DNA of 32,125 bases from a virus. The notes under the pieces were generated by a model, which ran no database searches, had not been told where the DNA came from, and was given only the letters and a program-made list of their open reading frames with translations. The stretch lies in the IMG/VR virus record IMGVR_UViG_3300050117_000002, positions 1 to 32,125 of that record; one strand, written 5' to 3'. How positions within the stretch are numbered: the stretch's first letter is position 1; every line of letters begins with the position of its first letter. Below are positions 1 to 32,125 of the stretch, piece after piece. Made by a program: the position numbers and the translations under genes.

Positions 1-2
1 AT

Positions 3-992
3 CCGCTGTCCCCTTCGTGGTACAAGCCACGCCAATGGTGGGTGATGGGCAATCTCGTGCATTCGACGCGATTGCTCACGATGGTAGGACATCCTGTCCC
101 TGACCTGTTGAAGCCAGCCTATGCGTTCGGCGGCATCAGCATGTCGCAACTGACCAAGCCTTATGTGGACAACTGGCTGGACACAAGGCAAGCGGTCACG
201 GACATTATCAAGTCGTACACGACATGGATACTTGCGACCGATCTCGACACGACGCTTCAGGGCGGCGCCAACGACATCCAGGCGCGGGTTGAGTTCTTTA
301 TCAATTGCATGAGGAACCTAGGCATCTTTCTGGTCAACAAGGAACAGGAAGAGTTCAACAACGTGGCCGCGCCGCTTAGTGGATTGGATAGTTTGAAGGC
401 GCTGGCTCACGAAGATTTATGCAGCGCGTCAGGACTTCCGGTAATCAAATACATGGGCATTCAGCCTGCGGGGTTGAATGCGTCCAGTGAAGGGGAAATA
501 CGGACGTTTGAGGACTGGACGAACGCCTATCAGGAACGGACGTTGCGCGAGCCGTTGACCCGGATCATAGGTTTCATTCAGCTTAGTTTGTTTGGCGAGG
601 TCGACGAAGATATCACGTTCCGGTTCGTGCCGCTTCATACGATGACTGAGCTGGAAGAGGCACAAATACAAAAAGCCAAGGCTGATACTGACGCAGAACT
701 GATAGAGGCAGGCGTGCTCAATGCTGAAGAAAGCCGACGCCGGATCGCCAACGACCCAGATTCGGACTATCAGTCGCTAGACGTGTCCGATGTTCCCGAA
801 GCTACCCCGGATGAACAGGCGGAAATGGCGAAGATCGCGGCTGGCGGCGCAGCGGGCGGAAAAGAGGCCCCGGAAGCCTCTGGGAAGGGGGCTGAAGGCC
901 CGAAACCCAAAAAGCTTGGTAAGATAGGGGGTGCGGGTTTGCCCGCACCAGCGGCCAAGGCTAAGGCTCCCACGGCCAAGAAGGCGGCTTGA
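3..992 (+). CDS. Phage portal protein, DUF1073 type (5' end outside window)
   Basis: The frame is open from base 3 with no start before the edge, so this is the C-terminal part (329 codons) of a larger protein. The opening residues PSWYKPRQWWVMG, then HSTRLL and PDLLKPAYAFGG, match what I know of the DUF1073 portal family, which forms the dodecameric ring at the capsid vertex through which DNA passes. The middle is mostly helical. The last 60 or so residues are a low-complexity Ala/Lys/Gly/Pro tail (repeated AAGG, KAKAP, AKKAA), typical of a disordered C-terminus. Its place directly before a Mu gpF-like minor head gene fits a portal. The ATG at 42 is internal, because the reading frame and family similarity continue upstream of it. 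The family is confident; the truncation is only the window edge. Confidence 0.88.
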   Translation, partial: PLSPSWYKPRQWWVMGNLVHSTRLLTMVGHPVPDLLKPAYAFGGISMSQLTKPYVDNWLDTRQAVTDIIKSYTTWILATDLDTTLQGGANDIQARVEFFINCMRNLGIFLVNKEQEEFNNVAAPLSGLDSLKALAHEDLCSASGLPVIKYMGIQPAGLNASSEGEIRTFEDWTNAYQERTLREPLTRIIGFIQLSLFGEVDEDITFRFVPLHTMTELEEAQIQKAKADTDAELIEAGVLNAEESRRRIANDPDSDYQSLDVSDVPEATPDEQAEMAKIAAGGAAGGKEAPEASGKGAEGPKPKKLGKIGGAGLPAPAAKAKAPTAKKAA

Positions 993-1000
993 TATGTTTT

Positions 1001-1015
1001 GATGGAGTTTCCATC
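1001..1015 (+). other. Small perfect inverted repeat upstream of the sigma gene
   Basis: GATGGA and TCCATC are perfect complements separated by three bases (GTT). They lie in the 37-base gap between the portal stop and the sigma-factor start, just before the GAAGGG ribosome site. There is no T-tract, so it is unlikely to terminate transcription. It could affect translation initiation or mRNA stability. Confidence 0.4.
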
Positions 1016-1029
1016 GAAGGGTTATAGTC

Positions 1030-1746
1030 ATGTTCGCCAACATTCCCGACCTTGCCCGGATGCTGCGCAATTTCGCGTACAGGCTGCGGGTGCCTTATCA
1101 GCAAGTCGATGATCTGGTGCAAGAGACGTTGTGCCGAATGTGCGAGAACGCTCACAGGTTCGACGGCGCAAATGAAAATGCATGGGCCGCAACCATCATG
1201 ATCAACCAGTGGCGTTCGCAACAGCGTCATTACATGATCGGTCTGCGTAAAGGCATTCATGGTGATAGCGAGATAGGTTACGATGTGGCCGGTCCGGACG
1301 ATCCGTTTGTGGTCACGCTCCTGCATCAAACTCTGGACGCCATGGAAAAGCTTAACGTCTATCAGCAGGACACGATTGCGCTCCGGGCGTTGGAGTACAC
1401 CTACGAAGAGATTGCGTCGCTGATGGGCGTGGCGGATGGGACTAGCAAGTCACGTTATGCCCGAGGGATCGAACAACTGGAGCGGCTGACCGATGGCGAA
1501 GCAAAAGAAGACGCTCAAGTCCGTGCAGCCAAACGTGGGTCTCGCGCTTGCGTACAAAAGAAAGATCAACGCCGTGCTCGACCAGATGCACCGGGACGTG
1601 TTGAGCCTGATCCGGAAGACCTACGAAGAGCAACAAGAGAACTTAACGATTGGTGCAGACACGAACTTAGCCCAAGACATTTCGCCAATTTCTGCGCTGA
1701 AGAAGGCCATGGCGGAACTCGGCAAGCGGTGGCTGAAGCGGTTTGA
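1030..1746 (+). CDS. ECF-type RNA polymerase sigma factor (long 3' overlap with next gene)
   Basis: Residues 7-70 look like sigma region 2: a helical start, then VDDLVQETLCRM (27-38) resembling the core-RNAP-binding DLVQE motif, then AWAATIMINQWRSQQR (51-66). Residues 100-152 look like region 4: EKLNVYQQDTIALRALEY, then an HTH YEEIASLMGV with GTSKSRYARGIEQL. Both regions in about 155 residues, with no region 1 or 3, is the ECF layout. Such proteins direct host RNA polymerase to particular promoters. GAAGGG precedes the ATG. From residue 155 the frame continues 84 codons across the start of the minor head gene; this tail is Arg-rich and resembles an out-of-frame reading rather than a domain. 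A TGA lies at 1487-1489 in the next gene's frame, so a one-base difference would end the protein right after region 4. Sigma identity is well supported; the C-terminus is doubtful. Confidence 0.8.
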   Translation: MFANIPDLARMLRNFAYRLRVPYQQVDDLVQETLCRMCENAHRFDGANENAWAATIMINQWRSQQRHYMIGLRKGIHGDSEIGYDVAGPDDPFVVTLLHQTLDAMEKLNVYQQDTIALRALEYTYEEIASLMGVADGTSKSRYARGIEQLERLTDGEAKEDAQVRAAKRGSRACVQKKDQRRARPDAPGRVEPDPEDLRRATRELNDWCRHELSPRHFANFCAEEGHGGTRQAVAEAV

Positions 1747-2356
1747 TCGACTATCACAACAGCTTGCGGAATACTTCGCCAAGGACGTGAAGAACCGTAG
1801 TGACCGCGATCTCCTCCGCATCCTGCGAAAAGCCGGGTTCACGGTCAAATTTCATGTGACCGATGGAATGCAGAATGCGCTGGACGCAACCGTTGCGGCC
1901 AATGTCAATCTGATCAAGTCCATTCCGCAGCAGTATCTTTCGCAGGTGGCGGGCTCGGTCATGCGCTCTGCGCAACAAGGCGGCGATCTGCATCAACTGG
2001 TGAAGGATATCAAGCGCATTGCCGGGGTTAGTCAACGGCGCGCAGCCTTGATAGCGCATGACCAGACCCGCAAGGCGACTGCAGCCATGCTCAAGGTCCG
2101 TTATCAGGAAAACGGGATCACGGAAGCGGTGTGGCGGCACTCTGGCGCGGGCAAGGAACCAAGACCTAATCATTTGCGTTGGGGTCGCGAGCGGAAGCGA
2201 TATGTTATCGCCAAGGGGATGTGGGACAAAGACGCGAACGGTAAAGGCAAAGGCGCGTGGATACAGGCAGGCGAATTGTGTAATTGTCGTTGCACAAGTA
2301 GCCCCGTGATCCCCGGTCTGGGATCGGCAGTGGAACAATCACGATGGAGACCATGA
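1493..2356 (+). CDS. Minor head protein, phage Mu gpF-like
   Basis: This 287-residue protein fits the Mu gpF (SPP1 gp7-like) head morphogenesis family, present in a few copies inside the capsid near the portal. Residues 165-215 hold the helical QGGDLHQLVKDIKRIAGVS and RAALIAHDQTRKA segment seen before the conserved core. The core follows: WRHSGAGKEPRPNHLRWG, then a lysine-rich turn, then WIQAGELCNCRC and PVIPG. The closing N-C-R-C motif is diagnostic. The N-terminus is a Lys-rich helical region (residues 1-110). The start ATG is preceded in frame by TGA CCG and has a poor ribosome site, as expected for a translationally coupled gene, yet the upstream frame does not stop here (254-base overlap). 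Following the portal is the standard place for this gene. Confidence 0.88.
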   Translation: MAKQKKTLKSVQPNVGLALAYKRKINAVLDQMHRDVLSLIRKTYEEQQENLTIGADTNLAQDISPISALKKAMAELGKRWLKRFDRLSQQLAEYFAKDVKNRSDRDLLRILRKAGFTVKFHVTDGMQNALDATVAANVNLIKSIPQQYLSQVAGSVMRSAQQGGDLHQLVKDIKRIAGVSQRRAALIAHDQTRKATAAMLKVRYQENGITEAVWRHSGAGKEPRPNHLRWGRERKRYVIAKGMWDKDANGKGKGAWIQAGELCNCRCTSSPVIPGLGSAVEQSRWRP

Positions 2357-2847
2357 TGGTTGACGATAACAAAGAAGCAGACGGCAAGCCGCTGGAAGGC
2401 GATCTTGTTGAACACAATGCATCGGACGACGCGCTTATTGGTGAAGCGGAAGGTTTCGACCACGGCGACCACGGTGATTACGGCGAAGTGTTCGGCGAGC
2501 TGAAAACATCAATTGACGGCATCGACAAACGGCTCACGGCGCTGGAGAACACGACCGATCACATTTCGGATCGTCACGTAGCAGACGAAACAGAAACGAA
2601 TGCCGCCGCCGATAAGAACGTGGCGGACCGAAAGGCTCTTGCCGACAGGAAAGCGGCCGAGAGCAACAAGGAAGCGTGGAGCACGTCCGTCAACGGCCTC
2701 AATGGCCGGATCGACAGCCTGACCAAACGGGTCGAAGAGCACGAGAACCGGACGAAGACCGTCAACATCGACGAATACAACGCCCGGATGACGGCGCTCG
2801 AAAAGGAATGCGCCTTCCTCCGCACGCACATCATGCAAGGTCGGTAA
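2356..2847 (+). CDS. Hypothetical coiled-coil protein of the head module
   Basis: Function not recognised. The N-terminal 40 residues are acidic with a His/Asp/Gly stretch (HGDHGDYGE). From about residue 45 to the end the sequence is heptad-like and strongly helical (KTSIDGIDKRLTALENTT, then Ala/Lys/Asp-rich DRKALADRKAAESNKEAW, then GRIDSLTKRVEEHENRT and MTALEKECAFLRTHI), so a long coiled coil is likely. Three in-frame ATGs (2344, 2353, 2356) are possible. GGAGA at 2346-2350 is spaced best for 2356, and 2353 forms an ATGA with the minor head stop. Position and coiled coil would suit an internal scaffold-like or decoration role, but that is inference. Confidence 0.7.
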   Translation: MVDDNKEADGKPLEGDLVEHNASDDALIGEAEGFDHGDHGDYGEVFGELKTSIDGIDKRLTALENTTDHISDRHVADETETNAAADKNVADRKALADRKAAESNKEAWSTSVNGLNGRIDSLTKRVEEHENRTKTVNIDEYNARMTALEKECAFLRTHIMQGR

Positions 2848-3062
2848 TGCCCCTGAAGAACATACGCACGATGAAGCTGCTCGGCGGCACCTACGGCGTC
2901 GGGCAGTTGGAAGCGTTGTTCATGCAACAGCAAGGGGTGGGGAACTATCTCCACCCCGAATTGCGTAAAAGCATTCACCGCGCCCGGAACATGCCCGAGA
3001 TCAACAAGCCGAAGCCGGAAATTAGTCGAAGTGGCGAGACAGTGAAAGGAATGTTGACATGA
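2847..3062 (+). CDS. Small hypothetical basic protein (71 aa)
   Basis: This gene starts at the ATG in TAATG, sharing one base with the preceding stop, with AAGGT as ribosome site. In-frame codons upstream of 2847 overlap the coiled-coil gene and are not needed. The product, beginning MPLKNIRTMKLLGG, is basic, with a central QQQGVGNYLHPELRKSIHRAR. No domain was recognised. Tight coupling on both sides (TAATG in front, ATGA behind) supports it as a real gene of the head operon. Confidence 0.65.
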   Translation: MPLKNIRTMKLLGGTYGVGQLEALFMQQQGVGNYLHPELRKSIHRARNMPEINKPKPEISRSGETVKGMLT

Positions 3063-3229
3063 AGTTTGCAGCAGTATGGTTTGCCCAGAACGGGCAAAAG
3101 ATTGAGAGCCATCCTCTGAGTGCAACTACGTTGGCGGCAGCGGAGACCGAAGCGGCGCAGATGCCGACCCCTCCGAATGCGGTCAAGCTTGTAGTTGAAC
3201 CCGCGCCCGGTTCCACCGGTGGTAGGTAA
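3059..3229 (+). CDS. Very small hypothetical protein (56 aa)
   Basis: The ATG at 3059 overlaps the previous stop as ATGA and is preceded by AAAGGA at an 8-base spacing. Translation gives a 56-residue product starting MKFAAVWFAQNGQKIESHPL, with an Ala/Thr/Glu-rich middle and a Pro/Gly end (VEPAPGSTGGR). It is not recognised. It is the last gene before a strong terminator, so genes from the portal to here may form one transcription unit. Support comes from coupling and ribosome site only. Confidence 0.55.
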   Translation: MKFAAVWFAQNGQKIESHPLSATTLAAAETEAAQMPTPPNAVKLVVEPAPGSTGGR

Positions 3230-3241
3230 GTAACAGACGAT

Positions 3242-3290
3242 GAAGCGCAGTCCGAAAGGTTCCCACCCCGGACTGCGCTTCGTTTTCGTT
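3242..3290 (+). terminator. Intrinsic terminator between early head genes and topoisomerase gene
   Basis: GAAGCGCAGTCCG (3242-3254) and CGGACTGCGCTTC (3269-3281) form a perfect 13-bp stem with a 14-base loop, followed directly by GTTTTCGTT. The stem begins 12 bases after the stop of the 56-aa gene and ends just before the next start, the classical shape of a Rho-independent terminator. Downstream genes must rely on read-through, antitermination or a promoter I could not identify. Confidence 0.85.
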
Positions 3291-3300
3291 GTGTGGTGAT

Positions 3301-4401
3301 ATGACCTTTAGCTTCGACGCTTTCATTGCTACTGATCCGCCTGTGAGCGAACCGCAGCGACGGGCTATGTACGCAGCTCTCAACGGGAAATCGACTATCG
3401 GCATTCCTAAGAGCGTCGCCAAGAAGTTTGTTGGGCCGAAAGCGCACGACGCAGGTTTCAACGAGAGTGATCATCCGCGCGGCCAGCCTAAGAACGAGGG
3501 ACAGTTCGTCAAAGGCAGCGGCAGCAAGTCCGGTGGCGAGAAGCTTGAGCGACGTGTATCCCAGATGCAGCCTGCTCTACGCAAGGGCGGCAAGTTGTTG
3601 GGAACCGGCAGTAAGGCTTTGCCCAAGCACATTGCGTCGTTGCGCATTCCGCCTGCATGGACCAACGTCGAATACAATCCGGACGCCAATGCAGCCCTGT
3701 ACGCGACCGGAAGGGACGAGAAGGGCCGCAAGCAATGTATCTACTCGCAAGCGCATGTGGACAAGCAGTCCGCAGCGAAGTTCGCCAAGATGCGCGATCT
3801 CGACAAGAAGTTCTCGGGGATGGAGAAGGAGAATGCCAAGCATCAGCAGTCAAAGAATAAGACAGTCGCTGAATGTGCCGATTGTCTTGCTCTTATCATG
3901 GCTACTGGTCTCAGGCCCGGAAGCGACAAGGACACCAAGGCCGACAAGGACGCCTTCGGCGCGTCTACTTTGCAAGGAAAGCATGTGGTCGAAGTACGTG
4001 GACAGGTCCGACTACGCTTTACGGCAAAGAAAGGCGTCAGTCTGGACATCCCCGTTGACGATCCAAAGATTGCCACTATGGTCAAACAACGTGCCGTTAC
4101 CGCTGGACGCACCGGTAAGCTCTTCCCTGTTGTCAACGAGTTCAACTTGCGCGCTCACAGTGACTCGCTCGACGGAGGAGGTTTCACCTCCAAGGACTTC
4201 CGCACTCTCATGGGCACACGGACAGCCATGCAGGCTATGAAACTCATGGGACCACCAAGCAACGTGACTAACTACAAGAAGCAGGTGCTCGCCATTGCGA
4301 AGCAGGTTGCGGCCAAGCTTGGTAACACCGCTTCCGTGGCTTTGAAAGCTTATATTGACCCGTCGATCTTCGCCGCGTGGCGATTGCAGGCAAAGGTTTG
4401 A
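3301..4401 (+). CDS. Type IB DNA topoisomerase with phage head-type N-terminal module
   Basis: Residues from about 110 to the end match the bacterial/poxvirus-type topoisomerase IB family, which relaxes DNA through a 3'-phosphotyrosine link. The core begins LRIPPAW with a following N-E-Y-like strand. The active-site set is visible: Arg205 in ATGLRPGSDKD, Lys243/244 in RFTAKKGV, Arg301 in KDFRTLMGT, and the nucleophile Tyr351 in LKAYIDPSIF. All expected residues are present, so activity is plausible. The first ~75 residues carry SEPQRRAMYAALNGKSTIGI and DHPRGQPKNEGQFVKG, modules I associate with phage head-region proteins rather than topoisomerases. ATG 3301 is preferred to an in-frame TTG at 3289 that falls within the terminator tail; neither has a strong ribosome site. 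The 366-residue length equals the usual enzyme plus the extra module. Confidence 0.85.
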   Translation: MTFSFDAFIATDPPVSEPQRRAMYAALNGKSTIGIPKSVAKKFVGPKAHDAGFNESDHPRGQPKNEGQFVKGSGSKSGGEKLERRVSQMQPALRKGGKLLGTGSKALPKHIASLRIPPAWTNVEYNPDANAALYATGRDEKGRKQCIYSQAHVDKQSAAKFAKMRDLDKKFSGMEKENAKHQQSKNKTVAECADCLALIMATGLRPGSDKDTKADKDAFGASTLQGKHVVEVRGQVRLRFTAKKGVSLDIPVDDPKIATMVKQRAVTAGRTGKLFPVVNEFNLRAHSDSLDGGGFTSKDFRTLMGTRTAMQAMKLMGPPSNVTNYKKQVLAIAKQVAAKLGNTASVALKAYIDPSIFAAWRLQAKV

Positions 4402-4404
4402 GCG

Positions 4405-4614
4405 ATGGATGTGAAAGTTACTTACGGCGATGAAATGGGTCCACCGAGCCCTGAAGATTGGGTGGCTGCTCAAATACGTGATTCTTTGATGTCAATCTTG
4501 TGTGATACGTCGTGTCGTTCTCGTTATGAGAATGGACGTGTCATTTGGATAGATAAAGCCGACCTTGACGACTACATTCCGTTGCCATTTCCGCCGCGCG
4601 AGCATGGTGTATGA
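4405..4614 (+). CDS. Small hypothetical acidic protein (69 aa)
   Basis: It begins three bases after the topoisomerase stop and overlaps the next gene by ATGA. The product is acidic, with DKADLDDYIPLPFPP near the end and two cysteines close together (CDTSC). No domain was recognised. The ribosome site is weak (GAGCG), so translation is probably coupled to the topoisomerase. Confidence 0.6.
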   Translation: MDVKVTYGDEMGPPSPEDWVAAQIRDSLMSILCDTSCRSRYENGRVIWIDKADLDDYIPLPFPPREHGV

Positions 4615-4796
4615 CGCAAGCTTTCGATCTGCCCTGTCATGGACGCGCTGGCGGCATTCACTTTTGGGCAATCGGTGAGAAGACGCCTTGTGCGGAATGC
4701 CAGTACTGTGGGGTCATGCTTTCCGAGAACATGACCATGCGATTGCTGATCCGGCTCGACCGGGCTTACTCGCAAGTAGCGCAACAATATCCGTGA
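4611..4796 (+). CDS. Small Cys-rich protein, possible zinc-binding knuckle (61 aa)
   Basis: The start overlaps the preceding stop as ATGA. The sequence CAECQYCG gives CxxC spacing, with another Cys and His near the N-terminus (LPCHGRAGGIHFW), so a small zinc-binding fold is possible. The C-terminal half is helical (MRLLIRLDRAYSQVAQQYP). Function unknown. Its last codons and the following ribosome site are repeated almost exactly at the end of the next gene (see direct repeats). Confidence 0.6.
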   Translation: MTQAFDLPCHGRAGGIHFWAIGEKTPCAECQYCGVMLSENMTMRLLIRLDRAYSQVAQQYP

Positions 4797-4804
4797 GGTA
4801 AACA
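4779..4804 (+). repeat. Direct repeat, left copy, flanking the SCP2-like gene
   Basis: This 26-base element runs from GCGCAACAAT through the preceding stop codon to GTGAGGTAAACA, which includes the ribosome site of the SCP2-like gene. It matches 5115-5140 at 24 of 26 positions. The pair brackets one gene, with the copies 336 bases apart. Confidence 0.75.
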
Positions 4805-4805
4805 C

Positions 4806-5132
4806 ATGGCGTCAGCAGCAGTTCAAGCATTAGCCGATGACGCACGGAAAATCCTAGCAGGACAGCCGTCGCTTGGTGGGAACATCTGCGGAGATTTCGG
4901 CGCGGACGGTGTGGTTTATCTCTACGGCCAGAACAACACGGTTGCGGTGCTGAATGCACCAGCAGCGGCGGATTGCACAATTGCCCTGAGCCTAACGGAA
5001 CTCGCTGACCTAGAAGGCGGTGCGTCAATAGTGTGGGCCGTCATTTGGGGGGAAGTGACGATCACCGGAGACATGGACCTAGCCAAGAAATTAGGCGGGT
5101 TGATCCAAGCCGCAGCGCAACAATCTCTGTGA
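4806..5132 (+). CDS. SCP2 sterol-carrier-like domain protein
   Basis: This 108-residue protein looks like a single SCP2 domain, a small alpha/beta fold with a hydrophobic cavity that binds sterols, fatty acids or other lipids in bacteria and eukaryotes. Signs are an N-terminal helix (residues 5-19), beta strands around GVVYLYG and TVAVLN, then ADCTIALSLTELADLEGG (56-72) matching the usual strand followed by a helix, and VWAVIWGEVTITGDMDLAKK (76-95), which corresponds to the family's aliphatic/Gly strand, the G-D turn and the last helix. No signal peptide or membrane segment is seen. GAGGTAA is a good ribosome site. It lies in a head operon and is bracketed by 26-base direct repeats, suggesting acquisition as a cassette. 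The assignment is by pattern recognition; a beta-rich phage protein of similar profile is the alternative. Confidence 0.62.
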   Translation: MASAAVQALADDARKILAGQPSLGGNICGDFGADGVVYLYGQNNTVAVLNAPAAADCTIALSLTELADLEGGASIVWAVIWGEVTITGDMDLAKKLGGLIQAAAQQSL

Positions 5133-5140
5133 GGTAAACA
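5115..5140 (+). repeat. Direct repeat, right copy, flanking the SCP2-like gene
   Basis: Second copy of the 26-base element at 4779-4804, differing at two positions (11 and 14). It spans the last codons and stop of the SCP2-like gene and supplies GTGAGGTAAACA, the ribosome site of the next gene. Confidence 0.75.
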
Positions 5141-5143
5141 ACC

Positions 5144-5332
5144 ATGCACGTCATTCTCATAATCGTGGTCCTGTTGTTTCTGTTCGGCGGTTTGGGCTGG
5201 CATCAGGGCTGGTATGGTGGGCAACCTCCGACGCAACCCGGACAGCCATGGGGTAATGGTTATTACTATAGCGGCGGCTTGGGATTGGTGGTTATCGTCC
5301 TGATAGTTCTGTTTCTGTTGGGATATCTCTGA
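5144..5332 (+). CDS. Small two-helix membrane protein (62 aa)
   Basis: Two hydrophobic segments, residues 2-17 (VILIIVVLLFLFGG) and about 44-61 (LGLVVIVLIVLFLLGYL), flank a Gly/Pro/Tyr/Trp-rich loop (GGQPPTQPGQPWGNGYYY). The shape resembles the short DUF3309-type membrane proteins of Proteobacteria, but I cannot confirm membership. The ribosome site lies in the right direct repeat. A membrane protein between head genes is not needed for capsid assembly and suggests an accessory role at the host envelope. Holin-like use is conceivable, but the length and loop do not point to a known holin. Confidence 0.7.
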   Translation: MHVILIIVVLLFLFGGLGWHQGWYGGQPPTQPGQPWGNGYYYSGGLGLVVIVLIVLFLLGYL

Positions 5333-5356
5333 CGTGTTCAACAAAGGAGACTTGTC

Positions 5357-5506
5357 ATGAAGTTCATTGCATTGTTTGTCGTGGCTGCGCTGCTTTCGGC
5401 TTGCGCCGGGGGCGTGACCGGATCGTTGGCCGACCGTAACTTCGCCGTAAAGGCTACTGTCGCCAAGGACGGCGTGATTCTCGGCGGCTCGATAGAGGCG
5501 CATTGA
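5357..5506 (+). CDS. Tiny lipoprotein (49 aa)
   Basis: AAAGGAGA precedes the ATG at a good distance. Translation gives MKFIALFVVAALLSACAGG: a charged start, a hydrophobic stretch and a lipobox L-S-A-C with Cys16 as the expected lipidated residue after signal peptidase II cleavage. The mature part is only 34 residues, with a short strand-like end (VKATVAKDGVILGGSIEAH). Small phage lipoproteins include Rz1-like spanins and superinfection-exclusion proteins. The mature part is not proline-rich as in Rz1, so I make no firm assignment. Confidence 0.68.
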   Translation: MKFIALFVVAALLSACAGGVTGSLADRNFAVKATVAKDGVILGGSIEAH

Positions 5507-5509
5507 GTT

Positions 5510-5623
5510 ATGTGGGGAGTGGTTCCGATCAGTCATGAGCTGCTCCTCAACATAATTGCATGGTGGGCTGTTGACGCGGCAATAACCGGGCTGTTCTTTC
5601 TCTACTTGTGGCGCACCAAATGA
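5510..5623 (+). CDS. Tiny single-span membrane protein (37 aa)
   Basis: ATG 5510 lies three bases after the lipoprotein stop, and its stop overlaps the next start as ATGA (5620-5623). The peptide has a Trp-rich hydrophobic stretch from about residue 11 to 34 (NIIAWWAVDAAITGLFFLYL) ending in WRTK, a positive cytoplasmic-side anchor. It is supported by coupling on both sides and its membrane character, but is too short for family assignment. Confidence 0.5.
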   Translation: MWGVVPISHELLLNIIAWWAVDAAITGLFFLYLWRTK

Positions 5624-6777
5624 ATTACGATCCGCTCCCTGACGTACACATTGGCGACGCCAGCAATCCATTGCCTGACTGGCGCAAGGCCAAGTTGCCG
5701 GAAACGGATGACGAAGACGCGCCGTTGTTCGACGATGAAACATTGACGGCGTTGCTTGGCTTCAATCCGAATGAGCTGGAGGACGAGCCGACCAAGGATG
5801 AACAGCCCCGGATTGCCGGAGGTGTTGTGCTGTTCGCGCCTGACGGCAAGGTGTTGCTTCTAAAGCGATCCAATCTGGAAAAGAACTATAAAGAGCACTG
5901 GTCGTTGCCGGGTGGAAAAGGCGAGGACGGCGAGGACGCAGAAACAGCGGTCACGCGCGAATGCAAGGAAGAGACCGGTCATAGCCCGACGCAGCTACGG
6001 TTGCTGTCGCAAAATGAAACGCCGAATGGAATGCTCTTTCATACGTATGAGTCACCAGTCGATCAGCCGTTTGCTCCAAAGTTGAATGCAGAGCACACGA
6101 CACATGGCTGGTTTAGCCCTGACAATTTGCCGAAGCCTTTGCATCCTGCGGTCGCGGAAACGTTGCGTAGTCGAAGTCATCATGCGCGTGATTCCTATGC
6201 GATAGATCACAAGTCCGTGCGTTCCTATTCCGACGATGGGCATTTGCATGTTTCGACTACGCCTATCAGCAAGGCGAATATCTGCCCCTACTTCGGACGG
6301 GAGATACCAGACGGCGACAAGATGGGGCTGGAGCCTGGTCGCATATACTGGTTGCTGCGCGATCCGGACGAGCTGAAGAAGGCTGCGGACACGTTCAACA
6401 ATCTGCCGTTGCTGTCCAAACACATTCCCCTGACGGCGGATACGCACAATGACGTGCTTCAGGAACAACCGGACCTAGTGATCGGATCGACCGGCACCGA
6501 TTCCAGTTTCGATGGCACGTATCTCAACAATTCTCTGTCCGTGTGGCCCCGTGAGGCGATCAACGACATTGAGAGCGAGGAGAAGCGGGAATTGTCCTGC
6601 GCTTACCGGTACAGCGCCGAAATGAAGCCGGGCATTTACAAGGGCGTCAAATACGATGGCGTCATGCGGAACATCCGGGGCAATCACGTGGCCTTGGTGA
6701 AAGCTGGCAGGGCTGGCGACGATGTGTTGGTCAGCGATAGCAAACCGCATATCTGGGATTTCAAACGTTTCCGATGA
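5620..6777 (+). CDS. Nudix hydrolase domain fused to DUF2213 phage head protein
   Basis: Residues 1-62 form an acidic leader. Residues 63-170 are a Nudix domain: RIAGGVVLFAPDGKVLLLKR leads into a Nudix box from Gly99 to His121 with Glu105, Arg113-Glu114 and Glu117-Glu118, matching GX5EX7REUXEEXGU in every charged position, so hydrolysis of a nucleoside-diphosphate-linked substrate is plausible. From about residue 190 the protein is DUF2213 (SVRSYSDDGHLHV, TPISKANICPYFGREIP, later SCAYRYSAEMKPG and GNHVALVKAGRAG). DUF2213 proteins sit where many phages encode the prohead protease, and a maturation protease role is suspected but is inference. The ATG at 5620 (ATGA overlap) is preferred to the in-frame GTG at 5608. 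The next gene overlaps by ATGA. Fusion is not due to a frameshift: one continuous frame. Confidence 0.85.
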   Translation: MNYDPLPDVHIGDASNPLPDWRKAKLPETDDEDAPLFDDETLTALLGFNPNELEDEPTKDEQPRIAGGVVLFAPDGKVLLLKRSNLEKNYKEHWSLPGGKGEDGEDAETAVTRECKEETGHSPTQLRLLSQNETPNGMLFHTYESPVDQPFAPKLNAEHTTHGWFSPDNLPKPLHPAVAETLRSRSHHARDSYAIDHKSVRSYSDDGHLHVSTTPISKANICPYFGREIPDGDKMGLEPGRIYWLLRDPDELKKAADTFNNLPLLSKHIPLTADTHNDVLQEQPDLVIGSTGTDSSFDGTYLNNSLSVWPREAINDIESEEKRELSCAYRYSAEMKPGIYKGVKYDGVMRNIRGNHVALVKAGRAGDDVLVSDSKPHIWDFKRFR

Positions 6778-7139
6778 AACTACAGGTCTGGCATTGTGTG
6801 ACGTGCAGACACTACGCTGTAGGGATCGACGGTATATTCCTGTGTGACTACTGCTGCACGGCATGGCGTGGGGCGATCAAGATAAAGCTTAGTAAGCAAG
6901 CAGCTCGCCTGTTTCGGCTTATTTTGTTGAAACCGGCGTTGGTGACGCAGGACGATATATTTGAATCGGTTTATGGTGACGACCCAGATAATAGTCCGGA
7001 TTACGCTTACAATTGCATACGAGTTCTGATTCATCACATGAAGTCCCGGTTCGCGGAAATCGGTGTTGAGCTGCGCAGTCGGCACACTCTGGGATATGAG
7101 CTGATCGACCTGTGGAAAGAGAACAAGAAGGCCGCATGA
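6774..7139 (+). CDS. Zinc-ribbon plus OmpR/PhoB-type winged-helix regulator
   Basis: Residues 8-28 contain CVTC and CDYCC (Cys8, Cys11, Cys24, Cys27/28), a four-cysteine zinc-ribbon pattern. Residues 38-112 resemble the C-terminal winged helix of OmpR/PhoB regulators: LSKQAARLFRLILLKP, then VTQDDIFESVYGDD, a recognition helix YAYNCIRVLIHHMKSRF, and the closing RSRHTLGYELID with the characteristic G-Y wing. There is no receiver domain, so it would bind DNA without phosphorelay control, perhaps through zinc. It overlaps its neighbours by ATGA on both sides. With the upstream sigma factor, it gives the head operon two candidate transcription factors. Confidence 0.72.
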   Translation: MKLQVWHCVTCRHYAVGIDGIFLCDYCCTAWRGAIKIKLSKQAARLFRLILLKPALVTQDDIFESVYGDDPDNSPDYAYNCIRVLIHHMKSRFAEIGVELRSRHTLGYELIDLWKENKKAA

Positions 7140-7327
7140 GCGATCCGCGCAAGGCCAAGACGCTGCAAGAAGCCAGCGCAAATGGCGACGGCACTTATAA
7201 TGGCGCGCGTGCGTTGTCATGGCTTTCTGAAGCACTTCACCCCGGCAAAGGTGTGTCGGAAGAGGAAGTGCAAGAAATGTGGAAAAGAGTGAAGGCTAAG
7301 GCCGACGCTAAAAAATCAGGTAAGTAA
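7136..7327 (+). CDS. Small hypothetical charged protein (63 aa)
   Basis: The start overlaps the regulator stop as ATGA, with AAGAAGG in front. In-frame codons upstream of 7136 lie within the regulator gene and are ignored. The peptide is Lys/Glu-rich: an N-terminal part with NGDGTYNGARALSWLSEAL and a C-terminal helix (EEEVQEMWKRVKAKADAKK). No family recognised. It ends the block of small genes before the scaffold. Confidence 0.6.
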   Translation: MSDPRKAKTLQEASANGDGTYNGARALSWLSEALHPGKGVSEEEVQEMWKRVKAKADAKKSGK

Positions 7328-7334
7328 TTCCGAG

Positions 7335-7382
7335 TTTCGCCGGTAAGTGAGGAACGGCGGAAGGCCAAGGCACGAGAGCCTT
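7335..7382 (+). promoter_or_regulatory. Two small hairpins ahead of the scaffold gene
   Basis: The 90-base gap 7328-7417 contains TTTCGCCG (7335-7342) pairing with CGGCGGAA (7355-7362), including one G-U pair, and AAGGC (7367-7371) pairing with GCCTT (7378-7382) over a six-base loop. There is no T-run, so termination is doubtful. They may shape the leader of the scaffold-cement-capsid mRNA. No convincing -35/-10 pair was seen here. Confidence 0.35.
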
Positions 7383-7417
7383 TAATCCTCGCGCACTCTC
7401 CCAATAGAGGACTACAC

Positions 7418-8353
7418 ATGACCAAGCAAACGGTCAGTGCGAAAGCACTGCTCGCTCGCGGCGCGTTGATGACGTTTCTCGCGCCTCGGCTAGCGCAAGA
7501 CGCCGAAATTGATCTCGGCAAGTTGCTGCGCGGAATTACTGACAAGAATTTCAGCCGGAAGAAAGCAACGCTCGCGGACAACATCGTCCGCGCGTGTGAC
7601 GGCAAGCTGGCGCAGGACGCCACGCTTGAGGACATGACCGAGTTGCTGGACGCGTTGGAGAATGAAGAGGTCGAAGCCGACGCAGCTCCAATGGAGACCA
7701 AAGAGAACGCCGCCCTGCCGAAGAACGACCGGGAAGACGAATCTTTGGACGAGAGCCCGAAATACGCCGAACTCCGGAAGCATCTGGAAACGAGTGGCGC
7801 GGACGCTGAAATGTTGAAGGCGTGCGACGCGATCATGGGTCATACCGCGCGTGACGAGTCCGAAGAGGACAAGGAAGGCAAGAAGGAAGGAGAGGACGAG
7901 GACAAAGAGGACGATAAAGACAAGGAAACAAAGGAAGGTAAGGACGGCAAGATGAAGGCCAAGGACAAGTGGCCCCCGGCTAAAGATAAGACGCCGGAGA
8001 AGCAGCCGCCCGGTCTCGACCGCAAGGCGATGGACAGCGCCATTAACACTGCCGTCAACAGCGAGCGCGAACGCGCCCGTGCAGTCCGGGAAGCTGAAAA
8101 CTACGTGCGCCCGACCGTGGGAGATATTGGCATCGCCTGTGACAGCGCTGAAGACGTGTATCGGGCTGCGCTTGATTCCATGGACGTGAATCACAAGGGC
8201 AAGCACGCCGACGCCCTCCGGGATATTTTCGACGCGCATGTAGCGGCGCGCGGAAATCGCACTCGTCGCTACGCAGAAGATTCCGCAGCCGACAAGGGTT
8301 CTGCTTCTGGCTTTGCCAGCCGGTTCCCCGAAGCCGGTCGGATCGGCTTCTAA
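7418..8353 (+). CDS. Putative capsid scaffold protein
   Basis: This 311-residue, highly charged protein precedes the cement and capsid genes, the usual place of a scaffold. Residues 6-40 (SAKALLARGALMTFLAPRLA, then IDLGKLLRGI) resemble a segment that in related phages follows DUF2213, so DUF2213 and scaffold appear as separate proteins here. Residues 85-115 are acidic, 145-200 almost entirely Lys/Glu/Asp (KEGKKEGEDEDKEDDKDKET), and 225-290 form a more ordered C-terminal part (NYVRPTVGDIGIACDSAEDV, RDIFDAHVAARG) likely to contact the capsid protein. The poly-charged middle is the main oddity. GAGG lies ahead of the ATG. The role rests on position and composition. Confidence 0.7.
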   Translation: MTKQTVSAKALLARGALMTFLAPRLAQDAEIDLGKLLRGITDKNFSRKKATLADNIVRACDGKLAQDATLEDMTELLDALENEEVEADAAPMETKENAALPKNDREDESLDESPKYAELRKHLETSGADAEMLKACDAIMGHTARDESEEDKEGKKEGEDEDKEDDKDKETKEGKDGKMKAKDKWPPAKDKTPEKQPPGLDRKAMDSAINTAVNSERERARAVREAENYVRPTVGDIGIACDSAEDVYRAALDSMDVNHKGKHADALRDIFDAHVAARGNRTRRYAEDSAADKGSASGFASRFPEAGRIGF

Positions 8354-8381
8354 TCGGCCAATCGCCAGAAAGGTATGAACA

Positions 8382-9344
8382 ATGACTGACCTGCAAACTC
8401 AGGTTTACGTCCAGCCCTCCCCGGCTGTAGAAGGTGACTTTGCCAGCGCCAATCCTCGGTTCTCGGTATTGTCCGGACCGTTCGCGCTTCAAGCGGGAGT
8501 GTCGGGCATCACCATCGCCCGGTTCGTGTGGTGGCAACCGACGCCGCTCGACCCCAACGAAGCACCCAGAGTCGTCAACAACTACGGCGCCGGTCCGGTT
8601 ACTGGTTTCGTGTCCCGTCGCATGGGTGCGGCACTGATTCAGACCTACCTGCAGTCCAACTCCATGCTGATCCCTGCCGGGTTCCCGGTTACGGTGATGA
8701 ATGGCGGCGACTTCTGGGTCCGCAACTACGGTGCGGGACAGGCGCTCCTTGGACAGAAGTGTTACGCCGACCTGCTCACTGGCAAGCCAAGCTTTGCAGC
8801 GACGGCATCCCCGTCGACTTCAAGCTTCACCGGCGTTATCGCAGCCGAAACCTCCAGCGTCACCGGCTCGATAACCGACAACATCCTGACGGTCAGCGCA
8901 GTCAGTTCTGGCACGCTCTACGCAGGAACGACCATTAGCGGCACCTACGTTGCAACCGGCACGCAGATCAACTCGCAGCTCACACCGTTGCTGGCCGGAG
9001 AGGCGTTGGGGGGCATTGGCCGTTACTACGTGTCGATTGGCGAACAGATTGTCGCGTCCACGACCATCAGCGGCACTTACGGGCAACTTACGGTGTCGGC
9101 ACTGACTGGTAGTGTCGTTATTGGCGGTTTGCTAGGCGGCGGCAGTTACACCGGCCCGGCAGGCGTCTACATCACTGCGGGTATCAGTGGCACAGGCGGG
9201 ACTGGCACCTATGTCGTGAGTAACAACACGGCGGTTGGTTCCGAAGCCATGACGGCAACTACCAATGTGGAGACCAAGTGGATCGCCATGTCGTCCTGCG
9301 CCAACAACGAACTCATCAAAATATCAGATCATCCTCTTGGTTGA
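8382..9344 (+). CDS. Structural cement protein (Gp24-like) with inserted beta repeats
   Basis: The N-terminal ~145 residues match the phage cement/decoration family: TQVYVQPSPAVEGDFASANP, VSGITIARFVWW, a GPVTGFVSRRMGAALIQTYL helix, then IPAGFPVTVMNGGDFWVRN and GQKCYADLLTGKPSF. These proteins bind the capsid exterior and stabilise it. From residue 149 to about 294 two copies of a Gly/Ser/Thr-rich beta module have been added (SGTLYAGTTISG to YYVSIGEQIVAS, and ALTGSVVIGG to GTGGTGTYVVSNNTAVGSEA). The closing residues ETKWIAMSSCANNELIKIS look like the family's own C-terminus, so the modules sit inside the protein. GAAAGG precedes the ATG. Confidence 0.78.
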   Translation: MTDLQTQVYVQPSPAVEGDFASANPRFSVLSGPFALQAGVSGITIARFVWWQPTPLDPNEAPRVVNNYGAGPVTGFVSRRMGAALIQTYLQSNSMLIPAGFPVTVMNGGDFWVRNYGAGQALLGQKCYADLLTGKPSFAATASPSTSSFTGVIAAETSSVTGSITDNILTVSAVSSGTLYAGTTISGTYVATGTQINSQLTPLLAGEALGGIGRYYVSIGEQIVASTTISGTYGQLTVSALTGSVVIGGLLGGGSYTGPAGVYITAGISGTGGTGTYVVSNNTAVGSEAMTATTNVETKWIAMSSCANNELIKISDHPLG

Positions 9345-9370
9345 TAGCTGAAGAAAGGAACGTCTGAACA

Positions 9371-10513
9371 ATGACTACGCACGTAAAACCCATCGGACGG
9401 CACGAAGCCCGTGCCTTGTGGGCTGCGGATGCTGCTTTCTTCAAGCGATACGGCATCCATTTCGACGGGGCTTCTTCCTATATGCCGGAGGAGTTCAAGC
9501 ACAACTTCGATATGGCATGTGACGCACAGCCAGCATTGTCGTCCGTGACATCGGCGGGCATCCCTGCCTTCTTCACGACTATGGTCGATCCCGAACCTAT
9601 CCGGGTCGTGTTCGCTCCCAACAAGGGCGCGGAAATTCTTGGCGAGGCCAAGAAAGGAACATGGATCGACGACACGTTGATGATGCTCTTCGTCGAACAC
9701 GTCGGAGAAGTGACCGGTTACGGCGACTACGACGAGAGTGGCGGCGCAAACGCCAATGTGAACTACCCCCAACGCCAGCAATTCATCTATCAGACGATGA
9801 AGCAGTATGGCGAACGGGAAATAGAACGCGCTGGACAGGGCAAGCTGAGTTGGGTTTCGGAACTCGACATGGCCGCTGCGACTGTCATGGCGAAGTTCTC
9901 CAATCTTACATACCACTTCGGCGTGCTCGGGTTGCAGAACTACGGACTGATAAACGACCCCAACCTTTCTTCGCCGCTCACACCGGCGACCAAGACTGGC
10001 GGCGGCACGCAATGGTTCACCAGCGCGGGCCTGTCGAACTGCACGGCCAACGAAGTCTACAACGACATCATCACGTTGTGGTCCCAGATGGTGAAGCAGA
10101 CATTGGGCACAATCGAAAAGACTGCGCCCATGAAGCTGGTCATGTCGCCATCTTCCGCGGTCGCACTGACGTTCACCAATTCGTTCAGCGTGAACGTCGA
10201 AGACCTGCTCAAGAAAAACTTCCCGAGTATCAAGATCGAAGAGGACCCACTGTACGGGTCGAACGGTTCTTCGTCCTTGAATGGGCAGGGCATCGGCGGC
10301 GGTTACACGCCGGGTATTGCGGCTGGCAACTACGTGCAGTTGATCGCATCGACTATTGAAGGCAAGAAGAACGGCTTCTGCGCCTTTGGCGAGAAGATGC
10401 GGACGCATCCGATCATTCGTCTGACATCCAGCTTCAAGCAGAAGGTCAGTGGTGGAACGTGGGGTGCAGTAATTCGGTACCCCATTACATTCGCGTCACT
10501 ACTCGGCGTCTAA
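9371..10513 (+). CDS. Major capsid protein, DUF2184 type
   Basis: The 380-residue product has the size and position of a HK97-fold major capsid protein. Early residues EARALWAADAAFFKRYGIHF, then FTTMVDPEPIRVVFAPNKGAEIL and KKGTWIDDTLMMLFVEHVGE, match what I recall of the DUF2184 capsid family. The middle has a long helix (RQQFIYQTMKQYGEREIE) and FGVLGLQNYGLIND. The C-terminal half has PMKLVMSPSSAVALTFTNSF and ends in a strand-rich KQKVSGGTWGAVIRYPITF. It is followed by a perfect terminator hairpin, consistent with a very highly expressed gene. AAAGGAAC lies ahead of the start at a rather long spacing. Confidence 0.87.
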   Translation: MTTHVKPIGRHEARALWAADAAFFKRYGIHFDGASSYMPEEFKHNFDMACDAQPALSSVTSAGIPAFFTTMVDPEPIRVVFAPNKGAEILGEAKKGTWIDDTLMMLFVEHVGEVTGYGDYDESGGANANVNYPQRQQFIYQTMKQYGEREIERAGQGKLSWVSELDMAAATVMAKFSNLTYHFGVLGLQNYGLINDPNLSSPLTPATKTGGGTQWFTSAGLSNCTANEVYNDIITLWSQMVKQTLGTIEKTAPMKLVMSPSSAVALTFTNSFSVNVEDLLKKNFPSIKIEEDPLYGSNGSSSLNGQGIGGGYTPGIAAGNYVQLIASTIEGKKNGFCAFGEKMRTHPIIRLTSSFKQKVSGGTWGAVIRYPITFASLLGV

Positions 10514-10560
10514 CAAACCGGTTCCGGGCTCGACTGCCCCCCGCTCCGGGTCCGGGAACA

Positions 10561-10607
10561 GCCCGGTCGCATATAATCCCCTCTATGCGACCGGGCACCT
10601 TTTTCTT
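10561..10607 (+). terminator. Intrinsic terminator or attenuator after the capsid gene
   Basis: GCCCGGTCGCATA (10561-10573) and TATGCGACCGGGC (10584-10596) form a perfect 13-bp stem with a 10-base loop, followed by ACCTTTTTCTT. It lies 48 bases after the capsid stop and shortly before the next ribosome site. A terminator here would make capsid mRNA more abundant than connector mRNA, a common phage arrangement. Confidence 0.88.
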
Positions 10608-10633
10608 AGCCATTCAACAGGAGGAATAGTTTC

Positions 10634-11125
10634 ATGGCTGAAGCACGTCGCCGCACCAGTGCGGAATCTCATAACGGCAACAACAGGGAAACAGTCTTCG
10701 TTGCGTGCCGGGTCATTAACGGGCTCAACATTCAAGTGTCGAAACTCGTCGACCATATGGAAGCAACACCAATGGGGCCGAAGGAAACGAAGATCGGACG
10801 CACGGTCGGCAGCATTCGCCTGATCGGACCAAGGACGGCGTTCAAACTCAATCCAAGCACCGACTTCGACTACGTGATCAACGAGGACGTTCCCGCTGAT
10901 CTGTGGCAGACATGGTGGGAGGAGAACAAGGACACTTCAGAGATCATTCTAAACCGGCTTGTGCTCGCCAGCACCAGCCGTTCGGAGCTGGAAGCCATGT
11001 GCCGGGATGCGGGCATGGCGAGGACCGGCATGGAGCCGTTGTCTCCCTCTGGCGACCCCCGCGCGCCCAAAAATGTCGTGCAGGAGGAAGAGCAGGCGAA
11101 GAGACAGCACGCAGGCGCGATTTAA
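10634..11125 (+). CDS. Hypothetical head-completion-region protein (163 aa)
   Basis: A strong AGGAGGA ribosome site precedes the ATG. The N-terminus is Arg/Ser/Asn-rich, followed by a beta-like part (FVACRVINGLNIQVSKLVD, RTVGSIRLIGPRTAFKLN) and a helical acidic part (PADLWQTWWEENKDTSEII) with a charged tail. I do not recognise a family. Its place between capsid and the DUF4054 connector suggests a head-associated role. It is the first gene after the capsid terminator, so it may have an independent or reduced expression level. Confidence 0.75.
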   Translation: MAEARRRTSAESHNGNNRETVFVACRVINGLNIQVSKLVDHMEATPMGPKETKIGRTVGSIRLIGPRTAFKLNPSTDFDYVINEDVPADLWQTWWEENKDTSEIILNRLVLASTSRSELEAMCRDAGMARTGMEPLSPSGDPRAPKNVVQEEEQAKRQHAGAI

Positions 11126-11148
11126 CACGGTTTTCCGGCCCGTGGAGT

Positions 11149-11190
11149 GGGGGTTTCGGCCTTTGGCCTGTCTGGATAGCCCGAACCCCT
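11149..11190 (+). other. Imperfect hairpin in intergenic gap
   Basis: In the 93-base gap 11126-11218, GGGGTT (within 11149-11156) can pair with AACCCC (11184-11189), extended by CGG and CCG with one bulged T. GGCCTTTGGCC lies in the loop. There is only a weak pyrimidine run after it (CTTTCCCTC), so termination is uncertain. Confidence 0.35.
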
Positions 11191-11218
11191 TTCCCTCGCT
11201 GTAGGAGGCTTAAAACGG

Positions 11219-11668
11219 ATGTCTTGCGCTGGCGGTGCAATCGCAGTCTTCAATTACACGAATTGGATAGGCCGGTTCCCGGAGTTTCAATCGACTGTCA
11301 CTCAGCAACAGGCTGAAGAGCTGTTCGTGGAAGCGGGTATGAACCTTGCCAACGACGGGTCTGGACCGGTCGGTAATCCGGCGCAACAGTTGATCCTGCT
11401 GAATCTTGTAGTTGCCCATCTGGCGCAGATATATTTCGGCTCGTCCCTGCAACCTGTCAACAATGCGGTCGGTCGCGTCACCAGCGCCGGGCAAGGCAGC
11501 GTCAATGTGAGCCTTTCCATGGACGGCGCACAACCGGGGTCTAAGGACTGGTACTTGCAGACAAAATACGGGGCTCAATTTTGGAAGGCTTCTCAACCTT
11601 TCAGATTGGCGAGCTACGTTCCCAAGTTCACACGTCGCATGAACCCTTGGGGCCGGGGTATGTGGTGA
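11219..11668 (+). CDS. Head-tail connector, DUF4054-like
   Basis: The N-terminal FNYTNWIGRFPEFQSTVTQQQAEELFVEAG, with the following P-A-Q-Q and LLNLVVAHLAQIYFG helix, is the pattern I know from DUF4054 adaptor proteins, small helical rings that join the portal to the tail. SAGQGSVNVSLSM and YGAQFWKASQPF follow in the same order as in the family. AGGAGG lies ten bases before the ATG. The 149-residue length is normal, and the gene overlaps the next by GTGA. Confidence 0.8.
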   Translation: MSCAGGAIAVFNYTNWIGRFPEFQSTVTQQQAEELFVEAGMNLANDGSGPVGNPAQQLILLNLVVAHLAQIYFGSSLQPVNNAVGRVTSAGQGSVNVSLSMDGAQPGSKDWYLQTKYGAQFWKASQPFRLASYVPKFTRRMNPWGRGMW

Positions 11669-12120
11669 GCGTCAAATACACGATCAAGGGCGGCGACAAG
11701 CTTCAACGGGCGCTGGCGGAAGCCATCGGCAAATTCAAACAGGGGGAAGTGCTTCGGGTCGGATTTCTGGAGAAAGCAAAATATCCGGACGGCACGCCGG
11801 TCGCACTGGTTGCCGCCATACAGAATTTCGGTGCTCCGTCTAAGAATATTCCACCGCGTCCGTTCTTCAGCAACATGATCCGTAGCAAGTCGCCAAGCTG
11901 GCCGAAAGAAATGGCTACGCTGGCGCAAACGCTGAAGGGCAGCACGGCTGTCCTGACGCAGATGGGCGAACGGATCAAGGATCAGTTGCAACAGAGCATA
12001 CACTCGACTAACGATCCTCCGTTGTCTCCTAAAACGATAGCAAGAAAGGGATTTTCAAAAACTTTGATTGATACCAAGAAGATGCTAGACTCCGTTGATT
12101 ATGAGGTGGTGAACCGGTGA
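11665..12120 (+). CDS. Neck/tail-completion protein, HK97 gp10-like
   Basis: GTG 11665 overlaps the preceding stop as GTGA and is preferred to an upstream in-frame TTG that lies in the connector gene. Residues 28-60 read VGFLEKAKYPDGTPVALVAA, then NFGAPSKNIPPRPFFSNMI; the Y-P-D-G-T, efG and I-P-x-R-P-F-F pattern is typical of HK97 gp10-like or virion morphogenesis proteins that finish the head-tail joint. The end is helical with KTLIDTKKMLDSVDYEV, also seen in that group. Confidence 0.75.
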   Translation: MSVKYTIKGGDKLQRALAEAIGKFKQGEVLRVGFLEKAKYPDGTPVALVAAIQNFGAPSKNIPPRPFFSNMIRSKSPSWPKEMATLAQTLKGSTAVLTQMGERIKDQLQQSIHSTNDPPLSPKTIARKGFSKTLIDTKKMLDSVDYEVVNR

Positions 12121-12191
12121 TGAATACTGGTATCTACGAAAGAAGACGCCGACAAATTGTAATCCGCTAGTCACAAAGGAGACAATACGTC

Positions 12192-12845
12192 ATGTCTGCA
12201 TATCCGCATCCTGCTTTCAACTATCTCGACACGGTGATTGGCGACCGAAAGGTTCCTTTGTTCCGTCTTACTGGTGGTAGCCCCACCAATGGAACATCCG
12301 GAAGTTTTGCAGGCGTTGCCGATACCGGCACATTGCTGTTGACTGACGAGCCGGGGCTTTATTCCAATACCGGCACGCAAGCCTCGCCAACATGGACCCC
12401 GGTCAATATTGCCGGGGGCAACGGCAGCAATCAGCCGACCGTTGGCGCTCTTACAGGCCCTGCTAGCACAAGCGTGATAACCATGCAGGGACTTGGGGGC
12501 GTCGTTACCCCGAAGAAGTCTGGTAATTTGCTTGTCATGGTCTCTGGCACTATCCAGAGTTCCAGCGGTACGGCTGGCGTCGGCTTGAACTATCAGATTT
12601 CCTACGGGACCGGTGTAGTCCCGATAAATGGCGCTGCACTGGTTGGAACACAGGTTGGCCCGACGCAGCAATATACAAACCCGGCGGCAGTCACCGCAGC
12701 CGACGTCAATGTGCCGTTTGCAATCCAGTTCCTAATTACCGGGCTTACGGTTGGCACGGCCTACTGGTTCGACATTGCGGCCAAGGCATTGTCTATAACC
12801 GGCGCGTCCTTCGCCAACCTGTCCGAAACTATCATTGAAGTCTGA
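12192..12845 (+). CDS. Hypothetical virion surface or fibre-like protein (217 aa)
   Basis: AAAGGAGA precedes the ATG. The N-terminal half has a Ser/Thr/Gly-rich part with SFAGVADTGTLLLTDEPGLY and QASPTWTPVNI, like short collar or fibre linkers. The C-terminal half (residues 95-217) resembles a beta-sandwich found at the end of several phage fibres: TPKKSGNLLVMVSGTIQSSS, VGLNYQISYGTG, VPFAIQFLITGLTVGTAYWF and FANLSETIIEV. No signal peptide, unlike the next genes. It probably forms part of a surface appendage. Confidence 0.6.
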   Translation: MSAYPHPAFNYLDTVIGDRKVPLFRLTGGSPTNGTSGSFAGVADTGTLLLTDEPGLYSNTGTQASPTWTPVNIAGGNGSNQPTVGALTGPASTSVITMQGLGGVVTPKKSGNLLVMVSGTIQSSSGTAGVGLNYQISYGTGVVPINGAALVGTQVGPTQQYTNPAAVTAADVNVPFAIQFLITGLTVGTAYWFDIAAKALSITGASFANLSETIIEV

Positions 12846-12879
12846 TCCGGACGCAGCAAAGCCCACAGGAGATCACCTC

Positions 12880-15231
12880 ATGAAACAATGGCTTGCTGGC
12901 CTGTTCCTGTTGCTGTCGTGCGTCTATGCGGCAGCACAGGGGGGTCCGCCACAACCGTTGCCCGCATCGGTGCTGGCGGCGTCAAATCCTATCAGTGCAT
13001 CGGGCACCAGCGCCAATTGGGCATTCCCTTCGGCATTGACGGCTTTCCCTGCCATTACGGTTCATAATACCAGTTCCAGCGTTACGGTGTATTATGTGTT
13101 AGGCGCGGCCAGTTGTACGGCCACGACCTCCGGAACGCCGCTTGCGCCGGGGGCGGCTATTACTGTCTGGACTAACCAGCCATGTATTGCCGTCATTACT
13201 GGCGGCAGCTCGGCAACTGTCAATGTGTATCAGTCGAACGGGCCTATTCAGATCGCTTTGATTGGATCAGGGGGAGGGGGTGGCTCTTCTCCCTGTTCGG
13301 CTTTCGGCACGACTGCGGGAACGTGCGCGCAGGGAAATGATTCCCGCTTTCCAGCTTCAACAGCTCTGCTTGCGTCCAACAACCTGTCGGACGTTGCCAA
13401 TGGATACACTGCCCTTGGTAATTTGCATGTTAGCTTGACCAGTGCAAAAACGCTAACAGTTACAAATTCACTGACTTTCAGTGGGACCGATGCTTCGACG
13501 CTCAATATCGGCGCTGGTGGCACACTTGGCTCCAATGCTTTCACAAGCACGGCTTATGCTCCGCTCGCCAGTCCCGGACTGACGGGCGTCCCCACGGCTC
13601 CTACGGCGACCGTAAACACAAACACGACGCAGCTTGCCACGACGGCTTTCGTGATCGGACAGGGCTACGGCACGGGAACGGGTAACGCCAATTTTGGCAC
13701 TGCAACCGGAAACACGTCCGGTGACGTTGTGGAAATGGCAAACACAACGACGGGGGTGGCCGACACCGGCACAGCATTCTCATCGCTCGCGACTCTCACC
13801 GGATCGCAGACGCTCACAAACAAGACGTTGACCAGCCCCACGCTCACCACTCCAACTTTGGGCGTTGCTTCCGCAACTTCGGTCAACAAGGTGACGATCA
13901 CTGCTCCTGCTACCGGCTCGACGCTGACCATCGCAGATGGGAAAACGCTCACCATCAACAATACGCTGGCCCTGAGCGGCACAGATTCTTCGACGTTGAA
14001 CATCGGCGCAGGCGGCACGCTCGGATCGAATGCCTATACAAGTACGGCTTATGCGCCACTAGCGAGCCCGGGCCTGACGGGTACTCCAACGGCCCCTACT
14101 GCCGCTGTGAATACCAATACAACGCAGTTGGCGACTACGGCTTTCGTGATCGGGCAAGGTTACGGCACTGGAACCGGCAACGCCAATTTCAGTACAGCGA
14201 CGGGCAATACATCCGGCGATGTAGTCCAGATGAATAGCACGACAACGGGTATTGCCGATACGGGAACGGCATTCACGAAATTATGCCAAGGCACGGGAAC
14301 GTCGGGGATCATCTTCAGTACCGGCATAAGTACATGTTCTGTAGATACCAATGCGACTTTAAACTTCGGTACATTATCTCTCGGCGCGAGCGGAACGCTT
14401 GGCGCTGTCAAGATGGGCAATGCTACTTCCGGGACGGTAACAATTCAGCCTGCCACTGGCGCGTTAGGAACAGTGACGGCCAGCCTTCCTGACAACACCG
14501 GGGTGATTGCTGAAATCAATCTTGCGCAGACGTTCAGCGCAACCCAAACTTTAGCCGATGGCAATTCATGGGGTTCAACTGGTGTTTCTGGTCTGACGAT
14601 GCTTGGCAATATCGCGATGGGCAGCAACAACATTACAGGCGGGGCTAATATCACTTCAAATGGAATAGCCGGATATCAACTCGCGTCAGGCTCATGTGCT
14701 ATAGCATCAACGACTGTGTGTTTTACACCCGATAGAGCTGACGTTGCCGGTATCGGCACTAATGGAATCCCTGGGGATGTGAGCCTTGTTGCCGGAATCG
14801 CAAGTGCAACGGTGATTGTCTATGTATCCCCGACAAGCCTGTTTTGCCCCGGCTGTGCATCTGCCTCCGGCGCTGAGACTGGCTATCTGTGCTACGGGAC
14901 AAGTAATGAAGTGTTTATTGATTCGACGTTGTGTATTACCAGTCTCAGGAAATTCAAGGATATCGACGGTCCAATAACCGGCAATGATGCGCTCACAGAT
15001 GTCATGGCACTGCATCCGGTATGGGGAAAATGGAACCAGAAAATGCATCCCACGCCCGATACGCACGAACAGCCATTCTTGATAGCCGAAGATACGCAGG
15101 CTGTCGATCCGCGCCTTGCAAGTTATCTTCCCGATGGCACACTGCACGGAGTGCGTTATGAAGAGATGACGGCGGTTCTTGTAGCGGCTGTCCAAGCACA
15201 ACAGCGCGAAATCGAAGGGCTGAAGCGTTAA
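12880..15231 (+). CDS. Tail-fibre-like protein with signal peptide and C-terminal S74 chaperone domain
   Basis: Start 12880 (AGGAGAT ahead) gives 783 residues beginning MKQWLAGLFLLLSCVYAAAQG, a clear Sec-type signal ending in A-A-Q. A beta head domain (about 40-125) ends in GSGGGGG. The shaft contains a duplicated ~104-residue unit (from IGAGGTLGSNA through PLASPGLTG, NTNTTQLATTAFVIGQGYG to DTGTAF), typical of repetitive fibres. Residues 688-783 match the Peptidase S74 intramolecular chaperone: Ser688 and Lys693 in SLRKFK as candidate self-cleavage residues, ALHPVWGKWN, QPFLIAEDTQAVDPRLA, VRYEEMTAVLVAAVQAQQRE. This domain trimerises fibres and is then cut off. A signal peptide on an S74 fibre is odd, since virion proteins assemble in the cytoplasm. 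Confidence 0.83.
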   Translation: MKQWLAGLFLLLSCVYAAAQGGPPQPLPASVLAASNPISASGTSANWAFPSALTAFPAITVHNTSSSVTVYYVLGAASCTATTSGTPLAPGAAITVWTNQPCIAVITGGSSATVNVYQSNGPIQIALIGSGGGGGSSPCSAFGTTAGTCAQGNDSRFPASTALLASNNLSDVANGYTALGNLHVSLTSAKTLTVTNSLTFSGTDASTLNIGAGGTLGSNAFTSTAYAPLASPGLTGVPTAPTATVNTNTTQLATTAFVIGQGYGTGTGNANFGTATGNTSGDVVEMANTTTGVADTGTAFSSLATLTGSQTLTNKTLTSPTLTTPTLGVASATSVNKVTITAPATGSTLTIADGKTLTINNTLALSGTDSSTLNIGAGGTLGSNAYTSTAYAPLASPGLTGTPTAPTAAVNTNTTQLATTAFVIGQGYGTGTGNANFSTATGNTSGDVVQMNSTTTGIADTGTAFTKLCQGTGTSGIIFSTGISTCSVDTNATLNFGTLSLGASGTLGAVKMGNATSGTVTIQPATGALGTVTASLPDNTGVIAEINLAQTFSATQTLADGNSWGSTGVSGLTMLGNIAMGSNNITGGANITSNGIAGYQLASGSCAIASTTVCFTPDRADVAGIGTNGIPGDVSLVAGIASATVIVYVSPTSLFCPGCASASGAETGYLCYGTSNEVFIDSTLCITSLRKFKDIDGPITGNDALTDVMALHPVWGKWNQKMHPTPDTHEQPFLIAEDTQAVDPRLASYLPDGTLHGVRYEEMTAVLVAAVQAQQREIEGLKR
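13477..13788 (+). repeat. Fibre shaft repeat, first copy (104 codons)
   Basis: Encodes the first copy of the duplicated shaft unit; the second is at 13972-14283, offset by 495 bases. I count about 12 differences in 104 residues, while many third positions differ, so the duplication looks old and protein-constrained. Confidence 0.8.
13972..14283 (+). repeat. Fibre shaft repeat, second copy (104 codons)
   Basis: Second copy of the shaft unit, in the same frame as 13477-13788. The 183 bases between the copies encode a linker (TGSQTLTNKTLTSPTLTTPT, then ITAPATGSTLTIADGKTLTI) of a kind common in prophage fibres. Confidence 0.8.
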
Positions 15232-15254
15232 ACCTTATCTCACGGAGGAACCTA

Positions 15255-15512
15255 ATGAGATTATCACTTATATTTATGGCTTGCTTGCTTTCTACATCAG
15301 CTTACGCAGGGACTAACATCCCTGTGCCCAAACCAAAACCGGCAACAGCTTTGCAAGTGGTGAGCCCACAGGATGCACGGGAGCTGTATCAGTTGCTTCA
15401 GGCGGGGACATTCACTCTGACAGGCGCGCAGTCCGATGAACTGGAACGACTGAAGAGCGTGCTCGCGAATATCGTGAACCAGTCCCAACCAGCTCCGGCT
15501 CCAGCACAATGA
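15255..15512 (+). CDS. Small exported protein (85 aa)
   Basis: GGAGGAACC precedes the ATG. Residues 1-19 (MRLSLIFMACLLSTSAYA) are a convincing Sec signal with an A-Y-A cleavage site. The mature part starts with a proline-rich strand (GTNIPVPKPKP), continues as an amphipathic helical segment (DARELYQLLQAGTFTL, ELERLKSVLANIVNQS) and ends QPAPAPAQ. No family recognised. It lies between two fibre-like genes and overlaps the next by ATGA. Confidence 0.7.
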   Translation: MRLSLIFMACLLSTSAYAGTNIPVPKPKPATALQVVSPQDARELYQLLQAGTFTLTGAQSDELERLKSVLANIVNQSQPAPAPAQ

Positions 15513-15892
15513 ATCTGGCGGCGGTCGCGAATGGGGCAATTACAACTATCAATCCAAACACGACCGTCGTCGTCTCCATTTCCACTGGTTATACAAAGAA
15601 CGCCGACTTCAGACGCACTCCGACATACATCAACTATACGTTTCAGGCACAAATCCAGCCTTTGACGGGACGTGATCTCAGGCAGGTTGAAGGGCTGAAT
15701 CTTCAGGGCACATTGCGGGCGATCTATCTCTATGGCGACATAGAGGGGGTCATTCGCTACTTGGAAAAGGGCGGCGACATCATCACTGACGAATTGAACC
15801 GGCAATGGCTGGTCAATCAGGTGCTTGAGACGTGGGCAGATTGGTGCAAGGTGGTTGTCACTCTTCAGAACAGCAAGGGCGCTTCATCATGA
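15509..15892 (+). CDS. Phage structural hypothetical protein (127 aa)
   Basis: Starts in an ATGA overlap and ends in another. No signal peptide. The sequence has strands around TTVVVSISTGY and YTFQAQIQPLTGRDLRQVEG, then GTLRAIYLYGDIEGVIRYLE, DIITDELNRQWLVNQVLETW and DWCKVVVTLQ. This order resembles a conserved hypothetical protein I have seen in many proteobacterial prophages near neck or fibre genes, but I cannot name its function. It is the one gene without export signal between two that have it. Confidence 0.68.
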   Translation: MNLAAVANGAITTINPNTTVVVSISTGYTKNADFRRTPTYINYTFQAQIQPLTGRDLRQVEGLNLQGTLRAIYLYGDIEGVIRYLEKGGDIITDELNRQWLVNQVLETWADWCKVVVTLQNSKGASS

Positions 15893-17562
15893 GACGACTG
15901 TTTCTGTCCGCGTTATTCTGTTTGTCCATAGGCTTGCCCGCGCTCGCGCAACCGGTTTTGTCGGGCGCTCCGGCAGCTCCGGTCGGGCCAGCCGTGGTCT
16001 GTCCGACGTGTTACATGCCGTTGCCGGCATCGACCAGCTCTGGCGCGACGGCGCAACTTCTTCCTGCGTCTGCCCCGCCTTACGACGCACTGACTATTCA
16101 AAATAATGGATCACAGGACGCCTGTTTCTTTGTTGGCGCGTCCAATGTGGCGGTTAACTGGACGGAAGGCGTTTGCTCCAATTGGGTAGTCAGGGCTGGA
16201 CGTGGTTACACCATTTCTCTTTCTGGACTGGCGGGAAGTTATATTGCCGCCGCAACCCAGAGCAGTACGACTACACTCGATCTCTATCAGGCGAATGCCG
16301 CCATTCTGTTGACCGCTGCTGCGGGCGGTTCGAGTGGCGGTGGGGGTGGTACTTCATCCGCATTCGGGGCGGCGTTCCCGACTAACGGCACGGCTGCCGG
16401 ATTTTACGACACGTCCGGGAATATGGACTACGGGACTGTTGATAATAGTCATAACCAGAATGTGAATTGCGTAGTCGGTTGTAGCGGGGCAAGCAATCCG
16501 TCGGTCGGAGCGAACGGAAGTTCCGCCCCCGCTTCGTCGACTGCTCTTGGTTTTCAGAATGGTTCCGGCAATCTGTTGCAGGTCGCCCCTGGCAATCCTT
16601 TGCCTGCGACAGACGCGGCAGCAGAGAGTTCTCTTTCTTCGATAAATAGTAGCAACACGACGATTGCGTCGAATACAGGGGCCATATCGTCCAGCTCCGG
16701 TTCGACGGCGACCAGCGTTGAAAGCATCGCCAACATAATTGCGAATGCCGGAGTCACGCCTACCAAGGCTGGAGCGATCCAAGGCATATCGGGAGGCGTC
16801 CCTGTCCCAATGACAGCCGCGACGCTTCCCCTTCCAACAGGCGCAGCGCAGGAATCAGGGGGTAATCTGGCCGGGATTGCTTCCAGCAACACGACAATTG
16901 CGAGCAACACCGGAAGCATAGCCACAAGTTCTTCTTCAACAGCAACTAACACGGGGAACACGGCTAGTAGTACGTCTTCGACGGCAACAAACACCAGTGG
17001 CATCAAAACAGATACGGACGCGATTGCCAACGCTGTCGCCAATCCCGGCTCCACATCTACTAAAGCTGCAAGTGTTCAGGGTTGCAACTCATGCACGCCT
17101 GTCACAACGATTGCCACTAGTACGTCATGGGCGTTCTCGGCAGCGCCCACTATGGCAACTAGCTCACATGCGACGAATTCCTGTCTTGGGGGACAATTCA
17201 CGATCAATGGTTACGCCGGACTATCAGATATTGAAGTCACGGACAAGGGAACCAATTTCAATGGAGCGTCCATAGGCGTTTATATCTCGACGTCTGCACT
17301 TGCGACGCCCTGCACAGATGGAGCGGCGTTCTCGCTCGCGGCGGGGGACATGACAAATATTCCGGCTGGATTGAAAGGGCTAGTGTTCATTCCAAACACG
17401 TCGGGGGGTTGGACTTCAATTTCAAATCAGGTCCGTTCCAATTTGGGTGTGTGGTTGACTGGTACTTACCCCACAACGCTTTACGTCAATGTGGTTCTTG
17501 GTAGTGGAGCTGTAACCCCCACAAGCGGCGAACTTTTGATACAAGGTAGTGGACCAGTCTAA
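15889..17562 (+). CDS. Fibre-like Ser/Thr/Asn-rich protein with signal peptide
   Basis: The ATG at 15889 (ATGA overlap) gives 557 residues starting MRRLFLSALFCLSIGLPALA, a Sec signal with cleavage near A-L-A. Residues 40-140 form a beta head domain with four cysteines, ending in a glycine linker (GGSSGGGGG), the same plan as the S74 fibre. The middle (about 200-400) is low complexity with repeated SSNTTIASNTGSI, SSSTATNTGN and TKAGAIQG/TKAASVQG units, probably an extended beta shaft. The last ~140 residues (from FSAAPTMATSSHATNSC) look like a globular beta tip ending in LYVNVVLGSGAVTP. Probably an adhesin-like appendage; receptor unknown. Confidence 0.72.
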   Translation: MRRLFLSALFCLSIGLPALAQPVLSGAPAAPVGPAVVCPTCYMPLPASTSSGATAQLLPASAPPYDALTIQNNGSQDACFFVGASNVAVNWTEGVCSNWVVRAGRGYTISLSGLAGSYIAAATQSSTTTLDLYQANAAILLTAAAGGSSGGGGGTSSAFGAAFPTNGTAAGFYDTSGNMDYGTVDNSHNQNVNCVVGCSGASNPSVGANGSSAPASSTALGFQNGSGNLLQVAPGNPLPATDAAAESSLSSINSSNTTIASNTGAISSSSGSTATSVESIANIIANAGVTPTKAGAIQGISGGVPVPMTAATLPLPTGAAQESGGNLAGIASSNTTIASNTGSIATSSSSTATNTGNTASSTSSTATNTSGIKTDTDAIANAVANPGSTSTKAASVQGCNSCTPVTTIATSTSWAFSAAPTMATSSHATNSCLGGQFTINGYAGLSDIEVTDKGTNFNGASIGVYISTSALATPCTDGAAFSLAAGDMTNIPAGLKGLVFIPNTSGGWTSISNQVRSNLGVWLTGTYPTTLYVNVVLGSGAVTPTSGELLIQGSGPV

Positions 17563-20135
17563 TGAAATGGATTGCGTCTGTACTGTTCAGTTTATGGGTG
17601 TCGTTTGCATTTGGCGCTACGCCAGCGCAACTAACGGCTCTTCAGCCTTACGATCCTGCCGTCACGGCAATCGAATATCAGATCGCGACGGGCTGCGGTC
17701 GTCCGGTCTCTGCATTTGAGGACAGCCAGTATTTCTACACCCGCAGCGTTTTCGACCGTTACGCAGTTTGGTCCGCGCTGGTATCGTTTCAGGACTGGAA
17801 CGCAGCCGACCTTTGCTCGTCGCTGATTGATTTCAAGAACCCGCAGCCGCCAGCGTACAACGCATCGTTCACTGGATCGCTTGTTCCAGTCGGAGGCCCG
17901 CGTGCAAATTCGACACTTACAGTCACGGCTGTATCATTCGGCATCATAGTTCCAACGCAAACAATATCATGGTCAGGAGGAACAGCATCCATTGGCAGCA
18001 ACGGAACAGGGCATGGCGGCGTAGGAACGTATATAGTTCTTGGCAACCACACCGTTTCGTCTACTTCAATGAACGCATCCCCATCACTCACTACAACAAG
18101 TTTGCTCCCTCTTGGGGGCATCACCCAGACCCCCTATCAGGGCATCAATGGGGACGCTGCGACCGGCGAACTCGAAGGGGGCTACTGGACCGACATTCAG
18201 GGCATAGGTCAGGACAACGTAGGTGTCTCGATCTGGAGTGCGGCGCCATCGGGGTCCGATAACGGCATTCTGGGCATCACCGGGAAAGTCGATGCGCTTG
18301 GACTCGAGACGGCAGGCCCCACCAAATCGGTCGACCGGCTTCACAGCAGCAATAATCCCGGACCCGGCACTACAACCGTTGGCGGCCTTACTGCGTGGGA
18401 TACTGCATCACCATCCACCTCCACGGTGCAAGTATACTACAATGGCGTTCCAAAGGTTACGCAGACCCGGACCAGCGCGTTCCCCACCCCGCCCGATAAC
18501 TACGCATTCATTGGAGGAATAGGGTCAGGATCGCCGGCTACGTATTCCAGCGATCTTGATGTTTTCGCTACCATCGAGCCGTCCGAATCCGCCGCATGGT
18601 ATGCGAACGAGTTTAAGGCGCTTCTGATAAGCGGCCAGCGTACCGGCGCTACAAGCGTGCAGCCGGTCGGCCCGGTCTGGGCTAATGGTTGCCCCGGCTC
18701 GCTAGGCTGCAACGGCTTCACGCAAGGTCAGATCGCGAGCACCAGCCCGGCGAACCTGATTCTTGCCAATAACAAAGCTCCGCCGGTTCAGAACAGCGAT
18801 CCCAATTATCAATGGTATCCAGTATCGACTCCATGGGCGGGCGCTTTGCAATGCGCGCCCGGCTCTACCACATGGACGCCACCTACGATTGGATTTTCAA
18901 ACGCTTACAACATTTCGCATGGCGGATGCATCGTCCTGAAATGGACCAATCGCTGTAACACGGTTGCGTGCGGCAGCGGCCAATGGAACCAGCTTGAGAT
19001 CAGCCCGACCTGTACGCTTGCGGCGTGCGCGGGTATACCAATACGCCTCGGGTATTCCACCCCGGCCACCGCGCATGCATCCAATCAGGCTGATCTCGAT
19101 TGGAGCACTAACCCAAACAGCGCGAACCCGGCGGGGTCAAACTGCGGGACAGGAGCCTATACCGGTTACACGTCATACACGACGGCTGCGGGAATCCCGT
19201 CCGGTGATGTCTACGGATACACCGCATTCATAACGGCGTTCAATGCGGGTTCGATCCCGTATTTCCAAACCAGCGGCCACGCGGGCAGCTTCGTTGTTCC
19301 GCAGGTAGCAATATCAAGCGGCGCGATCTCGGGGACTACGCTGACGGTTTCGGGCGCAGTCACAGGCACGATTGCGGTAGGCCAGAGCGTCACCGACCCG
19401 ACGCAGCTTGTGGAGGCTGGAACAACCATCACCGCCTTGGGCTCGGGAACGGGTGGCGATGGCACCTACACGGTTTCAAACTCGCAGACGGTATCTGCGG
19501 AGGCAATGAACGCCTCGCCATGGAACATTGTGGTTCTTGATCGCGCGCCTGCTTGCTCAATCCAGACAAGTCTCGTTACGCTGGCTTTTTTGCTGGACTA
19601 CGAGCCCGCTGATCTGGGGGGAATCCCGGCGAACAATTCCGTCGCCGTAGCCCATGTTACCAGTCTAGCCTCCATCGTTGGCGCTAACGGCTATACGCTC
19701 GGCCTCGATATCGACAGCCTGTACGGCATCAACACATTCAAGAGCAATATCAACTCCACAACGCTCCCGTCGATATTTGCGATATCGAACGTGTCCTACG
19801 TCACGTTGGCTATTGACGCCACGACATCAAACACCGTCGCCAAGCAGGTGACAGACGGCCTGACGACCATGAACGGCGGGACGCCCTGCACGCTTTCGCC
19901 TGCCAACTGCACAGCGCTCCTGCCGCATGTCGGCATGAAGATGCTGCTACCGACGCTCACCGCCGCGCAATGGTCGCAGATGAACGGGCAACTCGGCACT
20001 TGGGGCATCAACGAGCTTGAGGTCTATCCTTCGCAGAACCAGCTCGGCGGCGAGAATTGTGCTGGATCAGGCGTCTATGTGCTCAACCCGCAGAAGTGGG
20101 GCTACGGCATAGGCATTCCGACAGGGCCTTGTTAG
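17562..20135 (+). CDS. Large exported fibre-like protein with lectin-like and barrel-like regions
   Basis: Start overlaps the previous stop as TAATG. Residues 1-19 (MKWIASVLFSLWVSFAFGA) are a Sec-type signal. Residues 103-172 and about 585-653 are two copies of the window's recurring beta module (ending GVGTYIVLGNHTVSSTSM and GDGTYTVSNSQTVSAEAM). Residues 274-366 look like a concanavalin/laminin-G jelly roll (VQVYYNGVPKVTQTRT, NYAFIGGIGSG). Residues 655-857 alternate strands and helices (FLLDYEPADL, TLGLDIDSLYG, YVTLAIDATTSN, VGMKMLLP, INELEVYPS), suggesting a TIM-barrel hydrolase; Asp679/Glu681 and Asp716/Asp718 are acidic strand ends that could be catalytic. A role in binding and cutting a surface polysaccharide is inference. 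The start is coupled and no internal start looks better. Confidence 0.66.
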   Translation: MKWIASVLFSLWVSFAFGATPAQLTALQPYDPAVTAIEYQIATGCGRPVSAFEDSQYFYTRSVFDRYAVWSALVSFQDWNAADLCSSLIDFKNPQPPAYNASFTGSLVPVGGPRANSTLTVTAVSFGIIVPTQTISWSGGTASIGSNGTGHGGVGTYIVLGNHTVSSTSMNASPSLTTTSLLPLGGITQTPYQGINGDAATGELEGGYWTDIQGIGQDNVGVSIWSAAPSGSDNGILGITGKVDALGLETAGPTKSVDRLHSSNNPGPGTTTVGGLTAWDTASPSTSTVQVYYNGVPKVTQTRTSAFPTPPDNYAFIGGIGSGSPATYSSDLDVFATIEPSESAAWYANEFKALLISGQRTGATSVQPVGPVWANGCPGSLGCNGFTQGQIASTSPANLILANNKAPPVQNSDPNYQWYPVSTPWAGALQCAPGSTTWTPPTIGFSNAYNISHGGCIVLKWTNRCNTVACGSGQWNQLEISPTCTLAACAGIPIRLGYSTPATAHASNQADLDWSTNPNSANPAGSNCGTGAYTGYTSYTTAAGIPSGDVYGYTAFITAFNAGSIPYFQTSGHAGSFVVPQVAISSGAISGTTLTVSGAVTGTIAVGQSVTDPTQLVEAGTTITALGSGTGGDGTYTVSNSQTVSAEAMNASPWNIVVLDRAPACSIQTSLVTLAFLLDYEPADLGGIPANNSVAVAHVTSLASIVGANGYTLGLDIDSLYGINTFKSNINSTTLPSIFAISNVSYVTLAIDATTSNTVAKQVTDGLTTMNGGTPCTLSPANCTALLPHVGMKMLLPTLTAAQWSQMNGQLGTWGINELEVYPSQNQLGGENCAGSGVYVLNPQKWGYGIGIPTGPC

Positions 20136-20843
20136 ATGGCAGCTCCAAGCGTAACAGAGTTCTACGTCTTGCAGGCGTTGGGAAACTACTTGTCATTTCT
20201 CCTGCCGGACATTGAAATTGTTCGGGGGCAGGACAACCGGGTAAGCGAACCGAATTCGCCGGATTTTGCCGTTATGACCCCTGTTCACAGGGGAAGGCTG
20301 GCGACCACGGAAGACATTCCAGCGGATTGCTCTTTCATAGGGAACATCGTCGGCTATCTGTTGACCATCACGGAGCCCTTAATCGGGACGCCGCAATTAC
20401 AGTCCGCCGTGTTTGGCGTAGGCGTGGAACCGAATACGATCATAGTATCTAATGGACTGACGGAGAACACATTTGTCGTCAGCCCGGAACAGAACGTTTC
20501 CTCAAGCAAGCTGGCCTGCGGGCAAATGTTGTTGCTCCAGTCGACCGAACTCGTAATTCAGGTCGACGTGCATGGACCGAACTCCGGCGACAACGTGCAA
20601 GTGTTGGAAGCTGCATTGAGGGACGACTACGCCTGCGAATGGTTCGAGGCTAATTTTCCGAATGTGGTTCCGCTTTGGGCCGACGAAGCTCGGCAGGCTC
20701 CATTTCAGAACGCCGAACAACAGATAGAATTTCGTTGGGTGCTTGAGGTGCATCTGGAGATCGACCCGACGATTCCGTTGCCGCAACAGTTCGCGGATCA
20801 AGTCCAGATCACAATCACACCACCTGTTGACCTGCTACCGTAA
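20136..20843 (+). CDS. Neck/tail terminator protein (gp12-like) with inserted beta module
   Basis: ATG follows the preceding TAG directly. The ends resemble phage neck terminator proteins: an N-terminal VLQALGNYLSFLLPDIEIVRGQDN, and a C-terminal half with VIQVDVHGPNSGDNVQVLEA, DYACEWF, VVPLWADEARQAPFQNAEQQ and VLEVHLEIDPTIPLP. Between them, residues 67-131 (FIGNIVGYLLTI, VFGVGVEPNTIIVSNG, TFVVSPEQNVSSSKLACG) look like a diverged copy of the beta module seen in other virion proteins of this window. The protein should cap the sheath and tube and join them to the head. The next gene (sheath) starts 12 bases downstream. Confidence 0.72.
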   Translation: MAAPSVTEFYVLQALGNYLSFLLPDIEIVRGQDNRVSEPNSPDFAVMTPVHRGRLATTEDIPADCSFIGNIVGYLLTITEPLIGTPQLQSAVFGVGVEPNTIIVSNGLTENTFVVSPEQNVSSSKLACGQMLLLQSTELVIQVDVHGPNSGDNVQVLEAALRDDYACEWFEANFPNVVPLWADEARQAPFQNAEQQIEFRWVLEVHLEIDPTIPLPQQFADQVQITITPPVDLLP

Positions 20844-20855
20844 GGAGAAAGTCGA

Positions 20856-22892
20856 ATGAGTATCCCGCTTTCAGATATTGTCAGCGTAACCCCTTCCGTA
20901 CTGCCCGCAGGCGGCAATGCGCTCGACCTGATCGGGCTCGCGCTTTCGCCTTCCACACGCACGCCGATCAACGGGACGGACAATCCTGTTGTGCTACAAT
21001 TCGACAGTGCGATTGCAGTGGGAGACTATTACGGTCTTAACTCGGAAGAGTATGCGTGGGCGTCCGTCTACTTCAATGGTATTTTGGGTGCGACCACACT
21101 CCCAGGCTCGCTTCTGATAGCACAGTATAACCAGACCGCAGTAGGCGCTTTTCTGCGTGGTGGTAATGTGTCGGGTAATCTCGCCATATTACAAGCCGTG
21201 ACTTCCGGAAATCTGGAAGTCGTTGTTGACGGATTTTCTTGGCATAGTAATTCCATTAATCTTAGTTCTGATAACAAGTTCTCGGCAATGGCCGCGACGA
21301 TCCAGTCCGATCTTGCCCTTCCGGGGGCTGCATCATTCACGGCGTCCATTGAGCCGGGATTCGGCAACATTTGCACGATGATAGTTACGGCGGTCGCCTC
21401 TGGCACGCTGGCAATTGGGCAGGTAATAGCAGGAGCAGGAGTTCCTGTTGGAACTTATATTTACGCATACGAAACTAGTTCGGGTGGGACTGGTAATTAT
21501 GCCGTCATCACAGTTGCAAATACCACGGTCAATAGCGAGGCCATGACGGGTTCTGCTGCGGATGTATCTTTCACGGCGTCGATTGCCAACAATGGCACCA
21601 TGACTGTGACTGCAATAGGGTCTGGCACAATCCAGCCCGGAATGTTGTTGGTGGGAACAAACGTCATGGCTGGAACCGGGGTTGAGTCATACGGAACTGG
21701 TGGTACGACTGGTACGGGTGGAACTGGAACATACAAAGTTAGCATCGGTCAGGTAGTCGGCTCCGAATCCATGACCGGCGCTCCTGCACCAATCACCGTC
21801 ACTTATGATTTCACGTCCGGAGGATTTGTGGTTGCTTCCGGGATTGTTGGGCAGGCTTCCAGCATTCAATTTGCAACGCGGTTGTTAGCCGCCAACATGC
21901 TTCTGACACAGGCCACAGGAGCTGTCACGTCGCAAGGGGCGGACGCCGCCGACCCTAATGGCTACATGAATGGTGTCATTGCCGAAACAACCAATTGGTT
22001 TAGCTTTACGACGCTATTCGATCCGGACAATGCAAACGGCGCTACCAGCACATTCGCGAATAAGGAACTCTTCTCAATCTGGACTAACAACCAGAACAAC
22101 CGTTACGCCTATGTCGCTATCGATTCGGATATCGCGCCGACACTGATCGTACCTTGCACAACCTGCTTCGGATATTATTTGCAACAGAACAACACGTCCG
22201 GAACAGTGCCAATCTGGTCCGGGGCCTACGATCTCTCCAAATCCGCATTGGCTTGCGCCTACTTCGCTTCGCTCAATTTCGAGCAGACGAACGGCCGGGC
22301 CAATCTGGCATTCGCCAGTCAGTCTGGGCTGACGCCTGATGTCACCAGCCAAACGGTCAGAGATAATCTTGGCGGCAATCTGTTGTCCGGCGCTCCCGGA
22401 AACGGTTACAATTGCTACGGACTATACGCCAACGCCAAGCAGACATTCCAGTTTATGTATCCGGGGCTGATCTCCGGAGAGTTCGACTGGTGTGATACCT
22501 ATGCCGATCAGGTGTGGATGAACACCAACTTCCAGCTCGACCTGTTTGTGCTCCTCACAACTATCAAGAGCATTCCATACAACGCCAAAGGCAATGGCTT
22601 TATCCGTTCGGCTTTGGGGAGCACAATTTCGGAAGCTGTCAATTACGGCGCAATCCAGACCGGCGTCACGCTTTCGGACGAACAGATTGCCGACGTGAAC
22701 AATCAGGTGCAATCCGCCAGCGGGCAGACCGTCGACCTCACCAACATCCTGTTCTCGCAAGGCTGGTACTTGTATATCGGAGTAACGCCTCCTGCCGTTC
22801 GAGCGGCGCGGGGCACGCCGCCTTGCACGTTCTGGTGGGTCGACGGCGGGTCCGTGCAGGCGTTGAACCTCGCCAGCGTCACAATTCAGTAA
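20856..22892 (+). CDS. Tail sheath protein, DUF3383 type, with two inserted beta modules
   Basis: AAGGAGAA precedes the ATG. Residues 1-155 (LSDIVSVTPSVLPAGGNALD, FDSAIAVGDYYGLNSEEYAW, GNLEVVVDGFSW) and 310-678 (TNWFSFTTLF, NRYAYVAIDSD, WSGAYDLSKSALACAYFASL, CYGLYANAKQTFQFMYPG, DWCDTYADQVWMNTNFQLDL, ALGSTISEAVNYGAIQTG, GWYLYIGVTPP) match the DUF3383 family, the contractile sheath of one myovirus group. Residues 161-309 are two tandem copies of the recurring beta module, each beginning SFTASI and ending SEAMTGS or SESMTGA. They sit between a helix (FSAMAATIQSDL) and the strand ITVTYDFTSGGF, so a loop facing outward is the probable site. The insert explains the 678-residue length. Confidence 0.87.
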   Translation: MSIPLSDIVSVTPSVLPAGGNALDLIGLALSPSTRTPINGTDNPVVLQFDSAIAVGDYYGLNSEEYAWASVYFNGILGATTLPGSLLIAQYNQTAVGAFLRGGNVSGNLAILQAVTSGNLEVVVDGFSWHSNSINLSSDNKFSAMAATIQSDLALPGAASFTASIEPGFGNICTMIVTAVASGTLAIGQVIAGAGVPVGTYIYAYETSSGGTGNYAVITVANTTVNSEAMTGSAADVSFTASIANNGTMTVTAIGSGTIQPGMLLVGTNVMAGTGVESYGTGGTTGTGGTGTYKVSIGQVVGSESMTGAPAPITVTYDFTSGGFVVASGIVGQASSIQFATRLLAANMLLTQATGAVTSQGADAADPNGYMNGVIAETTNWFSFTTLFDPDNANGATSTFANKELFSIWTNNQNNRYAYVAIDSDIAPTLIVPCTTCFGYYLQQNNTSGTVPIWSGAYDLSKSALACAYFASLNFEQTNGRANLAFASQSGLTPDVTSQTVRDNLGGNLLSGAPGNGYNCYGLYANAKQTFQFMYPGLISGEFDWCDTYADQVWMNTNFQLDLFVLLTTIKSIPYNAKGNGFIRSALGSTISEAVNYGAIQTGVTLSDEQIADVNNQVQSASGQTVDLTNILFSQGWYLYIGVTPPAVRAARGTPPCTFWWVDGGSVQALNLASVTIQ

Positions 22893-22905
22893 GGAGAAAA
22901 GCAAC

Positions 22906-23340
22906 ATGGCCCGCTCACTGACCGCAGCCAACACGGTCATAACCTTTACGATTCCGGACCTGTTCCCTGTCGGGTTTCAGCTTCAGGGTTTTGCAGCCGA
23001 CGACATATTCGACACCGACGAGATCGACTCGGCGGAAGTCAGCATGGGTGTTGACGGCATATTGTCGGCCGGTTTCGTGTTCGTGCCGATCCGTCAACGC
23101 TACAACCTTCAGGCCAACAGCTTGTCCATCTCGTACTTTGACTCATGGTGGCAGGCGTCTAAGGCAGCGGTGGACGCATTCCCGGCAACGGCGGATTTCG
23201 CCTTCCCCGGTCTCGGAGCGACTTACACGATGCTCAACGGTTATCTGACCGGCTACCCACCCGTTCCCAATGCCGGAAAGATCGTCAAGCCCCGGCGTTT
23301 CACGGTCACTTGGAACGATAGCAATTCGATGCCCATTTAA
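22906..23340 (+). CDS. Tail tube protein
   Basis: AAGGAGAA precedes the ATG, 13 bases after the sheath stop. The 144-residue sequence has FPVGFQLQGFAADDIFDTDE, VSMGVDGILSAGFVFVP, IRQRYNLQANSLSISYFDSW and a C-terminal YTMLNGYLTGYPPVPNAGKI with PRRFTVTWN. This succession is what I recognise from the tube protein that follows DUF3383 sheath genes. It stacks as rings to form the inner tail conduit. A large hairpin follows the gene, as also seen after the capsid gene. Confidence 0.85.
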   Translation: MARSLTAANTVITFTIPDLFPVGFQLQGFAADDIFDTDEIDSAEVSMGVDGILSAGFVFVPIRQRYNLQANSLSISYFDSWWQASKAAVDAFPATADFAFPGLGATYTMLNGYLTGYPPVPNAGKIVKPRRFTVTWNDSNSMPI

Positions 23341-23347
23341 TCGCGTT

Positions 23348-23421
23348 CTGGAGCGTTTCTGGAGGGGGTTTCCACTCGGGGGGCTATCTCCCCCCTCCAG
23401 CTCACTTCCCCCACGCTCCAG
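23348..23421 (+). terminator. Nested hairpin after the tube gene (possible terminator)
   Basis: CTGGAGCG (23348-23355) pairs with CGCTCCAG (23414-23421). Inside it, CTGGAGGGGG (23359-23368) pairs with CCCCCTCCAG (23391-23400), and GGGGGG (23378-23383) can alternatively pair with CCCCCC (23390-23395). The stems are perfect and GC-rich and fill the 108-base gap before the chaperone gene. There is no T-run, so it could stabilise tube mRNA or attenuate rather than terminate cleanly. Confidence 0.6.
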
Positions 23422-23448
23422 CCTTCCCTAATCGCCAACGGAGGAACC

Positions 23449-23964
23449 ATGGCACGAAGAACCAAAGAAATCGCAATCGACGACCCCAAGAGCCGGGATC
23501 ACGGAAAGGTATTCGTCCTGACCGAGAAACCGGCTCTCGATGCAGAGCGTTGGGCAAAACGGGCCTTGGCTGCGGTCGGTCGCACCAACGCCATGACCGG
23601 CGTCGATCCTGCCGAACTGGAGGGATTGGGTTTGATAGGCGTGGCTGCGGTCGGCGTCCGGGCGCTTGCCACGCTTCAGGACGAAGATTCCGAACGGCTG
23701 ATGGCTGAAATGATGGAGTGTGTCCAGATCAGGCCAAACTCCAAAGCGCCGCAAGTAATACGTCCCTTGATGGAGAAACCGGACGAAACCGGGACCTACG
23801 ATATCGAGGACATAAAAACCATATGGCAGCTCCGGAACGAGGTGCTTGAACTGCATCTGGGTTTTTCGCTTCCCGACGTGTTCTCCAAATTGAAGACATC
23901 GACATCGAACGCGCCGGGGAACTCATCGACTACGCAAACGTCCCCGCCATCATCGGAGCCGTAA
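23449..23964 (+). CDS. Tail assembly chaperone, short form (lambda gpG-like role)
   Basis: GGAGGAACC precedes the ATG. The 171-residue product has VFVLTEKPALDAERWAKRAL, then a helical part GLGLIGVAAVGVRALATLQD, MAEMMECVQI and IWQLRNEVLELHLGFSLPDVF. Its position between tube and tape measure, its size, and a slippery GGGTTTT near the 3' end all match tail assembly chaperones, which bind the tape measure and are absent from the mature virion. After the slip site the zero frame encodes a Ser/Thr/Pro-rich, apparently unstructured tail (TSTSNAPGNSSTTQTS), as expected when the structured extension lies in the other frame. Confidence 0.82.
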   Translation: MARRTKEIAIDDPKSRDHGKVFVLTEKPALDAERWAKRALAAVGRTNAMTGVDPAELEGLGLIGVAAVGVRALATLQDEDSERLMAEMMECVQIRPNSKAPQVIRPLMEKPDETGTYDIEDIKTIWQLRNEVLELHLGFSLPDVFSKLKTSTSNAPGNSSTTQTSPPSSEP

Positions 23965-24098
23965 TCAATGCGAAGCTGGCGAGCATGACTGAGTTGGGCA
24001 CGACGCTTGGCGCTATCGACCTGTACGATCTTTATGAGATCGTGGTGGTCAACGCATACAATGAGTACGTCCTGAATAAACGAGACGAAGATGGCTAG
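23449..24098 (+). CDS. Tail assembly chaperone, long form made by -1 frameshift (gpGT-like)
   Basis: Codons GGT TTT at 23860-23865, preceded by G, form the canonical slip heptamer G GGT TTT (23859-23865). A -1 slip continues at TTC 23865-23867 and stays open to TAG 24096-24098, adding 77 residues (ASRRVLQIEDIDIERAGELI, VPAIIGAVINAKLASMTELG, IDLYDLYEIVVVNAYNEYVL). This extension is well structured, has no plausible start of its own near the junction, and would otherwise leave a 126-base gap before the tape measure. The joined product (23449-23865, 23865-24098) is 216 residues and overlaps the tape measure start by eight bases. Lambda and many other tailed phages use the same scheme to set the ratio of the two chaperones. 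Evidence is direct for the motif and frame; use in vivo is inference. Confidence 0.82.
23859..23865 (+). promoter_or_regulatory. Programmed -1 ribosomal frameshift site (GGGTTTT)
   Basis: The heptamer fits X XXY YYZ with the zero-frame codons GGT and TTT; both tRNAs can re-pair after slipping back one base (GGG and TTT). It is followed by one more T. No strong downstream stem was identified by eye, and no upstream Shine-Dalgarno-like stimulator was obvious. Confidence 0.8.
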
Positions 24099-25668
24099 TG
24101 CAACGGTACTTGACAGCCTTGTGCTAGAAATCGGGCTCGATCCATCAAAACTGGTCAAGGGCTCCAAGGAAACGCAGGAGGCGTGGAAGAAGCTTCAGGA
24201 TGGATTCAAGAAAGGCTTCAAGGAAGGGACGGAGGAAGCCAACAAGTTCGAGATCGCAATCGAGAAGACCAAGAACCAAGTCCTCTCGCTGCTTGCGGCC
24301 TATCTGAGTTTCGAGGCGATCAAGGGCTTTGTGATAAATCTCACGCAGGCGGGCACGACCCTTGAGCGATTGAATGTTTTGACTGGCGTCTCCAAACTCC
24401 GAATTGCCGAATGGCAGAACGTGATGAAAGAATGGGGCGGCACGGCGGAAGACGCTAACGCCATGTTCGGCGGGCTTGCCAACAACATCCAACAATTTTT
24501 CTCGACCGGGCAGCTCCCCAACTACGGCGTCTACCGGGTATTAGGCGTCACGCAATCGGTCGCGGAAGCGATCAACGCTTTACGGCATGGACAAAACCCT
24601 GACTACGAAAAGATCATTATGCAGGGTGCGGAAGCGATCCATCAGAATCCCACCATGGGCCTGTATTACGGGCAACAGCTCGGGTTCACGCCGCAGATGA
24701 TCCAGCACGCAATCACGGAAGGGGGTGCCGGGATCAAGAGCGATCTTGACGCGCAGAAAGGGAATGCAGAGGCTGCGGCTAAAGCGGCGGGAGAGGAAAC
24801 GAAATTAACAAAGGCATTGGCTGACTTGAATAATTCGTTCACTGCGCTTGGGCATACGCTGCTTATCAGCATCATTCCTCAGATTAAGGCTCTCACAGCG
24901 TTTCTTGACAGAATCGCAGGGGATATTCCAAAGACGTTGAAAGGCGGGGCAGCAGTAGTAAAAGATGTTGTTACTGGTAATCTTGCTGGTGCATTTGCGG
25001 GGGAAGGAGGCGCGGGGGATTTCTGGAGTGGTCTGTGGGACATCAACAAGAAAGCCGGTGATTTCATACTGGATACGTTGACTGGTGCTTATTCGGATGT
25101 AACAGCTCCCCAAAAGCAATCGGCACAGTCCACAAAAACACCTCCGGCCAAAATTGGTTCAGTGTCCACGGTAGACGGAATGTTGAACTTAATCCGTCAG
25201 TTGGAACGTTCTGGCGATCAGCAGGTATCGCCTGCCGGGGCAATCGGCGCTTTCCAGATCATGCCAGCGACCGGCGCGCATTATGGCGCGACTAGGGAAC
25301 AGCTATTCGATCCTGCCGTGAATGAGCGGGTGGCTCGCGCCTACGTGACGGACTTGATGAAGAAGTACGGAAATTTGAGAGACGAACTTATTGACTATAA
25401 TGCAGGCGCTCCAAAACTTCAACGATTTAAGGCGACTGGTTATCTGAATAACGAAACACTCAAGTATCTTCAGTATGCCATGCAATTGTTGAAAAGCGGG
25501 GGGAAGATGGCAAGTAACACAACAGTCAACCATCATACGACTACTGTTCGGACTGGTGATATTTATGTGAGTACCAAATCCACGGACAGCAAGACTATTG
25601 CGCATGATTTAAAACGAGCACTAGACCGCACCGCGTTCGCCAATCAGGCGCAGACAGGACCTCTCTGA
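24091..25668 (+). CDS. Tape measure protein with C-terminal lytic transglycosylase (SLT) domain
   Basis: The ATG lies in the last codons of the long chaperone form. The N-terminal part is helical and charged (KETQEAWKKLQDGFKKGF, then ANKFEIAIEKTKNQVLSLLA), followed by Ala/Gln-rich helices, as in tape measure proteins that fix tail length. Residues 362-460 are an SLT domain: Glu372 in LIRQLERSG is the candidate catalytic acid, followed by SPAGAIGAFQIMPATG, YVTDLMKKYG, and IDYNAGAPKLQRF. It would open peptidoglycan during DNA entry. At 525 residues the protein is short for a tape measure, implying a short tail if the usual proportionality holds. A Ser/Thr/His-rich stretch (NTTVNHHTTTVRTGDIYVST) precedes the C-terminus. 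Confidence 0.87.
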   Translation: MASATVLDSLVLEIGLDPSKLVKGSKETQEAWKKLQDGFKKGFKEGTEEANKFEIAIEKTKNQVLSLLAAYLSFEAIKGFVINLTQAGTTLERLNVLTGVSKLRIAEWQNVMKEWGGTAEDANAMFGGLANNIQQFFSTGQLPNYGVYRVLGVTQSVAEAINALRHGQNPDYEKIIMQGAEAIHQNPTMGLYYGQQLGFTPQMIQHAITEGGAGIKSDLDAQKGNAEAAAKAAGEETKLTKALADLNNSFTALGHTLLISIIPQIKALTAFLDRIAGDIPKTLKGGAAVVKDVVTGNLAGAFAGEGGAGDFWSGLWDINKKAGDFILDTLTGAYSDVTAPQKQSAQSTKTPPAKIGSVSTVDGMLNLIRQLERSGDQQVSPAGAIGAFQIMPATGAHYGATREQLFDPAVNERVARAYVTDLMKKYGNLRDELIDYNAGAPKLQRFKATGYLNNETLKYLQYAMQLLKSGGKMASNTTVNHHTTTVRTGDIYVSTKSTDSKTIAHDLKRALDRTAFANQAQTGPL

Positions 25669-26246
25669 TGTCTAGTCCCGGCCTTCTCAGCGGCGATCAG
25701 ACGCAGCTCCCACCCGGCAATCCGCAATGGGGCCTGTTCCTCAATGGGGCCTCGGTCGTGCTCGCGGACAATGTGGTCGCCTTGGAATATCTCAAGGAAT
25801 ACACCAACGCGGATTACCCGCTGGAGCCGGGACCGGGCGGCACAGGGCCGATTTCATTCGAGAGCTACGATCACGTTGAACACCCGTTTGCCGTGACGTT
25901 GCAATTCAGCAAAGGCGGCTCGGTCGAAGAACGGACGGCCTTTCTCAATTCCATCGACAGCGCCCTCCAGTCCATGAACTTGTACGACGTACACACGCCG
26001 GAGAAATTCTATACGAGCGTCAGCGGCGAACGGGTAGGATTGAAGCGGACTGCTTCCAATGGAGCAAGCCTGATAACCGTGGATGTCAGGTTCACGCAAA
26101 TTCGCATATCCACCCAGTCCAGTTTCCAGAACACGCAACAACCGGGCGGGGCAAACCAAATCAATAACGGGGTTGCACAGGGTCAAGCATTGACGCAGCA
26201 ACAGCAACAGGTGCTTGACGGCGGCGGGGACGGGGGCTTTCTCTGA
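25668..26246 (+). CDS. Baseplate-region protein, family not identified (192 aa)
   Basis: The start overlaps the tape measure stop as TGATG. Residues 15-150 look like a beta-rich domain (PQWGLFLNGASVVLADNVVA, GPISFESYDHVEHPFAVTLQ, VDVRFTQIRIS), resembling small hub-proximal or LysM-carrying tail proteins of other myoviruses, though I see no clear LysM. The C-terminal 40 residues are Gln/Asn/Gly-rich (QGQALTQQQQQVLDGGGDG), probably flexible. Position between tape measure and baseplate plug suggests it links tube and hub. Confidence 0.68.
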   Translation: MSSPGLLSGDQTQLPPGNPQWGLFLNGASVVLADNVVALEYLKEYTNADYPLEPGPGGTGPISFESYDHVEHPFAVTLQFSKGGSVEERTAFLNSIDSALQSMNLYDVHTPEKFYTSVSGERVGLKRTASNGASLITVDVRFTQIRISTQSSFQNTQQPGGANQINNGVAQGQALTQQQQQVLDGGGDGGFL

Positions 26247-26563
26247 TGTCTTTAATAGTACCATTGCAGGCAAACCCAAACCAGACGGTTGCGAGTACGC
26301 TCGGCAATCAAGCCGTCAATTTGAACGTGTACCAGAAATTGTCCGGCCTCTACATGGACATCTACCTGAACGCTTCCCTGTTGCTGGCGGGTGTGATCTG
26401 CGAGAACGCCAACCGGATCATCCGGAATGCGTACTTCGGGTTCTCTGGGGATTTTGTCTGGATCGACCAGCAGGATAGCGCCGACCCTTACTATACGGGG
26501 ATCGGCTCGCGCTGGTTCCTTGTGTACTTATACGCCAGCGAATTGAACGGGGACGCAGAGTGA
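26246..26563 (+). CDS. Baseplate plug protein-like (105 aa)
   Basis: Starts in a TGATG overlap and ends in a GTGA overlap. PNQTVASTLGNQAVNLNVYQ, LYMDIYLNASLLLAGVICEN, then FSGDFVWIDQQDSADPYYTG and SRWFLVYLYASEL match the pattern of the short 'baseplate plug' family found just before hub genes in many phages. The D-Q-Q-D-S-A-D-P and final beta strand are the clearest marks. It probably sits in the hub channel. Confidence 0.75.
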   Translation: MSLIVPLQANPNQTVASTLGNQAVNLNVYQKLSGLYMDIYLNASLLLAGVICENANRIIRNAYFGFSGDFVWIDQQDSADPYYTGIGSRWFLVYLYASELNGDAE

Positions 26564-27438
26564 CTTGGGCGCAGAAGCTTCTCAGCTTCACGATTGAGCT
26601 GGCGTCCGGCACGTTCTCCAATGGAACCACAACTAACAATTACGAGGGCTTGCGGATTTCCGCGACCGTGGAAAAGACTGGCATTTCTTATGAGACCGCC
26701 GAAATAACAATCTTCGGCATGAACCTGTCGGACATGAATAAGATTTCAACGCTTGGGATGCGTAACATTCCAGTGCAGCGAAATACGATCACGCTGATAG
26801 GCGGCGATTCAAATGGCATGAGTGTGATTCATACCGGTGTGATTATGAATGCTTTTATCGACTTTTCGGACGTGGACGGGGCAAGTGTTGCTCTTCGGGT
26901 CACGACACAGGCCGCATTGTTTGATGCAGTCAACCCTGACAAGGTGCGGAGCTATTCAGGACCCGTAAGCGTCGCCAGCGTTTTACAGGACATAGCGAGC
27001 AAGATGGGGCTCACGTTACAGAATAATGGCGTCAACGGTGTTCTGCCCAAATCTTATTGGTCCGGATCAACTGGAATGCAGCTTGTTTCTATAGCTAGGG
27101 CGGCAGGTATTTACTGGACTGTTGATTCAGCCAAAAAAACACTGGTGATCTGCCCTCAAGGGGGCAACCGGCCTGACGCTCCAGTTATTATTTCACCTTC
27201 AACCGGCATGATCGGGTATCCGGTTTACACACCTTACGGCGTTGACGTGCGAACGTTATACAACAACGCATTGGCAATCTGGGGAAGAATGACTATTCAA
27301 TCGTCGCAACAACAAGCTTCTCAGACGTGGTTGATCTATGCATTGACCTATACGCTTGAGTCGCTTGTCTATCGGGGGAAATGGGAAACGCTCGCGAAAG
27401 GTGCTTTCGTGGGTGAGTCCATTCCGCAGGACGAGTAA
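26560..27438 (+). CDS. Baseplate hub protein (gp27/gpD-like)
   Basis: A GTG start overlaps the plug stop. The 292-residue product has the two-barrel pattern of hub proteins: SFTIELASGTFSNG, LRISATVEKTGISYETAEIT, FGMNLSDMNKIS, then NTITLIGGDSNGMSVIHTGV and FIDFSDVDGASVALRVTTQA. SVASVLQDIASKMGLTLQNN is the helix seen in gpD-type hubs, followed by GMQLVSIARAAGIYWTVDSA. It forms the trimeric hub carrying the spike encoded next. The C-terminal part has long strands (WLIYALTYTLESL). Confidence 0.8.
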   Translation: MTWAQKLLSFTIELASGTFSNGTTTNNYEGLRISATVEKTGISYETAEITIFGMNLSDMNKISTLGMRNIPVQRNTITLIGGDSNGMSVIHTGVIMNAFIDFSDVDGASVALRVTTQAALFDAVNPDKVRSYSGPVSVASVLQDIASKMGLTLQNNGVNGVLPKSYWSGSTGMQLVSIARAAGIYWTVDSAKKTLVICPQGGNRPDAPVIISPSTGMIGYPVYTPYGVDVRTLYNNALAIWGRMTIQSSQQQASQTWLIYALTYTLESLVYRGKWETLAKGAFVGESIPQDE

Positions 27439-28085
27439 TGAGCAGCCCCGGAAATCAGCCTAATGGATGGTTCGAGCCATCTGACGGCGCAAACGAATAT
27501 AACAGCATCGCATTCGTTTTTCGCCAACTTTTAGGGCAGGCTCGCACGGCTGCAATCGTGCAAGTCCAAAGTGTCAATCCCATGGGGACTGGTGGCTTTG
27601 GAATGCCGGTCGGAACGGTTGGAATCAAGATACTTGTCAAGCTTATGGATTCATTGGGGAACACGTTCCCGCACGGCACGATCCAAAACGTTCCGTACTT
27701 CAGGCTTCAGGGTGGCAGCAATGCTGTCATTATGGACCCTGCCGTCAATGATATTGGTTTGGCGATCATTTGCGACCGCGACAGCTCCGTTGTCCTGAAC
27801 ACGACTGCGGAAGCGCCGCCGGGATCGTTCCGGCGCAACGATCTCGCGGATGGGATGTACTTTGGTGGGTTTTTGAACGGAGCCCCGACACAATTCTTGC
27901 AATTCACAAGTACCGGGATCAATTTATCGGACATGATTGGGAATGAAATTGTTACAAACAGTTCCGGCATTTCCATCAATGGCGTAGTATTCAGGCGTGG
28001 TCTTTCCGGGGACTACTGGAACCATACGCATTCCGGCGTGCAAACGGGGTCGGGTAATTCCGGCGTAGTCAACAGCGGGACATAA
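27438..28085 (+). CDS. Central spike protein (gp138/gpV-like) with HxH tip
   Basis: Starts in a TAATG overlap. Residues 35-125 look like the OB-fold domain of gp138-type spikes (QARTAAIVQVQSVNPMGTGG, VGIKILVKLMDSLGN, IQNVPYFRLQGGSNAVIMDP, IGLAIICDRDSS). A beta helix follows (FLQFTSTGINLSDMIGNEIV, SSGISINGVVF). The end has His196-Thr-His198 in WNHTHSGVQTGSG; in P2 gpV and phi92 gp138 such an HxH motif holds a metal ion at the tip of the needle. The 215-residue trimer would pierce the outer membrane. Metal binding is inferred by analogy. Confidence 0.82.
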   Translation: MSSPGNQPNGWFEPSDGANEYNSIAFVFRQLLGQARTAAIVQVQSVNPMGTGGFGMPVGTVGIKILVKLMDSLGNTFPHGTIQNVPYFRLQGGSNAVIMDPAVNDIGLAIICDRDSSVVLNTTAEAPPGSFRRNDLADGMYFGGFLNGAPTQFLQFTSTGINLSDMIGNEIVTNSSGISINGVVFRRGLSGDYWNHTHSGVQTGSGNSGVVNSGT

Positions 28086-28466
28086 ATGGACACGTTGCTA
28101 CTTAGCATCCCTGACACCAAATCCGGAGGGTGGGACCTTACGCTCGATGCGAACAACAATATCGCTTTGGCGTCGTCCGTGGACTCGACCGGCGGTTATG
28201 GGCTTGCACAGGACGCCGCCAGCGAGATCAAGACCTTTCAGGGCGAGGTATATTACGACACAACGCTTGGTCTTCCATGGCTGGTTTCCTTTCTTGGTAA
28301 AGTACCCCCGACGCAGCTACTAAAATCCGCCATGACGAATGCGGCGCTGTTGGTCACGGGGGTTGTCACGGCCACGGTGTACTTCATCAGCTTTATCAAT
28401 CGAAAATTGACTGGGCAAGTCCAGATAACTGACGAAAACGGAAACACTACAGCGGCGAATTTCTAA
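28086..28466 (+). CDS. Baseplate wedge protein, gp25-like
   Basis: The ATG follows the spike stop directly. WDLTLDANNNIALAS, GLAQDAASEIKTFQGEVYYD, TTLGLPWLVSFLGKVPPTQL, VVTATVYFISFINRKLTGQV is the order of elements in gp25/GpW-type wedge proteins, including the F-x-G-E stretch. The 126-residue length is normal. It connects the inner baseplate to the sheath. Confidence 0.83.
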   Translation: MDTLLLSIPDTKSGGWDLTLDANNNIALASSVDSTGGYGLAQDAASEIKTFQGEVYYDTTLGLPWLVSFLGKVPPTQLLKSAMTNAALLVTGVVTATVYFISFINRKLTGQVQITDENGNTTAANF

Positions 28467-29942
28467 ATGACCTCACCGGTAACAAACGTCCCGCCTCCGT
28501 ACTGGAACGCCGCCAGCGGTTTTCAGGCTCCGTCCGACGCCCTAATCATGGCCGGTCGCATTGCCGACTATCAAAATGCGTTCGGCGGCAATTTGAACCT
28601 TAGCGCCAACAATACGAGTACGCTGGTCACCCCGCAAGGGCAGATGGTTTCGACCGACACGGCGGTCATCAGCAATGTTTACGACTGGTTTTGTTTCCTC
28701 ACCAATATGTTCGATCCGGCATTCGCCAAGGGACGCTATCTTGACGCCATAGCTCGCATCTACTTCCTAGCTCGCAACAGCGCGCAGCCCACAGTTCTGC
28801 AAATCCAGTGCAATGGTGGGCCAATTCCTATTCCGGCTGGAGCGCAGGTAGTCGATCCGGACGGCAACTACTACGTGTGTACGACAGGCGGAACGATATC
28901 CGGCCTCGGTTACGTCGTCCTGCCATTCGCCTGCATAAATCCGGGGCCGGTTCCTATTCCGGATACAGTCACGATCTATCAGGCGATCTCGGGATGGGAT
29001 TCCGCCACGGTGTCCGATTCCGGGAACGCGGTCGGAACTAACACGGATACGGATGCAGCTTTCGAGCAACGGCGCGAGGCTTCGGTCGAATCCAATGCAC
29101 TTGGAATCATCGGTTCAATCGTCGGGCAAATCGCGCAGGTGCCGGGCGTAATAGACTTCTACGCGACCGACAATCCGACTATTTCGCCCGAAACTATCAA
29201 TGGCGTGACCATCGCTGCAAACTCGATCTATGTTTGCGTTGCGGGTGATTTCCAGAACCTTGCAGTGGCGCAGGCTATCCTGATCAAGAAGCCCCCCGGC
29301 ATTCCGATGACCGGCACAACCACGGTCACGGCCTACGACAACAACCCGCTCTACTCATCCCCCCGTCCTTACACGGTGAAGTTCACCATCGCGGGCAATA
29401 TCGCCGTCTTGTTTGGCTGCACACTGGTCTCTTCCAATAACGTTCCTTCCAATGCAACAGCACTTATACAGGGAGCATTGCAGTCCGCATTCCTCGGGCT
29501 CTCGGCCACTAATGTTTCTTCAAGCGGCTCGTCGACTCCTCCCCGTGCCCGGATCAATTTGCTGCTTCTCGCGTCCAGCTACATTCCGATCATTCAGGCA
29601 TTGGGGACTTGGGCGCAGGTGCGAACACTCTATATTGCGTCCCAGAACGACAGCAACGCGGCGATCTTCAATGGAACGATTGTCGGTGACGCATTAACGA
29701 TCAACACGCTTACTTCCGGTTCAATTGCAGGTGGACAGGTCATTGGAGACAACAGCGGTTTGATCCCGCCCGGAACTACAATCGTGTCAGGCAGTGGGTC
29801 AGCTTGGGTTATCAGCGCAACGCTTGGCACGGTGGGGCCGGAAGCCATGTGGGCAGTTGCAGTCGTCAACAGTTCGACGCAAGTCCAAGCCGACCAAGAA
29901 CCTATTCTGTATTCTGATAATGTCACTGTGGCAACGTCATGA
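28467..29942 (+). CDS. Baseplate J-like protein with C-terminal beta module
   Basis: Residues 1-390 match the J-like baseplate family: FLTNMFDPAFAKGRYLDAIA, VLQIQCNGGPIPIPAGAQVV, TIYQAISGWDSATVSDSGNA, DTDAAFEQRREASVESNALG and PGVIDFYATDNPT, then NSIYVCVAGD and KKPPGIPMTGTTTVTAYDN. Residues 401-468 (IFNGTIVGDALTINTLTSGS, GLIPPGTTIVSG, ISATLGTVGPEAMWAVAV) resemble the recurring beta module in diverged form, near the C-terminus. The protein forms the wedge triangle of the baseplate. It starts directly after the gp25-like stop and overlaps the next gene by ATGA. Confidence 0.87.
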   Translation: MTSPVTNVPPPYWNAASGFQAPSDALIMAGRIADYQNAFGGNLNLSANNTSTLVTPQGQMVSTDTAVISNVYDWFCFLTNMFDPAFAKGRYLDAIARIYFLARNSAQPTVLQIQCNGGPIPIPAGAQVVDPDGNYYVCTTGGTISGLGYVVLPFACINPGPVPIPDTVTIYQAISGWDSATVSDSGNAVGTNTDTDAAFEQRREASVESNALGIIGSIVGQIAQVPGVIDFYATDNPTISPETINGVTIAANSIYVCVAGDFQNLAVAQAILIKKPPGIPMTGTTTVTAYDNNPLYSSPRPYTVKFTIAGNIAVLFGCTLVSSNNVPSNATALIQGALQSAFLGLSATNVSSSGSSTPPRARINLLLLASSYIPIIQALGTWAQVRTLYIASQNDSNAAIFNGTIVGDALTINTLTSGSIAGGQVIGDNSGLIPPGTTIVSGSGSAWVISATLGTVGPEAMWAVAVVNSSTQVQADQEPILYSDNVTVATS

Positions 29943-30607
29943 GTGAAACAGGTCCTCCATACCCCCCGGTAAAGCCGGGTTCCAACGCGATTGGATCGTT
30001 TCAGGTCGGCGTTTCGCCCATAGGAACCATTCCACCATTCGACTGGTGGGATACCGTTATCAGCCAGTACGCCAACAGCCCGATCATGACGGCTATTATC
30101 GGCACGTTTGCAGAGGCGCTGGATCAGACCGAGAACTTCGACAATTTCTACGACCGCATAATGAACGTTCTATCTGCGGAAGGTTACGGCCTTGACGTGT
30201 GGGGAAGAATTGTTGGCGTCTCCCGTGTGCTATATATCCCTGAAGGAGGTCCATTCTTGGGCTTTCAGCAAGCCGACGATCCAACCAACATTCAAGGGTG
30301 GGATCAGGGCATCTGGTACGCAGGCGCGGGATTGACGCAGAACTATTCGTTGTCCGATCCGGCTTACTTGTTGCTGATCCTTGCTAAGGCGGCACTCAAC
30401 ATAACAGACTGCGGCATTCCGGGGATTAACACCATTCTACTAGCGTTGTTTCCAAACCGGGGGGACTGTTACGTCGTGGACAATCTTGATTTGACATTTA
30501 CTTATATGTTCGCATTCGCCCTGACACCAGTCGAGCAGGCTATTGTGCAACAGTCGGGTGTACTCCCTCGTCCCGCTGGTGTTTCATACACGGCCAGCTT
30601 CCCTTAA
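29939..30607 (+). CDS. Baseplate protein, DUF2612 type (gpI-like position)
   Basis: Starts in an ATGA overlap with the J-like gene. FAEALDQTENFDNFYDRIMN, EGYGLDVWGRIVGVSRVLYI, FLGFQQADDPTNIQGWDQGI, YLLLILAKAALNITDCGIPG and FALTPVEQAIVQQSGVLPRP follow the order of DUF2612, found after J-like proteins in many myoviruses, where it occupies the place of P2 gpI. It probably joins fibres to the baseplate periphery. Confidence 0.83.
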   Translation: MSETGPPYPPVKPGSNAIGSFQVGVSPIGTIPPFDWWDTVISQYANSPIMTAIIGTFAEALDQTENFDNFYDRIMNVLSAEGYGLDVWGRIVGVSRVLYIPEGGPFLGFQQADDPTNIQGWDQGIWYAGAGLTQNYSLSDPAYLLLILAKAALNITDCGIPGINTILLALFPNRGDCYVVDNLDLTFTYMFAFALTPVEQAIVQQSGVLPRPAGVSYTASFP

Positions 30608-30619
30608 AGGAAACAAACA

Positions 30620-31651
30620 ATGCTTGCAGCAAGTATTCCCTACAAGTTTCAGTACACTTGGGGGCAAAATGCGGGGTCTGGTTACATACGCCCTATTCCT
30701 GCAACGTCTTCCGATCAAAATACTGCGTCGCAAAGTCTGGGTTTCCCTCCCAATACATTCAAGAACACATCCGCTGGTGGAAAACCTCCAGATGGACGCG
30801 ACGAAAACGGCGGGTTGGGTTACTGCACGGCATGGGCACAATGGTTTCAGGCAGGCATGATCATCAACCCGTGGGATTCAACTTTCAGTACTTGGAACGG
30901 GGGCTACCCGGAAGGAGCAATAGTTCAGACGGCTTTAGATGGTTCATTGTGGTTGTCCTTGTCCGATAACAATACCGATGACCCTCTCAGTTATGCAACA
31001 AATCAGGGGGCTAACTGGATCAGCTCTACGCTGGCATTGCTTTATGGTACTGACACGGGGACAGCCAATGCTCTTATATTGAATCTCCCATATACACGCG
31101 ATGCGCTTATCTATTTCGACGGTTACCACTTCAAGATCAAAAAAGGAGCAAGTCCTAATACGGCGGGTGTGACGTTAAATCTGAACTCGTTCGGGGCGAA
31201 GCCAGTAGTGCATTCCGACGGGGCCGCTATAGCCCCAGATGAATTACCGGCAAATGGTTATTTCATTTGTGTATACGATAACGCCTCCGGCACATTTCAG
31301 TTGATGGGGAATGCAGCGCCGACGCGAACGCCTTGGGCAATAAAGGCATGGGCCATTTACGACGCAGTGACGCAAACGCTGGTAGCCGCGTACAATATAT
31401 CTAACGTAACTTATAATGGCGTTGGGGAATACACATTCAATTTGGATGCATCGCCTCCATTGGTCTTTACGGCAGGTGGTGTATCGGTGACGGCCAATAG
31501 CAATTCTCAAGGAACACTTGTGGGCGCGGCACAAAGCAATGTTATTGGCAGTAACCCTGCCGTCGAAGTGTTTCTGGAAAAGCCTGCAACCGGAGCGAGA
31601 ACGGACGCTGATCTTTGCTTTGTGCAAATTGTCGGACAAACAAGCAGTTAA
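30620..31651 (+). CDS. Tail-fibre or baseplate-attached surface protein (343 aa)
   Basis: AAAGGAAAC precedes the ATG. No signal peptide, unlike the earlier fibre cluster. The N-terminal 75 residues (IPYKFQYTWGQNAGSGYIRP, SAGGKPPDGRDENG, YCTAWAQWFQAG) resemble baseplate-anchoring parts of phage fibres, which contain similar G-x-P-P-D-G segments. The middle has strands such as DALIYFDGYHFKIKKG and GVTLNLNSFGAKPVV, with the last third beta-rich (GEYTFNLDASPPLVFTAGGV). Position after DUF2612 supports a fibre. Confidence 0.68.
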   Translation: MLAASIPYKFQYTWGQNAGSGYIRPIPATSSDQNTASQSLGFPPNTFKNTSAGGKPPDGRDENGGLGYCTAWAQWFQAGMIINPWDSTFSTWNGGYPEGAIVQTALDGSLWLSLSDNNTDDPLSYATNQGANWISSTLALLYGTDTGTANALILNLPYTRDALIYFDGYHFKIKKGASPNTAGVTLNLNSFGAKPVVHSDGAAIAPDELPANGYFICVYDNASGTFQLMGNAAPTRTPWAIKAWAIYDAVTQTLVAAYNISNVTYNGVGEYTFNLDASPPLVFTAGGVSVTANSNSQGTLVGAAQSNVIGSNPAVEVFLEKPATGARTDADLCFVQIVGQTSS

Positions 31652-31664
31652 GGGATCAAGCACA

Positions 31665-32125
31665 ATGAGAAAATTATCAGCCTTCGTTTTGACGGCTTGC
31701 TTGTTGATCGTGGGTGTTGACTATGGCTACCGGGTTGGGACAGGTGTTGGTTGGTGGCCCCACATTTACAAGTCCAAAGCCCAACCTTCGGGGACCAACG
31801 ATCCATGCGGCTCCGGTGTATTCTACTATGGGAATGTGTTGTCGGCCGGGCAATGGCTCACCTGTTTCAATTCGCTTGAGCGATCCCTTGGTTATCCCCC
31901 CGTCAATAGAAGTGGCGACATTATGTCAGGGCCGCTTGGCGTCACGCAGGTTTACGGCGCATCGGGAACGCCATCGGTTGCAGCCGGATCAGGGGCAGGA
32001 ACAAGCCCAACAGTCACGCTTACCGACGCACACGACACCAGTTTTGGCCTGTCCGTTGTTACCGGCAGCTCCCCTGCTACGGCTTCGATTATTGCAACCG
32101 TCACATTTTCGACGCCATGGTTAGT
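31665..32125 (+). CDS. Fibre-like protein with N-terminal hydrophobic segment (3' end outside window)
   Basis: The frame from ATG 31665 stays open to the last base (153 complete codons), so it is truncated by the window. Residues 1-22 (MRKLSAFVLTACLLIVGVDY) form a signal peptide or membrane anchor without a clear cleavage site. INRSGDIMSGPLG-like text (VNRSGDIMSGPLGV) and GSGAGTSPTVTLTDAHDTSF, then VTGSSPATASIIATVTFSTP, recur in prophage tail-fibre C-terminal regions, so this is likely a small tail protein near its end. The ribosome site is weak (GGGATCA). An overlapping frame starting at 31714 is not supported. Confidence 0.68.
   Translation, partial: MRKLSAFVLTACLLIVGVDYGYRVGTGVGWWPHIYKSKAQPSGTNDPCGSGVFYYGNVLSAGQWLTCFNSLERSLGYPPVNRSGDIMSGPLGVTQVYGASGTPSVAAGSGAGTSPTVTLTDAHDTSFGLSVVTGSSPATASIIATVTFSTPWL

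Follow-up and report, generated by a model that had tools for sequence, protein, structure and literature searches.

Genes and features of the tail module

The window, meaning the whole stretch of DNA analysed, is a virus record of 32,125 bases. Profile matches within it give the gene order sheath, tube, chaperone and tape measure, which is a DUF3383/E217-like myovirus tail module, and the phage is contractile-tailed. The features discussed below all lie on the + strand:

20856..22892, + strand, tail sheath protein (DUF3383); PF11863, E 2e-94; phrog_205, tail sheath
22906..23340, + strand, virion structural protein, tail tube-like, of the E217 gp32 family; lies next upstream of the chaperone; PF22764, E 5e-22; phrog_1964
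23449..23964, + strand, tail assembly chaperone, short (zero-frame) form, 171 aa; phrog_1932, E 8.6e-34
23839..23843, + strand, SD-like GAGGT, 15 nt upstream of the heptamer, a possible stimulator; its pairing is pronounced in relatives and mostly explained by Glu-Val codons
23859..23865, + strand, slippery heptamer G GGT TTT, whose Ts and the next base form a run of five (T-run 23862-23866); in phase, T-run conserved
23865..24098, + strand, -1 frame C-terminal extension, 77 aa and TAG; phrog_3976, E 7.5e-16; AlphaFold2 pLDDT 86
24091..25668, + strand, tape measure protein with a C-terminal SLT transglycosylase domain; phrog_2013, E 1.1e-36; phrog_9570, tail length tape measure protein, E 2e-20; PF01464, SLT

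At 525 aa the tape measure protein is short, and its SLT transglycosylase domain lies near the C-terminus, at residues 378-448. The sheath gene contains two copies of a Gly/Thr-rich module of about 70 aa (window 21333-21779), for which no Pfam family match was found. Stretches resembling this module also occur in the ORF at 17562-20135 (at 19374-19508), and there are weak matches in a cement/minor capsid ORF at 8382-9344 (at 8886-9257).

Two overlapping reading frames

The ORF at 23449-23964 encodes a protein of 171 aa, in which a conserved domain (residues 1-139) is followed by a low-complexity tail. It resembles the PHROG tail assembly chaperone family phrog_1932 over residues 1-141. With the Pfam family Phage_TAC_15 the window chaperone stays below the cut-off (E 0.023), and 18 of 64 relatives match it, the best at 3e-7. 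The chaperone part is modelled confidently by AlphaFold2 (pLDDT 89). Its top hit among solved structures is the HK97 tail assembly chaperone 2ob9, which is non-significant (E 0.44, TM 0.3); solved-structure and fold searches returned no significant match for either the chaperone domain or the extension. The zero frame ends in ...KTSTSNAPGNSSTTQTSPPSSEP, the low-complexity tail of which the earlier note had spoken, and the G+C content at codon positions 1/2/3 of this tail (0.38/0.66/0.72) is unlike that of the upstream chaperone (0.65/0.41/0.64).

The -1 frame is open from 23850 to 24098, and after a slip the coding part would run from 23865 to 24095 with TAG at 24096-24098. Translation gives 77 residues, as had been proposed, reading FASRRVLQIEDIDIERAGELIDYANVPAIIGAVINAKLASMTELGTTLGAIDLYDLYEIVVVNAYNEYVLNKRDEDG. 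The peptide resembles phrog_3976, a phage family of unknown function, its G+C at the three codon positions (0.62/0.31/0.66) resembles that of the upstream chaperone, and its AlphaFold2 model is confident; Pfam, solved-structure and fold searches gave it no structural or Pfam relative. The extension had also been said to close the gap to the tape measure gene, which can now be refined, as its stop codon overlaps the tape measure ATG (24091) by 8 nt. Joined at the site, the product would read ...LHL-GF-FASRR across the junction, and residues 1-139 plus the 77-aa extension would make a fusion of 216 aa.

At the junction, GGT TTT TCG comes after codon 137 (CTG), so that ctG GGT TTT tcg places G GGT TTT (23859-23865) in phase with the ORF, just as the earlier note had it. 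Upon a shift to -1, GGT would re-pair as GGG (a third base mismatch) and TTT as TTT, which agrees with the X XXY YYZ rule for dual-tRNA slippage. The layout is also of the G/GT type, in that the 3′ part of the first frame is shared with the second in -1 phase, the slippery site lying inside the overlap, and the chaperone lies between the tube-like gene (22906-23340) and the tape measure start at 24091. The other genes of the window, about 7,000 codons, hold 20 X XXY YYZ heptamers in phase. One of the 20 is likewise GGGTTTT; it lies at 22986-22992 in the tail tube-like gene, and the heptamer alone is therefore no evidence of frameshifting. A stretch of 77 stop-free codons alone has a chance of about 4%, so that the window by itself is no more than suggestive of a frameshift.

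Conservation among relatives

Together, 17 phage records and loci from viral contigs and bacterial genomes gave 146 loci with both domains, which dereplication at 80% nucleotide identity reduced to 78, the window included. Single window proteins used as queries found nothing in IMG/VR or in bacterial genomes, and queries built from distant relatives failed because their alignments diverged too far; a closer alignment retrieved the loci. Most loci were found via the protein sequence of the extension, so that its presence among them is partly by construction, which is not the case for its frame or for the slippery site.

The earlier note had named conservation of the extension frame and of the heptamer in homologues as the check to make. 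The frame withstood it, as 145 of the 146 loci have the extension in frame -1 relative to the chaperone, Bcep781 being the sole exception. The site withstood it too: a slippery T-run is retained at the homologous codon under strong synonymous constraint, G GGT TTT in the strict sense being one form of the site, seen in 25 of the 78 loci. The codon homologous to the window TTT is TTT in 71/78 loci and is preceded by T in 71/71, and TTTTT is found in 68/78. A canonical X XXY YYZ heptamer, either in the same codon register or in the next one, is likewise present in 68 of the 78 and absent from 10. The choice among synonymous codons is strongly skewed at this position, with Gly always encoded by GGT (36/36, against a background of 23%), Asp by GAT (29/30, background 49%) and Phe by TTT (71/75, background 45%). 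The binomial p is below 1e-7 for each of the three, a value inflated by relatedness although the direction is clear. This codon bias at the T-run is a constraint on the nucleotides rather than on the protein, and the element common to the family is the U-run, T TTT T. The stop of the extension overlaps the next long ORF or lies within 15 nt of it in 71/74 loci, a compact operon layout.

A few relatives differ at the site. Two enterobacterial phages, Erwinia phage RF1 (L015:1435-1450) and Yersinia phage P744 (L016:1441-1450), keep the -1 extension and carry TTC TTC, and no canonical slippery heptamer was found at the site in either; A AAG further on (GAA AAG / GCA AAG) might serve as a substitute slip site. 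In Vibrio phage V039C (L017:1432-1438) the T-run is replaced by another slippery sequence, A AAA AAG, at the homologous place.

Homology of both frames together with conservation of the site renders the case conclusive. We infer, with very little doubt, that the tail assembly chaperone gene of this DUF3383/E217-like contractile-tailed phage undergoes programmed -1 ribosomal frameshifting, as the earlier note had proposed for the chaperone extension; the frame relation in 145/146 loci, the T-run in 71/78, the position of the gene, the chaperone family, the codon skew at the site, the closeness of the extension's stop to the next gene and the in-frame extension beside a separate chaperone in Bcep781-type phages all fit.

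Alternative explanations

Could the extension instead be a small gene of its own, translated from its own start codon without any frameshift? It is annotated as a separate ORF in Aeromonas phage 56, Pantoea phage PA-1, Acinetobacter phages LZ35 and Acjo_20, and Pseudomonas phage Amjad_SA. Yet the -1 frame of the window offers no ATG, GTG or TTG before the conserved Asn, and its first ATG (23985) lies inside the conserved domain. The same part is devoid of ATG, GTG and TTG in 39/71 relatives and of ATG in 63/71, and just 7 relatives have a start behind an SD-like 4-mer. With no -1 frame start before the conserved part, separate initiation is unlikely, and a separate gene would also leave the synonymous constraint at the T-run unexplained, so that we consider this reading highly improbable. 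Another possibility is that the RNA polymerase rather than the ribosome slips at the T-run and makes fusion mRNAs, in keeping with the T-run being the conserved element in most relatives. Transcriptional slippage in bacteria normally requires longer runs, whereas the window has a run of just 5 T, and relatives mostly have 5-6. The fixed codon phase NNT TTT T and the invariant Gly GGT fit decoding and not polymerase slippage, and one relative carries A AAA AAG instead; polymerase slippage is thus about as improbable as separate initiation.

A break in a homopolymer is a classic sequencing error, and Bcep781-type phages have the extension in frame, which would suit one long ORF broken by a sequencing or assembly error or by decay into a pseudogene. 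But the same break at the same codon recurs in 145 loci from independent projects, finished phage genomes included, and this explanation, by far the least probable, is refuted by the relatives.

Proposed slippage and possible stimulators

With programmed ribosomal frameshifting as the preferred reading, the majority of ribosomes would read through to give the 171-aa short chaperone, and a minority would move back by one base at G GGU UUU U to give the 216-aa fusion, whose C-terminal 77-aa domain is predicted to be folded. Both tRNAs, Gly and Phe, may re-pair (to GGG and UUU), or slippage may involve only the Phe tRNA, on U UUU. In the window, tandem slippage at G GGU UUU is most likely; the protein made would not differ if the Phe-tRNA slipped by itself on U UUU U. 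Four relatives (L038, L041, L121 and L126) carry Asp GAT before TTT TCN with no canonical heptamer; as the tRNA neighbouring the TTT would be unable to re-pair there, only the Phe-tRNA could slip. The relative L141, with GAT TTT ACG, is similar and also has no canonical heptamer. We tentatively entertain, in place of the two-tRNA slip of the textbooks, a single Phe-tRNA slip on U UUU U as the mechanism of the whole family, a proposal that we hold to be possible but somewhat doubtful.

In the search for stimulators, no downstream RNA structure was found in the window (z -0.02), and relatives display a mild trend (mean z -1.0 against codon shuffles). Pairing of an SD-like element upstream of the site is pronounced in relatives. 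We do not claim GAGGT as a stimulator, because the conserved Glu-Val codons mostly explain the pairing (z -2.8 against synonymous shuffles), which is largely their by-product. Rfam gave no match.

Two-gene arrangement in Bcep781-type phages

In Bcep781 (Naesvirus) and its Xanthomonas relatives there is no shift between the two domains, and the long and short forms are two genes. The extension is found in frame at the C-terminal end of gp47, which is followed by gp46, a chaperone without extension. Profile comparison agrees with this, as gp46 matches the chaperone domain profile and gp47 ends in the homologous extension. The N-terminus of gp47 keeps a short chaperone-like piece, identical to the chaperone of the window at 12/23 positions. 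Each of the two genes has matches in 22 phage records, every one of which belongs to a Burkholderia or Xanthomonas phage. Two-gene loci of this type are L001:1135-2054, L148:1150-2434, L149:1201-2117 and L150:1153-2099. Unlike the window, Bcep781 has a further gene before the tape measure. The arrangement seems to replace the frameshift by two genes.

Relation to known systems

A -1 frameshift in tail assembly chaperone genes is known from gpG/gpGT of phage lambda (Xu, Hendrix and Duda 2004, as summarised in PMC5009743). There the short form attaches to the tape measure, which a rare long form connects to the tail tube protein (PMC5009743). By analogy, many short copies would coat the tape measure protein of the window phage, and the scarce long form would recruit tail-tube subunits to it. 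These roles, suggested by gene order, family and the lambda analogy, are inferred, as is the frequency of the slip; for an HK97-like chaperone cluster a frameshift of 7% was measured (PMC3711429). Lambda differs in being a siphovirus, whereas the window belongs to a myovirus with the slippery sequence G GGU UUU U and an extension that has no detectable similarity to a characterised T domain. A likeness is also found in Vandenendeviridae and Andersonviridae, where a 2025 paper reports a -1 frameshift at GTTTTT in the chaperone and the same annotation problem (PMC12846349). These too are myoviruses, in which the short form carries a slippery T-run at its 3′ end and the extension is publicly annotated as a separate hypothetical gene; they are other phage families, likened to the window here by site and layout. 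T4-like phages reportedly use another mechanism, to go by the title of Vladimirov et al. (2022) as cited in PMC12846349.

For Bordetella avium phages of the same group as the window, the chaperone has been described, with no frameshift of it (PMC10269795). In the open-licence literature we found no paper stating the shift for this phage group, which is weak evidence of absence. Among the 17 phage records examined, 0 join chaperone and extension. The class itself is known, both as the lambda G/GT type and from -1 sites published for other myoviruses, so the window adds a member and the underlying biology is textbook. ORF callers miss both the fusion product and its conserved domain of 77 aa. 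Recovering them gives a simple rule for re-annotating phages that carry phrog_1932 and phrog_3976, namely to join the two frames at the T-run. The two-gene layout of Bcep781 serves as a natural control, suggesting that both forms of the chaperone are needed.
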